Below, one piece after another: positions 1 to 64,000 of a DNA stretch of 64,000 nucleotides. This stretch comes from Choanephora cucurbitarum (taxonomy: Eukaryota; Mucoromycota; Mucoromycetes; Mucorales; Choanephoraceae). The stretch is from NCBI GenBank assembly GCA_025331435.1, contig JAIWNI010000049.1:124001-188000 (forward strand), in the 5' to 3' direction. Both the position numbers and the translations under genes were made by a program. The notes under the pieces were generated by a model, which saw only the letters and a program-made list of their open reading frames with translations, made no database searches and was not told where the DNA came from. The first letter of the stretch is position 1, and every line of letters starts with the position of its first letter.

Positions 1-1544
1 CCACCGTAGCCCTAGCCAATTAAATAGATACTATACTTAAACAACCCTTTTAAATAAATGACTACAATAACACGAATGTAGGCATTCATGTGTATCCACA
101 TGTTTCTAGATAACCAAAAATATATATATCATGTCCTACATATTTCTTATCTAGCTTTCTTTTTCTCTTCTCCTCTACTCCCATTTCTCCTAAACTAAAG
201 CATCACTAGTCTATAAACAAAAAAAAAGGCTATTTTAAGAGAAAAAGTCGTTCGCATATTGTGTTGGTTAGAATGCGTACAATAAGACAAAAAAGATAGA
301 AGTTCTATGTATAGCATTGGACTTCTTGATCACTAGAGACAAGTGACATCAGAAAGCACTGAATTGAATATTAGTTTTATTTTTCTATAAAAAGAAAAGA
401 CTTTAAGGCTAATCTACATATTATGCATAGGAAGTAATTAGGAGCGAGCAGAAAAAAAAGGAGATTAGTGAATCTATGATTAGCTTAAAAAGAAATGTAG
501 TTGTTGTTCCAATGCAACTAGAATCAAGCAGCATGCAAGTAAAATGAGGTCGAACCTGTTTATCTTCGGCATTCATTTTTTATTGCTTTTCAACTTGTTT
601 TCTTTTGAACAATAGCAGAAAACTGGTTCAATACAAGTCAGAACATCCGGTGGATGTTGTCTCATACATAGCACGCCATAACAAATGCAAGTTAGAGCCC
701 GCATCAAATGTGCTCGAGTCACTTGCATGTCAACCGTAATGGTACGTTACTTGACTAAAAGCTTAGCTTGTGCAATATTTCAATTATTTTCTTTTGGGTA
801 ATGCATTACCTGAAACTCAACATGATTCACATGTTGAAAATAGATTTTCGTTATGCTGTTCGGTGTTCAACAAAGACATGCATCATAATTGACAAACGGT
901 GTACAAATCGTAAGGTCGTATAACAAAACAAAAACATTACATTAAACTGAGCAATTGTTTTCGATAGATGGGAATTTCTACATTCAGTTAAATTCCGATA
1001 ACAATCAAACGTTAAAAAGGAGTGCATGGGTTGATTTTGATGACGGTGTCACAAACAATAAGGACCATAGGCCTACATCACGTTAACATAATGATCGTAA
1101 GGCACAACTATCATAAAGAGCTCTTTCTTATTTACACTGAAGAAGAAGTTGCTTTGACTTGGACAAGACAGTCTGACAACAAATGTCCTTTCGCCAATGT
1201 TTCAGAGGATAAACCAATTGCGAAGCTTCATTAACAGAAAAAAAAAGCCATTTCTTAATTGAGTTTTCTTGTCCCAATCGGAGGTGATTTAAAGGTTTTA
1301 TGGACCTTTAATTCTGTCACAGGATTAATATTGTGTTTCGTTATGCGCATAGGAAAAAGAAAAAAAAAGAAAGAAAGAGAGGAAGGCAAGCAATGTTATT
1401 GGTGAAACCAATTGCTTGCTGTAGTTTACTCTTTTTTTATCTTTCAACTGTCAAGTAATCACACTTTTTTGGTTTATTGGCAATATACTCTATAGCTCAG
1501 AGGAGGTTTAGAAAGAAAAGCATCAAGCAATTCAATCAAGCATT
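1..1544. other. No gene recognised; AT-rich intergenic
   Basis: I see no convincing gene. The longest open frame (roughly 1040-1234, plus) resembles no family I know and sits in AT-rich sequence. An imperfect inverted repeat lies at 1386-1419: GCAAGCAA pairs with TTGCTTGC, and ATTGGT pairs with ACCAAT around a GAA loop. It could fold in RNA, but nothing ties it to a function. Confidence 0.5.
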
Positions 1545-3389
1545 TTAATGTAACAGTTCATCAGCAAACCATATATCTTTAGGATGCTTGCGTTCAATAC
1601 CAGGTAAGCGCTCGCATGCTTTTGCTATTCTACACAATAAAGCTTCATTGTGCCAGCCAGCCATAAACTGAAGACCTATAGGCATATCTTGACTGAATCC
1701 AGCAGGGACCGAGACAGCAGGAATACCAGTCAGATTGCCTAGTTTGCAAAAAATCATGCTCCGAATTGTCATCTTAGCGTTTGACATGCCATATTCATGA
1801 GCCTTTTCAGGTAGAAGAGGTGAAACTAAAGCTGTTGTAGGGCACAGAATCAAATCCACTTTCTCAAATATACGTTCCATGTGGTTCATCATACGCGTAC
1901 GAATCTGTTGAGCACGTACATAATCTCTTCCATCTAAAGTGCTAGAAGTGCCAATCATCAAGCGCGTATGTGCTAAAAAGCGATGATGATTTTCTTTGTG
2001 CGCAGAAGCAAAGTTGTACATTTCACTACAGATAGTAACAGTATGTGCTATTCAATCAACAAAATCAATAAAATAATTAAACTAAAGAGCGTATGCACTT
2101 ACCATTAGAAGAGAGGTCAAGATCAGGGATTTCGATTTCAATGAATTTGGCACCTAATTTACCTAGGGCTTGTTGAAAGAAATCCACCTTTTCAAGAATG
2201 GAGGGCTCTACACTGTTTCTGGCCCAAGAAGGGAAAACGCCAATAGTCAAATCTGACAAGTCTTGATAACGGTCATAATCTTTCAATGAAACAGTAGGCT
2301 GCAACAGAGACATAGGATCATTTGAATCTGGTCCAGCAATGATGCTGTATGTTAGGGCCATATCATCTGCAGTAGCAGCAATAGGACCATATGTGCCTAG
2401 GCTAGGATCAATTGGAGCCCCACCATATCCTGAGACACGCGCATAGGTGGTCTTTAAGCCATAGAGGCCACAAAAGGATGAAGGAATACGGACAGAGCCT
2501 CCACCATCTGCACCAATACTGACAGGTACTAATCCACTTGCTACACAGCCTCCGGAGCCACCACTTGAGCCACCGCATGAATGAGCAGCACCATATGGGT
2601 TTTTTGGTACACCTGTATTTGGGTTAACAGAAAATGTGTCCCAGCCAAGTTCGTTCATAACAGCAGAACCTACAACAATAGCGCCTGCCTTTTTCAGTTT
2701 GGTGACTAAAGTAGCATCTTCTGTTGCAGGCTGATTGTCATTAACAAAACAGGTGCCGACCTTCGTCTCTAGTCCTTTAATATCTAACTCTTCCTTGATT
2801 GTGACAAAGACACCATCCATTTGACTGATTGGTGTACCTGCCTTGTATCTCTCTGTTGATTTTTTTGCTTGTTCCGCAAGATCATCAACAATAAATCGCA
2901 CCCAATTCATCTTCCTGGCTTCGGTGAGCTTTTGTTTGAGTCTTTGTGCTACTTCTGAAGGAGTTGTTCTGGATTGCAAATAAGCTTCATGATAGTCCCA
3001 AAAGGAAAGGAATGGTGATACACTTCGATGGTTAGGATCCAGCCTGGGAATAGGTGACTAATGATAGAGGGTAAGCACAATTATATATTATTTCTCACTG
3101 TTGTTGCTAATTACACTGTCACAAGCGCCTTGATTTGGGTTGATGCGCCTCAATGGTAAAGGAAGCATGGTGGGATGCTCACGGATATCCGTGCGCTTTC
3201 TAGTTGAATGCATCAAAGCGTCACTGGCCACCTTTTGGCGGACAAATGGAATATAATCCATAGCCTTGGCAGCTATCAGCAAAGGATAACCATAGAGTTC
3301 TGGCGCAGCAATCTAATTTTATTTATAGATTTGTCAGTTTAATGCACGCAGGAAATGCAAGGTAAACAAAGTACTTCTTCATCGCTCAT
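1545..3389 (-). CDS. Amidase signature family hydrolase (acetamidase-like)
   Basis: Predicted to hydrolyse an amide bond, probably in the cytosol; the substrate cannot be read from sequence. The model has four exons (3389-3375, 3312-3115, 3057-2103, 2047-1545) joined by introns of 62, 57 and 55 bp. Frames join cleanly to give 556 aa, a usual length for fungal acetamidase-type enzymes. The Ser-cisSer-Lys triad is visible: Lys in VTIKEELDIKG (about residue 157), the cis-Ser in the glycine/serine loop GGSSGGSGG (about 233) and the nucleophile in DGGGSVRIP (about 257). The start is an ATG in a 15-nt first exon (MSDEE); splicing brings in APELYGYPLL, typical of the family N-terminus. No signal peptide is seen. 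The next gene upstream, a sugar transporter, is on the same strand 338 bp away, but no shared pathway is evident. Alternative: a fatty-acid or indoleacetamide amidase. Confidence 0.9.
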
Positions 3390-3726
3390 TGTATTCGTTC
3401 GTGTTGTTAAGAAGAAAAAAAAAGAAAAACTAATTCGAACTTTTGTAACTACTCCGATACTTGTATACGGCGGTTTATCTCGTCACACAAAGTGTATTTA
3501 AGTCAATTGTTGAATGCATGAAATTCTCGAAGCACAAAGAGTAAAGTCAAATGCCTTGTAGATCAATCAATCCCCCTTCTCTGTTACCTACTGAGTAAAG
3601 CGAGAAAGTATGTTTGATGCAATACATTCAAATCAACTGTCCAATTTTTCTTTAAAAGATTCGATTTATTTTTGGGTGAAGAAAGAAAGGCAGATGCTAT
3701 ATGTTCATGCTCACATTTGAACACAA
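3390..3726. other. Intergenic, amidase promoter side
   Basis: Lies between the stop of the sugar transporter and the start of the amidase, both minus strand. It should hold the transporter's 3' end and the amidase promoter. Apart from A-rich tracts near 3410-3430 I see no distinct site. Confidence 0.5.
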
Positions 3727-5283
3727 CTAAAAGGATTCATAATGAGATGGATATATAGAATAACCTGAGCGAATCAAGTCATCAGCGCTACGATCTTTGG
3801 TTTCTGGCAACATACGAAATGCAAAGAAGAACAATATTAAGGAAACAGAAGAAAATATATAGAACACATAGCCCTGCCCTATGATATTACGCAGCACTAA
3901 AAAGCCTGAAGAAACAGCAAAGTTAGAAATCATGTTAGTGGCTAGGCCTACAGAACATGCGCTGCTAACAGCCTTAGTGTCGACTATCTCAGGAATCATC
4001 AAGAATGGGATGGGGCCCAAACCAATGGCAAACAGAGCGACAAAAACCAGTATAGCAAAAGCGGAAGTCATATTGTAACCATTCTCGATACTACAGCCTA
4101 ACAAGCTGCTTGTCAATGCCATGAAAAAACCAGAAACCAGGAAAAGTGGTCGGCGACCTAGCTTGTCCATCAAGTAAGCCGATATAGCTGTCATAAGCAG
4201 GTTAACGATAGATATGTATACAGTGATCAAACTAGAAGACTCAGGAAACACACTTGACATAATGGAAGTTGAATAGAAGATAACAGCATTGATGCCAGAC
4301 AGCTGCTGAGACATCTGTAGTATTAATGTGATAATAAGCGGGCGTCGATACTGCTTTGAACTCAAGAATGTCCAGACATTGACATGCTCTGAGTTTGAGA
4401 CATTTGGCTGTATTAATCGTTGATCATCACGATATGTGTCTTCTTCGTCTACTTGAGCTGTTCCTACTCGATTCTCAGTATTTCCAGCCCATTCTCTTCG
4501 CCAGTCATTGATTTCATCTTCAACCTCATCCACTGAAGTGCCTCTCAGTCTTAATAAGGACTTCTTAGCACCATTGAAGCCTCCAGGAATAGATGCTAGA
4601 TAGCGAGGAGATTCAACACAGAAAGGTAATAAGCATGATTGTAGGATAGCTACCAAGAATCCTACTGCTAGAATATAACGCCAGTGAGAAATAGTAGACC
4701 ATCCTAGACCAATCACTTGAGCAAGCATGATACCCATTACAATAGATAACTGATTTAATGCGCCGAAAAATCCTCTTTGAGATTTGGTTACGCATTCAGC
4801 TATATATGCAGGTACAACCACTGTAACAATACCACTTCCTATGCCAGACAGAAATCGGCCTACCATCATTCCTCGAGAAGTGGAAGCAAGGGTAGCAATC
4901 AAAGAACCAATACCTAAGAACAAATTTGTGCCAAACAGAGTTGAGCGACGACCATATCGGTCATTGAAATATGGCGCGGATAGAGCGCCTATCAGTCCAC
5001 CCGCAGTTAAAATAGACACTACTAACGCGTATTCTGAATCTGGCATGGGAATACAAGGTGGTAAAAAGTCATCAAGCGAAGCAGGGCGAGCGCATTTGGA
5101 AATCACATCTTGCGGCGTATTAAGCTCTCCATTATGATAGCCATATTGAAAAGCGCTCTAAAAAAAACACAACTTGCGGTAAACTAACCTATTCTCTAAC
5201 CAATTTGTTTTTTTTTGTTTGTTTATTACCAGTAGAATCGAGATGACTACAAATATTAGATAGCTTGTTATTTCTTTAGCCAT
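3727..5283 (-). CDS. MFS sugar porter (hexose transporter-like)
   Basis: A membrane protein that probably moves hexose across the plasma membrane. Two exons (5283-5230 and 5157-3727, 72-bp intron) give 494 aa, standard for sugar porters. The tiny first exon encodes a hydrophobic start to helix 1; splicing completes it as SAFQYGYHNGELNTP, the family's TM1/loop pattern. Other sugar-porter marks are DRYGRRS between TM2 and TM3, GRFLSGIGSG, ESPRYL before the central loop, QQLSGINAVIFYST in TM7, DKLGRRPLF, and PETKDRSADDL after TM12. The central cytoplasmic loop is long and acidic (about residues 240-280). No transcription-factor site or operon-like link to the amidase is visible. Substrate assignment beyond sugar is inference. 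Confidence 0.92.
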
Positions 5284-5398
5284 GAAAGATCAAGATCTCG
5301 TTCGAGATGAGATGACAGAAGAAAAAAAGTGACAAAAAGAATAAATTAAAAGCAAAAAGGGAAAGAATGACAACAATGCTTGTGGAAAAAAGGGGGGT

Positions 5399-7045
5399 TT
5401 ATATTTTGAATTTAGTTGACCTGTTGCTAATCATAGACTCATTAAGCTGCTTGCTGAGACTGACGGCTATAGAAATAGCAAGCATAGAGTCTCCATTAGC
5501 TTCTTCAAGTGCTTTTTGTAAAATGCGTATATCTATTTGCGGCAAGACGTTGGTAAGATAATCAATGCCTTCTGTATAGTTCTGTCGCATACTATAGCGA
5601 TCATTTGAGAAGTCAGAAAAGCGATTATATTCAGTGCTAAAGAAAGGATGAGGAGAGCTGGTGCTTGATCTAGGCGTAAGACTTGGCATAGGAGCGCTTT
5701 TGTTACTTCTGCTTGTAATAATTGGTGTTAATGTGACAGACGGCTTGTGTTGCTGCTTTTTTGTCTGCGCTGTACCTACTCGGTTGTTTAAGATTGGTGC
5801 TAATCTATTGTAGGGCTTCATTGCTTGAGCATATCGAGGAAGCTGAGCAGATCTTGTTGGATTCATGTTGAGTCGACTGATTGATCGTCCAAATACACCG
5901 CTTCCTCCTGTACTTATTCGTGGTGTACTGATGTACTGTTGCGTCTTTGCAAACACATTGTTTGTTGGTAGTGTCTTTCCTTTTGCGGGATTGTGTTGCT
6001 GCAAGTTGCCACTTCCACTCATAGCTTTTTTGAGGAACATCGAAATAGAGCCACTAAGTCCAGAGCTTGATCCATTTGAGGGAGACTGATCAAGATAGCT
6101 TGATGAGTTGTTTGAACGCGTGATTTCAGGTGTTCGGGCAGGTGGCATATAACCTCCTAAAAGAGGTTCAGGTTTGCCCTTTTTCTGCATAGATTCCATC
6201 CAGCTCTTAAATGGAGATTCCTCTCGCAAGCATAGATCTAAAGTCTTTTCGTAAAAAGAAACTCTTTCGTAGATGTCAGGTATACGCATCATTTCGTCAT
6301 AAGATCTTTCAACATATTTTTGAGCATTTGTCTGTTTTTTTTTCTGGTCTTTGGATGACTGATGCCCAGCACGTTTTTCGTTTTGCAGGCGCCTGGCGCT
6401 TTTATGACTTTTTTGGCTTCTAGTACTTTTTTCTGATTTTTTGCTTGAAGCAGAAGAAGGTTGACGAGTGGGCTGAAATTTCTGACGAAGGTACGATTCC
6501 TCTGGTGCAGGAGAATCAGATGCAGACACAATGATGGGGTTTATTTTGATTTTCTCTACTAATGGTGTGGCTACACTCATAGATGGCACTTCTAATGCAT
6601 TGAAATGGTTTACCAATGAAGAAAAGTCATCAGACAAGTTCAGATCATATGAAAGAATTGAAAGAGGTTCAACTGTAAAACTTGCTTCTACTAGCGTCTT
6701 GTCTTCTTTATGTATTGTATCTATCTCATTTGGTTTTTGCAGTACTTCGGTTGGTTCGTTTTCAAGTATTTCCGTTTTCTCTATATTGCTCAATAAGTAA
6801 GACGTTCCTGGCACCTTTTTTCTATTTTGAAGAAATTCTCCGAGAATACATGCTGATTTCTTACCTTCAAATGTGAAATCATCAATAAGCGACTGCAAAT
6901 CACGAATCTGGTCAAGTATATCTATTGATTATTTGTTCAATTGACAAAAAAGATACAATTAGAACAGAATGAGGGTATGTTTTGCTTTAGCCTTTGGCTT
7001 TATTGCGAAATAGCTTTTCCATTTTGTAGTACCTTTTGAAGACAT
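5399..7045 (-). CDS. CUE-like domain protein, otherwise unknown
   Basis: Two exons (7045-7033 and 6921-5399) give 511 aa; the 13-nt first exon encodes MSSK plus one base. Most of the protein is low-complexity and charged or Ser-rich (around 150-220 KSEKSTRSQKSHKS, later poly-Ser/Asn/Thr), so it is probably largely disordered. A mid-region helix-like block contains ERSYDEMMRIPDIYERV. The C-terminus carries a CUE/UBA-like helical motif: YLTNVLPQIDIRILQKAL followed by GDSMLAISIAVSLSK (about 450-495), matching the LP...L...L....GD...AI pattern. CUE domains bind ubiquitin, so a ubiquitin adaptor role is possible but is inferred from this motif alone. The gene is divergent from the Vps10 receptor. 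No orthologue is recognised; the short first exon is the weakest part of the model. Confidence 0.75.
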
Positions 7046-7731
7046 TGGTTCTGACTTTAGGATAAGAGAAATATGAAAAAAAAAAACGAAAGAAAAGGAC
7101 TAAAGTAAGAGAATTTATGAACTACAAATTTACATTTAGTCCGTATTATGAAAGAAAAGAGGTCATCAAAAATCGATTTTTGGTATGCTGAAATGTCTTT
7201 TTCTATAGTAATCATACGTTTCATTTATAGTACAAAAGACGAAGAGCCCAATGAAAAGTTATCAGTTTCAAGAACTTTATGCCTTGAAGATAGCAAGAAA
7301 TAGTAGTGGCATTTGAAAAGCAATCAACTCTACGTTGTTTAAAAGAAGTAACAAATTCGATGATTTGTCTTTCAATCTGGAAAGATTCATGCTTGTACTA
7401 GGGCTTAGATTTAAAATTGGTTTAGAGATAAAGTGAAGCTCCGACACATGACGTGAAATTCATCTACTGTCATTTGCTTAACTCTTCTGCTTTTTCCCTT
7501 TTTTTTAACTTCGGTTTTTCTCATACAGGCTTTTTTTAAGAAGGACTATAGCAAAAGGTAGTTGGAATCTTTTCAGTAACATAAAACTCCTGGATTGAGC
7601 GCTTCGGACCAACATACAGGAACAAACGCGAATCTATAATCTCCTAACCACTGTCTTTTAGAAAAAGTGCTTTGTTTATCATTTTTGGACCTTTTTATTT
7701 CCAAACACTTTCATTCTAAATAACACTTATC
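7046..7731. promoter_or_regulatory. Divergent intergenic promoter region
   Basis: A 686-bp spacer between the start codons of the minus-strand CUE-like gene and the plus-strand Vps10 receptor, so both promoters should lie here. It contains a T-rich tract at about 7494-7535. I see no recognisable TATA box at a convincing distance and no gene. Confidence 0.45.
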
Positions 7732-10700
7732 ATGACGCGATTATGGCAGGCCTCTAGAGGGGGTCTGTCTCTCTATTTTCTATTTATTTGCTGCTTGATG
7801 CTCTTGAAAGGAGTCTCAACCCAAACTGTTCAGAAAACAGGTTTTGATAGAACACCCAACGAATTCTTCTATTTTAAAGACTCTCAAGTAATGTACTAGC
7901 AATACGAAGATATGAATAACGATGAACTAATTGGCTATTTCTCTTCTTTAAAAAGGTTATCCTTTGGCTAGATGCCACTTCACATACCCTCTATCGCTCC
8001 GAGAACCAAGGAAAACAGTGGGACAAAGTTAATGGTATCGCACAAGACGAGCCTAGCTTTTTGTACGAACATCCTTTCGACAACAATAGGGTAGGTGTCT
8101 GTTAAGCTTTGCATTTTACGAGGAAACGTTATCTCAACATCTGCAAATATCAAAGGCTTATGTTTTAGGTAAAAAGAACCGACATTGGAAAACAACAGAC
8201 CAGGGAAAAACTTGGCAAGAATTTTCTACACCAGTAGAGCCCGCAGCAATTGGTAACCATCTGGCTTTTCATGCTGATCGTTCTGGTTATGTTTTGTTTA
8301 CCGGGTTCCGATGCAAACTTGGATCGTGGACTGGTGTTGATTGTCATGATGAAGTAAGCTGCGAAAAAAATGATTTATATTCTTCCCTGTCATTTCAAGC
8401 TGATAATAGTCAAAACTTTCTAACATGATTCATGTAGACTTACTATACACTTAACAACTTTGAAGAGGTGGTTTTGTTGCGCACTCATACAACTTCCTGC
8501 ATATGGAGCTTATCCACTAAACATTTTGATAATGCACCAACTAAAGAGATCATGTGTGTAGAATCTTCTCAAAAAACTGGCTTCACTAGTACTTTAAATC
8601 CAGACGAACTTCGTTTAGTTCGAACCGAAGATTTCTTTCGAACAGAACAGGTAATTGATTTCAATACTGGGAGTGAAGTAAAAGGAGTTATTGCCGTGAA
8701 CACAGTAAATCGCTATATTGTTGCTGTTGTGAAGCCCTATTTTGATAAGCCTGACATGATATTCTACGTCTCTTTGGATGGAAGAAACTGGCATAAAGCC
8801 GTCTTCCCTGAAGGTGCTGATTTGCATGAAAAGTCTTTCACAATTGTCAAAAGCCCTGGTCCAGCTTTGATGGTGGATGTTCTCGGTGGAGGTACAACTC
8901 AATTTGGATCAATGTACAAATCCAATTCAGATGGCACATTTTTTGCAAAGGTTCTGGAGAACACAAACAGAAACTCAATGGATTATGTTGATTTTGAACG
9001 TGTTCAAGGGGTCGAAGGTATTTTGATTGCCAATGCTATCGCCAATCCTAAAGAGGTTGAGCTCCAAAGAGCAAACAAGGAAGTTCAGACTCGTATGAGT
9101 TTTGATGATGGCGCTAGTTGGAAAGAGATAAAGATAGTCAAAGACATCAATGGAAACAACATGCGATGTAATGAAAGAGAGTGCTCTCTCCATCTTCACT
9201 CGGTTACATCAAATCATAATTACGGTCAGGTTTCTTCTGCTGAATCTGCCATTGGTGTTATGATGGGCGTTGGTAATTATGGTTCTAGTCTATTAGAGTA
9301 CGATCAATGCGATACTTTCTTGTCCGACGATTACGGTCTTACATGGAGAATGGTTCGAGAAGGCGCCCACAAATATGAATTTGGCGACCAAGGTACCTTA
9401 CTGGTCATTGTGGATGATGAAAAAGACACTGACCATATTTGGTGGAGTAAGGATCGTGGTGAAACTTGGTAAGTTGTTGTATTTCTTTTTTTTTAGTTGG
9501 GTGTCTAATTCTTGCTTTGCTTTCTTTCTTTTTTTTTCAATAGGAATAAGCTTGATCTTGGTATTTCTGTTCGTGCACGTATGCTTACAACAGATCCTGA
9601 ATCATCCTCTCGTAATTTCTTGTTGATTGGTAGTTCTGTTCGTTCATCTGAATCTAAAGTACAGGCAATCCAGCTTGACTTTACCAATGTCTTCTCCCGA
9701 CAGTGTCACTTGGATACAAACGATGAAAATCGAAGCGACTTTGAAAAGTTTATAGCTCGTGATATCACTGACGGTCCTGACTGTCTAATGGGACACGAAC
9801 AAGTATTTTACCGTCGCAAAGCTCATAGTGATTGCTATGTAGGTCATGAATACGAAGATCCTATAATTGAATTCAAAGATTGTCCTTGTACGAGAGCTGA
9901 TTACGAATGTGATTATAACTTTGTTCGGGGCTCAGATGGCTCTTGCGTGCGTGTTGGTCCTGACTTTATTCCTGCAGGTCTTTGCGGATCTCAAGACGAT
10001 ACCTATCCTGCATCAAGCGGATACCGTCTTATTCCTGGCAACACATGTGCCTTAGGCAGTGGCACACCACTTAGCGAGCCTCAAACCCGTAAGTGTAGCG
10101 ATAATGCTGCCGATGCTGTCCAAAGACCTTCTTCTCCAGGAAATAGTATGGCTAGACCTTCAGAGGAAGATATCACAAGCAACATGATTGTATTTGTAGA
10201 TGAAATTGAACAATTCATCTATTTCCGTGACTCCGAGGCCATACTGGTGCGCCTTAAAAATGGAGAACTTTGGCGCTCTGGTGATCAAGGTACCAGATGG
10301 GAATCTGTTCTGAAAGACACACGTGTCACGAATATTGTATTGCATGAATTTGACAATAATCGTGCCTATGCCTTTTTGGAAGATGGTATTCATTTGACTG
10401 AAGATCAAGGTGCCACTTGGCGTACAGTGAAGCTACCTATTGCTCCTAGCTATCAGATTAGCAACGCAATTGATTTCCATCCTCAAGAAAGAGACTGGCT
10501 CTTGTTCGTCGGTCATTCGTACGACCCTGAACCTCATTCCGAAGCATTTGTCTCTCGCGATCATGGCCGTAGTTGGAATTCACTCAACATGTATGTTGAA
10601 AAATGTATCTTTGGTCGCGACTCCAAGTACGAAATTGAAAAGGAAACTATATTCTGTTCTGCCTATGATAAAAAACAGGTTGGAGATAACCTCAGACTTG

Positions 10701-13700
10701 TGCGTACAACCGATTGGGGCAATTCAGTTGAAGCCTATTTTGATCATGTTGTCGAGTTCTTTGTGGTTGAAGACTTTATGGCTGTAGCAACTAGCAACCG
10801 TGGCGACTTGACTCTTTTTGTCAGTGTCAACGGCAAAACTTTTGCTGAAGCTCAATTCCCTCCAGATCAGTACATCAACCGCAATACGTTTACTGTCCTT
10901 CAATCCACAACGCATGCTATCTTATTGAATGTCTTCAAATCAACAAGCTTTGGCACTGCCTATGGTACTCTGTACAAGTCAAACGAAAACGGCACATTTT
11001 ACCATGTTTCTCTTGAAAACACAAATGGTAACAGAGATGGTTTCGTCGATTTCGAAAAGTTCCAAAGTGTGGATGGCGTCATATTAGCTAATCAAGTATG
11101 GAATGCTGATGAAATAATTGGAGGTTCGCCTTCATCAAAGAAAGTTCGTACTATGATTAGTTGGGATGATGGAGGAAGCTGGCAGCCTCTTAGTCCTCCC
11201 AAAGAATTTGACTGTATCGGAAAAGAATGTTATTTGAATCTTCATAGTCGCACAGATGTTCATGGTCCCGGTGCCATTTTCTCTTCAAGTGGTGCTCCTG
11301 GTCTTGCTATGGGTGTAGGTAATGTAGGAGCCTCTCTGTCTCGTTACCAGGAGGGCGACACTTTCTTGACTCGAGATGGTGGACACACTTGGTCTATGAT
11401 TCAACAGGGAGAACATCTTTATGAGTTTGGTGATCAAGGATCAATCCTTGTTCTGATTAGCGAAGAAGAGGCCACAAACGAACTCTTGTATTCTTGGGAC
11501 CAAGGTGAAACTTGGCACTATTATCGATTCCACCAACAGAAAGTCAAAGTCACCACTTTGACTACAGATCCAAAATCATCCACTCTTAAATTTGTTATCG
11601 TCGGTTATACTCGCGGTCTTGAACGTTCTCCAGTAATTATAACAGTTGATTTCTCTGATGTGAAACAACGCAAATGTGTAATCGATAAAAGAAATGAAGA
11701 AAAGAGCGACTTTGAACGCTGGATTGCAAAGGATGACGATGGTGATGATGCCTGCTTGCTAGGAAAAAAGACTGCTCACTGGCGCCGTAAGAAGGATCGT
11801 GTCTGTATTGTTGGTGCTCAATTCCAAGAACCAGAGGTTGTAACTGAGAATTGTGAATGTCGTGATATTGATTTTGAATGTGATTTTGGTTTTTGGCGAA
11901 ATGAAGCAAACGAATGTGTCTTTAAGGGACGCCATCCAGACAGACCCTCAAAATGTGAAGCAGGCAGTACCTTCAGAGGTCGCTCCGGTTACAAGAAGAA
12001 TACTAAGAGTAGCTGTTCTGGTGGTATTAACTTGGAAGATCAAAAAGAATGGCCTTGTGGTGAAACAGGCGGTATACTTTCAAGCCAAACCGAATTTACT
12101 TCGCGTGTTGTCGATTACATCTATTTTGCTGATACTGACCGTGTTGTTGTACGCACAATGGACGGTAAAGTATGGAAGAGTGATAATGATGGCTTTAGCT
12201 GGAAAGAGTTGTTCAACGGACAAAGAATTGTCTCCATTTATCAAAACCCACATTTTGAACAAAACGCCTTTTTCATAACTGAAGATACAACTCATTTTGT
12301 CACTAATGATAGAGGTTCAAGCTATAGTGAAATCAGAACACCCATTCCACCTTTGACTCACCTCCAAGGCAACGTCATGAGTTTCCATAATGATGATCGC
12401 GACTATGTTCTCTTTATCGGTGAAAGAAATTGTGATGGGCTTGCTACTAACTGTCATTCTGAAGCCTTTTACTCTCGTGATAACGGCCATTCGTGGGCAT
12501 CCTTGGGAACTTACGTGCGCAGCTGTATTTGGGGACGAGAAGGGGCTATTCAACAGGCTCACCGCAACTCTATCTATTGTGAGCAATATAGAGAGCAATC
12601 AGGTAATCAACTTGTTCTCTTCAGTAGTCCTGTTCAGCTTGTTTCTTCTCAAAACTATTTCCATGATAAGCGTGTCGTATTTGAGGATATTGTTGGTATG
12701 ACCGTCTTTGGAAAATTCATGGTTGTAGCTGTTTCAAGAAACGGTGGTAGCAACCTTCGCCTCCATGTGAGCTTGGATGGTGTTACTTTTGCACCCGCTT
12801 CTTTCCCTGCTTCATTTGATCTCTCCCCTGAAGCATTTACCGTAATGGAGTCTGTCAACTCTTTATGGATTCATGTCTCTACAAACACACACAGAGGTAG
12901 TGAATATGGTACAATCTTTACCTCCAACTCAAACGGTACATATTATGTCTCTTCCATTGAGAATGCCAACCGTAACGAGATGGGTATTGTTGACTTTGAA
13001 AAAATGCAAGGTATCGAAGGCATTGCTATTGCTAACATCGTCAGTAATCCTGGTCAAACTAACAAGGGAGATCCCAAGACGCTTGTTACTCGCAAGACAG
13101 CAGATGCTGGTGGTCATTGGACAAGTCTTACTCCTCCTGCAAAGGATAGTTTAGGTCAATCTTATTCTTGCCAAGGCTCTGACTGTGCTCTTCACTTGCA
13201 TTGCTATTCAGAACGTAGAAATACTCGCGACTTGTTTAGTTTGTCTAGTGCTGTTGGTCTCATGGTTGGTGTAGGTAATGTTGGCTCCAGCTTGACTTCT
13301 TATCGTGATGGCGATATGTTCTTGACTCGTGATGCTGGCAAGACTTGGACAGAAATCACTAAAGGTGCTCATTTATGGGAGTTTGCAGACCAAGGTGCTT
13401 TGTTGATCCTGGTAGACAACGAGCAACCCACCAATATGGTTAGATATACCACAAACGAGGGCCTTACATGGAACACATACGAGTTTGCTAAGCGAGGTGA
13501 AAAAGTAATCATTGAAGATATCATCACACAACCAGATGGTACTAGTCAAAAATATGTCTTGTTTGGTCTCAAAAATGGAAAGACTACAGCTTACCATTTG
13601 GATTTCAGCTCATTGCATCCTACCAAGTGTAAGCTAGATTTGGAGCACCCTAATGATGATGACTTTGAGCTTTGGAGTCCTGAAGATACACGTGGCGAGA

Positions 13701-14648
13701 AATGTCTCTTTGGTAGAGAAACGCAATATTATCGCCGTATTCAAGATCGTGATTGTTACATTGGTGAGAAGCTGACTCAACCTAGAGAGGTAGTTCGCAA
13801 TTGCGCTTGTACTGATGAGGATTATGAATGGTAAGAAACAGCTAGTTATAGACTGCTTAGGATATTATTCATGTATGTCTTATAGTGACTTCAATTATGT
13901 TCGTGATGCTAACAATCGATGCGTATTGGTTCCTGGCCTTTCACCACTTGTACCTACTTGCGATGGCTCAAGAGATTTCTATTATACTCCTACAGGGTAA
14001 GTTGTTTGTTTGAAAATGAAAAATTTAAACTACATTATTAAATTACTTTTCCTGCTTTCTTTTGCCTTTGAAGTTATCGTAAGATTGCAGCTTCTTCTTG
14101 CGAAGGTGGCAAAGAATTAGACAAGATTGGTGCCCAACAGATGTGGTGTCCTGGTGCTTCTCGCTCAGGACATGGCTGGGTGGCTATTATCTTTGCTCCT
14201 ATCATTGCTGCTGGACTTGTTTTTGCTATCTTACACTATCGTAAACGTGGAGGATCATTTGGGTAAGTTATATTTGACTAGAGAGAGTTAGACTTGTACT
14301 AAATTTATGTCTACATATATACTCAGCCGCATTCGACTTCCTGATGGCACACAGCATATGGGATCTAATATCTTGTCTAGTCCTATTGTCACCAAAATGG
14401 TTGCTGCTGCATTTGTTATACCAGTAGCTATCATCGGCCTTTTGTCCCGAATTCAGTTACCCAGATCTTTATCTGATATTCGCATTGGCAACTGGAATGT
14501 TCCTTTCTTTTCATCCAGAAGAAGAGGTTCTGGATACACTGCACTAGGACAAGACGACCAAACAAATGTATTATTAGAAGATTATGATGGCTCGGAGGAG
14601 CATCTCATTGATGAAGCCGACGAATTGGATGACGCTGATGAATTTTGA
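7732..14648 (+). CDS. VPS10: Vps10/sortilin-type sorting receptor with three Vps10 domains
   Basis: A type-I receptor that would carry soluble hydrolases from the late Golgi to the vacuole. Eight exons (7732-7887, 7956-8090, 8156-8353, 8438-9468, 9544-13830, 13886-13996, 14074-14262, 14327-14648) keep frame and give 2142 aa. An N-terminal signal peptide (LYFLFICCLMLLKGVS) is followed by three beta-propeller Vps10 units (about 45-640, 715-1300 and 1355-1950). Each contains Asp-box repeats such as SGDQGTRW, SRDHGRSW, TRDGGHTW and SDNDGFSW. Each ends in a cysteine-rich 10CC-type module (for example YRRKAHSDCYVG, WRRKKDRVCIVG, YRRIQDRDCYIG). Two hydrophobic segments follow: IIFAPIIAAGLVFAIL and MVAAAFVIPVAIIGLL. 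The acidic tail contains a YTAL (YxxPhi) sorting motif. Yeast Vps10 is about 1.6 kb of protein sequence shorter at 1579 aa and has two Vps10 domains, so this protein is unusually long. Confidence 0.93.
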
Positions 14649-15595
14649 AGCACTACTTTAAGTTGAACAGTGATTTGTGTTTATATGTTAATACATGCTT
14701 TATATATATTTGTATCTATATGAGTCCTTTGATTTCTTTCCTCTTTGTTTTATTTTTCATTCTACAATTGATCAAGTTTGTATCTAAAGCTCATGTTTAA
14801 TGGTATTAAAGACTTTTGTTTCCCAAAAGTTTCTATTGTGTCGCACGGTTTATGCAAATCAATAAGTCGTATTTTGACAATAAATAAATCACTTACTTTG
14901 TTAACCATGTCTCGTGTGCAGCCAATACATCGCTTCTTGTACAAAAGAATGCTGTTGTCCTATTAAAATCATTGTCAGAGTGACTGATGGTTTCTGAGGA
15001 AGCAGAAAGAGTTTGTTGGAAGAGCGGAGCTGTTATTCCAAAGATGGTAATAGTCAAAGCAGACCATTTATGTTTCTGCTCCTCAACTTTTTGTACCAAT
15101 GATGGTAAGTAAATTGTACAAGTAGTCAAAATTACTTCAGCTATTATTCTTGTCTGAATAATACCAGGCCTTTAGGAAGAATTCCTTTGTCTGTGTGTCT
15201 ATCCTTGAACGAGCCAGCCTCTGCCAATTTGTCTAATACTGAGGACAGCTATGATATTAAAGAGGTTAAAAGGATTAGCCGTGCCGATTATCTTGGAAGC
15301 ATTCAAAAACTTCATAGCCTGTTCAGAAGTATCTATCAACAGAAGCTGAGTAAGAACAATTCTGATACGTCTTTGAATATTTTATTCGAAATAGAACATG
15401 CATCGAAGAGAACGGTAGCGAACATTAGTGATAAGAATGACAGCTTTGGCTCTCTTCCTTGAAGAGAGTGATAAGCATACTTTTTTTCACTTTAAATTTA
15501 TTGTTGTGTCGCAATAAGCGGACTTTTTTTACGAGTCAGGAACTTTGCATAGCACGTATCTTTTCTCTTTGCTATTGTTTCATTGTATAAGAAAA
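14649..15595. other. Unresolved stretch with conflicting short coding candidates
   Basis: Between Vps10 and the UBX gene. On the plus strand, an open frame at about 14988-15106 ends at a good donor (GTAAGT) and another runs to 15462 after a CAG acceptor near 15167. Both have coding-like composition, but joining them at those sites leaves the frame off by one. On the minus strand, about 15125-14900 is open (contains a hydrophobic run ALTITIFGITAPLF) and ends at a good donor that joins in frame to a short last exon. I recognise neither product. It could be a small unannotated gene or a decayed one. Confidence 0.35.
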
Positions 15596-17308
15596 ATGTC
15601 TCAGTCTATTTGGTTTTTGGGACCAACTGCCCAAGCTGTTGAGACAGTCAAAGAAAAGAACTTGGTATTTCTAGTATATATATATGGTAGGGATCTTTGT
15701 TTACATCTTTTGCCATTGCAACATTCTGATCATTCGCATCCTTATAAGACAATACGGAGAACAGCAAGCAACTCGACAAGGTCTTTGAAGATGATGAAGT
15801 AAGATCAAATTTGTTGGAGCATTCGATCACTGTCTTATGCTGCTTCCAAATAGCTATCAAAAGTGTTGAGAGAAGAGTCAATATCAATTAAACTACAAAA
15901 GGACTCAGAAGATGCTAAGATGTTTGCTCAATTGTGTAAGCTAGCTCCTATTGAGCTTGTATAGATTATTAGACAAACGATTTTCTCTCTTTAGATCCAA
16001 TCTATCAAACTCCATCTGTATATTTTATCATGTATGAAAACTTGTCTTTTTTTAATTAATTAGCTTCACTAACCCTTTCTATCTGTGTACAAAGTCAAGG
16101 TACATTGAAAGAGATTGGCGCTCATGATATGCAAGCTCAAGACATTGTCGCAAAAATTAGAGCAATTCGTCACAAGCAAGAGTAAGTTCAAGTTTTTTTC
16201 ACCTCTATTTATCAGGAAGAAAAAATTGATGAATAATACCTGTCAGTCCGAAAGCTAGACTAGAAGAAGTCAGAAAAAAACGAGATGAGGAGAAGAAACA
16301 GGTATTGATTCTTTCTTGGGTGAAGTTATCATTGGTCTAAAATGACGCAATTGCATTGTTAGAAGCAACGAGAGAAGGAACTTAAGCGAAGAGAAGAAGG
16401 CAAGATAGCACAAGAGGCTCATATTACCCATCAAGAGAGGCAGAACAAATTACTACTTGAGAAAAAGAAGAAGGAAAAGAGGGAAGAAGAGGAATACAAG
16501 AAGAAAGTGAAAGAGCAGATTGCTAAAGATAGAGAAAACCAAAAGGCCGCCAAAAAGGCAGGAAAAGAGAAGCTTGAGGCAACAACCGACAAAACTGTCT
16601 CAGGAAAATCCGTAGAGTAAGAAATAGCATCAGCTTAAAGATAAAGTGAGCTCATGATTTGGTTAGTCTTTTTGGCTATTGTAACCTGAATATAAAGGAA
16701 CTAGATGGCTCTAGTTTAAAACATCGCTTTTCAGGCAAGTTCAAGACTCAATACAAAATAGAATAGGTTGTTAATTCATGTGAGGTAATAGCTTCAGACA
16801 CACTTGCAAAAGTCATTGAATGGATTGATGCCGTAAGTGTTCAACCTGGTTACCTCTGGAGATCACTGATTTATATGTCTTTTAGTCAAGAACAGATAGT
16901 GACGTACCATACAAACTATTTGCTCAGTTTCCAAAAAGAAATTTTGATATTATGGACGAACAACGTACTTTGTCAGAACTCAAACTTTGTCCGAGCAGTA
17001 CATTGATTATGAAGCCTATCAAAAACACTGTGGAAGCTTATGCCAGCTCTTCAAGCTCAGGATCGAGTTGGTTAAGTTATTTGAATGATACAAGAGATAC
17101 TATCTACAACTCGATGGCACAAGTTGGGAGTTCAGTGGCTTCTTATCTAATCACGCCCACTCCTTTATCTGAGCCGGGACAAAGGGTTGGTTCAAGTAGC
17201 CAATCTCAACAGAGCAACAATAATCGCATTAATCATTTAAATACAGATAAATCCAAAAGGGATCAAAAGCATCAGACTTACAATGGTAATTCTGTAAATC
17301 AAGAATAA
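15596..17308 (+). CDS. UBX-domain protein, UBXN4/erasin-like
   Basis: Probably a Cdc48/p97 adaptor at the ER involved in protein quality control, by analogy with UBXN4. Ten exons (15596-15686, 15749-15798, 15854-15935, 15995-16031, 16095-16181, 16247-16301, 16363-16616, 16667-16734, 16798-16832, 16886-17308) give 393 aa. The N-terminus (MSQSIWFLGPTAQAV, then AQLYPIYQTPSVYFI) matches the thioredoxin-like UAS region of UBXN4. A Lys/Glu-rich coiled coil follows (about 125-215). The UBX domain contains LDGSSLKHRFSDTLAKVIEW and AQFPKRNFDIMDE with LSELKLCPSSTLIM (about 225-305). Intron 8 must use a GC donor (GCAAGT at 16735); reading through it hits a stop. The Ser/Asn-rich tail has no clear membrane hairpin, unlike human UBXN4. 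Convergent with the phosphatase gene, 117 bp away. Confidence 0.85.
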
Positions 17309-17425
17309 CTTTATGTGAACACATACATACATATATAAGAATAATTTACATGTAGAAAATAACGAGAATAAAAAAAAATAGGCTTACTTGGTTCAGCCAA
17401 AATTATATACATCATTTTAAAATCA

Positions 17426-18626
17426 TTATTTCTTATGGCATACAAGGGTAACGATACAAGTAATGTCATCTATTTTTCCACCTCTATAGTTGCTTCCGTG
17501 AGCCTGTGCTGCTTTAGCCCAAGGACTGAGTCGTTTGGGGTTCAGACTTAGACGTCTGGCTCTATCTGTCAATGTCTTTGCTAAAGTCCTTATAGTAGCT
17601 GTAATCAACTCATCATCGGCATTTGAGTTTTCTGAGATAGGCTTCATGCCTTCGTTAATCAATTCAAGTGTCTCTTCTGCATACATGTTGTCAAAGTATC
17701 CATCTGTAGCTAACAAGATCAAATCGCCTTCTTTCAGAAAAAAGCTTTTTGTATCTGCATCTTTTGGTAGATCAGTCACTAATTGGTCTCGATTGGGATA
17801 TGTATCCGGTACTACAGTGAGTTGGTATCTAGCAAAGAAAACACAATCAGTAAGCTTCCCTCTCATTTGTTCCTTATTCTCTTATTTACGGGCAATTAAA
17901 ATAATGCTGCTGGCTAGGACTTTCATAAACAATCTTCTTCTTGCGTACAAGTAAAAAAGCAGAATCGCCTAAGTTGCAGGTAGTCATTTCACCTGTCTTT
18001 TTTGACAGATTTAGAATACAAGCAGTACTACTGCCTGCAGACACTTTCTTGCTTGCTGTTAGTTCATGGAAAGCAATATCCAAAATTTGATGTGCATCGA
18101 TTGACTTTTCAGTTTTGGCAACAAGAGCAGCATTGTCCATCAATGCCCAAGAGAAAAGCGCAGGATCCACTCCAACTGAACTCCAGCCTCCTACACCATC
18201 TGCTACACCAATAGCTAGACCTTCAGGTGTATTTGTTTGAAAAAATGCATCTTCTCCTGCATCTACTTTGCCTGCTTTTGAATGTTCTTTCCAATAAGGT
18301 ACTTTCTTTTGTGTAGGTGAAGCAGGCTTTTGTCTGCTTTTTGGGTGCCAAGCAGCATAGGCGATAAACTGAAATTTCTCCGAAGCTGCATTGTTGTTTG
18401 TGTTGTTTTCTTCTTCGGGAGCAACAGTAGCTGTGTTGAGATGACTTGAGGTGTGACTATTGCTAAAATGACGTGAATGAGAAGGAGCCTCTAGAAGTTG
18501 TTGTTGAAAGTAATATGGAAGCTGGTGTGCTAAAGCAGGTTTCAAGTAAGTAGTGTTTGTCCAAGCAAGCCGAGACGATCTCAGCAACAAAGAAGCAGCG
18601 GCTATTCTTTGTATATAGGGTCTCAT
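17426..18626 (-). CDS. PTC7: PP2C-type phosphatase, Ptc7-like (mitochondrial)
   Basis: A Mg/Mn-dependent Ser/Thr phosphatase; the yeast relative Ptc7 acts in mitochondria and activates coenzyme Q synthesis. Two exons (18626-17890, 17828-17426; 61-bp intron) give 379 aa. The N-terminal 50 residues are basic and amphipathic without acidic residues (MRPYIQRIAAASLLLRSSR), consistent with a mitochondrial presequence. PP2C metal-binding motifs are present: GEDAFF, GVADGVGGWSSVGVDPALFS (the characteristic Ptc7 block, about 135-160), CNLGDSAFLLV, LILLATDGYFDNM, and the C-terminal GGKIDDITCIV Asp. No key residue appears to be missing. The stop faces that of the UBX gene at 117 bp, so the 3' ends may overlap. 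Confidence 0.92.
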
Positions 18627-20044
18627 TGTCTTTATCTTCTATCAGATAAAAAAATGAAAGATTCTTTTTTAGAAAAAAATGTGAAAATATAGGGAATCTT
18701 CGGGTTTGAGTCCAAAGTCACATGAGGGCGACATTTAGGTGTCCCAGAATTTTAATCAAGACTCCTAGGCTACAATCTGCACTTTTGAACTTTTTAAGCT
18801 GTATCATTCTCTTTTCTTCACACTGCAAGTTGTCATCTAAAAACAACAATTTCAGCGTAAGCTATTTTGGACTACAGTACCCTGATAGTGAGCATTCAGG
18901 AAGCTATATTGTTGAGTTATAGGATGAAAAAATCGATGATTCAACCAAGTGTAATATTGACATTGGATGGGCTCTAGAAAGAAGGGACAACAAGTGTTGT
19001 AAAGGGACGCTACTGCTTGCTTCAAAGGTTTTAGTTTTTTTCAAGAAAGGCATAAAAGTATCTCAAAAACGATTCTCAATCAACAGTCTATTTCTTGAAG
19101 GCTAGATTTGCTTTGACTTGTGATGGTGGCATCAAACGCAGCACCTGCTATGTTGATTGTAAACGCTTTTTCTGGCATCAAAAAATCATTTTAACTTGTG
19201 ACGATATATGTACTTGGATTGCAAAAGAACACAGTATTCTTGAGACTACCATTGGTGTAGATGCGAACACTTTTGCAGGATTAAAATATTGATACCAGAT
19301 AAGGGAAAACCAAACTGGAGGTCAACAGCTCTGTCATCTTAGAAATGCTTTCATTATGTTTATCTAACAGATAAACATTGCTACAAAGTCCTGCATCTTT
19401 CTAAGAGATGAATAATGGAAGCGTTTTATCACAATTTGTAATATACAGAACAAGAGACATTTTTATTATTTGATTGATAAAGAAATTCAGAAGACTAACA
19501 GAGACACTAATGATTAAACCAAAAGCCTTTGTTTTCTTTAAAAGAATCCTTTTGGTATTACTTAGAATGATCGAGTTATTGGTATTGATCCTGGCAAGGA
19601 TAAATATGGATGGCTGCGAAGTCTCTAACTAGTGTATATCTTTATGTTCATATACTCAAAGGTGCCCGAGATATTTTTTTGTAGTGCAGACCTTGACGCA
19701 CAACTGCTGAACAGCAAGCAAACGACCAAGTAGCACTCTTTTTCCGTTAACAATGCTTGCCATAAGCTTTGTTCTGGTCTGTCATAGATATAACAAAAAG
19801 AGTTGAGAAGCCGAGCCCAGTTAAGCATCCAAGCTTCTTATGACCGACTACAAAATCGTAAAGTATGCACGAATGAAGGCGCTATACAGTTCTTAAACTC
19901 TTTAGTCTCTGAGCATACAAGACAAGTCTTATTTTATATTGTATATATGATTGTTATTAACTAATCCCTCAAGTAAAGCGATAGAATGCACTTTTATCGT
20001 GAAGACGAGAATTATTCATTTTTCAATTGCAAAATGGCTCGAAA
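18627..20044. other. Gene-poor AT-rich spacer
   Basis: No gene can be supported. Short plus-strand open frames (for example 19095-19292) have no family resemblance. A short frame near 19570-19634 reads VIGIDPGKDKYGW, and another ends TIGVDANTFAGLKY near 19290. GIDPG-like strings can occur in RNase H-fold transposases, but the context is too short and too broken for a call. Confidence 0.4.
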
Positions 20045-21223
20045 TTATGTTGGCCTTAATAGAACAATGGTTAGAAAAGACTTCAAGCTGACCTTTTCTT
20101 TGTCTAAAAGTTCTAGAGAGAGAAGAAAATACATAGGACCTGTTTTCGAAACCAATTGAGACCTGGAGATAATACCAGAAGAACTGTTGTTGCGTATGGT
20201 GATCCAAGCATTCTTGACACTTGCCATGGTAATTAGCCAATTCCTATCAAGTAAGTTCAACTTGCTATTGCTGAAGAAGCCATTGTAATTACTGTTCATG
20301 AATTCTGAGCTCTTTCCACCTGCTGGCACGACCATCAGCGGCTTGATCTTGTTCGTACTTCCATGCACGTCTGTAATTATCACAAAAAGAAGTATCGTTT
20401 TGGAAGCGTCGATGGTAGCATGTTTGAATCTCGTTCTACTGTGAAATACTATGATGAAGAAAACCACATAATACATACAACAAATCAATGCACTGACCAA
20501 AGGATAACAGGCAGATAGTAGTTGACTCCGGACAGACTCCCAGTTTCTAATCCAATTATGTATAATTGGCAACCACACTATTTACTCGTTGAATAACAAT
20601 GCCGGTTTGGTAAGTCATGCTCCAACTTCTTTTTAGTTTATTATGTTCTTAGTTTTTCAATATAATTTTGGTATAGAGGTGTGAACACCCTGCTAGTATC
20701 AGAAGCATCCTAGTGTAATACATACGTTTGGAATGTGTTCTTGAATCAGGACCAGTTGCATAACCAAGAGGTCAACAAGACTGTAGACAAAGTCCATTAT
20801 ACAATTTATTTCGTCTGACGAAGGTAAAGCCACCTTTCAAATTTGGTATATTTTTCCGAACACTCGAAATCAGGACACCCAAAATATTTGAAACCACCAA
20901 AGGATCTACTGCTTTCAGTATGACTTTTGACCTCCTTACTTTGGCAGCATTTGTACTCAACAATGCTCCTCAAACCTCCTTACCTACGCCCATTCCATTT
21001 TTTCGAGTTTAAAACTATATAAGATAGACACATCTCTTGTTCTGTTGTCAGAATTAGTCCATACTACTTTCGTTCGTTCACAATTAAAACCAATAAGAAA
21101 AAATTCAAACACATCAGAATTGATAAGCTCATGCATGGTAAGCGTCAACCAACAAATATACGCATTAGGATCTTGTATACTAAAGGCGTAGCAAGAAAAC
21201 ATCACGTAGAGAAATTGAATCAT
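20045..21223 (-). pseudogene. Degenerate multi-fragment coding relic, family unknown
   Basis: Three minus-strand open stretches lie in order (21223-20984, 20963-20772, 20578-20045), in different frames and separated by stops. They read like pieces of one protein: a first piece with MHELINSDVFEFFLIGF and KTKVVWT-like content, a second with VDPLVVSNILGVLISSV and GGFTFVRRNKLYNG, and a third with ITDVHGSTNKIKPLMVV and KTGPMYFLLSLELLDK. I recognise no domain. Canonical splice sites that would join all three are not obvious, so I read this as a decayed gene or transposon ORF rather than an active gene. Confidence 0.35.
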
Positions 21224-24200
21224 TTTTTTCTAATCTCTGTTTAAGCCGCTTTTTTTTTCTCAATTGACTTGCTGCAAGCGTACGATGTTATGGTGTATAT
21301 ACCATTACAATTTGCTAGCAAAGCATCTGATTTACGTTTACCATTAAGAAAAATCCATGTACTCCCGTAGTAGACGAGTTTGCGATGGCAAAAAAAAGTC
21401 GCTAGCATGTAAGCAACTTACAGAAAGTAATCAAGGTTGACTCTATCAAAAGAGAAAGTAAATTTGAACGAAAGTGCAATCCCAAATTTTCGACATTTTT
21501 CTAGAAGACAGAGAAGAAAGAAGCACAATGAGAAAAGGGCAAACTGGCGGAACGAAGCAACACAAATGCGAGTTCTCTGTTTAAATATGAAAGGCTTTGC
21601 CTCTTTAAACATGACGCAAATAAGGAACAAGAACTTGGAGAAAAAGTCTTTGTGGAATAGAATAGTGGCTCTAGAAGCAAAGCGGCTACAATTTGAAAGC
21701 ATTTTGTTGCTGTTTAGGATTTCAGCTTTTTTTTTTTTTACTTAATGGTACCTATTTCAAATGACTAGATTAACACTTGACTTCTTCATTGGTCATTCTT
21801 TGAATACATAGTTGTGCTTTCCCATCCTCTGATTTTGCCTAATTCCTCATTCTTTTCTGCTTAGCCTTATTCTCTGACTAATCTAACTGTCATAATTGTT
21901 TTTCGAATTAAGCGTAAATGCCTGTTCAATATGCATCAGACTCAATACATTAGTTGTCGCTTTTTTCAATCAATGTTACTTTAGAGAGAAGTAAAAGGCC
22001 TGCAGCATCCAGAATTGGTTTTGTGATGATATAACTTCCAGGTTATTCTTACTTGACAACGAACTGTGTATAAGGCAAAACAAAGTTTCAGATTGTATGA
22101 CTAGAAATTTTTTTTGAGTTATTAAGTAATTAAATTTCATAAAATTTCATTTCATCATCTTGCTATTGTGCTCATTTCCTTCTGCAAGTGATACTGAAAA
22201 AAGCGTTTTGCGTTCTACCCTTTTGCTGATACCCGATACCATTATGCAGAGCCAGCTAGATGACAATTTCAGAGATGTTGACTATTACATTTCTTTCAGA
22301 AAGAAAAGGGAGCCGAGTAACTGTCATTTTAATTGGAAAGTGCTACTATTTTGAAAGAACAAAAAGGGACCTGTCTCAACCTCGTGGATGACTGAACATG
22401 GTCTGATACAAGAGGAGGGGTATTGTCTTGTGACCAACCTGTAAAAGTGGCAATTATACACTTTTAGGTTAAATTTATTTCATACTAAAAAGTCCATCTT
22501 CCTGTACCTAAAAGGAAGGAAAAGAAGTTTTCTGCTAAGACATTAGTCAGGTTATGTTAGTTTCAAAAAGTGTCTAAATATACATGTCAACAGAACATTT
22601 CTATTCTTTTTATCCTCCCAAATAGAGAGAAATGGTGAAATTAAAACACTTAATTATCCAATACCCACCATGAATTAACTCATTTTACATTGTATATAGT
22701 ATACCAGGACAAGAATCGGGTTGCACAATAAAATCCTCAATGCTGAGTGTAAGCGAGCGTTTTTGTGCCACTATGCAGGATGATCTGGTTATTGATTGTA
22801 CTTGTTTAGTACTACAAATTGTATTTATAGCTCCAAATTACAGATGTATACCGTCAGCAAGTTCTATGCTTGGTTCTGTTTTTTCACCGGCTTTATTTCG
22901 ACTTTTATTGGCAATTACACAATTACAAAAATATTTTTTCCTTAATGAGTGTCAGTCTAGCCTGGAACACCTGTTCGGCATGCAAAAAAAAAAGAATAGG
23001 TATTGTTTTGATTCGTAAGCACTAAGGTTGTACTTTTTTTTGGAGGAAAGTAGGATGAAACCAATATTGAAATTCCTTCTGTCTTTCTCTCGGTTTGAGG
23101 AACCTACTGTCGTATGACATTGCTTTTCTCCCTTTCCTTTTCTTTCCAAGATCAATCAGTAAAACTTCTTTTAGCATCATTTGATGATCATTGCTTAAAC
23201 AATAGACATAACATTTAGTCTGAATAACTTAATGCAGGTCATATACTTATTTATACAACTAAAAAAGAAAAAGAAGCTTTATATGTATGAAAAAATGTAT
23301 GTTGGACAAACAATTTACTCTGTTGCCCATAAGAGCCATTTAACTCATGCTCTCCTCTTGAGAGCTAGGTTGTGGTTACCTTTAAAGATTTAATAGAAAC
23401 TCAAATAAGTCTTTCCCGAAGAAGTGTTGTCTTGTTTCGTATTTAAAAGCAAGATGATAGACAATAATAGATCATATTGCTTGAGTTGATTTTGCTATTC
23501 TTGATGATAACATACATGACCTTAATGAGCATACTTGTTCAAAAGTATAATGGGGTCACAAGATTTTTATTAGAGTTAGCACCGAAAAATATTATCAAAT
23601 ACACTACAGCAATGGCAGTTACACAATCACACATGGAGCACCTATTCAGACTCAGACTCAAATAAATACAAAATAGAACCAGAAGAGCTTTGCAGAAAGA
23701 AAGAGAAATGTAATGGATAGCTTAAAGCAGCCCAAAACCATTAGCTTTATATTTGTACTGCAGTCGTAAAAGGACAGTCTATACAGTTGACTATATCTGT
23801 TTTCTCCTTCCGCCTTTTCGGGCTAATTGGAGTGTTTATTTTTAAATGACAGTTTTGAGCTTTTATAAGATGGTGTAACAGCAAAAAAAAAGTATATTTT
23901 GGAAATCGTGTGCCACTGTAATTCTGTACTTTCATACGAATTTTTATAGGCTAGCGCGGATGGCTGAACTATGTGGTGCCTATCTCATGTACAGCAATAA
24001 ACTTATGACATGCTCAAATGCTTATTTAATTTACTAAGCATTAGAGACGCACAAGAAAATAGTTAAATCACTTCTATTGTGGTGCACCGGAATTTGATCA
24101 TGTAGCATGGACCAGGAGAGGAGTATGAAACACCCTGATACCCTGCTCATCACTTCTATCACGAAAGGTTGCAGTTTTCGTTCGTTTAAGAAGAGATTTT

Positions 24201-24642
24201 TTTTTTGAAACTACATATATTAGCTGTCAAATTTAGATCAAGATAAGCGCCATCTGTCAATTGTCTTTGACAATAAAATGCTTGAAAATAGACCAATAAA
24301 ACGGAAGTTTATATTGCTCTCCTAAAAAGAAAGAAGCACTACAATACATGAGTGTAGAGACGGACATACTAAAAGAAGCAAGCTTGGCTATATCTTGTTT
24401 GGTTTTCTTAATTTCTATCTCCTCTCATAATTAAAAAGACAGCCTTTTTTTTTTTAACTCTTCCCCTTTTTTCCTTTTCTTTTTCTCTCTCTTTTTTTTT
24501 GTGCACAATAAAAGTTAAAACTATATTTTGTATTTATTGCTGTATCACTACTACTATTACTACTCTCAACTTCACTTTTTCTTCTCACAAATAAGCTGCT
24601 CTCTTAGCAGGTCTCAACTGATTGAAGCCATATACATACACA
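21224..24642. other. Long intergenic region, no gene seen
   Basis: About 3.4 kb of AT-rich DNA with only short frames lacking recognisable features. The last part, about 24420-24500, is strongly pyrimidine-rich (long T and CT runs) directly upstream of the permease gene. That is common in fungal promoters and 5' leaders. Confidence 0.5.
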
Positions 24643-26441
24643 ATGAATGACTATAAAGAATCCGGTGCAGAAATGGATAATTCTAGAGAATTGAGCGATT
24701 ACCATGACTCGAAATGGCATAGAGATGAATTTTACAGTAATGGATTAGACGATATTGGCCAAAGCAGTGAAGAATATTATTCGTCTGAAGAGAAAGCCTT
24801 GGTCCGAAAGATTGATTGGATGCTCATGCCTATCATTTGTGCGCTTGATTTCTTACAAGTAAAGTGTCATCCACATTTCGCTTAACAAAAAGCGAACTAT
24901 TTCTCTTTTCCACTTTGATAGCTAATACAAAGAAAAAAACATTATATTTACAGTTTTTGGATAAATCTACTATCAGTTATGCTGCCTTGATGGGTTTCAG
25001 AGAAGATTTGAACTTGGTTGGTGATCAATTCAGTTTACTAGGCTCCATTTTCTATTTGGGGTACCTTGTTTTCCAGGTATGGAAAGAGATTGACACTTTT
25101 TATACACACCTATTGATTCAGCATTAATTTTATACAGCTTCCCAACAACTATATGTTACAACGTATCCCAATTGGCAGATACATTGGTATCATTGTAGTT
25201 TTATGGGGCATTGTTCTTTTGTGTAGTGCCTGGGGTCGCAACTTTGGGCAGCTTGCTGGCTTAAGATTTTTACTTGGATTCTTTGAGGCTGGTATCTATC
25301 CCTCATTGACCCTTCTTGTCAGTACATTCTATAGAAGATCCGAACAAATAGCTCGTCTTGGTGCATTCTGGATTTGTAACGGAATTGCTCTTATGATTGG
25401 TGGTGTAGTTTCTTATGGTATTGGCCATATGAAAAATGTTGGTGGTCTAAAGCCTTGGCAATGGTAAGATAACTATTGCCCCTTTTTTTTTCTTATAGTG
25501 TGTTAAATTGCTTGTTTTCTTCAGGGTCATGATCCTTCTGGGTGGCGTTACTATCTTGGTAGGCGTTATTGCCTTCTTCTTTTTAATTGACTCACCTAAA
25601 GCAAGAGCGTTACAATTGAATGCTGAACAAGAAATGTTGGTAGAAGAAAGAACTAGAGACAATGCTACTGTACGCACAACAGAAATCAAGTCAGAGCAAA
25701 TTTGGGAAGCCTTGAAAGAAGTTCGTTTTTGGTGTTTCTGTTTTGCTTGTTTATTCATCAACCTTCAAAATGGTGCCATGACCACTTATAATGCACAGAT
25801 TGCCTCCAGTTTTGGTTTTGACGTAAAGTATAATATGTGTTTATTTCTTTCTATTTATCACCAAGATGACTAATTTTTCTATACAGCAACTACAATCTCT
25901 GTTACTCAGTACTGGTACTGGTGTTTTTACTATCCTCTTCATTGCAGTTGGTATTGTACTTGTCAAAAAGTATCATCAGACAATTTACACCGCCTGTTTC
26001 ATCATGTGCTTTGACGTTCTTGGTCTTATTCTCCTCTTGGTCATTCCTGTACCCAAAGCCAAGATCATTGGCTTCTTCCTTTCATGGTCTTATGTTGGTG
26101 TCTATGTGCTTTTGATCACCTGTGTTTCAAATAACGTTACAGGCTATACCAAAAAGATTTTCTATAACGGTGTCTTGATGATCTTTTATACTATCGGTAA
26201 CTTTGTTGGTCCATTGATGATGGTAGAGCCACCCTACATTGGTGGTGTGATTGGATATTTGATAGCCGATGCGATCGTAATCGTCCTCTTGTTGGTTGCT
26301 CGTTGGAGAATGTCACTTATCAATCGTCGACGTCTTCTTGTCCTAAACAACAGTACAAACACTATGGCAGCTGTAGCTCATAACTATGATCTGGATGATA
26401 TTAGTGATGTACAAGACCAAACCTTTATTTACTTGCTATAG
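24643..26441 (+). CDS. MFS permease, anion:cation symporter (Dal5/allantoate-like)
   Basis: A plasma-membrane transporter; relatives import allantoate, nicotinate, pantothenate or similar organic anions with protons. Five exons (24643-24858, 24954-25076, 25138-25463, 25525-25822, 25887-26441) join in frame to 505 aa, normal for the family. The N-terminal 55 residues are acidic and cytoplasmic, followed by KIDWMLMPIICALDFLQ (TM1) and LDKSTISYAALMGFREDL. The block LGYLVFQLPNNYMLQRIPIG spans a splice junction exactly. The family hallmark GLRFLLGFFEAGIYPSLTLL follows, with YRRSEQIARLGAFW after it. The C-terminus ends in a short acidic tail. The model start is the first ATG, preceded by a long CT-rich leader. 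Which anion it carries cannot be told. Confidence 0.9.
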
Positions 26442-26469
26442 TTCTTTACCTCATCTTGGAAGTCTCTTT

Positions 26470-26491
26470 CCTCTCTCTCTCTCTCTCTCTT
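26470..26491. repeat. CT microsatellite
   Basis: Uninterrupted CT repeat of about ten units, 30 bp downstream of the permease stop codon. Confidence 0.9.
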
Positions 26492-29227
26492 TTCTTTTTC
26501 TGATACACCACGATACCTGTTACTTAATAAAGAAATAAGAAAAATTACATTTTAGAGTTTAATAATAATAATAAAAAGAGTCCACTTGACTGCACATAAC
26601 AAAAGCTTTGCTTCTATCTTATTGACTATTCTTTTTTGTATCAGTGAAACTTGATTTAATAGCAAGTAGGTATTATTTTAGGTAATAAAACCATCTCAAT
26701 ATAGAATTATAAACAGATATGAGGTTTCACAAACCATACTCAAAGAAAACAGGCCAATAACAGCACTAAGGTGTAGTTTGGTCAATGCTTACTGAAACAA
26801 GACAACGTGATTCTCTCGGTACCCATGAAAGTCGAGAGGATATACCCCAAAGAAAGAAGTGAGGAGAAAATCTGGGGTAGACCCTTTAATTCAATACAAC
26901 TCCTTCTTCTTTAAATCACGGCTTTCTTGCTTTTCAATGAACGACAAGTATAGGATTAGCTTTCACATACATAAAGAGCTTTTGTTATATTGAGGCTAAG
27001 GATTGAAGCACAACGTACAGCTGGAGTTATACATGTCAATCAGAGGCTTCAATACATTGAATAGAGCTGAAGAAGAATATTGCTACAGTTGTAATACAAG
27101 CATATTAAGCGTTTAGTTGAGCACTGTTGGTATAACCATTGATACATAAACGAGAAAATCAGTGATGCGATATGACATATGGTCGATGAAAGGAGCCAAC
27201 CATATATTGCTATGAAGCCTGTCAGCATCTTTTTCCAATTCAGAATTAACAATATCAGTCGTTTTGTCTTTAGATTAAATGTCCTTTGTCCCTTCCGCAT
27301 CGATTTGGATACATACATTATGCTCAAAAATGAGAATAAAAATATTGCTTCGACATAATGTTTTGTTGAGTCTGTAAACCAGAATATGATTGTCCAAACA
27401 ACACTAAAATAATTAGAGTTTTTGTTGTTGCACATATGCAATGATGATGAAACCAAAAATCAACAGCTATCAGGGTCCCAATATCCGGGAGAAGTGTTTA
27501 ACAACACTAGCCCAAAACAACTGTGATCTTACTACTGCTCCTATGCGCAAACACTACTAAAAAGAGATCAAAGCATCATCAATGGAGCGACTAATTTTTT
27601 TAAGCCCCTAGATTTAGGGCATTCCAAAAAGATCATGGAAAATCCTCAAATTCAAGGATTCAATCTCAACAAATTAAGTAATACTGAATGCAATGCTTCC
27701 TCTTAAGCAACATTGTTGTTCTTTGTATCGTTTTGCTTGTCGCCTCTTTCCCGCACATTTCCTTTTGCGTTTTCTAAGATGTTGTACCAGACGTGACTCG
27801 GATGATTAAGATGGACAGCAGCAGTACTTATTTGAACGGTATAGACGAGCTTTCAGCAAGAAAAAAAAAGTACTGCCTTCTAAGGTTTATGTAGCTGTCA
27901 GTCTAAAAAGGATTTTAAAAGCGGTTTTTTGACACTCTATTTACGTAATGACGTCTACTGTAAAAGAAAACAACTCCTAATGAACCTTGAATCTAAATCT
28001 CTACCTGGTTATAGCGAGCCATTCTACATCACTTGCATTTTTTTAGATCCTCTTTTTATTGGACTGAACACAGGCCTTACTTGCAACTATATTCGTCATT
28101 ATGAATAAGATTTTGCTTATTGCTCAAGTAAGACACTCTCAATTGTTTTCCATAAAACAATAGTAATCTTTTCAACAATTCAGGGAACGGAGAAAAAATA
28201 ATCATGACAATGCTGCTTTTCCTTTTTGGTCTGGCTGCTCCTTAGGTTTTAGTCTTAGTTTGACTTTGTTCCTTTGTTCGTTTTTTTCTCACCTTCAAGT
28301 TCCTTGTTGTGATACTATCCCTCATCATATGAGTCATTCTTTGCAGGTGCATACTATGCTAATCAGTAGCCAAGTCTCTCTTTTACAATTTTTATGCAAA
28401 AGATGCAACAAATACAGTTAGTTAACACGACGAGCTTGTTGGCCTCTACCTCACTCTGTCCTCTACATGGCATGTTATTTACTGAATTGAATTGGAGTGA
28501 TACAGTGACTCTTGTGTAGGTGTAGTGAGTTTGTCAAACCAGTGTTACTGATATTTAAAGAGGAGTTTGGCTGTCACAATAAAATGTTAAGAGCGAAGGT
28601 AGACATCTGCATAAACCGGTGTTTGATGTGGACTCTTTTGGTTGTTTATGCTGTTTATGCTGTTTGCTTTCTTTTTGGATGTTTCCCCTCTAACCTTGTC
28701 CCTCTTTTGGGGGTTTAAAAAAGAAACAAACAGATGTTGGACTTTGATTGATTTGCTTTTATCTTTTTTTGATAATACGTGAAAACTCTCGAATGCTTCA
28801 CACTGTGTCTTCTTCTTGGTTTTGTCAAACAAACCAACACAAATTCACTTAACCCAAAGAAAGGTGATTCGAATTGTATTGTGCCAATCAACCTATCATC
28901 TTGTCTTGAACTGGACAAACAACTCATAAATCAATGCATATCGTTGCTTAATTCTAAAATGCAATAGGGATAGGCTTTATTGCTATGATTATCGTTTCAA
29001 TGTCTAAACCCACCGTTTTTCTTAAGCTTAAATTACATTGGTCATTATTGTATTTACCTGAATTAGTGAAAGAGCAAGGAAATATTGCTTTCAGTCACTA
29101 CCTGTCTTTTTCCCTTTTTGCTCACCTGCTTTGCAAAGCACAGTCAGTTTCCAAAAGGATTTGACACCAAATGATTTCTACGTGAGCAATGTCGCTGTGA
29201 CTTCCCTATAAAGACAACTGATATTAT

Positions 29228-29252
29228 GTTGTTGTTGTTGTTGTTGTTGTTG
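29228..29252. repeat. GTT microsatellite
   Basis: Eight tandem GTT units in intergenic DNA; not within a coding frame that I can support. Confidence 0.9.
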
Positions 29253-29827
29253 ACATTTCAACCAAAAATAGAAAATGCAATCAATTAGAATAAAGCAAGC
29301 CTTTATATAATAATAACATTCTCTTTTTATCACGACATGCAATCATCACAAGAGCAAATGATACTGTAGCAACATTTATTTTCGAAAGAAGTCTTCTTGA
29401 TTATGAAAAGTTGTTAGATTAAAATTGATTAATTATCATCACAATTTGAGAATAGTGATCGATGAAATCATAACAAATTCAAAGGGCACTATGCATTTAA
29501 AGAACGACTAGACTATACAAAGACTTGATCTTGAATCCTTTGTTAGAGAACATACTCGACAGCTGAAATGCACAACTAGTCTAATCAATAAAAACATAAG
29601 TTATAGAATCAGAAAGAAACAATCGATGCCATTTTATTACAATGATTGTTTTCTAGGATCAAATAGAATATGTGCAGGCTGGAAATAAGGTGTGTATAGT
29701 TTTTTAAGTAAATGCAGTGGATGTGTCTATATACATATATGAACGTATGCGTATGGCTTTCTGTATATAAAGATGTGTATATAATAGATATTAATGGACA
29801 ATAAAGGGTATTGTTATATAGTAAAGC

Positions 29828-31688
29828 TTAATCTTCTTCTTCAAGTTCGGAATCAGAATCTCCTGTATGATATAAAGTAACTATTTTTTATAGTCAGTAA
29901 AAGGTGAATCAAGAGAGACATGATGGCACTCACTTGAATCAAATTTTTCAAATGGATTTGGCTCTTCTGATCTATCAATCACTTTTAAGCCATCTGCTTC
30001 AAGGTCCAAACTGATACTTTCTTGCATTTTTCTAAAGTTGATTGCATCAATACCGTTGGGCTTCTGTATGATGGGTGTGATAGGTGGTGTCATGTTTCTC
30101 AAGAGAGCAAAGTTGATGGATTTAAAGAAGGGGTGTTGTTTGATATCTGCTGCACCAGCACGGGATCCAAGACGTTGATTTTCATCCTTATGTAAAAGCT
30201 TTCGAATCAGGTTCTTTGTGTTGCTTGACACATTGCAGCCATAAGGTGCAGGTTGGTATGGGAAGCGAACATCAGTACGAAGGATATGAGCAAATGTTTC
30301 ATTTCGGTTATTTCCTTTGAAAGGAGTTGTACCAAACTAAATCAAACGTATAAGCATTTGAAAAAAAAAAGCAGACAGAATCTATCTCTTACCAGCATTT
30401 CATAAATGAGTATACCTAATGTCCACCAATCGACTGCACTTGTATGTCCACAGCCTTTAATGACTTCAGGGGCAATATACTCTTCTGTGCCAACGAAGCT
30501 GTTTGTACGTAAGCCATTAACGCAGCTTTTAGTATTGATGGAAGGAGGCTAAAATGAGAAGATTGTAAATAAACATAAACAAAGTCAATAAAAATTTCTT
30601 ACCAAATTGGGTGATCTTGATTTCACAACACCAGGTTGACCTGGAGGTGTTGAGCCTTTACTGAGATCAAAATCAGTCAACATGATATGTCCGCTTTGAT
30701 GCAGTAAAATATCTAAAATAGATCACTTTTCTTTTTAGTAAAGAGAAAACAAACCTCTTTTTTCCGTAAGTCTTACTTTCAGGCTTTAAATCACGATAGA
30801 TATGACCTTGAAGATGAAGGTATTCTAGAGCTGCAGTCACTTCTGCTGCATAAAAGCGAGCACCTTCTTCACTAAGACACTTTCCTGGTCTCAACTGTAG
30901 TGCTGTAGAGAAGGTTATGATCTAATTCTAGAACCCCGATTGACTTTTTTTTACCTCGAAAGAATTCACCGCCCATACAATATTCCATAACAAAATAAAG
31001 ATAATCTTGGCTTTGGAAGCAATGATAAAGTGTAACGATGAATGGGTGATTAGAGGTCATAAGAATTTCCTGTTCTGCTAAAGCACGCTTGATTTTGTTC
31101 CGCTTAATCATTTCCTTCTTTGAAAGCACTGGATAGATGGTTATCAAACATTCTATTTTTTTTTCTGTTTTTTCTTGTTTTACCTTTCATAGCAAAAAGC
31201 TTGTCATTACCCTTTTGTCTAACCATATATACTTTTCCGACATCTCCTTTTCCAAGCATACGGACTTTAGAGAAACTAGAAGGTCCAACTTCAAGTGTCT
31301 TTATCTTTATGCTACTGCTCGAATAAGTGCGTCTACAGAGTTTGATACGATCCAACTGATGTCTGTGTGCATCTGGATTCTGCAGTGTAACCGACGAGCC
31401 CTTTGTTTTGAGTGGTTGGATGTGATTGGCGTTAGGTGCAGAGGCTACTCGACGAATGCCTTTGTTAGAAGTTGTATAGGTAGTTGTGTTGAACCAAGAG
31501 TTGGATTTGTGTGCTGTTTGTTTCTTTTTTTCTTCAAACTGAAAAGTATCCGGAACAGTGAAGATAGCCAATTCTGATTGTGTAGAATTGTATTTATGTT
31601 GTGCGTCGTAATGAACACCTTGTACAAAATGAGTGGGTAAAGGTGCTGATATGTAATTCTCTGTGTCTGTAGAATAGATCAAGGACAT
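29828..31688 (-). CDS. AGC-family Ser/Thr kinase, Nrc2/Fpk1 (flippase kinase) type
   Basis: Yeast Fpk1/Fpk2 phosphorylate phospholipid flippases, and Neurospora NRC-2 controls growth and development; a similar role is inferred. Seven exons (31688-31184, 31128-30955, 30902-30777, 30712-30603, 30548-30393, 30336-29934, 29862-29828) give 502 aa. The kinase domain starts near residue 135. It shows [14 protein letters not shown] (Gly loop), the catalytic Lys in [29 protein letters not shown] and [11 protein letters not shown] replaces DFG, a mark of this kinase group. It also has the long activation-loop insert, [26 protein letters not shown] and a C-terminal extension with NPFEKFDS. The N-terminal 130 residues are low complexity. 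A tail exon adds [10 protein letters not shown]; skipping that last splice would instead end translation at about 29881 with a different tail. Confidence 0.92.
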
Positions 31689-33486
31689 TTTGTTTGTATA
31701 TACAAAAGCAGAGAAAGGAAGAAGGGAATAAATAGCAAGGAAATTGAATGGAAGAAAGAGAATATAAAAAGGGCGAGAATCTGCATCAGACCATCTAAAA
31801 AAATAGTGACTTACATTATAAATTCTTGTACCACTTTCCAACAATAAATTAAAAATAAAATATTAAACAGCTACAATTGATATCTATGACACTCCGCTTA
31901 TTTGAGAATCACTTTTCTCTCTCATCAGAGCTTATCTATCTTGTTTCTTTCTCATACAAAAAAAAAAGAATTGAGATTTCATAGCAGCAAGAACAATTCA
32001 GAGCTAGTTGAACATGATTTATTCATAGTTTCACATGTGCCTTTTATAAGCAAGTCTTAATAGCTGCAAAAAATGGCGAATTATCATTTATAAAAAACTG
32101 AATTTAATATTAAATGTTGCAATTTGAATGCCCGTATATCTACGACAGTGAGAAGTAAACTGAATCATACATATATGGCCTAATTCTTGGATCATTCTAG
32201 TGATAATGAAAGCCATACCGTGTCGCTCTGTGTTTGTAGTTTGGGTAGATTTTGCTTTTAGTACGAAATATCTTTTTTTCTTTTTTTGAAATAGGGCTAT
32301 TTTTTCAATTTCGATCTATCAAATCAAAAAAATTGCTTTTTGAAACAGATTCATAGTTAGTTAAGCGGTCATTTCATTACATACTGTTTAAGTTAAGCAC
32401 TTTGTTGCTCTTATATAGTATTTATTAGTAGCTTAAAAGCCGACATGTGTATTCATGGGAATCAAGTATTTTTAGCATTCTGATAACACATTGCTGTTTA
32501 TGCAATAGTTTTCATATCTTGAGATTTCAAATGAGAAGCATCCTTCTTTAATGTTTTCCAGCTGAATGTATTTGAGCTTGGGTTTTAGAGGTAGGCAAAA
32601 TATTCTGTGCTTAATGTGAGAATGACTTGCTACCTCATTTGGCTTTAGAATCAAACTCCTTTCTTCAAGAGGTCTTAACCAAAACAGAAAAAGGGTTCAC
32701 TAAAAAACGTAGAACTGATAGCACTTCATGTAGGTTTACTTGTCTCTTTCTCTCTATTGAACCTATCCATGCGCTCTTTTTAGTGTTGAAAGTATCCAGT
32801 CGCTAAGCTTGTCCTTCCGAGGTTCAAAATATTGTAATAAAAGTCACTGAGTGTAAATGAAACCCTATTTTTGTCTGACTCGTAAAGGAAGAATGCTTTG
32901 ACACTATTGTACGAAGCAATTCTAACTCGCAACCTTTATAATGCTATATAGCACATATGCAATAAGTAAAAATTCAAAATATAACAGATGTTATGAGGTA
33001 ATGTGTCAATAAATCAAATTGCAATAACAATGGAAATAGAAACTCCTTTTATGGAATCGTTGTGCTCACGTGGTTGGTATGCAGCCCTATTAATACATGT
33101 TGTACGAATGTCAATAGCACATATATGTATTGACGCACTGACAAGATTAAGCACAGCTTATAAAAGAAGAAGTACTTGTTTATGAAACCATAGCTTACAT
33201 GATTCAGCGAGTTTCAAAGATATTTGTTTCATGACTATTTAGCCATCAGATAAATCAACCCTGCTGGCTGAAAAGAAGATCAAAGAGACATGTAAAGCAG
33301 TCATTAAGCACATACACCTTTTTTCTTATTGCTTAATTTGGAAGTAAGTTATTACATTCCGCTAGCTAACTGAATGTTTATACAATATATATTGACAAAA
33401 GATCATAGTTTGTTTAAACAGGATTACAGACGTAAAAAGAGATTTGTTTTTTATTTACAAGGCTGATATACATCAAAAAAGGTAAT
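31689..33486. other. Intergenic, no gene seen
   Basis: Contains the kinase promoter at its left end and the region downstream of the small SMP-like gene at its right. Short frames only; none recognisable. Confidence 0.5.
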
Positions 33487-33723
33487 TTACATGTTTCTGT
33501 CATCCTTCTTCTTCATAGGAGTGTCAGGCTTGGTTGTTTCTTCATCATAGTTGGAAGTAGTGTTGAATCCCTTGCTGGTGGCTTCCTTGGCAGCATTGTA
33601 GTTCTTGTCACCAAAGCTTTGGGCAGCAGCAGCGGTAGATCCCTTGCCAGTGTCATGACCTTCTTGGCTGGCCATGGATTGGATGTTGGAAGCGTCTTTC
33701 TTGGTAATAGGAGTGTTGGACAT
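33487..33723 (-). CDS. Small SMP/LEA-like hydrophilic protein
   Basis: A single-exon gene for 78 aa, with an ATG start and a TAA stop. It is rich in Lys, Asp, Thr, Gly and Ala and has no cysteine or hydrophobic helix. The segment ITKKDASNIQSMASQEG then KGSTAAAAQSFGDKN resembles the seed-maturation-protein (SMP) motif found in small stress-associated proteins. That suggests a role in desiccation or spore stress, as an inference. The tail KPDTPMKKKDDRNM is charged. Codon composition is noticeably richer in GC than the flanking spacer, supporting real coding. Alternative: a conidiation-type small protein of unrelated origin. Confidence 0.7.
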   Translation of the reverse strand: MSNTPITKKDASNIQSMASQEGHDTGKGSTAAAAQSFGDKNYNAAKEATSKGFNTTSNYDEETTKPDTPMKKKDDRNM

Positions 33724-36700
33724 ATTGAATTGATAATTAAGTATATGAATATAGCTTTCGAAATCAAATAGTATCCCTCGCTTTATATACTTGTTGATTT
33801 TGGAACAATGTGTTTGACGTAAGTATGATTCTAGTTAGCTTGTAGTGAATACACAACGAGAGTAAGTCGAAAATGACGTCAAGCTAGCACAACTATGATA
33901 TCACTCCCCTACATTATTCGATTATTCGGTTTGACAGCAATTTAGATATAAGAATTATAGACTATAAAGAAGCTGGAGCCATTATATAATGTAAATGCAG
34001 ATCAACATTGCATCATACAAAATCATTATTATGTACCAAATTTACTTCTTCATGTAAAGTGTAAGCCTAGGTGGTTTTCTTTTTTTAGTAACCCCGTCTG
34101 AATCCAAAGGCATTTTAATTGAATCTCTTTATAACAGGCTAAGCATACAGACTTCTTTTTTTTACTGATAGGGGGAATAGAGGTTTCCATTTCACTGACT
34201 GTATTCAAATTTGATTTGCATTTAATTAGGGAAATTTAAAGAGAAAGAAACGCATGTTCAATTTGACTTTTTGACTTGAGATCAACAAAATCACTTATTA
34301 CTCATATAGTCTCTATTTATAAACATGTCTCTTGTATACATGCGTCTTTCAAGCAAGTCAGTCAATAATGAGTGTAATTGAAGACAGAGGAAAAGTCTCA
34401 AAAGGGACTTTACTTTTTGTTAAAAGGAGAAAGCGTTGAAGCGTATATCGGTGTCTCTGACAAAGACATGCGATAGCTCAATGCTCATCAAGCCTTAAGG
34501 GAAGTACGTGATTGTATCGTCTCACTAGACACAGATGAGGAAGGCTAAAGCAAACCACTTCATCCATAAAGTATCTCTCACGACTTATCATAACTGACAG
34601 TTCATACATATTTGGTGTTGCATCAGAACGAGGATTATTTTCATTGTATCTATACTGAAAGTGATACTAAAAAACCGCCTCGTTTATGAATTAAGCAAAG
34701 AGTGCTCCTGTAAAGCCAAATTTAATACGTCTTTGTTGACGTAAATAGAATGTATATGTACTAATCAATTCAAACACTATGACAAAAGAGCGGCTGAAAT
34801 AATTCGATGTTTGAACATATCTACCGTTCAGCGACTGAAATAAAAAAAAAAAAAAGAAAAGCGAGAGATGCTGAATATAGTATTTAATCTTTATCCCAAA
34901 AAAACAACACTTTTGATAATCTATTGAAACCAAGCAATAGAGTAGGAGCCAATTTGTTTCGGGAAATCCTGATTGAAAGCTGATTCATTAGCTTTTGTTA
35001 GTCAAACCATTATAAACAATGGCTTCGATAGAATGCAGACAGGTAATTCGTTTGAATTCTTCCCTTTCTGCGGAAAAAAATATGTTGTCCAAAGCAACAT
35101 TTCTCATTATTGAATTACCGAGTGAAACGCTTACTTCGGCCAAGACTATACAATTGAGTTTACAGTCTCTAAATTAGGATGTTTACTTCAAGTACGTATA
35201 GAACTTACAGACAATCTCCTAAAAACATATAAAATGTCGTTTTTTTTTTGCTGCAAGTATAGGACTAGATCATATACGATCCAACTCGAACAGAAGCGAC
35301 TTCCTTTTTATTTAACCTCAAAAAATAAATAAAGCAAATGCTGTTACAGAACATAAAAGAACATTCCATAGAAAGCAACTGTTTGAATTGTCAGCAATGA
35401 CAAACCCGTTATTCGGGTTTGTTTGTAGAGTACAATTCTCTTCTGCTTTAAAGCGCTAATCTGATAAGATGATATAAATGTATAAATCAGTATCTCTCCG
35501 CTTGTCTTTAAGTAGTCAAGCAATTTGATTCATGAAATTCTCCTTTATCAGTCACTGGTCTCGTTTCTAATAGACATCATTTCTATAAAGCAACATCTCG
35601 ATATCTTTTTTTTTCTTTAAAAGAACATGTAATCATTTATTGCTTTATAATTTATTTGTCAATTGCTGAAGCATCCACAAAACTGATAGCCCAAAAAAAA
35701 AAACGAACCATTTTTTTATGATTGTTTTGATATTGGTGAAACAAATGAACCAAGTAAGCATTTGGCTATATTCATTATACTCGAAGTATGTAACTCGCTA
35801 AAACATGTTTGGTTTCCTTCTCTTTTTGGGGGAAAAGCAGGTGCTCAAGAGATACACGAGAGCAATATGGAGGCTCAGGGTCAAATGGTGTACCATTATG
35901 TACCCTGAAGCTCACTCTGTGTGATTTTTGGTTGTAAAAGATGTGGACAGACAACATTCAAAGAGACATCCTTTCAAATCAAGAAATTCCTTTTAACTAT
36001 TCTACATTTTATGTGTATGAAAACTAACCGTAGAGAAGCAAGTGTAGCGTGTGCATTGCACAGTATAGAATCACTCTCTTAATTCGCCTATCTCCTTCTG
36101 GTTTGATTTAGTCCTGATAAAACATGTATTTGACTTTTGATTTTAGTGACATTTGAAATACAATCAAATTGATAAAAGGCATTGCTATCAAATGTAAATG
36201 TACACAATGGAAACCAAAACACAGAGCAAGTAAATAATTGATACCAAGGAAAGCGATGGAAAATTCGTTTTTATTTTTAGGTTTTATCTTAATCCTTTGA
36301 TCTTTTTTCAAAATAGCAGCAAATTAACATTACTATAACAGCAAACGAATGAATTGAAAAAGCATTATAAAAGAGAAAACTTTTCTAATTGATAAAGGCG
36401 GTTTGATTTCTTCAAGTAAATTCGAAGTAAAACTGATATGCTTCGGATAGAATGGAGGTCAGACGTACATCGCGGTAGCTAACTCAGCATGTTCTGACCA
36501 AGAAAGAAAAAACATTACGACCGAACACATGTGTGTATGGTTTCTTTATCTGACTAGCCTTACTGATTCCTCTTCTCTTATAGCAGTAGAAAACGAGTAT
36601 CTTGGAATTGATTTGAATGCAACACGATCTTTCAGTGAAAGAAGTCAGTGTATGTGCATCGAACAAAAAGGAAACGATTTGCTAATATTCGTACCGAAAT

Positions 36701-37761
36701 TACTAAAAAGAAAAAGACTACCTAAAGATGGAAGTCAGAGCACATAAGGCTATAACATATGTCTTCTCTAGCAAACGATCATGTCTCTTGAGCAAAAAGT
36801 TGTTATTTGAAGTTCTTCTTCCTGTAGAATATTATAAAAAGATACATTTATGGTTATCTGCACTATTTTCTGTAGTAAATCAATATAAGAGATGTCTTAC
36901 ACAGTTGCTTCTCTGTTCCTTCTCATCTCTTTCCAAAAAAAAAAAAAGATTTATGTCATCCGCCGAATTCGCCCTTAATCATAATCATAGCAAAGTCTTT
37001 GTGTTCACTTTATTTGCTTTTTCTTTGTTGTACGGACCTTGTTAAGTTAAAAAACCGATCAGCCTGTATCGCTGTTTTTCAAAAATAAAAAAAGAGTAAC
37101 GGTACAAAGGAACAATTTTGGCAAATTTCTATTTGTTCTAAACGAACCACGGAAAGCCCCCAACAAGCATTGAATCGAAAAATAGCAGTTCTCCTGTTTT
37201 AATAGCGAATAGCTTTTTACTCCCATTCTCTCTATTTTTGATTTGTTTTGATAGCAACACTAGTCTTGAAAATAGCTCGATCTACGCTTATAGTTACACA
37301 AACTAGTTGCATCAATAAGCTTACCAGATTATTGTCTTCTAATAGTACTCTTTTGTCTTGCTTTCTGTATCATTGTTATTTCGTTTTCTCTAGGTAAATC
37401 AAAAATAAAAGAAATGGCTGTTAAAGCATTTGATAAGTCTCGTAACCTCACAATAAATCATAGTAATGTACTTTTCATCTCTGCTCTTTATACTTTCTCT
37501 TCTCCCCCTTTTTTTCTGGAAGATATTATTTTATCCATTTAGTAAGCATAAACCAATGAAATTATCATCTCCGAATAATGCGCAATGTCGAGACGCGTGA
37601 ATCAAATACAGAGGATCCAAAATGGGAACTACAGCTGACAAGTTGCGGATAATTGTTGTAATACACTTTTTTTGTATAAAAGGAGGCGAAGTCATTACAC
37701 AATAAGACAATGTTATAAATACACAATTTAATTTCTTTTTTCGTTGTTGTTCCTCCAATCC
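33724..37761. other. Long intergenic region, no gene seen
   Basis: About 4 kb of AT-rich sequence. Short open frames occur on both strands (for example 36529-36747) without recognisable content or consistent splice joins. I see no RNA gene or repeat structure in it. Confidence 0.45.
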
Positions 37762-38529
37762 ATGATGAAATTGAACGATCTTGTTTCAGGGAAAGTGGTG
37801 ACCATGAATGAATGGTTATGCAACGAAATCTATAGATTGAAGAACAATCTAAGGCCAAGGCATTTCGAGAGCTATGGAGAACTAGTTGAAATGATCCAAG
37901 AGGATCCAGGTCGATTTCAAGTTTGCAATACTTCATTACCACAACTTACAGTTAACACACTATCACCTAAACCAATTGTCAACACAACTGTTTCCACAGA
38001 ACTATTTTATTCAGAAAAAGATCAAAGAGAAGATGAAGAACTAGGTGGCGACGAACCTATAGATACCCGCATGAATTATACAAATATACCCCTGACAACA
38101 GAATACCCTATTCAATATACAAAACCAACTCTCCAACCTCCAGTCTGGCTATGTAAAGCTTTCATTGACATCATGGAATACTGCGACAAGACAAACCATA
38201 TCACTTATTCAAACCAGCCTGAATTACTCATGAAAGAATTTGAGGAACTGCGTCTGATCGTCAAATTAGGAAACTCCATTGATGTCAATAAGTTTAGGGA
38301 AAGGCTTTGTGGCATTCTGTTTGGAAAAATAGAGATGACTGAAAATCTAGTGCATACATGGCGAATGATTTGCGAATGGGTAACAAGACCGCCTGTTAAC
38401 AATCATCAGAATGCTGTAAAATGGGTCAACCTGACCTTAGGAGCTTATATTGCTGCTCAGCGATACTATATATCACATCATCAAGAATACCCAAGAGACA
38501 GACACCTCTCTATTGCTCAAAATATTTAA
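37762..38529 (+). CDS. Hypothetical protein, 255 aa
   Basis: A single open frame from ATG ATG to a TAA stop. I do not recognise a family. It starts MMKLNDLVSGKVVTMNEW. It is acidic in the middle (DQREDEELGGDEP, about 90-105), then has a mostly helical second half with conserved-looking aromatic residues (PPVWLCKAFIDIMEYC, ENLVHTWRMICEWVTR, WVNLTLGAYIAAQRYYI). No signal peptide or clear membrane segment is visible. Amino-acid composition and length support real coding. It has no close neighbour: 4 kb of spacer on one side and 1.6 kb on the other, then a transposon cluster, so it may be lineage-specific or element-derived. Confidence 0.6.
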   Translation: MMKLNDLVSGKVVTMNEWLCNEIYRLKNNLRPRHFESYGELVEMIQEDPGRFQVCNTSLPQLTVNTLSPKPIVNTTVSTELFYSEKDQREDEELGGDEPIDTRMNYTNIPLTTEYPIQYTKPTLQPPVWLCKAFIDIMEYCDKTNHITYSNQPELLMKEFEELRLIVKLGNSIDVNKFRERLCGILFGKIEMTENLVHTWRMICEWVTRPPVNNHQNAVKWVNLTLGAYIAAQRYYISHHQEYPRDRHLSIAQNI

Positions 38530-40140
38530 AAAAGATAATAAAGTGCAATAATTAATCAATGATGTCCAACCGCTTTCTAGTGCCTCACAAACGGTTGTTT
38601 TTACTGTTTTTAGTAAGTTTCTTTCGGTGGTCCTTAATTAGGCAGATTCCTTACGATGCCCGCCTGAAAGAAATAGATCGCACAAAGAAAAAATTCAAAT
38701 TGCACTAGTTTAAATAAAGCTTGTATACTTCTTTTTAACAATCTGTACTGTTTCAGAACTTTGAGAAAGCCACAAACACAAAAAAAAGCGAGCCTCAAGT
38801 GCACTTGACAAATCGAAAACTTCAATGGGGTTTTCTTTATGGAGCTAAAAGAAAAGCAATACAACTATAAATAGCTTGTAGTTTTGAGATCTTGAGTTTC
38901 TTATCTATAGACACTTGAGATCGCTGAAGACTTAAAAGAAAGAGAGAGCGCGACGATAGCAATGTAGACTTTTAAAAAGTTAGGCTGAAGGCTTGGAAGT
39001 CAAAAAATTCTTCTTCAGGCCTTCTAACTATTAGAAAAGCCTTTTTAAGCTCTGAAGAAAGAAACTCTCTTACGTCAGTGTCAAAGCAAGTTTAAACTAG
39101 TTTATGAATTACAAACACAGTCTGCACTTTTATGAGACTTCTTGATCTACTAAAGAGCTTGTCTGGTTTTCGAAAATAGGGATAAAATGTTAGTTATTTA
39201 TGAGCTATGTATCATGTAGTTCTCACTGAATTGAGAACATCCTACACTAAGAAAAGAGGTTGTCAAGTAAGACAAAAGATAAGGATAGTAGTTGGAGCTA
39301 TTATTAGTTTTTTTCCAATGCGTTTGATTTGATGTACGAATTTCAGTAATCTTGAGAATATGGCTACAAAAACACCTCTCATCTTGTTTTCTGATGTACA
39401 GTATACTTTAATCCATCCCAACAACATCAACTTATAAGCTGACGTTCTGGTCTTTTTTTTTCTCCCTTTAAGAAACCTTGGGAACTTCAGCTGATGAGTT
39501 TTCTTCTTTACTCAGCCGTATGCAAATAGACACATGTTTATTGACTTTTTACTTTTGGTTGTTCCAGGTGAGACAAAGTCAAGTCACCTTTGGTATTATC
39601 AACAGAGCGTCCAAATGAGAACAATTTATTCATGAAGTTTCTATACTTTTGGCGAACTGATTTCTGCTACAGATACACTCTATGGATTTCGAAGACCTAG
39701 TGATTGGATTTAGCTTGATAAGGCTATTGGAAAAGGCAAGGAATGAGCTCATAGATACCAAAAAGATTTCTCATTTCAAAGATAGAAGGATGTTAGCACA
39801 TATTGCACTAAAGAACGAATGCAGCAGTGATCTCTCTCAATACAGTTCAGATGGTGATGAACTCTGTAAAGTTAGTACACAGAAATAGACCACATTGTTT
39901 TACAAACAATTACGCTTGAAAACTCAATTCAAAAGACAAGCGCTAAACACATTTGCAATCCCCTTTTTGTTACACATCTTATAGTTTCCAGATAGAATTT
40001 TCTTTCTAGAAGTACTATACTCCAAATATAGAGCATCATTATATCCTGCCTTGTCTATAAGCTGATAGATTCGAGAGGGTTTGCTCAGCTCCTTTTTTTG
40101 TTTTCTGAAAGATACTTGCAGTCTTCTCTTCAGATGGCAA
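38530..40140. other. Intergenic, one weak short frame
   Basis: Mostly featureless AT-rich DNA. An ATG-initiated 68-aa frame at 39682-39888 (begins MDFEDLVIGFSLIRLLEKA) follows an acceptor-like CTACAG and could be a terminal exon or fragment. I found no partner exon, so I do not call it. Confidence 0.4.
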
Positions 40141-40507
40141 TACAGTCAAACCTATTTTTTTTTAAAAAATGGTTTTTATTTGTTGCACGTATCAATTAGG
40201 AAAATTGAAAGCGGTGCTCAACAATTGAATGGATAATAAAAGTAGAGAAAAAGTGTGACTAGACTAGGTGATAGGGAGACAAATAAAATAAAAAAAGGTT
40301 TAAAAATTATTCTTCAACAAGGGAATCTTCAGAGTGCCTGCGCTGGATTGCGAGGCGAAGATTACGAAAAGCAACAGGGGCAGGGAACGGTATCTTCTCA
40401 AATATTCCAAGCCAACGCACCTTCCAGTCAAACCTATTGAAATTGGCGTTTTCGAAAAAACGAATGGCCAAAGTTGAAAAACGATTGGCCCAAGTGGAAA
40501 AATGATT
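40141..40507. repeat. Repeat X, copy 1 (transposon-end-like), split by a LINE fragment
   Basis: Begins TACAGTCAAACCTATT at 40141. It is interrupted by a LINE tail (40157-40424), then resumes with a duplicate CAGTCAAACCTATT at 40425 and continues to about 40507, where the MULE terminal repeat begins. Related stretches occur at 46896/52702 and, inverted, at 56921-56980. Starting with CAGT next to a TA dinucleotide is typical of Tc1/mariner-class ends, which suggests the origin, but no matching transposase is present here. Confidence 0.75.
40157..40424 (-). mobile_element. 5'-truncated LINE tail inserted in repeat X
   Basis: A 268-bp insertion whose T-run at the left is the poly(A) of a minus-strand LINE copy. 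Reading the minus strand, it begins inside a coding end (a frame finishing RRHSEDSLVEE), followed by a 3' UTR. It shares two blocks with the large LINE's 3' UTR: AAGCGGTGCTCAACAA (40209-40224) and TTTTATTTGTTGCACGTAT (to 40192). The 14-bp CAGTCAAACCTATT on both sides is the target-site duplication. The coding end differs from the large LINE, so this is a related but distinct lineage. Confidence 0.8.
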
Positions 40508-40508
40508 G

Positions 40509-40588
40509 ATTAAAGTTCCGCGCACCAAGGTTTTGTCAAATGTCTACGTAGGCATTTGAACAGCCAATAATATTCGAGTATTTTGGTA
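40509..40588 (+). repeat. MULE terminal inverted repeat, left
   Basis: About 80 bp that matches the reverse complement of 44211-44290 at roughly nine in ten positions by eye. The shared core is ACCAAGGTTTTGTCAAATG, followed by a palindromic TACGTA block and CAGCCAATAATATTCGAG. Confidence 0.85.
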
Positions 40589-40651
40589 CCTGAAGTTTTT
40601 GTTTTTGCTTTTTCGAATTAAACCTTTTTTTCTTTCTGTTATTTTTCTATT

Positions 40652-43554
40652 ATGAACTCTCAAGTATCTTTAGACAACTCTCAACTTACCGTTACCGATT
40701 CTCAAGTAAGACGAATGACGACTAGTGACACTGTCACTTGTGACTGGGATGATTTTAGTGATGCTGAATCACTTGTTTTTGACGAAACTAGAGAGGAAAG
40801 CGAATACGAAGTTGTATCCACCGTCGTTGCCGAATCCTCCAACAACATGAAGGAAGAATTTGGAAAAATCTTCTTTGTAGGTGCCAAGTTCAGAAGCTCA
40901 GACGAGCTTCGTGATAAAGCACAAGCTTTAAGCAAAGGGTTCAATTGCCCAATCACCACTGCTAGAAGTAGCAAGAACAGCTACATCATTTTGCAATGTA
41001 GACATGGCGGTACTTACAGAAAGGCCAAGAAAGTCGAAGCCGACGCTGAGCGAGAAGAAAGCTCCGAGAGTATGTGCTGCATAGAGAATTATAAACGAAA
41101 TGGATTAGCCGAATCATGCGATTGACTGGACTCCTTTTTCATAGATACGAACGAGAGTGGACGACACTATCAATCTGGTAGAAAGCGATGCCCTTTGCGC
41201 ATCTATGCGTCTCTAGGACGCGATACTGAGAGGCCCTGGGAGGTTCGCCAAGTCACTCTTGAGCATAACCATGCTCTTAGCAGTGACTTGTTGACCTATT
41301 CGGTCTTCAGGAAGCTTCTCCCCGAAGATTTCGAAGTGGCTTATAGCATGATGAAGAAAGGAGAAACTCCTAAAAGTGTTTTGAAGGTAAGATGAGCTTC
41401 TTTATGTTATAATTTTTTTATACAGCTATGTTCATTTCGACGATGTTGCATTTGAGATATGAATATCTAGTTGATGGAATGTCTTTTAACACAAAATAAA
41501 AAGAGGAAATAAAGAATAAGTGATTTGATTTCATATCCTTTTCTCGTCTTGTATTATTTTTGCTGCTTCAGACCAGATTCTTTTACTTTTGAATTCGACA
41601 GAATTCCATTTTATTCTTTCATTTGTCAATACTAATATACGCACATCTTACTAGTTGTTGGTAGAAAAGCAAGTTGATAATGGCATCACATTAAGCAATT
41701 TGCATAACACTCAGCAACGCTTCTGCAATGACCAGTTTTCTGGTATGGCTGAGTTCATCTCAGATTTGGAGCAAACTGGGCATCAAGTACGTACCAGAGT
41801 GGACAGTGATGATAAGGTGAATGCTGTCTTCTTCATGCATGAGCATGGAAGGGATGAGCTCAGACGACTCCCTGAAAGTGTCATCATTGATGCAACATAC
41901 AAGACCAACAGCCACCGCATGGTGTTGCTCAACATTGTTGTTGCAGGCACAGTAGCTTCAGAGTATTGCCGAAGCCAACTTGCAACCATCCATGTTGCTG
42001 GATGTTGGATGAGAAAGGAGACTACCGAGTCTTATGAGTGGGCCATGAAGCAACTGAGAAGCATTGCCTGGCCCAGTGGAACTGATCCCAGTCTTCTTCC
42101 TGTCAACTTTGTCACTGATAAGGACCAAGCCTTGATGAATGCTATTAAGGTTGTGTTTCCGGAGTCAAGACACATTTTGTGTTATGTGCACATTGTGCAC
42201 AACTTTATGAAAAGACTCATCAAAAGCATGAGCAAGAAAGTCCAGCTTGGTAATTTAATATTGAATTTTCTTATGAGTAAAGACAACTTATTTTTGCATT
42301 GCTCTTCTTTGTAGACAAAGAAAGCCGCCCTTTGCTGGAAAAGCGATTCAAAGCTATTATTCACAAGATAGCTTTTCAATCCAACACCAAGGAAGCATTG
42401 ATAGGCTTCAAGGATGAGTATGATGCATTTGTCTCTCACGATAATCTTTGCGTTGATAAAGGCAAAGAAATGAAAACATATCTTGACAGGTAATGTGAAT
42501 GAAAATAAGTTTTAGAGCATTTAGCATGAAATTTTCTCACGTTCAAACTTGTATAGCATGATGGCCTTTCGTCGCCATTGGGTTGGCTATTATGTCAACA
42601 CCTATATGCATATGGGCAATCGCACGTCCAACAGAGTCGAAAGTACTCACAGTGGCATTAAACGCCACAACAAGACATCTTCTGGTTCGCTTGGCTTGGT
42701 GACCAAAAAAATTCGCGAATGGGTTGAAGGAAGAGTAAGTTAATTGTTACAATTGTGTCTGGATCAAGTTTGGTTAATTCGCTTTATTTTCAAATACAGG
42801 AAAGCTACAGAAACAGACAAACTGTGCGTGAGTCTTTGTTTGAAACGATCTTGAAGGACAAGACTGGCCATGAAATTGATGACAAGATGAGCCAACTGAG
42901 AGGCAGGATTACCAGCTTTGCCTTTGATCGTATTCGTTTCGAATACATCAATTTGATGGACAACAAAGCTGATCCTGATCATGTCTCTCATGTGGATCCT
43001 ACTACGGGTAAATGCCTTTGCGAATTGCGTAGAGCATACCGTCTTCCTTGCAGACATCGAATTGCAAGATATGATGGTCCTATTCCACTAGCTGCTGTCC
43101 ACAGAAGATGGCATATTATGTATCAAAATGGCAGAGGTTAGTAGATTAGAGTACAGAGTATCAAACAAATGTCCAATATCCTTGTTTTAAAGTTTCTACT
43201 ATTGCTGAAATGACAAATGCCAGCAAGGAGCATGACCCTGAAGAGCATGAAGTCAGAAAGCCTGTAGAGATTCAGTCGCAGAAGCTGCAATATATCAATG
43301 CAGACTTAAAAACTCAAGGAGAAAGAATCAGCTTAGAGGATGAGCTTAGAGCAATCATAAGCAAGTATTCTGATGACAAGCAAGTTGAGCGCATCCTTCC
43401 TCCTCCAATAGTATATGACATCAAAGGTCGTCCTAAAAACACTACCCGAGAAAAAATTGCTTTGGAGAGAGAGATGGACAAAATCGCTCAACTTGCCAAA
43501 CAAGAAAAAGCAAGTCAAATAGAAGTTGCCCAAGGTATTGATGCCAAAAACTGA
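40652..43554 (+). CDS. MULE-type transposase, 768 aa
   Basis: A DDE-class transposase that would excise and insert the element. Seven exons (40652-41069, 41145-41386, 41655-42249, 42315-42489, 42557-42734, 42800-43136, 43193-43554) join in frame. The N-terminal half has a FAR1/WRKY-GCM1-like zinc-binding region: CRHGGTYRKAK, then KRCPLRIYAS and TLEHNHALSSD. The MULE domain shows the first Asp in VIIDATYKTN, the second in FVTDKDQALMNAI, followed by HILCYVHIVHN. The Glu is in RVESTHSGIKRHN. A SWIM-like zinc motif follows (CLCELRRAYRLPCRHRI). The C-terminal tail is charged and helical, with GRPKNTTREK resembling a short DNA-contacting basic stretch. The OTU gene starts 18 bp after the stop. Six introns in a transposase gene are notable but each has good splice sites. 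Confidence 0.9.
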
Positions 43555-43572
43555 AATTAACATAGACACTAA

Positions 43573-44148
43573 ATGGTTGAAGTAGTCCGCCTAGCCATTC
43601 CAATTCCCAAAGGATTGAGTGCCAAGCAAGTGACAGGCCACTTCAATCCTTCACCTGATGGTAATTGTGGCTATAGAGCAATTGCTTATGCCATTTTTGA
43701 TGATGAAGCTAGTTTTGGCAATGTCAAGCATGAGATGCTTTTATGCTTGAGAAAGAATGAGCAATTCTACCGCCAAGTTTTTGGTAGCTCTCCCTCCGCC
43801 TCTGAAGTTCTCTCTGGTACATTTGAAAGTATCCAAAGCAAGCTTAGCAACGACGCTTCAGCAGGTATCACTGATAATTGGTTCCAATCTCCCGAAATGG
43901 TCCAATTAGCAGCAGATACCTTTAGCAGAACTATTGCTTGCTATACGCTTGACAATCAAAGTACCACATCCCCTCCTTACTTTTCCCCTCCCTTCCCTGC
44001 TCGTCCTATTCCTTTGCAACTCTACAGTACTCATTTTTACATTGTAGAGCTCAAGCCCAACTCAAAGCCAAGATGGCCAAGAACTTACCCAGAACACTCC
44101 TTTAACTGCATAAGACACTCTTTAGAAGACTTTTCGCTCATTTATTAA
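43573..44148 (+). CDS. OTU-like cysteine protease carried by the MULE
   Basis: A 191-aa single-exon protein with the OTU signature PSPDGNCGYRAIAYAIF: the Asp and catalytic Cys of DGNC-x-xRA at about 30-37. The likely catalytic His is in STHFYIVEL near 157. OTU proteases remove ubiquitin or related modifiers. In some transposons an accompanying peptidase is thought to process element or host proteins; that role is inferred here. The gene starts 18 bp after the transposase stop and ends within 65 bp of the right inverted repeat, so it clearly belongs to the element. The mid-region is Pro/Ser-rich (SPPYFSPPFPARP). It could be expressed from the same transcript, which would be unusual for a fungal nuclear gene. 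Confidence 0.85.
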   Translation: MVEVVRLAIPIPKGLSAKQVTGHFNPSPDGNCGYRAIAYAIFDDEASFGNVKHEMLLCLRKNEQFYRQVFGSSPSASEVLSGTFESIQSKLSNDASAGITDNWFQSPEMVQLAADTFSRTIACYTLDNQSTTSPPYFSPPFPARPIPLQLYSTHFYIVELKPNSKPRWPRTYPEHSFNCIRHSLEDFSLIY

Positions 44149-44210
44149 TAAAAAAACATATGATGTGAATAAATTATGCCTTTTTTTTAAAATTTATTTT
44201 GAATTCATGC

Positions 44211-44290
44211 ACCAAAAATGCTCGAATATTATTGGCTGTTTATATGCCTACGTAGGCATTTGACAAAACCTTGGTACGCGTAACTTTAAT
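44211..44290 (-). repeat. MULE terminal inverted repeat, right
   Basis: Reverse complement partner of 40509-40588; see that entry for the shared core. It lies 62 bp after the OTU stop codon. Confidence 0.85.
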
Positions 44291-44307
44291 AATAAAACCC
44301 TCTCTTT

Positions 44308-44422
44308 AATCTTGTTTAACTTTCTAGTCGTAACATGATAAATCAATCTTGTTTAACTTTCTAGTTGTAAAATGATAAATCAATCTTCTTTCTCTCTTTC
44401 TCTCTTTCTCTCTTTCTCTCTA
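44308..44422 (+). repeat. Two-copy tandem repeat plus pyrimidine microsatellite
   Basis: A 37-bp unit (44308-44344) beginning AATCTTGTTTAACTTTC is repeated at 44345-44381 with two changes, followed by a TTTCTCTC-type run to about 44421. This sits immediately upstream of the start codon at 44433 and probably lies in that gene's promoter or leader. Confidence 0.85.
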
Positions 44423-44432
44423 ATCTATTATC

Positions 44433-46064
44433 ATGGAAAATTCATTGCCTACAATTAGAAATTACTTCAATTCCTGCCTTGCAGAAGACTGTGAACCTTG
44501 TTTTCAAGACTTCATAGTAAAATACACACAGCACATCATTGCAAATCTGAACAACAGTCAGAATCCATATAGTGATCTCTTGACCTTGTTCATGAACCAG
44601 GCCAAAGCCCTTGGCATCAAGGCCAATAAGGGAGCAGCGCAAAAGGCTTGGAAGAAGCATGTAAGTTACTTTTCTGCATTCACACAACCACCTCTAACCT
44701 TCTTTTTTTTATACTTGCTTACAGATTGAAGGCCAAGTAGCCAGCGTAAGTACTCATATCAGCTATTTGAATGTCTTGCTAACTATTGTTTCTATCTAGA
44801 AGAAAAGCAAGGTGTTGTGCCCTGTTGGAGAAGAAGAAGCCGAAGAAGCCGAAGTAAAAGGAGATTGGAAGGCTGGTGACTATGATGTGGTTGCTCTGTT
44901 CAACCAAGAGAGAAAGGCTGCACTTGCAGAAAAGAAGTCAGGCCAGTTCATCACTGAGCAACGTTACCTTCTGCTGTCGTTTGTTCTGGAGGTGCCCTTG
45001 AGCACAAAGAACTTCGTGTTTGGCTCCGAAGGCCAGTGTTTGAAGATGATGAGGGCTGCATTGTTGCCTCAAACAAGAAAGGCTCAGTTCGAACAAGACA
45101 TCCTTTTGATGTTCTTGAATGCCAAGAAAGCCTGGGAGGCAAAAGATGAAGATGAAGATGAAGATGAAGATGAAGGCGATGAAGATGATGAAGATGTAGA
45201 TTATCAAATCTACAAAATGACGAGACAGGCAAAGAAGTCGAAGAAGAAAGAAGAAGATGCCTTGTCGCGTGTGCTCGGTGCTTTCTTAGGAAAGTTTAGA
45301 AGTTGGAAAGAGGTGTGCAAGACGAAGGAGGTCTTCATTGACCAACATCTATATCCTTTTTTGGATAACATTTTTTTTCAAGATGAGCAATATGATTATA
45401 CTCGATCATACGGGGTAATCCCTTGCAACACCAACACCAACACCAGCAGCAAGAGAAAGATGAAGGCCACAGCTTCACCATCACCATCATCATCATCAGC
45501 AGCAGCAGCAAAAACAACAACAAAGAGCAGAACGATTGATACAGCAAAGCCTGACTTCTTTTTGTTCCGCCCCTCTGATGATGAAGAATTTGGACTTCTA
45601 TGTGTCAAAGTCAAGAAGCCTGGTTGCTCAGTGACTCAATCATTGAGCGATCGATCAAAACTTGCCTTGGAAATGAAGAGGTCGATAGACCACCAGGCTA
45701 TCTTGGGAATTCAGTCTCCCAAATGCTTTGGCATACTTGTCGACGGTTTGGTGGTGAGCTCCTTTGCTGCTCAATTAAGTAGCTGTGGCATTTACAGTGT
45801 CTTGGAGTTGGAAGAGTTTTCTTTGCTTCGTGGAAAGTCAGATCTTGGTATCTTGCCAGATATTGTTCTTTCTTTCTGTTGGATAAAGGTACGTGTATAC
45901 ACATATGTTTGCGAATATCTGTATTTTTTAACACGTAAATTTGATAGAACCTGGTTGATGAAGCTGCAGCCATGATGACAAAAAGAAGAAGAACCACCTC
46001 TGGCTCTTCAAGGCTGTTGAGGCCTACCGTTGCTCTCCCTGTCCAGAAGAGAAGTTGCGAATAA
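44433..46064 (+). CDS. Unrecognised 484-aa protein with nuclease-like motif
   Basis: Four exons (44433-44660, 44725-44745, 44800-45888, 45948-46064), including a 21-nt micro-exon, give 484 aa in frame. The N-terminal 85 residues are helical. A long acidic DE repeat follows (about 190-210), then a Lys-rich stretch and a Ser/Ala/Thr linker. The C-terminal domain reads KPDFFLFRP ... GLLCVKVKKPG ... RSIDHQAILGIQSPKCFGIL. This has the layout of PD-(D/E)xK nuclease-fold proteins (PD, then (D/E)xK), but a Lys stands where the acidic residue is expected (VKVKK), so it may be inactive. The tail KRRRTT is basic and could be a nuclear signal. It lies between a MULE and a LINE; whether it belongs to an element is unknown. 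Identity as a nuclease is a tentative reading of one motif. Confidence 0.7.
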
Positions 46065-46895
46065 ACCTTTGTCTTGTTATTTTGTCTTTATGTTTTGTTT
46101 TGTCTCTATGTTTTGCTTTGATCAATATTTTTGTTTAAAGACAACACAGTTGAGAAAGGTATAATCTTGAACACTATCCTATATAATCATATCACTATAA
46201 AAAAATTGGGTGTGATTTGGGGGTCAATTAAAATCTCCTCATCATATTATAATCTATCCTTCTTTAACACCCTGGGACACATATTTTTTTTTTACCGAAG
46301 CGAAGGTTCAAAAAAATATGGGTGGACCCCACATTGACCCCTCTCATCGGATTAGCTGGCCTGCGGCAGCACAAGCGTCTTACAAAGCGCAGCGTACCGA
46401 ACCATAGTGAAGGTCAAGAAAATTAACCAGAGCACAGCAGAGGCGCTAATTTTATTACCGTAACGGAGGTTTGGTTTGTAAACCGCTTGTTTAATATAAA
46501 AAGTAGAAGATTATAGAAACTTAATAAAGGACAACTTTTCTTTGGCCTGATTGATTTATTTTCTGTTATCAATTGTACTAAGAACATCACATTGAATCGA
46601 TAAGATCTAGTTCCAAGCATCACTCAGTCTACCAGCGCAGTCTTGTGCTACTAGTTGGGTTGTCAAGAACAAGGGGTTCATAAAGTTAAGCAGTAGAAAA
46701 TTGCAGGCTATGACAATCTTTGTATTGCTGAGTTATGTGTAAAAATAAGAAGTGTAAAGGTAAAGCATACGCACAGAGCAGGTCTGACCAGCACGGGCCT
46801 CTATTATCCTGTGGAGAAAGGCCTGATGTACGTGTTCTCAGATCGGAGGGCTTCACTGAGAGAGAAGTAGAAAAAGAAATGTATTTCCAGGATGT
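46065..46895. other. Spacer with small inverted-repeat segment and a frame fragment
   Basis: At about 46215-46345 two GGGGTCAAT-type blocks face each other around a hairpin-prone T-run/A-run core, as in a small MITE-like repeat. At 46735-46895 a plus frame (MCKNKKCKGKAYAQ ... FTEREVEKEMYFQDV) has coding-like composition and is more GC-rich than its surroundings. It ends exactly where repeat X begins, so it may be a gene fragment cut by that insertion. I recognise no family. Confidence 0.4.
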
Positions 46896-46911
46896 TACAG
46901 TCAAACCTATT
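46896..46911. repeat. Repeat X, copy 2, outer end
   Basis: TACAGTCAAACCTATT, directly followed by the T-run of the LINE. The other side of this copy resumes at 52702. Confidence 0.75.
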
Positions 46912-47057
46912 TTTTTTTTTTTTAAATGAGTTTTATTTGTTGCACGTATTCGGAGATGTAAAACTACGAAAAGCGGTGCTCAACAATTAGGAGGTAAAAG
47001 AAATAAACTTATTTTTGTAAAAGTATCGATGGAGTTGTGAGTAGGAAAGGATAACTA

Positions 47058-50000
47058 CTAGAAATTAGCAGAGTCAGAGAGGAACGAGCGCTCGGCGAGG
47101 TGGCGCTCGACTTGCCAGCGAGTTTGCTGAAGAACTGCGGTATACACGAAGGCAGTGTCATTGAAGATGAAGAGCCAATGAGCACGCCAAACTTCGGATA
47201 GGGCGATGATGAGAAGGTAGCTCGCTTCAACACGAGAGGAAGGCAAACAACGAATGTTGGAGAAATTCAGGGTGGAGAGGGCAGAGAAGATAAGATCAAT
47301 AGTCGTATCAGGCCACAGAAATTCACGGATAAGATGGTCCCAGAAGAGAAACTTCGGCGGGCATCGAAAGAAAAAGTGAAAAATGTCCTCGATATCAGAA
47401 CAAAGGAGGCAGCTTGGTGGCGAGTTGAGGGAGCGAGAAAGGAAAAGGCGTGTGGGGACTTTTTGGAAAATGAGACGAAAAACAGTGTTCCGCTGGATGG
47501 TTGAGAGGGCGAGAGCCCAGAAGCGCTGCCATGAGGCTGTGGTCATGTGAGGTAAGAGGAGGAGGCGGCTGCTCGAATGCAAAGTGACCAAATGGCGGAA
47601 AGCTCTGGACGCTGATTTGGCAGAGGCAAAATGTTGGTCATCCTCGCGAATAAAAAGCCTGTGTTTGAAGGCAAAGAGGTCCAGGGAGCGACGGATTACA
47701 GGTACATGAAAAGGGTTGTAGAGGTTCAAAGAAGAGCGGGTCAAGCATTGAGAGAAAACTGGTTCTAATAGGCAAGTATTGTTGGCCAAGGCTCGGTGAA
47801 GCTTACCACTGACCGTGCGGATAGGTACAGGGAGGTCTTCTCTAGGGATGGGTGTTAGATAGTGGCCAAGAGGGTGATAACGGTACAAGTCGGAGACCAG
47901 GGCATCGCGGAGGATGGGAGACAGGCGAAACGTTGTACTGGGAATCACAACAGCTCGAAGTGGTAGGACTAGGCATTCAAGAGGGTTGGGAATGTAAGTG
48001 AACTGGCGACGAGGTATGAGATCCATCACACGACAGACCAATGAGGTAGTAGTCAGGCTTGTGCCAGGGGTAACATTAGGCCGAGCTCGAGGGAAAAGGA
48101 GACCGACGAGTGGCTGGGAAGTGTGGAAGGCGTTGCTGAGATGGGCATGAAGAAAGTCATGCACTACAGAGTGGTCTGTGCGGGGGAAAAGAAGAGGGTC
48201 AAGCCATCGATAGTAGAGGGCGGACTGCTGTAGTTCAGGATCCAAAAGCCCTAGACCACCAAATTTCTTTGAGGCTGTCAAAACATGCCAACCAAGTCGG
48301 GGGAAGATGCGGCGATTTATGAACGAGGATACTAATGAGCGTAATGTTTGCAAAGTCGATTTGGGAATGGGAAGTACGCGAAACAGGAACCAGCACTTAG
48401 AAAGTATGAGGGAATTGATAACGGTAGCCCGACCCAAGACGGAGAGGGAACGACAAGAGTGCAAGTCGGCGTCTCTCTTCAGGCAAAATAAAAATTCCGC
48501 AAGGAAGAGGTCTCGTTGAGCTTTCGATTGGATAAGAGGGAAGCCCAAGTAGATGAGAGGGGAGGGGTCGTGAGTAGTCCAAACCTTAGAAATCTGAATC
48601 GATTGTAAAGAAGAGAGCCAGTACTCATCGATTTGTCTGCCAGAGAGGGAGAAAGCTCGGACCTTGTGGAAGTTAATTTTTGCATTAGATGCTGCACAGT
48701 ACAAGTCTAAATGAGACAAGAGGCAAGTTAGATCGCTGCGATCTCGGAGAAATACAAGAGTGTCGTCCGCGTAACTCAGCAACTTGATATTGGGAAGCAA
48801 GGTGGTGCCAGCAGTGCGATGCCTAAAGGAATAGCCATTGAAGGATGGGTCTTGTAATAGGGCGCGCAGAAGTGGTTCTAAGGCAAAGTTGTACAAGATA
48901 CACGAGAGTGGATCTCCTTGCTTTAAACCACGTAGTTTAGGGACTAGAGTAGGCGCAAGGTGTCCATTCAAATTTATCTGGATTTTGTTTTGGCCGAAAA
49001 GAGTGATGATTGAGTGGATCAGAGGAGGTGGGAAAGCGAGAGATGTGAGGACAGTTTGGAGGAACTGCAGGTTAACTCGATCATACGCCTTCTCTTGGTC
49101 TAGAAGCAAGCCAATATCTGTTGAGGAAGACGGAGAGAGGAGAGAAGCATTTTCCATCAAGATAGTCGTAAGCATGCCATGGTCAGCAATGAAACGGCCA
49201 GGCATAAATCCCAATTGATGACGGTTGATAAGAGAATCAGCGACAGACAAAATACGTGCATTTACGATTCGGGTAAATATCTTATTATCGGTGTTGACTA
49301 GTTGAATGGGGCGGTAGTTGGCAGCTTGTGTGAGATCACCCTTCTTTGGAAGCAAGGTCATGAGAGATAACATCCAAGAAGCTGGAAAACTAGCGTTATT
49401 CAAGGCCTCGTTATAAATCCGCAGGACTAAAGGGCGTAAGATTGGTAGGCGAAGAAGTATGCCAAGAATCTCATAGGGTAAGCCATCAGACCCTGGGCTA
49501 CTCTTACGAGGGGAACGCCGGCTGGCCTGGGAGATTTCGTCCCAAGCGATAGGAGCAATCAGTACAGCCTGCTGCTCTGGAGACAAAAAGGTACCATCCA
49601 AACTAGAGACTAATGTACGAGTGGCAGCTTCATCCGGGTCGGTGGGGTTATACAAGTGCGTATAAAAATCAGTCATCACGGTCGTTTTGGCGTCAGTAGA
49701 AAAAACTAAGCGGGAGGTAGTGGGACTCCAGAGGGAAGGGATATCTCTTTGGTCAGCACGAGAGCAAACCAACCGCTTGAGTAAACCGGGCGATTTTTCA
49801 CCATTTTCTTTCCAATATTTGCCCGCCTGAAGAGCAGAGATCTCTGCAATCTCGGTTTGTAGAGAAGAGATGAGCTTTTCGAGGGAAGGGAGGAGAGTAG
49901 ACCAAATGGCGGTATGGCGGTATTGCCGGAAGATTCGGTTTCGCTTCGATTGAAGTTTCTTCAGCGATTTTGTGCGCCACGAGTTGCGATCCAGCTGAAA

Positions 50001-51339
50001 CGCTTTTGCAAAACCTTTGACCTCAACCTTCAAAGCATCCCATATGGCCTGTTCGGACAAGATGCATGCAGGAGAAAGGTACTGGTGTTTTTCGATCACT
50101 TGTAGGAGATGATCGATCAGGCTAGAGCGAAAGGTAGGGATTTTTGCAAGCATTGGATTGGCTTTCCAAGCACCAGGACCTCGAGAGGCCGTGGAGGTAC
50201 GGAAAGAGACAGAAAGGAGGTTGTGATCAGTCCAGGCATAGTTTACAAACTCCTGAGTAGGAGACCTAATCCGGGAGCTATGAGCTATGGAACAAAACAT
50301 ATAGTCGAGCAAATGATGGGTGCCACGTGTACTGGTGAAGGTGGGTAGGGGTTCACCCATAAAGCAGTTGTCAAAGTTGTCTCGTAAGAGGGAGAGCCAA
50401 TCCGAGTTGATGGACCCGGGCTGGCGTTGATCGTAATTAAAATCTCCCATCATGAGAATGGGGAGGTTGTTAGAGCGAAGGAAGGTCATAAGGCTGGTGT
50501 CCTGAATCAAGTCTTGAAAAAAGATGATACGAGTACTAGATTCAGCTGGAGCATAGATATTTAAGATATAGAATATAGGAGTAAGGGAAGCGGTTGAGGC
50601 AACTGTGGTGTTTTGTATGTTTAAAGAATAGGAAAAAAGGGACAAGAGGATACGATGAGACTTTTCTTTATTCTGAAAGTAAAGATGCTGTTCTAAAGTT
50701 AGATATTTCTATTCTTTATATACTAATTGATTTTCATGAATTCAATTGTGATGACTGATTATATGATTACTTAAGAATTGACAGCTTGTGCCTGGGAAAG
50801 GAACATTAATTCTCCTTAATTCTCCTTTGGTTACATTATCTGCCATTTATGATTTCCTTATGTGGATTATTCTTTATTATCCCAGCTACCGCTGCTTAAT
50901 AGATTTATTCAGTCATTATTCCTTTATACATTATTCAGATTCTTATATATGCTTATTCATAGTAGATAAACTAGTGAGAAGATTTATTATTTGATCATTC
51001 ATTTGTATTTTATGAGAAGTAGACTCAGATCACCACAGCAACTGAGGCAAGAATGAAACGGCCATCAGGGCGGGAGATATCAGGATGAGAAGAGAGTAGA
51101 ATATTGGGATTTAGGGAAACGATCCCACAGTGAGGCGTCCAAATACTGGACTTAGTTTGAAGGGAAATGTTTAGAGATTGCTTAATGAGATCGGAATGAG
51201 CATGGGTTTCTTGGAAGGAAAATATGTCGATGTTTAAGGAGCGTAGATAACGGGAAAAGGAACGAAATTTGGCTGGATTACCAGTTTTTGGTAGGCCACG
51301 ACAATTGAGTGTGGCAATTTGAACTATGTTCAAACTCAT
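47058..51339 (-). CDS. LINE ORF2: APE endonuclease and reverse transcriptase
   Basis: Nicks target DNA and reverse-transcribes the element RNA. Two coding blocks (51339-51034 and 50672-47058) read in frame if 50673-51033 is removed, giving 1305 aa. The endonuclease shows LNCRG, FQETHA, IYAPAE, GDFN, HLLDYMF and WTDHNLL. The RT follows with PGSDGLPYEIL, LLPKKGDLTQAANYRPI, LGFMPGRFIADHG, LLDQEKAYDRV, GLKQGDPLS and the catalytic SYADDT. The C-terminus carries a zinc-binding CLLCSDIEDIFHFFFRC motif and no RNase H that I can see, which fits the L1/Tx1-like side of the LINE tree more than Tad1; this is inference. The start codon overlaps the ORF1 stop (TAATG). Confidence 0.88.
50673..51033 (-). other. 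Intron-like 361-bp segment inside LINE endonuclease
   Basis: Very AT-rich compared with the LINE. On the minus strand it begins GTGATC after ASVAV and ends CTTTACTTTCAG before NKEKSHR, with a CTAAC branch-site-like string about 25-30 bases upstream of the AG. Removing it restores a phase-0 ORF2; leaving it in introduces a stop within two codons. It is either a true spliceosomal intron, an intron-mimicking insertion, or a chance insertion that kills the element. Confidence 0.65.
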
Positions 51340-52700
51340 TATTTGTCAGATGAAGGAGGGGCTGAAAGGGAATCGGATGAACCCTGACTATTATGAGCCC
51401 TGTTCTCAGTATTACGCGCTGTTTTCTGACGCTTCGCAGCATCTTTAGTTTGCTCCTTATCTACGACCATATCGTCCGTAAAATCTTCTGATGATCGGAA
51501 ATGGTCAACTGTTGCTTGACGTGCTGCTGCTAATGTGTCAAAGTCGGACGGCAAATTATGGATCTCCTCAGTTCCAGTGGATGTGCCTAAATGGTCTGCA
51601 ACTGTATGCTCGCGATGGGGATCCACCTGCATTGGATCGGAGTGCGTGCTGCTCCTAGCTGTTGAATCCAAAGCCGGAGAGGGTGCATCCTCGTTCTTCC
51701 TGTCCAATTGAGGAATGGCTTCAGTTTCCTTAACTTTGGCAGTGGGTTCCCGGTGCTTAGGTGTGTGGCTAACAGCAACGCGTTTGTGGGGAGGAGCGAT
51801 ACCATGACCGCGGCGAGGGCAATCGCGACTGATGTGTCCCCGTTCGTTACAGTGGAAACATAGGATACTAGCAAAAATCTCCGGGCAATCCGCACGGCAG
51901 TGTCCTTCTTTCTGACAAGCACGGCAGAAGAGGGGCATTTTCTCGAAGGAGAGTAAAACTGGTGGTTCATCATCATACCACGAAACTTCGCGGCAGAGGA
52001 TCTCAGGTTTGGTGGCATGTGGCTTGCTCAAATTGAGGATCACCCAGCCGTCGCCTTCAAAGACGCCATGCTGGGTTTGAAGGCATACATCCAGAACTTC
52101 TCCGAAATGTGCAAAACGTTGCAACATTTGTTCTCTCAAACGGAGAGGGTGGATCAAGGGTAATCGTTCAATCCGTACTCTCGTTACATTGGCATCAGCG
52201 GGTAAACTCTTATAACCCTTAACAACAGTGCCATCTGGGAGAGTGATACCGTCCTCTAAAAGTTGTCGGTATTCATCACATTCGACATCCCAGGTGGTTT
52301 CGTAGAAACGACGTCGAAGGTAATTACGTTCGACTTTCACTCCACCAAAAAACTTAAAATCTTTATCTGTGTTCAAAGAAGCAAAATAGGACTTCAAGGG
52401 GATGAGGTCTTGGATTTTAGTTGTCTCAATCAAAACACTGTTTTTTGCGAGCCCGGGTATGAAAGGGCGGATAGTGTCATGAAGGACATCATCTACTTGT
52501 GGTGCAAACTTGGAAGCTGATGAGCCCAAGTTGGGCTGGGAAGACGTGACGGGTGCCGTCCTGTTGGAAGGAAGACACGATCTGATCGTCGAAGCTGAAG
52601 CGACCTGAGACCAGGAGCGCGATTTTGCATTTGTTCCTCGACGACTGGTGTTGGTGCCTGAAGTCGAGTTATGGGTCGATTTTTTAGGTGAAAGAGCCAT
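51339..52700 (-). CDS. LINE ORF1: RNA-binding protein with two CCHC knuckles
   Basis: A 453-aa protein that would package the LINE RNA. The middle has a DUF4283/RRM-like fold region (RIERLPLIHPLRLREQML ... GWVILNLSKP, about 170-235). Two CCHC zinc knuckles follow: CRACQKEGHCRADC and CFHCNERGHISRDC (about 260-295). The ends are Ser/Thr-rich and charged. The stop overlaps the ORF2 start as TAATG at 51337-51341, suggesting coupled termination and restart. The ATG at 52698-52700 is essentially the first base of the inserted element. Confidence 0.88.
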   Translation of the reverse strand: MALSPKKSTHNSTSGTNTSRRGTNAKSRSWSQVASASTIRSCLPSNRTAPVTSSQPNLGSSASKFAPQVDDVLHDTIRPFIPGLAKNSVLIETTKIQDLIPLKSYFASLNTDKDFKFFGGVKVERNYLRRRFYETTWDVECDEYRQLLEDGITLPDGTVVKGYKSLPADANVTRVRIERLPLIHPLRLREQMLQRFAHFGEVLDVCLQTQHGVFEGDGWVILNLSKPHATKPEILCREVSWYDDEPPVLLSFEKMPLFCRACQKEGHCRADCPEIFASILCFHCNERGHISRDCPRRGHGIAPPHKRVAVSHTPKHREPTAKVKETEAIPQLDRKNEDAPSPALDSTARSSTHSDPMQVDPHREHTVADHLGTSTGTEEIHNLPSDFDTLAAARQATVDHFRSSEDFTDDMVVDKEQTKDAAKRQKTARNTENRAHNSQGSSDSLSAPPSSDK

Positions 52701-52701
52701 G

Positions 52702-52878
52702 AGTCAAACCTATTGAAATTGGTGTGTTTCGAAAAAATAAATGGCGGAAACTCAAAAATGAATGGCCAAAGTTGAAAAATGAGTGGCCCAAGTGGAAAAA
52801 TGATTTGTCCTTTAGTCTGTAGACAAATGTCCATAAGTGCTGAATTGACTTGGTGCAAAACCAGTTGGTTTGACTCTA
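52702..52878. repeat. Repeat X, copy 2, inner part
   Basis: Resumes AGTCAAACCTATTGAAATTG after the LINE. It shares GAATGGCCAAAGTTGAAAAA and GTGGCCCAAGTGGAAAAATG-type blocks with copy 1 up to about 52805, then differs. It ends near 52864-52878 with GGTTTGACTCTA, which is nearly the inverse of the outer end TACAGTCAAACC. The unit may therefore be a roughly 180-bp miniature element with short inverted ends and a TA duplication. Confidence 0.6.
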
Positions 52879-53088
52879 ACGTATATCACACCTAACGATT
52901 TTTTTTCCTCGATTTCGAATTCGAACTACTCTCAAGTATATATAAAAAAATCAACAACCAATCAAAAGCCTTTATTCGGCTACCATTGTTAGAAAAATTG
53001 GCTGTCTTTTTTGTTGTTGTGCAACGGGCTATTTACAAAGACTCTTTCCAGCGAGTAAGTGTGTACACATACATACAAAAAAATTGCT

Positions 53089-54897
53089 CTATGTCATTTG
53101 AAAAGGGTGATTAAATATCTTGATAACATCAAGACGTTTGAGTCGTATACGTAAACTGAAATGCGACTGCTTATTGACAGCCTTTTGATAGATTTCTTTT
53201 GTCAGGCTACTGATTAAACTACCGTTTGGCTGACTGTTGCTGTGTATCTGATAGTATTTGACCCCAAGGTCTGAAATCACCTTCATGTATATCGACTTTC
53301 TTCTTCGGGGGAATCGAATGTCATCCAAGTGAAGTGTAGAGAGGCGTGTATAAGGCATATCAATGGCAACATGGTCAGGATCTTCTTGGAATGGCTTCAA
53401 AGTAGTAGGATCAAGTACTGAGAGTGGAGCAAATCGTAATACTCTCAGCTTAGGCAGACCCTCTGAAAGTTGAAATAATGTGTGCGGAAGATAATGACAT
53501 TTCTGTAGATGTAATGTAGTAAGCGAAGGTACTGCTTGGCTTAGTTGACAGTCAACTAGATAAAATCGATTGAGACAGAGTGTCTTTAGTCTTGGACAGA
53601 CAGATAAGATGTCATCCAAGTAGTGCTTATAGACCGTGTCCGGATAGCCTATATTACGCTGTACAAAATGAGAAGGCAATTCAGCTGTGTGATTAAACTT
53701 GAGCTCTGTTAGCTTGCCGTCTAGTTTAGCGAGTGTATCGCCAAAAGGGAAAACCTGGCCCTTGTTGGTAACATTCAACAATACCACTTGTTCCCTCTTC
53801 CGGTTCTTTTCAATGACTACTTTAGAGGTATCAAAATAAACTTGACCTATACCATGATGCCTAGCTGAGAGCTCAAAGAAGTACTGTCTATCTGAAAGCC
53901 TATCAGCCATGATAGAAATGAACTCTGTCATATCTCTGAAAAAGAGTGACTCCATTGAAAAATAGTCTAGCCCTTTGACATAATCAGCAAACTCTTGTAA
54001 AGCAGCTGGGCCAAAGGGTTTGTATTCTATTTGCTGACTGAAGGGCACATCATGTAGTCGCTTCAGGTTAGGAAATTTCTTCATGATATACCGAAGTGCA
54101 TTAACAGACAAGGTGATACCCTTCAAATCAAGCTCGCATACAGTTGGACTAGGCTTGACTTCTGTTAAGCCTTCTGAGTTGAGATAGGCTTCAAGATATG
54201 TGTATTCTGGGTCGATGAAGATATGCTTTAGACAGGGAAAGTTGTCTATAAGCTTGTCTAATTCAAGTCGCAAATGATGTAGATCGCCCACTCTTAATGT
54301 CTCTACCTGCCGAAAGTCACCCAAGGATTGAACCAATAAATTGGAAGTGCTTGTGCTAGTGCCATAAGCAAACAGTTCGATTTCTTTCATGTTCTTTCTA
54401 AGGATGTGGATCGTCTTGGAGTAATTTTCTCCTGCCTTTGAGCTTTCTGTTGAACGTGGCAGTGTGTTTAAATGCTTCCAGTGCCCCATAGAGCAGTTCT
54501 TGTACATCCATTCCCAAAAAACATTTTCCAATAGCTGAAACTCGAGTACCTCAAGGTTGGGACAGACAGTCGGTAAAGCTGTGATATCAACACCGGGCGA
54601 AAAGGCAAAGTTAAAGTTAATAAAACACGTCGTAATAACACTTTTCTTTCGAATAATATTAAAGCCTTCATTCTTAATGTCCAATCGCTTCACAAGCTTT
54701 CCTAATGGACCGGAAGCTACTTTCAGAAAGCCACTCATCTCATTACGATACTGAATAGTCACGTTGGTATAAGCCTTTCTTTGACAAATGGTTGACCAGT
54801 TGCGACATACACACTGACACTGCATAATGTCGCGAGAATTTAGATAATCAAGCATGATGATTAGTACTTCTTGGGGGAGAGAATGCCATGCTGTCAT
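53089..54897 (-). CDS. F-box / leucine-rich-repeat protein
   Basis: A single-exon 602-aa protein. The N-terminal F-box (WHSLPQEVLIIMLDYLNSRD then CQCVCRNWSTIC, residues 4-40) would bind Skp1 in an SCF ubiquitin ligase. The rest has irregular leucine-rich repeats (CPNLEVLEF, FPNLKRLHDV, CPRLKTLCLNRF, VPSLTTLHLQKC, LPKLRVLRF) that would recognise a substrate, which is unknown. The frame is fully open with ordinary composition, so the gene looks intact. It stands between repeat X copy 2 and the VPS8 pseudogene and could have been moved with them. Such F-box/LRR genes are often numerous in these fungi, so a specific orthologue cannot be named. Confidence 0.88.
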   Translation of the reverse strand: MTAWHSLPQEVLIIMLDYLNSRDIMQCQCVCRNWSTICQRKAYTNVTIQYRNEMSGFLKVASGPLGKLVKRLDIKNEGFNIIRKKSVITTCFINFNFAFSPGVDITALPTVCPNLEVLEFQLLENVFWEWMYKNCSMGHWKHLNTLPRSTESSKAGENYSKTIHILRKNMKEIELFAYGTSTSTSNLLVQSLGDFRQVETLRVGDLHHLRLELDKLIDNFPCLKHIFIDPEYTYLEAYLNSEGLTEVKPSPTVCELDLKGITLSVNALRYIMKKFPNLKRLHDVPFSQQIEYKPFGPAALQEFADYVKGLDYFSMESLFFRDMTEFISIMADRLSDRQYFFELSARHHGIGQVYFDTSKVVIEKNRKREQVVLLNVTNKGQVFPFGDTLAKLDGKLTELKFNHTAELPSHFVQRNIGYPDTVYKHYLDDILSVCPRLKTLCLNRFYLVDCQLSQAVPSLTTLHLQKCHYLPHTLFQLSEGLPKLRVLRFAPLSVLDPTTLKPFQEDPDHVAIDMPYTRLSTLHLDDIRFPRRRKSIYMKVISDLGVKYYQIHSNSQPNGSLISSLTKEIYQKAVNKQSHFSLRIRLKRLDVIKIFNHPFQMT

Positions 54898-55289
54898 TCT
54901 TTATATGTACATACACTTGCACTTTAGGCAAGTTTTGTTTTCAAAAAAAAAAAGAAGAAAAGAAAAGAAAAGAAACAAAAGATTTTTGGATTTCCCCACT
55001 CCAATTCACTAAATTCAGGTTTACCTGCAGCCGCTATCAACAATTCGCATCTACGTCCCGACAGCAATTAATCAATGCAATAAGAATTTGCTGTTTTTTG
55101 GGCAATCAATAAAAGTAGCAAAAAGCAATAGCAATGAATTGAACTGAACTGAAGAAAGAAGAGTAAGTGCAAATCAAAGTCTGAGAAAAAGCATCTCCTG
55201 TAAAAGCCAAAAACTAGGGTGTGATTGCATTACAAGCTCAATAATAATAGTTAAAAAAAAAAGGATATAGATCTTTATTATCAATCACT
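54898..55289. other. Intergenic, upstream of F-box gene
   Basis: Holds the F-box gene promoter (minus strand) and the 3' flank of the VPS8 pseudogene. A- and AG-rich near 54940-54980; no gene. Confidence 0.5.
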
Positions 55290-56917
55290 TTACTCTGCTC
55301 TTTCTTTGCCCTTTAGGGCTTTCGACAAGCTAATAGCTTCATTTGAGGATGAGCTTGTTGTGATTGGTGGTAGAGCCGGTTTTGCTTGGGGATTACCATG
55401 CTGACATATGATGCACTCTTGCACAGTTCTTAGCTGTCTGTCTAAGCATTCAGTATGAAATCCATGTCCGCAATGGAAAATAGCAAAACGCTTTCGAGTA
55501 GAGAGAGAGACTCTACGCCTACCTGCTCTTCTTCAAAGCCCTAAGCTAATGGAGGATGAAGCAAGGTGAGATCAAGGATATTGGCGCCACAAATCTCACA
55601 GACTGCCAAACAAATATCGGTCAAACAGACGGTTCGTCAGCTCTAGCAATTGCCCTTCATACTTGTATGTATCTAGCATGCTCAGGAAAATCTCTCTAAA
55701 ATCTGCAAAGGTGGTTTCACCTCGTGCTTGAGAAGTAATCAAACGTGACAAGAGGCGAGGCAGTGAGACTTGAGGAGATGTAGAGAGTAAGAGCGACGTC
55801 AAGATAGATTGCGCAGAGGACTTGAACGAGTTTACTATGCGATGGTGAATATCAGCAGGTGCCGAGACTTTGTTACTTAAAACGTTGTATATGTCGATTG
55901 ACGCTTCCACATAAGCATCCAACAGACGGAACTAGAGAGTCTCTACTACATGATCATTTTGTGCAGAATCATATTGTACACCTGCATTAGAGTCATTACC
56001 CAGGGAACTATTTTCACCGCTACCACGGCTGAGTTCAGGTATATTATCCTCCTCCAGTTCTTCATTGTCATGATCTTCTAGTCTTGCATGATATGTATTA
56101 GCAGCTAATTAGCTGCTATTTTCACAGAGGCGTGTGCCTACTCTCAAAACGCCATTGAGGCCAATAAGACAACTGTTGATGCTATTTTGTCCTTCAAATG
56201 TCCATATCTTGTCAGGGGACAGTGCTCTTTTATTATAGACAAGATCATGCTGTTCTTTTCCTTTGCCACTTCCAACATTTTATCAAGAGCACCGCTTGTA
56301 TCACCATTCTTTTCCATAATCCATACAACAGCATCGATGACACCATATTCTTCACAGCATTTTTGTATTTTTTCAAAAGAAATGTCGCTACTCAACTTTG
56401 TGCTAAAGTAGTTAAAGACACCTGAAGGATCAAATCGACACATAAGCTCAATGTAGCGCTCCTGAATAGAATTGTCCACTTGTGATGCTGTTGTTTCTCT
56501 AATCAATTCTTGATGGATATGATCAGCATCATCTTGTTCTTCCTGGTCTTCTTCAATACAAGGCTCTAACAGACCTCTCATATAAGAAAATAGTCGTTTA
56601 TCTGCTGTTACGTAGTTTTCTTCGTCATCAAATTCTTGATCTTCTTCTAAGCGGCGAATGGCATCTATATGATCACCATCCAGATAATTTTCAACAATGT
56701 ACGCTGTTTTTTTGTCCATCAATTTCCACAAACTGCGAAATTCGGATCATAAATACACGCTTGACTTCTTCTTTTTGTACCTTACTTAAATCATGAGAGC
56801 TAAGTAGGTCCTCTACACATTCAAACACCATCTCCCGACATTCATCGTCTTTTAGATAAGTTTCGACAAGCTTGCCGTATTTTTCATCACGACGATAGAC
56901 ATGCTCAATCACTTACC
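55290..56917 (-). pseudogene. VPS8 pseudogene fragment (C-terminal part)
   Basis: VPS8 is a CORVET-tethering subunit in endosome-vacuole traffic. Only its C-terminal region is present, in broken frames. A first block (56917-56735, IEHVYRRDEKYGKLVETYL) shifts frame into a second (LWKLMDKKTAYIVENYLDGD, through GVIDAVVWIMEKNGDTSGAL, to about 56145). A third has two in-frame stops, one replacing the expected Trp before FRLLDAYV near 55930, then VSLPRLLSRL, FREIFLSMLDTYKYEGQLLE and NRLFDRYLF. A further shift precedes CEICGANIL, and another precedes the RING remainder HCGHGFHTECL ... CIICQ. The N-terminal two-thirds is absent; repeat X begins just outside the fragment. At least three shifts plus stops make function very unlikely. 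An intact VPS8 should exist elsewhere. Confidence 0.85.
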
Positions 56918-56920
56918 AAA

Positions 56921-56980
56921 ATTTTTCAACTTTGGCCATTCATTTTTTCAAAAACGCCAATTTCAATAGGTTTGACTGTA
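56921..56980 (-). repeat. Repeat X, copy 3, inverted and uninterrupted
   Basis: On the minus strand this reads TACAGTCAAACCTATTGAAA and continues through GAATGGCCAAAGTTGAAAAA for about 60 bp, then stops at the VPS8 fragment. It is the empty version of the site where the other two copies carry LINE sequence, and it faces copy 2 in inverted orientation. Confidence 0.75.
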
Positions 56981-58622
56981 TTTGGTAATAGAAAAGGAAG
57001 AGCCGCGGGTTATATCCCTTTTACTACTTCATCCATAACGAGTAGTAAACATATTCCAAAAAAAAAAAATCGGGGCGAAATTTTTTATCAAGATTTAAGC
57101 ATGTGATACAATTCACCAAATACAAATATTTCATCCGGCTTTGCGTTACAACTAAAGACTCACAAGTAAACAGGCTGTTGTATAGGAAATGGAATTGGAT
57201 GAATACCAGACATTCAATGATGGCTAGTTTAAATGATATACAAACACTTGATTCATATAAACTAGCATAACCTTCTAATACGCTATTTTGTATCTTCTTG
57301 AAATAGGTACGATATTATGTTACATTCATCTTAATATGGAGCAAATCGTCAATTGTTCTGAGATTCTATTTCGATGTGTGCCTACATCCGTATGATTTGA
57401 CCAAATACAGTGCATTTTGTTGTCTTTTTTTTGTTTAGGCATTATAAGAAAAAGTCCCATGTGTTCAATCTCTTCACGATACATCGGGATCTAAAATCTA
57501 TCGAGATAGTAAAGAATTCTGTTTGTTGTCGACTTTAGGAGGGATCAGAAAAGTATCACTTTCTGTACTACAAAGAAGCAATACTCAATATCTAGAACAC
57601 ACTGTAAAAAGTTTAAGCGGATAGTTGATATTAATTTTTCTTAAAGTATTTTAGATTAGCAGCAGTGTTACGTTGCTCCATTTGTTTTGTTGACCTTGCC
57701 ATGGAGTCTGGCAAGAGAACTTGTGAATTCTTTCTCATTCTCTCCATCTTTCTTTTCTAATATCTAACCTTAGTGCATTCATAGCCTGAATCCGGTTTCT
57801 GCTGAAGAAAAAAACAAATGTCCTCCTTTTTAAGCATCAAACTCAGCACATGCCAACCTGAATTTAGATGTTACGGTTGACCTTTGTTCCTGGGATACAA
57901 ACACAGCCGCAATATGGCAAAAAAGAAAAAGCTGCAGCAGACGAATCATTTTTTGTTCTCTTTTTCTTCTTACTACTTTACTGATATAAGAAAAAATAGT
58001 AATCCTATCGAATGGCCGGCTTATGTCTTACAGATTCTTCATTGACAGAACTATAGCTTTGTTGTGATTCCTGTTTGACTTCAGTTGATCAGCACCTGTC
58101 TAGACTTGTCATGTAAGTTGTCTTTATTTGTAAGAAAAAACGGATGCTTGATAAGCAAGATCTTGTTTAGCACGGCTAGTATATTCTCATCTTGCAATAT
58201 ATATTACTTTATCCGGGTTTCTTTTTTCTTTCCGAGCGACGAATGGATGGTAAGACTGTGCAGCATAGATTCGCCTTGTACAAGTCTATTCGGAAGTGCA
58301 AACAACTTAAATGGTCTGCTTCATTCAAAATGTTTTTCTCGCTAGATGAAATATACATCCTCCGTAAACCAAACAAGTATATTTCAAAGACACTGTAGCT
58401 AAATTACTTCTGACAAAGTGGATGAAAGTATAGCAGTGGTTTTGTTTGCCATTCATGTATAAAGCGAAGCTTGTTCTTTATAAGCTGTTAACGGCACTGC
58501 CCGAGCGGCGGTAGAAGAGAAGACGAAATTGCGGTACAGACAAAAGATGAAGTGGAAGCCTCATAATTAGTTTTTATTTGTAATTTAGAAGGTTCTGTAG
58601 AAAAAATATGTTGTGTAGAAAA
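56981..58622. other. Intergenic, no gene seen
   Basis: AT-rich spacer between the mobile-element region and the PIG-A gene. Short frames near 58085-58398 have no recognisable content. The missing N-terminal half of VPS8 is not found here. Confidence 0.5.
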
Positions 58623-60357
58623 TCATTCCTCCTCATCTACTTCTTGAACGACCTGTTGAATAATGTTGTTTTGACGCACAACATAATTTTGTTTATGTTG
58701 TAGAAAGAAATTATTGTATTTTTGATATGGAAAGCTTCTAGCTTTTTCAATGGTATTAGCAGGAAAAAGCCATTCCAAAAACCTCCATACTAAGTAATCC
58801 AATGCCATCACCATACAAAAAATCTTACCGGCATACAAGCCGCATCCATAATATCTTCGTAAGCGCTCGATTAGGGGTGAATTCTTTGTTTGATAAACAG
58901 ATCCGTACACTTTTTCGGTACGCTCTGCCACATTTGACCAGTTGTACATGTCCTTGAGCTGGTCATTGAATTTGCTTGGATCAATCTGACCAAACCGAAA
59001 CATATGAATGGCTTTAGATATAGCTATAACTAAGTCTTTGTTGAATTGATACAAAGAAAATTTGGTTCAAATCAAGACAATCCAAAATGATAACAGAGTC
59101 ATTTACCATCTTCTTCAGGACTTGCATAATTTATCATATGGCTGGGTAAGACTTCAGGCACACCGCCTACTCTAGTGCTTACAACAAAAAGTCTATCGAA
59201 CACTGTTAAAGCATATGACTACAGCGAGTTTTTTCATTCTTTTTTTTTTACCCTGCACACGCAGCTTCTACAATAGCAATACAAAAGGCTTCAGTCAGAC
59301 TGCAGTTTAGAAATATATTGCCTTGAATTAATACATCTCGAACTTCATGATGCTTAATGGGTCCTAATAATTCAACCCGATCATGCAATAAATGTTTCTC
59401 GCGCATCTGTTCCAAATCAATCCTCTTAGGACCATCTCCGCCAATAATGAAGCGAACGTTCTTGTACATATTGCAGATACGAGGTATGAGAGCCACCAGT
59501 AAATCAACACCTTTGCGATAGACAAGGCGACTGATGACAACAATAGTGATCCAGTTTGGGTCAGGAGCTGTTGGATCAGGTAGAAACTGAGAAGCAACAA
59601 CAGCATTAGGTATCACAGAAACATGTCTAGGGGATAATGCTGCTCGAAGCACAGTGTTCTCTTTACTAACAATATTATCAGAACACATTTCTATTGTCGC
59701 TTGTTGACAGCTACTCACCTTGTATGAGAAACGCAGATGGCGTGATCAACATCGCTCAATGTGAATTTCAAAAGTTTGTTGGTGAGAATAGAAGAAGCAT
59801 CAGCAAATCCAAAAAGAGAATGATCTGTAAAAACTGCTTTCAACCCCATTGTCTTACTATGTAGAATAGCTTCGTGGCAAAGAGAAGAGAATGCACCATG
59901 GCCATGTACAATTTGAATTGATTCGCGGATGAGAATGTGTCTGAACAGAGGAAAGAAGCCATATATAGTAGGTAGAGTAGCTTCTGCGTAAATTACTTTG
60001 GTTGGTACATAATACACTTTCAATCCATTTGTCAAATAGCGAACACCTTTTCTGTTTCCATATGCATGCGTCACTATAATTACCTAATATATTTAAATAT
60101 CGGGTCTTTTCTGCCTCTTTCTCTTTTCTTTTGTAACTGAGTATTATCAATATCATATCCTCATACTTTATGTCCACGTTGAATCAAACGTTGTGATAAC
60201 TCATACAAGTGACTTTCAACCCCACCCATGTTTGGGTAGAAGAAGTCGGATACCATACTAATAAAAACAAAACCTTTGAGCAAACCGCATACTTGCATAT
60301 ATCAAGTTACCATAAATTATACAGCATTGTTGCAAAAGGGTTTAAGGATGAATTCAT
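58623..60357 (-). CDS. GPI3: GPI GlcNAc-transferase catalytic subunit (PIG-A/Gpi3)
   Basis: Transfers GlcNAc from UDP-GlcNAc to phosphatidylinositol, the first step of GPI-anchor synthesis, on the cytosolic face of the ER. Six exons (60357-60311, 60257-60167, 60083-59719, 59665-59252, 59192-59107, 59035-58623) give 471 aa, close to human PIG-A. Splicing of exon 1 to 2 recreates the conserved [20 protein letters not shown]. Further hallmarks are [43 protein letters not shown] [22 protein letters not shown] and the GT4 EX7E motif in [15 protein letters not shown]-terminal hydrophobic anchor lies near 410-430 ([17 protein letters not shown]). The start could be either of two in-frame ATGs in exon 1. 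It is divergent from the choline-phosphate cytidylyltransferase gene, 191 bp away. Confidence 0.95.
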
Positions 60358-60548
60358 TATTTAACCCCAATTTGTGTGCTAAATCAAACCCTGATTGTGA
60401 CTGTGATCAACTGATTCATCTAAGAGAATGTTCTGCTAGCTTCTCTATTTCCTTCTCTCTCTCTCTTCTTGACAGTTGGTACGCATTGTAGTAAGTGTGT
60501 GAGAATTTATTGTTGCATTTCTCTTTTGAAATACACAAAGAAAATAAT
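60358..60548. promoter_or_regulatory. Short shared promoter between GPI3 and cytidylyltransferase genes
   Basis: Only 191 bp separate the two divergent start codons. It contains a CT-rich run at about 60447-60472. Co-regulation of two ER lipid-linked enzymes is possible but not shown. Confidence 0.5.
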
Positions 60549-61708
<1,160 letters not shown>

Positions 61709-61771
61709 ATACAAGCAAAAAGAAATTGAAAATAAATAGTGAATCAATCTTTCATTACCAGCATGAAAGAT

Positions 61772-62370
61772 TTATTTGAGTTGCTTTATTTGAAGTTGAA
61801 TTTCATCATCCAAATAGGATTCCGATTTCCATAGCGCAATGGAACCAGAAAGATGCTGTTGTGTTGCAAAACCTTGATTACTTGCGACGCCTTTAATACA
61901 CTCCTGTCAAAGAAAAAATGAGCTACATTGTATAGAAATAGCTTATAGATAAGCTTTACCTTCACCATAAATTCTTGGTCATACATATCAAGACAGTTTC
62001 TCAGTAAAGTGATCTCATTGGGTATATCTATAGATTCGTTACTTAATGTTTCTTGAAAGCCTGCTTGTTTGACAATTGTGGTATATTCTTGGGACATGGT
62101 GTCCAGAACTTCTTTCACTATGCACAGAGGTTAGTGCTGGCTCAATGTGGATCAAGAAGACAAAAGAAAAGCTTACATTCGTTAGTGACTTTACTCAAGT
62201 CGTCAGAACTTTGGCCGGGCTTTTGTTGTGATAAGCATTGTGCTCCTAATTCATTTTTCTTATTCCATGCATCCAAACTTGAACGAAACAGCATATTTAG
62301 CTTTCTTTCTTAGTTTCTATGAATTGATTACTTACCAATCTTTGAACTTTGAAAAAGAAACAGCCTCCAT
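61772..62370 (-). CDS. CINP-like small protein
   Basis: Four exons (62370-62336, 62277-62177, 62117-61960, 61903-61772) join in frame to 141 aa. The N-terminal FKDCLDAWNKKNELGAQCL and the C-terminal CLDMYDQEFMVKECIKG ... ALWKSESYLDDEIQLQI resemble the ends of human CDK2-interacting protein (Trp-rich start; L-x-MY-x-x-E and LW...SYLD-like end). In animals CINP works in replication and checkpoint signalling. The resemblance is from memory of the family pattern and the protein is shorter, so the name is tentative. The middle is helical and coiled-coil-like. It converges with the cytidylyltransferase gene, with 63 bp between stops. Confidence 0.6.
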
Positions 62371-64000
62371 AATATGTGTAAGGTACAAACCAAAAAAGAA
62401 AAAAAAAAGAGAAGATTAAGATGGGAAGAGCAAAAAAAAAAGGGTCGTTTTAAAGAGTTTATTTGTTTCCGTTTCGTTACACATGTCAAAATGTTTCAAA
62501 GAGTCGGAACTTTCGAGAGTAGGGGCATGAGTTTTTGAAACGCCTATTAGTTTCCATATCTAACCTGTCTAGAGACTTCTAGTATTCGTATATTGTGTCA
62601 AGTTCTGTAGTAATAATATCGGAATGTCAAGTGAGCAAAGATAAACCCAAGTCTATAACATCTAATTCTTTAAGGTACTGTCGTACTCAGATTAAGAACG
62701 TAAACACAAGCTAATTATTCTGACAAAGCTTTTATTGCAATTGCAAAAGCGGTTTTGCGTTACCTTTTAATCAGATCGTCTGCTCTGTTCTTCAAGACAC
62801 TTGTGCTGGTGAAAGTGTGATTCTTGCCTTATTCTCAGTCAAATTATATATATTAAATTTTCATGATTTGTGTTTTGATATACTGTCATATTGCCTTTTT
62901 TTAGACCAAATGAAAATATACATTATTAAGATTCATAAAAAACATAAGCGTTTATATAATAAATAACTCACCTTTATGATAGAAACGCGTCTTGTACATC
63001 AAAATTCTTGTCTTCTGAAAAGTTTTGTGAACTCAATTTGAATAACGTATTTTGGTCGCACTTCGAAATAGGAACGAGATCCTAGCTTCAAGAAACACGA
63101 TTATTGTACTTATTATACACTCTAAGCTGCCTTCTAAATACCTGAAACAAACCCCATAACCAGCTCTTTAAGCTGGATACAAATGATCAAGTTATGCAGC
63201 TATTAATTGACGGTGTCAAACTTGTCATCTTTAATAAATGATACAGTTGCATATTTTGATTTTGGGATTTATGCATATTGCTTATTGATTCTTTGATCTT
63301 TATTTTGGATTTGAATTTCTTTTTCTTGGGAAATTACATACCTATTGACAAACATACTAGAGTTTTGTTTACCATAATAGGCACGCCATCACGAACTCGA
63401 CCGCCTTGTTGATTAAGAATGTTTATCTCAAAAAGCTATATATGACCATTGCTCCTTTTTAGAAAGAGAAACAACAGCTGCCTCAAAATAGAAGAGTCTC
63501 GGCGCATATGTATCAAGACAGTCCATCAGTGGTCTGTTGAATTGGCAGCATATATGATTGCATTGAAGATTTGGTTAATATCATTCTCATATGTATCAGT
63601 TCCCGAATCCTTTTATTTTGCAGTTATTTATAAGACAGCAAGATGCTTTCAGTAAATCTCAAGCAATAAACAAATAAATGCCAATAATACTGTGTGTGGC
63701 ACGAAAATCAAAAGCTTAATTTTTGAGAATTTTAAACTGAAGCCTGTGTGAAAATAATCTTGGTTATTACTACAAAAAATAATTTTTATCATAAGCTGTG
63801 TAATCAGTACGTGGCGTCTAGAATCCAGCAGTTGTACCCAAAAAAAATTAAGTCGGCTTTTTGTTTCCTTCAAATACCAGCTAATTCTAAACCTTGTGTA
63901 AGCCAGAGAAAAGGAAAAAAAAAAAGCACGAGCCAGGCACACACAACTGCAAATAGCCTCGGGACTTTGATATTTATTGATTCACCCTTTCGAAATGTTT
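62371..64000. other. Right-edge intergenic, no gene seen
   Basis: AT-rich sequence with the CINP-like gene's promoter at its left end. Short frames (for example 63942-63649 minus, hydrophobic) show no recognisable domain. A gene partly outside the window cannot be excluded. Confidence 0.45.

Follow-up and report, generated by a model that had tools for sequence, protein, structure and literature searches.

Two L1-type LINE insertions at the same base of a Tc1/mariner-like transposon end in Choanephora cucurbitarum, from a LINE group found mostly at other sites

We have found two L1-type LINEs that share their insertion base and orientation, each in its own copy of a repeat, X, in a 64,000-nucleotide stretch of the Choanephora cucurbitarum genome (contig JAIWNI010000049.1, positions 124,001 to 188,000, here called the window). 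They are probably two ordinary target-primed insertions by L1-clade LINEs of relaxed site choice, of the Grem-LINE1 kind of Mucoromycotina, nested in transposon-rich DNA, for which X is not an obligatory target. The double hit does not amount to true targeting, and any preference behind it would be mild at most.

Results

The two insertions in X

Both insertions are bounded by a duplication of 13–14 bp, (C)AGTCAAACCTATT, lying within X (Table 1). It reads AGTCAAACCTATT (13 bp) on each side of the large LINE and CAGTCAAACCTATT on each side of the short one. The start of the latter is ambiguous by 2 bp, CA belonging either to the LINE or to the target, because the related copy on contig C202 continues CACCTTC-CA-TAC. 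The 3' poly(A) of both LINEs, a T-run on the plus strand, directly abuts CCTATT, and at the far end of both X continues as GAAATTGG. The two host copies of X are independent. A search with a 22-mer of X, allowing up to 3 mismatches, gave three matches in the window against a mean of 0.00 in window shuffles, and the third copy is unoccupied. The initial annotation had described the shared base and orientation, the duplications and the empty third copy, and our reading of the junctions agrees with it on each of these points.

Table 1 Features of the two LINE insertions and of the copies of X in the window
Feature	Positions	Strand	Basis
Left duplication of short LINE	40143..40156	+	Junction reading
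Short LINE, 5'-truncated, lineage B	40157..40424	-	Relatives on C301, C202 at 93–94%
Right duplication and rest of this X copy, cut by MULE at 40509	40425..40508	+	
MULE-type DNA transposon adjoining X	40509..44290	+	76-bp inverted ends 92% complementary; MULE transposase domain
Left target-site duplication of large LINE, in outer 14 bp of X	46898..46911 (duplicated part 46899-46911)	+	Junction reading
Lineage A (large) LINE, running right to left from its 5' end to its 3' poly(A)	about 46912..52701	-	Junctions and near-identical copies
Rest of ORF2 of the LINE, with the remaining endonuclease part, reverse transcriptase and C-terminal zinc finger	47058..50645	-	RVT_1 E 2e-30, above cut-off
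434-bp TG...CA insert in ORF2, 5-bp duplication GTTGC	50604..51037	.	Absent from C179 copy
LINE ORF2 N-terminal part, APE-type endonuclease, interrupted	51025..51339	-	PF03372 (Exo_endo_phos) E 8.6e-5, below curated cut-off
LINE ORF1, 453 aa, zinc knuckle	51339..52700	-	PF00098 E 4e-8, above cut-off
Right target-site duplication of large LINE, start of X inner part	52702..52714	+	Junction reading
Rest of X terminal inverted repeat right of large LINE	52702..52865, inner limit approximate	+	Junction reading and copy comparison
X copy 3, unoccupied short terminal fragment	56921..56978	-	X 22-mer search and reading

Anatomy and relatives of the LINEs

The large LINE has near-identical relatives on contigs C179, C30, C351 and C188, and it begins directly with the ATG of its ORF1. 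The insert that interrupts the endonuclease part of ORF2, absent from the initial annotation, is probably a solo LTR. The zf-RVT match in ORF2 (E 2.8e-5) falls below the curated cut-off, and the best solved relative of this ORF is human LINE-1 ORF2p (E 3e-42). Among named proteins, the best relatives belong to Parasitella, Rhizopus, Choanephora and Mucor; among the matches listed, many of the full-length ones carry PF03372 together with PF13966. The LINE has the APE endonuclease, reverse transcriptase, C-terminal zinc finger and ORF1 CCHC knuckle of the L1 clade, two of these domains scoring below curated cut-offs, and the insertions likewise have the anatomy of that clade, with a 3' poly(A) and, against the roughly 10–17 bp expected, duplications of 11–17 bp in 12 resolved cases. 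Domains and search rankings suggest that it is an L1-clade, Grem-LINE1-like element. The available description of Grem-LINE1 of Mucoromycotina (Mucor) is of L1-like elements, abundant in pericentric regions, whose ORF1 and ORF2 carry PF00098, an AP endonuclease, RVT (PF00078) and zf-RVT (PF13966) (PMC7377519). Compared with that description, the window LINE has the corresponding domains (two below curated cut-offs) and Mucorales protein relatives.

The short LINE belongs to a different lineage (B, the large one being A), because its matches of 92–94% identity, over 256–262 bp, are to two other genomic copies, whereas it aligns with the large LINE only in the 3' end, over 75 bp and with 79% identity. 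That two lineages were involved had also been noted in the initial annotation.

X as the end of a DNA transposon

A 1,643-bp element on C279 has inverted X ends and encodes a DDE_3 transposase (E 7.5e-24). With its inverted ends, TA duplication and this transposase, the element is of the Tc1/mariner-like kind: X is the inverted repeat at the end of a DDE_3 transposon that duplicates TA, and the earlier view that the LINE sits in a DNA transposon end was correct. Allowing up to 3 mismatches, we found 50 X ends in the genome, two of them occupied by a LINE at the shared base; the flanking TA is kept at 44 of the other 48. At E 0.01, neither tblastx with the large LINE nor blastn with two lineage B stretches found a match at the four without TA (C293, C201, C30 and C296), the flank compared being 100 bp for three of the four. 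X might alternatively have been a LINE-derived flank that moves with the element, a reading rejected since most X ends found are free of LINEs and X forms the ends of a transposon that encodes a transposase. In several copies X is interrupted by other elements, namely a MULE, an GTGGTTCG element and an GGCCGTACG element (by eye). A LINE beside X on C46 is of another lineage and lies within a further element nested in X (by eye).

Sites of the other LINE copies

All genomic copy counts, those of X ends included, are lower bounds. A tail pattern gave 56 matches (14 in the reversed control), of which 43 were examined, the remaining 13 being three-mismatch matches. From these, 26 tails passed a two-box criterion; with C202 and C337, found otherwise, and an identical inverted pair on C325 counted once, there are 28 verified distinct LINE 3' tails of the group. 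Two are at the X site, one abuts decayed X and 25 lie elsewhere. When up to 300 bp before each tail was compared with X (some flanks were shorter), the outer 14 bp were found only in the two window copies. The tail abutting decayed X (L076, C146:127756) is preceded by 13 bp of the outer end at 92%; its left flank was equalled in score by 1 of 500 shuffles and its right side by 423 of 500, and its duplication is not resolvable. A 30-bp match to inner X (80%, E 0.002) about 80 bp before the tail on C47 (L066) is weak, and this tail was counted outside X.

Among the 12 insertions with resolved duplications, from which a weak 9-bp duplication on C47 was excluded, two are at X and 10 are at varied sites outside it, for example ATTCCATACTTT/AG, TGTCTTCATTTATT/CT, ATTGGCTTATTTC/AC and GAGGCAATTCT/CA (the slash marks the insertion point); seven of these 10 sites end in T. 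One of the five near-identical full-length lineage A copies is in X, those on C179, C351, C30 and C188 having other flanks. A sample of 20 LINE 3' ends from other lineages, ~600 bp each and picked from the 39 copies scored among 388 candidates, contains none in X. Two of these LINEs, on C324 and C7, share a flank of 300 bp at 100% identity, which we read as a duplicated locus rather than repeated targeting, so the sample represents 19 loci.

In direct searches for further LINEs at X ends, the sequence CAGTCAAACCTATT followed by six T had no exact match in the genome outside the two sites in the window. When up to 3 mismatches were allowed, CAGTCAAACCTATTTTTTTT has 76 matches (38 for the reversed control), the two exact ones being the window sites; none of the 17 inexact matches (of 74) read by eye looks like an X–LINE junction, and those on C313 and C314 are plain X ends. 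At the most X-like, C146:13552, which has TA before it, 3 kb contained no second duplication copy, no significant LINE-protein match and no inner X. Of two narrower patterns joining the box before the insertion point, CAAACCTATT, to a LINE tail, one found only the window sites; the other found these, the C301 copy and one C331 match in which the LINE tail is not among the letters matched.

Counts of tails, duplications and X ends lead us to reject X as an obligatory LINE target. The initial annotation had proposed targeting to X; most copies are outside X whether tails, resolved insertions or full-length copies are counted, and the proposal is not supported.

Discussion

In the account that we favour, two ordinary insertions by LINEs of relaxed site choice, the APE-type endonuclease would nick the plus strand of the X end at CAAACCTATT/GAAA, presumably as the first of the two cuts. 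The 3' hydroxyl, ending in TT, would then pair with the LINE poly(A) and prime reverse transcription, and a second-strand cut at a distance of 13–14 bp, at the outermost base of the transposon or beside it, would give the duplication. The double hit may be due to the fit of the X end to mostly T-ending sites, the many copies of X and the transposon-rich surroundings. Against this, the same base has been hit twice, more than a relaxed choice predicts: the expected number of LINE hits at this base is ~0.0001 when weighted by motif and 0.001 with an assumed tenfold factor for transposon islands, and two or more hits have a probability of 5e-9 to 5e-7, uncorrected for all the other repeat positions at which a pair of this kind might have drawn notice. 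Two lineages at one base thus exceed random placement, but do not amount to targeting, with 25 of the 28 tails outside X and one more abutting decayed X. By a weak motif derived from the 10 other sites, the X site scores among the best 4.1% of positions in the window; among the 288 positions of X itself it comes only 12th, and three of the 10 sites score below −5 when left out, so that this motif does not single out the X base.

Plain coincidence within a nest of transposons, X being hit by many elements and one pair of LINEs sharing a base by chance, is a less likely reading, though not a far-fetched one. The MULE and the two other elements that interrupt X are in line with it, and a rough estimate over repeat positions suggests that one such pair somewhere would not be very surprising; for the named site itself, however, P is only ~5e-7 even with the tenfold factor. 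A weak preference for the X box, in which some lineages, B above all, favour CAAACCTWTT/RAAR anywhere and X ends are frequent, non-exclusive targets in an early stage of specificity, is possible but in our view unlikely. With up to one mismatch, CAAACCTATT lies within the 50 bp before three of the 28 tails, whereas 2000 base shuffles averaged 0.04 such tails and never exceeded 2; the third case is the lineage B copy on C301, outside X at GTCCAAACCTTTT/AAAG, where the site CAAACCTTTT/AAAG is close to the CAAACCTATT/GAAA of X. The double hit itself, in excess of random placement, points the same way. However, the two X sites themselves served to define this box; without them one of 26 tails has it, and the 128 kb of strand of the window contain it 11 times, X copies included, which would give ~0.1 in the tail flanks. 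It is found at none of the five other lineage A sites with resolved duplications, nor at the diverged copy C190:155497, and lineage B offers two resolved sites, the C202 copy having a decayed flank without the box. Somewhat more doubtful still is the proposal that a fungal L1-type group is drifting towards specificity, its endonuclease favouring this motif as the conserved terminal box of a Tc1/mariner-like transposon, so that the ends of a mobile and dispensable element would serve as a preferred but non-exclusive landing site.

LINEs truly specific for X, with an endonuclease that recognises the transposon end and inserting only or mainly there as Tx1L or R1/R2 do at their targets, are very improbable: two lineages share one base and one orientation, but 26 of the 28 tails are not at the X site, 48 of the 50 X ends have no LINE at this base, and the lineage A copies elsewhere are flanked differently. 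We give equally little weight to an endonuclease-independent insertion in which a transposase nick at the X end primed the LINE cDNA. The duplication does start at or beside the outermost base of the transposon, yet the nick used for priming is 14 bp inward of that end, a position that mariner transposases are not known to cleave, and insertions elsewhere without X have the same anatomy.

Relaxed choice of sites has a precedent in human LINE-1, whose endonuclease nicks T-rich sites and whose poly(A) takes part in priming; it provides the closest solved ORF2p, but acts in another host, and the ORF1 of the window LINE is a CCHC zinc-knuckle protein. R1/R2 elements share target-primed insertion at a repeated sequence, but are strict in rDNA, whereas the window LINE group has no such exclusivity at X. 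Tx1L of Xenopus is, like the window LINE, an APE-type LINE inside a DNA transposon (Tx1D). The Tx group is target-specific in the available description (PMC3747384), unlike the window group, in which two of the 28 tails are at X and one more abuts decayed X. Among the open papers listed, screened by title and abstract opening, none describes a fungal LINE that has a DNA transposon as its target.

The locus as it stands is a case of nested transposons in a fungal genome, and it illustrates that two insertions at one base can mimic targeting until the other copies are counted. If a preference were true, the LINE would have been caught between relaxed and strict target choice, with a target that is itself mobile, and the change in the endonuclease would be directly testable.

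Two LINE insertions at one base of X

Both LINEs of the window lie in one orientation at the same base of X, the sequence into which they are inserted. At each site the poly(A) of the 3' junction directly follows CCTATT and a duplication of 13–14 bp flanks the element; the junctions, when read, show X continuing at 52715 as GAAATTGG beyond the large LINE. The two sites are unlike both in their outer flanks and in the X sequence further in, indicating two insertions into two X copies. The two LINEs are alike only at the 3' end, with 79% identity over 75 bp, and the short one is matched at 94% and 92% by copies on contigs C301 and C202, respectively. It therefore belongs to another lineage (B), whose protein is about 36–49% identical, over the part available, to that of the large LINE (lineage A). 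The pair is thus confirmed as real nested insertions, and the initial annotation was right that two different lineages occupy one duplication-flanked position.

Features in the window
Feature	Position	Strand	Ends and content
Short LINE	40157-40424		CAGTCAAACCTATT on either side, then the same X continuation as at the large LINE
MULE-type transposon	40509-44290		76-bp inverted ends, MULE transposase domain; directly adjoins an X copy
Large LINE	46912 (T-run) to 52701	minus	AGTCAAACCTATT on either side
Insert in large LINE	50604-51037		434 bp, TG...CA, 5-bp GTTGC duplicated; endonuclease region

X as a transposon end

The 33.4-Mb assembly (357 contigs), in which the window is C302:124001-188000, holds 50 ends of X with up to three mismatches, starting with TA followed by CAGTCAAACC, against none from the reversed control. 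Of these 50, all of them read, two form the inner sides of the window LINE insertions; a TA flanks 44 others and is missing from four. On contig C279 a 1,643-bp element is bounded by two facing ends and codes for a DDE_3 transposase (E 7.5e-24). Judged from this element, X forms the terminal inverted repeats of a Tc1/mariner-like transposon, so that its earlier description as the end of a DNA transposon holds. The third X copy in the window is a short terminal fragment.

At the window sites, a first nick would fall on the + strand between CCTATT and GAAA, and the TT end could then pair with the poly(A) and prime synthesis. The second nick would lie at or next to the outermost base of the transposon; in the short copy, a CA common to LINE and target blurs its exact position.

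X copies are interrupted by the MULE at 40509 and, as read by eye, by elements of other kinds, among them a GTGGTTCG element and a GGCCGTACG element; X does not visibly resume on the far side of the MULE. At two loci (C57:231858 and C313:49810; L034 and L048), each in a different X copy, an element starting GTGGTTCGTTCC abuts X after the same AATGATT, another instance of a shared position in X. A LINE of a further lineage, at C46:94701-98642, terminates within an element that has GGCCAAGTTGGCGAAACG ends and lies in its turn inside X. The small contigs C205, C252, C275 and C283 carry tandem units of about 3.7–4.2 kb; that of C252, the sole one read, shows by eye no open frames other than low-complexity ones and has no Rfam match.

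The large LINE and its relatives

ORF1 of the large LINE carries a CCHC knuckle and ORF2 an RVT_1 domain, with sub-threshold matches to APE endonuclease and zf-RVT. Among solved structures the best relative is ORF2p of human LINE-1, and the best named LINE protein relatives are from Mucorales (Parasitella, Rhizopus, Choanephora and Mucor; at least 83 proteins passed among 7,989 candidates scored), so that the host too is very probably mucoralean. The layout is as described for the Grem-LINE1 elements of Mucor (PMC7377519). All five full-length copies (window, at 52698-52701, and C179, C351, C188 and C30) begin at the (C)ATG of ORF1, so the element appears to lack an untranslated leader at its 5' end; the copies differ in the extra bases that separate the element from its duplication. 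The 434-bp insert, probably a solo LTR from its ends and duplication, is missing from the C179 copy and, as implied by their length of 5.3 kb versus 5.8 kb, from the C30 and C351 copies also.

Where LINE tails land

The tail motif TTTTATTTGTTGCACGTATT, with up to three mismatches, gave 56 matches (control 14), of which 43 were examined; 28 distinct tails remained once a second conserved box was required and two copies located by other means were included. The initial annotation had proposed sequence-specific insertion into X, to be judged by counting 3' junctions between its CCTATT and GAAA against other sites. That position holds only 2/28 tails, both within the window, and 25 lie outside X. 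Duplications of 11–17 bp were resolved for 12 insertions, two at X and 10 elsewhere. Apart from the window copy, none of the five near-identical full-length copies is in X, the C188 copy being scored by its 5' flank alone (the contig ends there), and X is absent from a ~600-bp stretch at all 20 further LINE 3' ends (copies at 34–41% protein identity). X is therefore not an obligatory target, and the proposed specificity is not borne out. At L076 (C146:127756), a possible third insertion in X, the remaining tail of the 28 adjoins decayed X further in than the window site, with no resolvable duplication.

Chance or preference

Given the 28 tails and the 50 ends of X, 0.0001 insertions are expected at this base, rising to 0.001 if a tenfold island factor is assumed, and P for at least two is 5e-9 to 5e-7; for the whole 153-bp stretch of X, 0.006 to 0.06 insertions are expected and P for at least two is 2e-5 to 0.002, both ranges concerning X alone, when a pair at any repeat position would equally have drawn notice. 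By a weak motif drawn from the 10 sites elsewhere, the X site ranks in the top 4.1% of window positions, at five times the mean weight, but only 12th of 288 positions inside X. The box CAAACCTATT, defined from the two X sites and allowing at most one mismatch, precedes 3/28 tails versus 0.04 in shuffles; besides the two X sites these include a lineage B copy on C301, inserted between GTCCAAACCTTTT and AAAG, outside X. Without its two defining sites the count is 1/26, where the frequency of the box in the window (11 per 128 kb of strand, X included) would give about 0.1. The box is thus a lead for a weak motif preference, not proof, and we think it rather improbable that these LINEs have an incipient preference for it. 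Their target choice is relaxed, not X-specific.
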